A DNA stretch of 7,302 nucleotides from assembly GCA_012030815.1 (NCBI GenBank), contig JAAUVF010000040.1:1-7302 (forward strand), in the 5' to 3' direction. Below are positions 1 through 7,302 of this stretch, in pieces. The position numbers were made by a program, and so were the translations under genes. Every line of letters starts with the position of its first letter. The first letter of the stretch is position 1. The notes below the pieces were generated by a model. It did no database searches. It had not been told where the DNA came from and saw only the letters and a program-made list of their open reading frames with translations. Source of the stretch: Nanobdellota archaeon (GTDB taxonomy: Archaea > Thermoproteota > Nitrososphaeria > Nitrososphaerales > Nitrosopumilaceae).

Positions 1-335
1 AATTTTCATTGAATAATTAGAATTTGAATGAAACAATAAATAGATATAAAACATTGAAACGGATCTTGTCTTACTAATCTAAGCCCAAGATATTTTTTTA
101 CAGCAATTTTAGTTGTTTTATCTTTTGAAATTGATTTAATTATTTTTTCAATATTATCACTATTTCTAAAAAAATCATATTTACTATTACGATAAGATGT
201 AATTTTTCCTAAATCGCTAATTTTTAAAATATCTTGACCATTTACACCATACCAAAACTTATTTTGTTTTTTCCAAAGAAAAACCTGTCCACTATTTATC
301 GTATTTTCTAAGTTGATGGCATTATACTCTATCAT
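1..335 (-). CDS. ogg1: OGG1-type 8-oxoguanine DNA glycosylase, N-terminal part, cut by window edge and frameshifted
   Basis: This is the N-terminal half of a DNA glycosylase that removes 8-oxoguanine from oxidised DNA in base excision repair. It starts at ATG 335. The OGG1 N-terminal domain is visible as NLENTINSGQVFLWKK (residues 8-23), then FWYGVNGQ, then LGLRLVRQDPFQC near residues 83-95, which matches the LLRQDP-x-EC block of eukaryotic-type OGG1. The frame as written stops at base 6 after about 109 codons. Shifting by one base within the T-rich stretch at about positions 20-52 recovers HSNSNYSMKI, resembling the family's SSNNNI block, and this frame runs off the left edge. The catalytic helix-hairpin-helix with its Lys and Asp would lie outside the window. 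The start is 1 nt after the repaired stop of the upstream nuclease gene, so the two are probably co-transcribed. The family call is firm. The exact place of the missing base is not. Confidence 0.85.
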
Positions 336-336
336 C

Positions 337-1601
337 TCAGATAGATATTATTTCATTTACATCTGGAGCATGTGCATCAAAACCAAATTTCTCATGAATT
401 TCCTGAGCAAATTTTTGCATGATTCAGAATCACCATGAACTGTTAGAACTTTAGGATTGCCTTTGATTTTTTCAATTATCTCAAAAAGTTCATTTCTGTC
501 TGCATGACCTGAAAATTCAAATTGTTTTACTTCTGCTGCAACTCTTAGATCTTTTCCTCTAGTGGATACCTTTCCTGTGTCTAGTAGTTTTTTCCCAGGA
601 GTTCCTTCTCCTTGATATGATACAAGTGCAATTCCGTTATTGCTGTTAAATGAAAGTTCTTGCAAATAATACGTTGCATTACCTCCTACTAACATTCCAG
701 CAGGAGAAATTACTACACAAGGTTCTTCTAATGCATGCTTTCTTTTTTCATGATCTCTTATTGCAACTGACTCATTGATTGCATCTGCAAACACTTTTGG
801 ATCTCTTAGATAATCTGGATGATTAAACATTATTTCATTTACTTTAAGTGCCATACCGTCCATTATTATTTTATGTTTAAAATTTGAACTTCTCAAAATA
901 CATGCCATTTCTTGAGATCGTTCAACTGAAAATGATGGAATAAACAATACCCCTTTTCTATCCATTACTTCATTTGCAAATTCGATTAATTCTTTCTCAG
1001 ATTCTTTTCTTGGTTTTTGTTCTGTTTGAGAATATGTACTTTCCATAATTAAAAGATCAATATCTCCTATATCCAAGTCTGCCTCGCGAAGCATTCTTGA
1101 ACCATGTGTTTTGATATCACCTGTATAGAAAAGTCGTTTCTTCTGAGATTCTACTAATACTGAACCCCCTCCTACTACATGACCAGTTTCTCTTAATTCA
1201 AACGTTGCATTACCCTTAGTAATTTTTTCTCTAAATCCTATCTCTTTTGCATTTCGCATCATGTTGTTTAATTCCGGTAATCCAAATGGCTGAGCATCTT
1301 TAGTAATTTTTAGCATATCTTCAATGAGTAATCTCGTTAAATCAAAAGTTGGTGGAGTTGCATAAACATCAGTATTACCACTTACAAATAGAGATGGTAC
1401 ATTTCCTGAATGATCAAGATGAGCATGAGTGATAATAATTGCATCCAGATCTTTTGGCTTAACATGAAGCGGATATTCTGGCGGTGATCCCCGTTTTCCA
1501 AATAATACTCCATAATCTAATAGTAAATTTGTCCCATTACAGTTTACCAAAAAACCAGAACGACCTACTTCATTGGCAGCCCCTAAAACTTTAATCTCCA
1601 A
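337..1601 (-). CDS. aCPSF2: CPSF-type metallo-beta-lactamase/beta-CASP ribonuclease (aCPSF2-like)
   Basis: A two-zinc RNA-cleaving enzyme of the beta-CASP family, expected to act as cytoplasmic endo- and/or 5'-3' exoribonuclease. Metallo-beta-lactamase motifs are D29, HAHLDH (59-64), H141 and D162. The beta-CASP motifs are E187 (MESTY), H366 (FSGHAD) and H389 (VHGDS). A His at the last position is typical of CPSF-type enzymes, where RNase J has another residue. No N-terminal KH domains are present, which fits aCPSF2 and not aCPSF1/FttA. The start is TTG at 1601, with a TATA-like TTTTAACATA (1623-1632) about 27 bp upstream, suggesting a leaderless mRNA. As written the frame ends at 357 with an unrelated tail. 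Adding one A to the A5 run (T412-416 on the plus strand) gives KKFAQEIHEKFGFDAHAPDV and a stop at 337, for 421 aa in total. The repaired stop lies 1 nt from the ogg1 start. Confidence 0.93.
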
Positions 1602-1622
1602 GAAATAAATTGCGTTTTTCTC

Positions 1623-1632
1623 TATGTTAAAA
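1623..1632 (-). promoter_or_regulatory. TATA-like box of the beta-CASP nuclease gene
   Basis: On the minus strand this reads TTTTAACATA, centred about 27 bp upstream of the TTG at 1601. That spacing puts the transcription start on or next to the start codon. It lies in the 113-bp divergent region shared with the 70-aa gene, which has its own box at 1684-1691. Assigned by position and composition only. Confidence 0.5.
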
Positions 1633-1683
1633 CCTTCTTAGCAAAGTTCCGATCATTATGCGTATTATGGAATCTACAAAAGC

Positions 1684-1691
1684 TTTAATTA
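1684..1691 (+). promoter_or_regulatory. TATA-like box of the 70-aa gene
   Basis: TTTAATTA is centred about 27 bp upstream of the ATG at 1715, the spacing expected for an archaeal leaderless transcript. No ribosome-binding site is visible between it and the ATG, which supports a leaderless start. Confidence 0.55.
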
Positions 1692-1714
1692 GTGTAAGCT
1701 AAGATTCGATCCTT

Positions 1715-1927
1715 ATGGGAAGAAGCTTCCAAGAATGGTTAAAACTACAAGATCAAGCTGTAGTCGCTAAAACACGTGCAGGCGATGAAGCAAACAAACC
1801 ACTTCTTAACCAAATTAACTGGCTCTGGGTTAACAATCTGATGAAACAGAAAGCAGACCTAAATCCATCTTCAGCTGAATTACTTGACTGGGTAACCTCC
1901 GGTCAAATTGATGCAATGAGAAAATAA
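1715..1927 (+). CDS. Small conserved-looking protein of unknown function (70 aa)
   Basis: I do not recognise a characterised family. The 70-residue product is soluble-looking, mostly helical in character, rich in Trp (four: W8, W36, W38, W59), Gln, Asn and Lys, with no Cys, no membrane segment and no signal peptide. The N-terminal stretch MGRSFQEWLKLQDQ looks amphipathic, and INWLWVNNLM in the middle could form a hydrophobic surface for a partner. The ATG at 1715 is the first possible start: an in-frame TAA lies at 1700-1702, and a TATA-like box sits about 27 bp upstream. A hairpin plus T-rich tract follows the stop directly, so it looks like a single-gene transcription unit. It is intact as written, unlike most neighbours, so coding is likely from promoter, start, length and terminator together. 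Function remains open. Confidence 0.8.
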   Translation: MGRSFQEWLKLQDQAVVAKTRAGDEANKPLLNQINWLWVNNLMKQKADLNPSSAELLDWVTSGQIDAMRK

Positions 1928-1960
1928 ACGTGTAACACACGTTATCTTTTTGTTTTTTAT
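1927..1960 (+). terminator. Hairpin plus T-rich tract after the 70-aa gene
   Basis: A perfect 7-bp inverted repeat, AACGTGT / ACACGTT (1927-1933 and 1937-1943, 3-nt loop), begins on the last base of the stop codon and is followed by the T-rich stretch CTTTTTGTTTTTTATT. Archaeal termination mainly needs the T tract, so the hairpin may be an mRNA 3'-end structure rather than the terminator itself. Confidence 0.6.
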
Positions 1961-2022
1961 TATATTGTTAGTCTTCCTTCATGCATAAACTTTCATTTTG
2001 ACAAATTTTAACTCCGATCAAT

Positions 2023-2041
2023 TTCATAACAGGGTTATGAA
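2023..2041. promoter_or_regulatory. 8-bp dyad upstream of the ferredoxin promoter, candidate regulator site
   Basis: TTCATAAC and GTTATGAA form a perfect inverted repeat with a 3-bp spacer (AGG). Its centre is about 25 bp upstream of the TATA-like box of the ferredoxin gene, near -52 relative to the inferred transcription start. This is where an archaeal activator dimer could bind next to TFB/TBP. There is no T tract after it on the plus strand, so a terminator is less likely. The role is inferred from symmetry and position alone. Confidence 0.35.
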
Positions 2042-2053
2042 TTTTGATTATGG

Positions 2054-2061
2054 TTTAAATA
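2054..2061 (+). promoter_or_regulatory. TATA-like box of the ferredoxin gene
   Basis: TTTAAATA, a strong archaeal TATA match, is centred about 29 bp upstream of the ATG at 2087 and implies a leader of 0-4 nt. Confidence 0.6.
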
Positions 2062-2086
2062 GGAACCAAGCAAACATTATGTTGTA

Positions 2087-2388
2087 ATGCCAATAGCAAT
2101 ACTTCCAGACATTGATGAACAAAGATGTATCGGATGTGCACTATGTGTAGAAATCTGTACAACTCTTGGTCCTGATGTCCTTAGAGTAAAACCTGTTGAA
2201 GGCTGGAAGAGAGGTAAAGCATTTGTATTTTATCCAGAAAGATGTATTTCTGATGGTGCATGCATCGGTGTATGCCCAACAAATCAATCTTTTGGATGAG
2301 ACCAATGAATTACACAGCTGGACAACCAGTACCTCTTCACAAAAACGGTATCTTCATCAAAGGTTGGGCAGAAGACGCTGCACTATAA
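2087..2388 (+). CDS. Dicluster ferredoxin with one Asp in place of a cluster Cys (frameshifted as written)
   Basis: A small iron-sulfur electron carrier, presumably cytosolic; the redox partner is not evident from the neighbours. The first motif is C14-x2-C17-x2-C20-x3-C24. The second is CISDGACIGVCP, giving C53, D56, C59 and C63, with Asp where the second Cys normally sits. The same substitution is known in Pyrococcus furiosus ferredoxin, where Asp ligates a [4Fe-4S] cluster that readily converts to [3Fe-4S]. As written the frame ends at 2299 after CPTNQSFG. Adding one A to the AAA at 2281-2283 gives CPTKSIFWMRPMNYTAGQPV and continues to TAA 2386-2388, for 100 aa in total, with a C-terminal extension of about 35 residues after the last cluster motif. 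T-rich runs at 2410-2415 and 2420-2424 probably terminate it. Confidence 0.9.
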
Positions 2389-2407
2389 GCAGAATCTTTT
2401 AGCACAC

Positions 2408-2426
2408 ACTTTTTTCTTATTTTTAT
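2408..2426 (+). terminator. T-rich tract after the ferredoxin gene
   Basis: T6 (2410-2415) and T5 (2420-2424) lie in the short convergent gap between the ferredoxin stop (2388) and the tgtA stop (2427). Oligo-T tracts of this kind terminate archaeal RNA polymerase. No clear hairpin is seen. Confidence 0.5.
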
Positions 2427-3936
2427 TTAAACAATAGACTTTCTTTTTATCGCTTTAGGGAGCGTTCTGATATAATGCTTCAAAAATTCATCCGTTTTAT
2501 CAAAATAAATTTCTGAAAATTGATTGTTTTTAAAAAATAATTCCCACGTATTTTCAAAAGTTGGAAATTCTTTTGGATCAAAATTTAATCTTGAAACTTC
2601 ATGATGTGCAGCAGGAAATATATCTGAAATTTCTAACGGAATTAATCCTAAATGTGGGCTATATTGGCAAACTTGAATATTTTCAATCTCTTTGAATTTT
2701 TGTTTTAGTGAGAGATACTCAAGTGACAAATATGCTGGTTTTGTATTAGATTCTTTGGTTATGATTAAAGTTTTTTTCTTTGATTTGAATTTTCTAACTG
2801 TTTTGTGATATGACTGAACTTCTGGACGATATTGATCTTCCTTTCCATAAAGGAAAATTGCTTTTTCTTTGAATTTTGGAGTTGATATTTCAAAATAACT
2901 GGAATTTTCAGTAAACACGTCTATCATTTCAAATAATTTTGGATGTGCTCTTGCTTTTTTAAGACATATTCCCATAATCTACCCTCATGAATTGCTTGTT
3001 TCACTTTATCTACCTCAGTTTTTATTGAATGTAAATTATGCAGAGCAATCTCATTAATTTTCTCCTGGCCTTCTAATTGACGTAACTCATCAGGTGTATA
3101 CTTTGAACATACTTCACAGTTACAAGGAAATACTGAAATCTCTGAAAGATTTCGTGTACCATCATCTGTAATGTATCTTTCTTGTTTAGCATATAACATG
3201 TAAGAGGCAGAATCAAAAGTATCACAACCAAGTGCAACTGCAAACGGTATGGTTAGTGGATGTCCTGCACCAAAAAGATGTAGTGGAATAGAATAAGGCA
3301 TCTGTTTTTTTGCAGATATGATCATCTGCGCTAATAGTTTGTATTCATACGACTCCATAAATTCTACCGGGCTACCCAAAGCTAGCATCTTAAAACCCAT
3401 ATCGACTAAACCTTTTGTTGATTTTGCTACAAGATCAAAATGCTCTCCACCTTGAATTGGTCCAATCCAGATCTGACCATTACTTTCACTGTCTTCAAGT
3501 GTCTTCTTTGATACTTTTAGAGTATGATTAACATATGATTCAGCTTTTTTCCATGCAAGTCCATAACCTGTTGGCTTGTCTAATGGGATTGCAAAATCTG
3601 TAAGTATTTTCTTTTCAAACTCTGCCATCTCCGGTGGTAACACTTTGACATCACCATATTCTAGAACTTGATATCCTCCAGAGTCTGTCATTATAGCTCC
3701 ATCAAAATCTATTATTTTATGAATTCCTTTTTTTTCAGCTTCGTCACCGTAGTTGTTTCTAGTGATGTATGCATTTGTAATTACTAAATCAAATCCTATG
3801 TCTTTGATCTTCCTAGATGGAATAGTTTGTTTTACGGGATGAATTACTGGCACATAAGCAGGTGTTTCTATTTTCCATGATTTGTTTGAATCACCCCAAT
3901 TCTTCCGCCCAAGTCACTTTTTAAAATCTCAAACAA
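2427..3936 (-). CDS. tgtA: Archaeal tRNA-guanine(15) transglycosylase (archaeosine synthesis), two frameshifts as written
   Basis: It exchanges guanine-15 in the tRNA D-arm for preQ0, the first tRNA-level step of archaeosine synthesis. Repaired numbering: N-terminal GRIGVIQTNHGKIETPAYVP (11-30), general acid D85 in MTDSGGYQV, IQGG near 161-164, nucleophile D242 in DTFDSASY, and a zinc site at C272, C274, C277, H300. The spacing agrees with the Pyrococcus horikoshii enzyme as I remember it. As written the gene falls into two pieces with a GTG start at 3853. Adding one T to T4 at 3871-3874 restores the true N-terminus, starting at TTG 3936. Adding one T to T6 at 2955-2960 joins WEYVLKK to ARAHPKLFEM. 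This gives 503 aa: catalytic domain plus a C1/C2-like tail, apparently without the PUA domain of the roughly 580-aa euryarchaeal forms. A TATA-like TTAAATA (3961-3967) lies 28 bp upstream. Confidence 0.93.
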
Positions 3937-3960
3937 GTTATTGCTTCTCAATAATAGCGT

Positions 3961-3967
3961 TATTTAA
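3961..3967 (-). promoter_or_regulatory. TATA-like box of tgtA, at the 3' end of the kinase gene
   Basis: The minus strand reads TTAAATA, centred 28 bp upstream of the inferred TTG start at 3936. It lies immediately after the repaired stop of the kinase gene (3970-3968), so tgtA could be transcribed both from its own promoter and by read-through from the kinase. Confidence 0.45.
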
Positions 3968-4515
3968 TCAATAAGAAAAAAATTTTTTCAAATCATCATT
4001 TTTTGTTACTAAATCAAGCCAATCTATTTCCTCACTTGAATCTTTACCATTGATTATGCTCATTACTTTATCGGATACTTCTAAAACACTTTTTTCTGTA
4101 ACATCAACTTGGAATACCTTTACTCCAAATTGATTAATTGCATCATGAGCTATAATTCCTAGAATTTCACTACCTGTATTTTCTCTGATTTTTCTTCAGA
4201 GTACTCTCTTTTTTTATAAACTGAAATCAAATCATAAGGATTTCTTCGCAAAACGATCATTTTCTTTATTTGTTCTTTTGATAAAACATATGGTGCTAAA
4301 TGTCCGACAATTAAGCAGGGCTTTAAAATCTGATTTTTAATTATTTTCTTTAACTTTGATACATCTACCTCGGTTACATCTTCATTTTTTTCAAACAATT
4401 CTGAATCTTTAGCGATATTGTTTATGTCAATTATTGGTAATCCTAAATGTTTTGAAACTTCATTGACTATCGTGTGTTTTCCTACACCTGGATTTCCAGT
4501 AATTACTATTGACAT
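3968..4515 (-). CDS. Fap7/hCINAP-like adenylate kinase-ATPase (frameshifted as written)
   Basis: A small P-loop NMP kinase of the archaeal Fap7 type. In eukaryotes Fap7 is an adenylate kinase/ATPase acting in late 40S maturation, and archaeal relatives are thought to act similarly. Seen here: a P-loop GNPGVGKHT at 7-15, GHLAPY (71-76), LRRNPYDL (89-96), KKREYSEEKSEKNTGSEI (101-118) with the family's Arg-Tyr-Lys-Asn pattern, and IDWL (164-167) near the C-terminus, characteristic of Fap7. The Ser/Thr after the Walker A Lys is His14. As written it stops at 4159. Adding one T to T4 at 4179-4182 continues the frame to TGA 3970-3968, for 182 aa, a normal length. The start is ATG 4515, with TTTAATT (4538-4544) 26 bp upstream. 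The end lies 31 bp before tgtA on the same strand, so an operon is possible. Confidence 0.85.
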
Positions 4516-4537
4516 ATTATAAAACCAACATGAACTG

Positions 4538-4544
4538 AATTAAA
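4538..4544 (-). promoter_or_regulatory. TATA-like box of the Fap7-like kinase gene
   Basis: The minus strand reads TTTAATT, centred 26 bp upstream of ATG 4515, giving a leaderless transcript. It shares the 73-bp divergent region with the ychF promoter. Confidence 0.5.
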
Positions 4545-4558
4545 CAATTTCTGCAATA

Positions 4559-4565
4559 CTAATAA
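4559..4565 (+). promoter_or_regulatory. Weak TATA-like box of ychF-kae1
   Basis: TAATAAG is centred about 27 bp upstream of the TTG start at 4589. It is a poorer match than the other boxes in this window, but nothing better is present at the right distance. Confidence 0.3.
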
Positions 4566-4588
4566 GTACAATAGCATTTTTGTGTGTA

Positions 4589-5777
4589 TTGCAAATTGGT
4601 TTACTTGGTAAAGCAAACGTTGGAAAATCTACATTTTTTCAGCTGCTACTGAAACCCTGTTCCTATAGGAAACTTCCCATTTACAACAATTCAACCAAAT
4701 CTTGGTGTAGCATATGTAAAATCTAATTGCGCTTGTCAACATTTTGAAATAAAACATCAAAATCCACTTTGTGTAAATGGAACTCGCTTTATTCCAGTTA
4801 AATTAATTGATGTTGCTGGATTAGTACCTGGGGCACATGAAGGAAAAGGTTTGGGGAATCAATTTCTTGATGATGCAAGACAAGCTGAGGTCTTGATACA
4901 TGTAGTTGACATAGCCGGTACAACTGATATTCAGGGTCAACCTATTCCTGTAGGTACACATGATCCACTTGAAGATGTTGATTTTGTTGAAAATGAATTT
5001 GATGAATGGTTTACAGATATACTTCGTAGAGAATGGGATAAACTCACTAGAGAGATAGAACAAAAAAGAGCAAAACTTGTTGATGGAATTGCAAAAAGAT
5101 TTACCGGTTTAGGAATCAAAGACTATCAAGTACAAGATGTATTGAATAAACTAGACTTAATTTCAAAAAATCTAAAAGAATGGAATGATTCTGACATTCA
5201 TGTCTTTGTTAAAGAATTGAGAAAAAATACTAAACCCATTATTATTGCTGCAAATAAAGCAGATCTTTGCAAAGATCTTGATATTATTAAAAAAATTCCT
5301 GATACTATTGTAGTTCCATGTAGTGCTGAAACTGAATTATTATTACGAAAAGCATCCAAATCTGGAATGATACATTATGAATCAGGTGATGAAAAATTTT
5401 CTATATCTGAAAATAAAGAAATATTGCCACAGCAACAAAAAGCTCTAGATCTAGTGAATACTGTTTTTTCAAAAATTCAAACAACTGGAATTCAGAAGAT
5501 TTTAAATCTTGCAGTGTTTGATTTGTTAAAATTAATTATTGTTTTTCCTGTAGAAGATGAGACAAAATTAACAAACAAAAATGGTGATGTTTTACCTGAT
5601 GCAAAATTATTACCACAAGATTCAACTGCAAAAGACTTGGCAGGTTTAATTCATGCAGATATTGCTAAGGGATTTTTACATGCCATTGATTGTAAAACAA
5701 AACAAAGGATTGGTGGTGACCATAAACTAAAAAATGGCGATGTGATCAAAATAGTTTCGACATTAAGTAGGGGATAA
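4589..5777 (+). CDS. ychF: Archaeal YchF/Obg-like GTPase with TGS domain, two frameshifts as written
   Basis: A translation-associated P-loop GTPase of the YchF/OLA1 group. Repaired numbering: G1 GKANVGKST (7-15), the family segment ETPVPIGNFPFTTIQPNLG (22-40), G3 DVAG (75-78) followed by LVPGAHEGKGLG, coiled-coil-like helices at about 135-215, G4 NKAD (223-226), G5-like CSAE (245-248), and a C-terminal TGS domain from about 318. Bacterial and eukaryotic YchF have NxxE at G4 and prefer ATP, so canonical NKAD predicts GTP. C48, C50 and C62 resemble a Cys cluster of archaeal homologues. Intact coding as written begins only near 4851. Adding one T to T6 (4634-4639) and one C to C3 (4655-4657) joins it to the P-loop with a TTG start at 4589, for 396 aa, close to my recollection of MJ1332. 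kae1 starts 1 nt after the stop. Confidence 0.93.
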
Positions 5778-5778
5778 C

Positions 5779-6760
5779 ATGCTTGGTCTAGGTGTTGAAA
5801 GCACAGCTCATACTTTTTCTTGTGCAATCTTAGAAAAAAAAGGAAAACAAGGAAAAATTTTATCTGATATAAGAAAAATCTATCGCCCTCCTGATGGGGA
5901 AGGAATTCATCCTAGAGAGGCATCTAGACATCATGTTGAAAACAGCTCCACTGTGTTATCTGAATGCCTTAAAGAATCTGGTGTCACAATCAAAGATCTT
6001 GATATCATCTCATATGCTGCAGGTCCTGGTCTAGGTCCTTGTTTGAGGGTTGGTGCAGTAGTGGCACGTTCTCTTGCATCTTATTACAATATTCCTATTT
6101 ACCCTGTTAATCATGCAATAGGACATATTGAATTAGGAAAATTACTCACTGGTGCAAAAAATCCACTGGTTCTTTTAGTTTCTGGTGGACATACCATGTT
6201 ACTTGCATTTCTAAATAAACAATGGAGGGTATTTGGAGAAACATTAGATATTACATTGGGTCAACTATTAGATCAATTTGGAAGATCAATTGGATTTGCA
6301 TCTCCATGTGGAAAAAATATTGAGGATTTAGCTTCCTCAACTTCTAATTATGTAATACTTCCATATTCTGTAAAAGGAAATGATGTGTCATTTTCTGGCT
6401 TGTTATCTGCAACAAAATCAATTGTCCGAAAAAGTAAGGCTGATGCATGTTTTTCATTACAAGAGACTGCGTTTGCAATGATTAGTGAAGCTGTAGAGCG
6501 AGCTTTGTCATTTACTAGAAAAAAGAATTATTGATAGTCGGAGGCGTTGCTGCAAATAAAAGATTATCCGAAATGTTACACGATGTTTGTAAAAGACATA
6601 CTTGTAAATTTTTTATTGCTCCTCAAAAGTATGCTGGTGATTGTGGTAGTCAAATATGTTGGACAGGACTATTGGAATCTCAAGTAAAAATGGTGTTTCT
6701 CTTGAAGAAACTTTTGTTACTCAATCATGGAGATTAGATTCAGTTAAAGTAGATTATTGA
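5779..6760 (+). CDS. kae1: Kae1, tRNA N6-threonylcarbamoyladenosine transferase subunit (KEOPS), two frameshifts as written
   Basis: The catalytic ASKHA-fold subunit of KEOPS, which transfers threonylcarbamoyl from TC-AMP to A37 of ANN-decoding tRNAs (t6A). Seen: GVESTAHTFSCAI (5-17), HPREASRHH (44-52), metal-binding H112-x3-H116 (NHAIGH), SGGHT (135-139), ETLDITLGQLLDQFGR (154-169), GGVAANKRL (255-263) and D288 in AGDCG. The usual motif there is DNG, so Asn is replaced by Cys. As written the gene stops at 6534. Adding one A to A6 at 6519-6524 joins ALSFTRKK to ELLIVGGVAANK, and one A to A5 at 6686-6690 restores the C-terminus ending SVKVDY at TGA 6758-6760. The total is 327 aa, a normal length. 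The start ATG is 1 nt after the ychF stop, preceded by AGGGGAT as a partial ribosome-binding site. No Bud32 follows, unlike in many archaea. T5 at 6761-6765 may terminate it. Confidence 0.95.
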
Positions 6761-7080
6761 TTTTTATGCTCTTTTATTGCATTTTCAATATTTTTTAGCC
6801 AGTCTTTAGTATTAAAAACTCCAAATTTGTATGTCTGTTCACCGTCTTTTGTTTTGGCAGTAAAGCATACTTTTTTTATCAGGCGGCCCTCTTTCCAAAC
6901 TTTTTCTACGTTGTCCAGTGATACGTCAATCACTGTATCTCCAAAACGTTTTGAAAAGTCCATCATCCTTGATTTAGTTTTATCAAACGCTAATCTTCTA
7001 TTTGTTAAAGTTAGAATACCTGCACCGAATTTATCTTCATTACAATCCTCTTGTTTTAGTCTCTTTTCACCGTCTTCCAT
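6754..7080 (-). CDS. Small PH/GRAM-like domain protein (108 aa)
   Basis: A small soluble protein with a pleckstrin-homology-like pattern, function unknown. GAGILTLTNRRLAF (19-32) is the typical strand signature of bacterial/archaeal PH and GRAM-like domains. Further strands follow (VIDVSLDNVEKVW, KKVCFTAKTKDGE, TYKFGVF), and then a C-terminal helix with a conserved-looking Trp (DWLKNIENAIKEH, 93-105). There is no membrane segment or signal peptide, and the domain fills the whole protein, so it probably works as a binding module. The start is ATG 7080; an in-frame TAA lies 9 nt upstream, and a TATA-like TTATAA (7108-7113 region) sits about 30 bp upstream. Its stop overlaps the repaired kae1 stop by 7 nt in a tail-to-tail arrangement. 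It is intact as written. Confidence 0.75.
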   Translation of the reverse strand: MEDGEKRLKQEDCNEDKFGAGILTLTNRRLAFDKTKSRMMDFSKRFGDTVIDVSLDNVEKVWKEGRLIKKVCFTAKTKDGEQTYKFGVFNTKDWLKNIENAIKEHKNQ

Positions 7081-7107
7081 GATTAGTTTTTACCATTATT
7101 TCTTAGG

Positions 7108-7113
7108 TTATAA
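7108..7113 (-). promoter_or_regulatory. TATA-like box of the PH-like gene
   Basis: The minus strand reads TTATAA within AAAATTATAACC, centred about 30 bp upstream of ATG 7080, implying a leader of about 0-5 nt. This supports 7080 as the start over the out-of-frame ATG at 7096. Confidence 0.5.
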
Positions 7114-7146
7114 TTTTACTGAATTTGATAACTAGAATTTATGTCT

Positions 7147-7224
7147 GCTAACTATTTCTAGTATCTTCTACCACTCTGGAGCCTCTAGTCTCAAAAACAA
7201 CTTTATTTCACTGTATATTAACAT
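7147..7224 (-). CDS. Possible tiny ORF, about 26 codons, needing one base repair
   Basis: From ATG 7224 the minus strand reads MLIYSEIKLF and then, as written, falls into a frame that ends early. Adding one T to the T5 run near 7192-7196, as needed in seven other genes here, would give FFETRGSRVVEDTRNS and then TAG. The second half has a protein-like charge pattern, and an in-frame stop lies just upstream of the ATG. No strong TATA box is seen at the right distance. Treat it as a guess: a 26-codon ORF can arise by chance. Confidence 0.2.
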
Positions 7225-7302
7225 GCAAAATCAATTACAGTACTGAAAATTTGAATTAATGAAATTAACCTAAAATAAACTCTAAATTATAACATTTCAA
7301 TT

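Follow-up and report, generated by a model that had tools for sequence, protein, structure and literature searches.

One-base deletions at single-letter runs in six genes of an archaeal contig: very probable errors of the consensus sequence

In the window, by which we mean the whole stretch of 7,302 nucleotides analysed here, nine isolated one-base deletions break six genes, namely those of a beta-CASP nuclease, a ferredoxin and a small kinase (one deletion each) and tgtA, ychF and kae1 (two each). Judged by comparison with relatives, these frameshifts are very probably consensus errors, belonging to the sequence and not to the organism. A sequence-only reading had counted ten deletions in seven genes; nine of them, in six genes, were recovered by MAFFT against eight of eight relatives, whereas the tenth, in ogg1, gave way to insertions. 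Its explanation, the under-calling of homopolymers, still stands as the best one, because the deletions touch runs of three to six bases, measure a single base, are private among relatives and are flanked on both sides by coding sequence under like selection.

Origin and gene content of the window

With the YchF piece as query, 80 loci from public genomes were kept, the best of them from Nitrosarchaeum at ~90% protein identity. Five loci (L006, L001, L002, L007 and L011) align to the window in one piece, with the same gene order and 84-88% DNA identity, the alignment reaching base 7123-7131. Matching gene order and this degree of identity make it most likely that the window is chromosomal DNA of a Nitrosarchaeum-like ammonia-oxidising archaeon.

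Genes were named (Table 1) from Pfam matches on the window and from NCBIfam matches of the intact copies in L001, among which TgtA, Kae1 and the YchF-related GTPase passed the NCBIfam cut-off while ogg1, the beta-CASP protein, the ferredoxin and the kinase fell below it. The product earlier called a Fap7-like kinase is a putative kinase by its hits, which read AAA_18 and "putative kinase"; the qualifier Fap7-like was that reading's own. Two unbroken neighbour genes (70 and 108 aa) are intact in the window by tblastn with L001 proteins. An Rfam search of the window yielded no family at the gathering threshold, and a tRNA search yielded none.

Table 1. Genes of the window, shortened runs and the disturbed left end
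Feature	Position	Strand	Basis or remark
ogg1 (8-oxoguanine DNA glycosylase), N-terminal part, truncated by window edge	6..335	-	Pfam OGG_N; L001 copy 280 aa; NCBIfam ogg below cut-off
beta-CASP metallo-beta-lactamase nuclease, 1 deletion	337..1601	-	Pfam, MAFFT, tblastn
ferredoxin (4Fe-4S), 1 deletion	2087..2388	+	Pfam, MAFFT, tblastn
tgtA, tRNA guanosine(15) transglycosylase, 2 deletions	2427..3951	-	NCBIfam TIGR00432 (L001 copy), MAFFT, tblastn
small P-loop kinase, 1 deletion	3968..4515	-	Pfam AAA_18; best NCBIfam (L001 copy) PRK03839 putative kinase, below cut-off
ychF-related GTPase, 2 deletions near N terminus	4580..5777	+	NCBIfam NF007171 (L001 copy), MAFFT, tblastn
kae1 (KEOPS threonylcarbamoyladenine synthase), 2 deletions	5779..6760	+	NCBIfam TIGR03722 (L001 copy), MAFFT, tblastn
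left end with four insertion events (five extra bases) disturbing ogg1	1..45		pairwise alignments, 7 relatives
T run, one base short	412..416		gap after 412, base in 8/8 relatives
A run, one base short	2281..2283		AAAA in 8/8 relatives
T run, one base short	2955..2960		same shift in metagenome protein P0238
T run, one base short	3871..3874		MAFFT
T run, one base short (kinase)	4189..4193		MAFFT gap after 4193
T run one base short, or internal C lost	4634..4639		relatives: C in 6/8, T in 2/8
C run one base short, or neighbouring base lost	4655..4657		T in 6/8 relatives
A run, one base short	6519..6524		MAFFT
A run one base short, or third base of preceding valine codon lost	6686..6690		

Nine deletions private to the window

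The window was aligned by MAFFT in local-pair mode with eight relatives chosen from the 80 loci for long synteny (L006, L001, L002, L007, L011, L038, L036 and L019). One-base gaps fall in the window after positions 412, 2280, 2954, 3870, 4193, 4638, 4655, 6518 and 6685, and these nine are all the isolated one-base indels private to it between 61 and 7080, an interval in which 6634 of 7020 bases were counted as coding; no longer private indel was found within the six broken genes against the eight relatives. With L001 proteins as queries, the tblastn matches to the ferredoxin, the kinase, tgtA and kae1 switch frame, those to tgtA and to kae1 each running through three frames; the beta-CASP gene has split matches at its end, and ychF at its start. 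The comparison with relatives at the breaks, proposed by the sequence-only reading, speaks for it, the base absent from the window being present in all eight at each of the nine sites and tblastn finding six genes broken. Eight of the nine run coordinates it had listed are likewise correct; the exception is the kinase, where the shortened run is T4189-4193 and not T4179-4182.

Private one-base indels of the relatives themselves were scored in the same alignment, and four of the eight (L001, L002, L036 and L019) have none. One in L007, five in L011 and two in L038 are all intergenic or at most 20 bases from a stop codon; a single one in each of these three was counted as coding, within 20 bases of the stop codon. 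L006 is the relative that resembles the window: this locus, from Nitrosarchaeum sp. BD3 (contig tig00000166), has two private one-base deletions within genes, both in T runs, which break its beta-CASP and kinase genes, yet they are fewer than those of the window and lie elsewhere (window 591 and 4209). From the contig name we would guess that L006 is of long-read origin; a literature search on Nitrosarchaeum and PacBio gave nothing on strain BD3, by title or start of abstract, and none was found that joins Nitrosarchaeum with nanopore and frameshift.

Association with single-letter runs

Each of the nine gaps adjoins three or more identical bases in a row, which is true of 32% of random junctions; in order, the runs measure 5, 3, 6, 4, 5, 6, 3, 6 and 5 bases, five or six at six of the nine sites. 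Since aligners shift gaps, random deletions were simulated and realigned: 360 were put into L007, and 347 were recovered as private. The mean adjacent run was 4.78 bases in the observed set and 2.10 in the simulated one, and not one of 400,000 resamples, each of nine simulated deletions, reached the observed mean, in a comparison that sets a faster MAFFT mode and privacy against four relatives (simulation) beside local-pair mode and eight relatives (observed set). At every site the lost letter could be the letter of the run. After 4638, 4655 and 6685 the relatives often differ in the letter they carry, so that the lost base may there have stood beside the run instead of within it; the earlier statement that the added base lengthens a run needs this qualification at these three.

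Such a pattern would be expected if a base caller or assembler undercounted the bases of short runs, mostly of A or T and once of C, and if accurate reads that correct run counts were absent, so that the deletions persisted in the consensus. The sequencing platform would then be one with run-length errors, and accurate reads would be predicted to show the longer runs; that unpolished reads were the origin, as first proposed, is plausible. Pyrosequencing, another platform with run-length errors, is a possible source as well.

These properties resemble those of known long-read assemblies. In the accessible part of PMC12007338, deletion errors in such assemblies are tied to runs of two to eight bases, are commonest at four to five bases and mostly at A and T, and fragment genes; in one example, correction lowered the pseudogene rate from 23.3% to 5.6%. 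The deletions of the window likewise adjoin runs, mostly of A or T, and split genes, but differ from those described in that part of the paper in that the lost base is possibly beside the run at three of nine sites. The breaks are almost certainly an ordinary artefact and not a real feature.

Selection on the broken genes

A lineage that had really lost these six genes through recent frameshifts in runs would also present deletions of this kind, runs being natural hot spots of frameshift and small deletions prevailing in prokaryotic gene decay. Signs of decay were sought in coding sequence; in these omega counts, codons touching a gap were dropped, and bases 1-50 were left out of pooled and per-gene values. 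Beyond base 50, pooled omega between the window and L001, L002, L007 and L011 was 0.088, 0.079, 0.074 and 0.109, respectively, and the six pairs among those four relatives gave 0.077, 0.066, 0.070, 0.114, 0.106 and 0.093. For the six broken genes against L001, omega was 0.077 before the first break and 0.088 after it; parts that would be untranslatable if the breaks were real therefore evolve like the rest. The ogg1 piece (0.208 against L001 and 0.150 against L002, with 0.080-0.223 in four pairs of relatives) is somewhat high and the kinase (0.283 and 0.183, with 0.189-0.299) is loosely constrained, each within or near the range of the relatives. No internal stop occurs in the L001 frame, and the last codon is the sole stop in all eight complete genes of the window, which agrees with the earlier argument that decay would have brought in-frame stops. 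Overall, pseudogene decay has left no sign in the six broken genes, where selection is not relaxed and neither in-frame stops nor larger indels were found, and the rest of the window's coding sequence is under ordinary purifying selection by omega and stops.

Omega and stop tests are blind to very recent real mutations, and a loss recent enough would pass both. Such a loss would nevertheless require nine independent mutations across six core genes that show no further decay, and would be at odds with the near-equal omega on the two sides of the breaks, with the lack of any internal stop in the relatives' frame and with the absence of the same lesions from all 80 loci, in the stretches that these cover. 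Kae1, TgtA and ferredoxin are moreover hard to lose together. A single known error process is a far likelier cause than nine recent real mutations without decay, and we regard true pseudogenes as very improbable. With consensus error as the preferred reading, the living cell most likely has intact ogg1, beta-CASP nuclease, ferredoxin, tgtA, kinase, ychF and kae1.

Search for the lesions in other loci

The 80 loci were screened for 10 genes, giving 800 gene-by-locus cells, though many loci do not extend to all of the genes. Eight cells were flagged as broken or doubtful: beta-CASP and kinase in L006, kinase in L021, ferredoxin in L029, L040 and L061, ogg1 in L031 and tgtA in L074. The lesion nearest to the window's kinase break is the kinase deletion of L006, in a T run 16 bases off. 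In L061 the ferredoxin match ends at residue 62, with no remainder in other frames, the break in the window being at residue 65. The 80 loci were also searched with peptides, some 40 residues long, that span the breaks; along the window, unbroken junctions were matched in 49, 59, 70, 75, 77, 79, 79, 77 and 77 of the 80, many of the remaining loci not holding the gene. This junction test flags the window itself at eight sites and is powerless at 2280, where the window goes unflagged. By tblastn, inspection and junction peptides, no locus among the 80 shows the window's lesions within the stretch that it covers; genes split at the same places in relatives, the kind of finding named beforehand as one that would overturn the under-calling explanation, are absent from this set to the same extent. 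A shared or programmed frameshift is rejected in view of the extra base in eight of eight relatives at the nine sites and of the absence of the lesions from the 80 loci within their reach.

TgtA and Kae1 proteins in databases

Among the matches listed, 117 of 120 Kae1 relatives have 327 aa and 113 of 120 TgtA relatives have 489-512 aa; the closest to the window's pieces are 96% (Kae1) and 95% (TgtA) identical, and no sequence of the same species is among them. One of the three shorter Kae1 proteins, P0102, has an abnormal end just past the point that corresponds to the same A run, and its tail, known as protein only, differs from the tail that the window has after the loss of one base there. 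Among the seven shorter TgtA proteins, P0238 alone ends with nearly the shifted tail of the window's piece. This metagenome protein (322 aa, 83% identical, from a cluster of 6 sequences) is shifted at the second tgtA run, as the window is, and has full-length near relatives in P0241 (99% identical, 503 aa) and P0242 (98%, 503 aa, cluster of 717); in a search with P0238, no other protein spans its full length among the 120 matches listed. Judged from these proteins, the same tgtA run has come out short twice, in two different sequences, through real loss or through miscounting; the intact, near-identical copies of P0238 favour the latter, short of proof. A real recurrent lesion would also yield a shift common to P0238 and the window.

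The shift of P0238 at one tgtA run, together with the five or six bases of most of the runs, would also suit real frameshifts tolerated through recoding, in which slippage of RNA polymerase on A or T runs, or ribosomal frameshifting, partly restores the protein; run slippage and the rescue of broken genes are known in other systems, according to the accessible parts of PMC5009743 and PMC4256274. Recoding fits poorly with runs of only three bases at the ferredoxin site and at one ychF site, with a shift site that is not conserved, every aligned relative having the extra base, and with the full length of proteins 98-99% identical to P0238. We consider recoding even less probable than true pseudogenes, and least probable of all an archaeon with real frameshifts in six core genes that is sustained by systematic slippage or ribosomal frameshifting at short runs.

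Under the preferred reading, that of consensus error, the case serves as a caution: automatic annotation of the contig would wrongly mark six or seven genes as pseudogenes or as split, in a lineage whose metabolism is inferred from gene loss. Intact relatives, once compared, reveal the breaks.

Disturbance of ogg1 at the left end

Between positions 1 and 63 the window has neither a substitution nor a deletion against L001. It differs by four insertion events, which add five bases, are all confined to its first 42 bases and are four in number against each of the seven relatives aligned pairwise at the left end. The insertions at 29 and 42, the first ones met in the ogg1 frame, are missing from eight of eight relatives. 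The one-base deletion earlier placed in ogg1 is therefore ruled out, there being insertions only and two extra bases equalling one missing base modulo three; nor do all changes run in the same direction, as had been stated. Insertions free of substitution look like raw-read error, and the left edge of the window would then be a contig end of low coverage, where few overlapping reads may leave insertion errors instead of deletions. The opposite direction of the left-end errors, with the three sites of a possibly non-run base, was counted against the error reading. The ogg1 gene is truncated by the left edge of the window irrespective of the insertions.

Deletions and frame shifts in public sequences

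The kind of error that best explains the nine one-base deletions of the window, homopolymer under-calling, probably also affected a public genome, that of Nitrosarchaeum sp. BD3 (L006, contig tig00000166), in which one T run of the beta-CASP gene and one of the kinase gene are each a single base short, both deletions being private to it. The frame shift at the tgtA run 2955-2960 of the window recurs in P0238, a TgtA protein from a metagenome, and full-length TgtA proteins exist at 98-99% identity to it.

Features and their coordinates
Sequence	Coordinates	Feature	Observation
L006	3474-4735	beta-CASP gene	one deletion
L006	7119-7663	kinase gene	one deletion
Window	1715-1927	gene for 70-aa protein	conserved in relatives
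Window	2955-2960	T run in tgtA	frame shift
Window	6754-7080	gene for 108-aa protein	conserved in relatives
Window	7081-7302	108-aa gene/bud32 spacer	variable across loci

Small conserved genes and a variable spacer

Neither small protein of the window had a Pfam match (for the 70-aa protein, at the threshold used), nor did the copies of the two in L001, a relative used as the intact reference, match any NCBIfam family. The 108-aa gene is convergent with kae1, whose end it overlaps by 7 bases. The spacer between it and bud32 measures 36-38 bases in 57 of the 73 loci having both genes, and is 1.8-2.6 kb long in four loci from public genomes. In L002 it contains an amino-acid permease, in L004 and L008 histidine kinases, and in L005 a protein whose end is matrixin-like. 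At least 222 bases of this spacer are present in the window, approximately 120 of them without a match, and the final 30-50 bases match the DNA directly ahead of bud32 in the same four loci.
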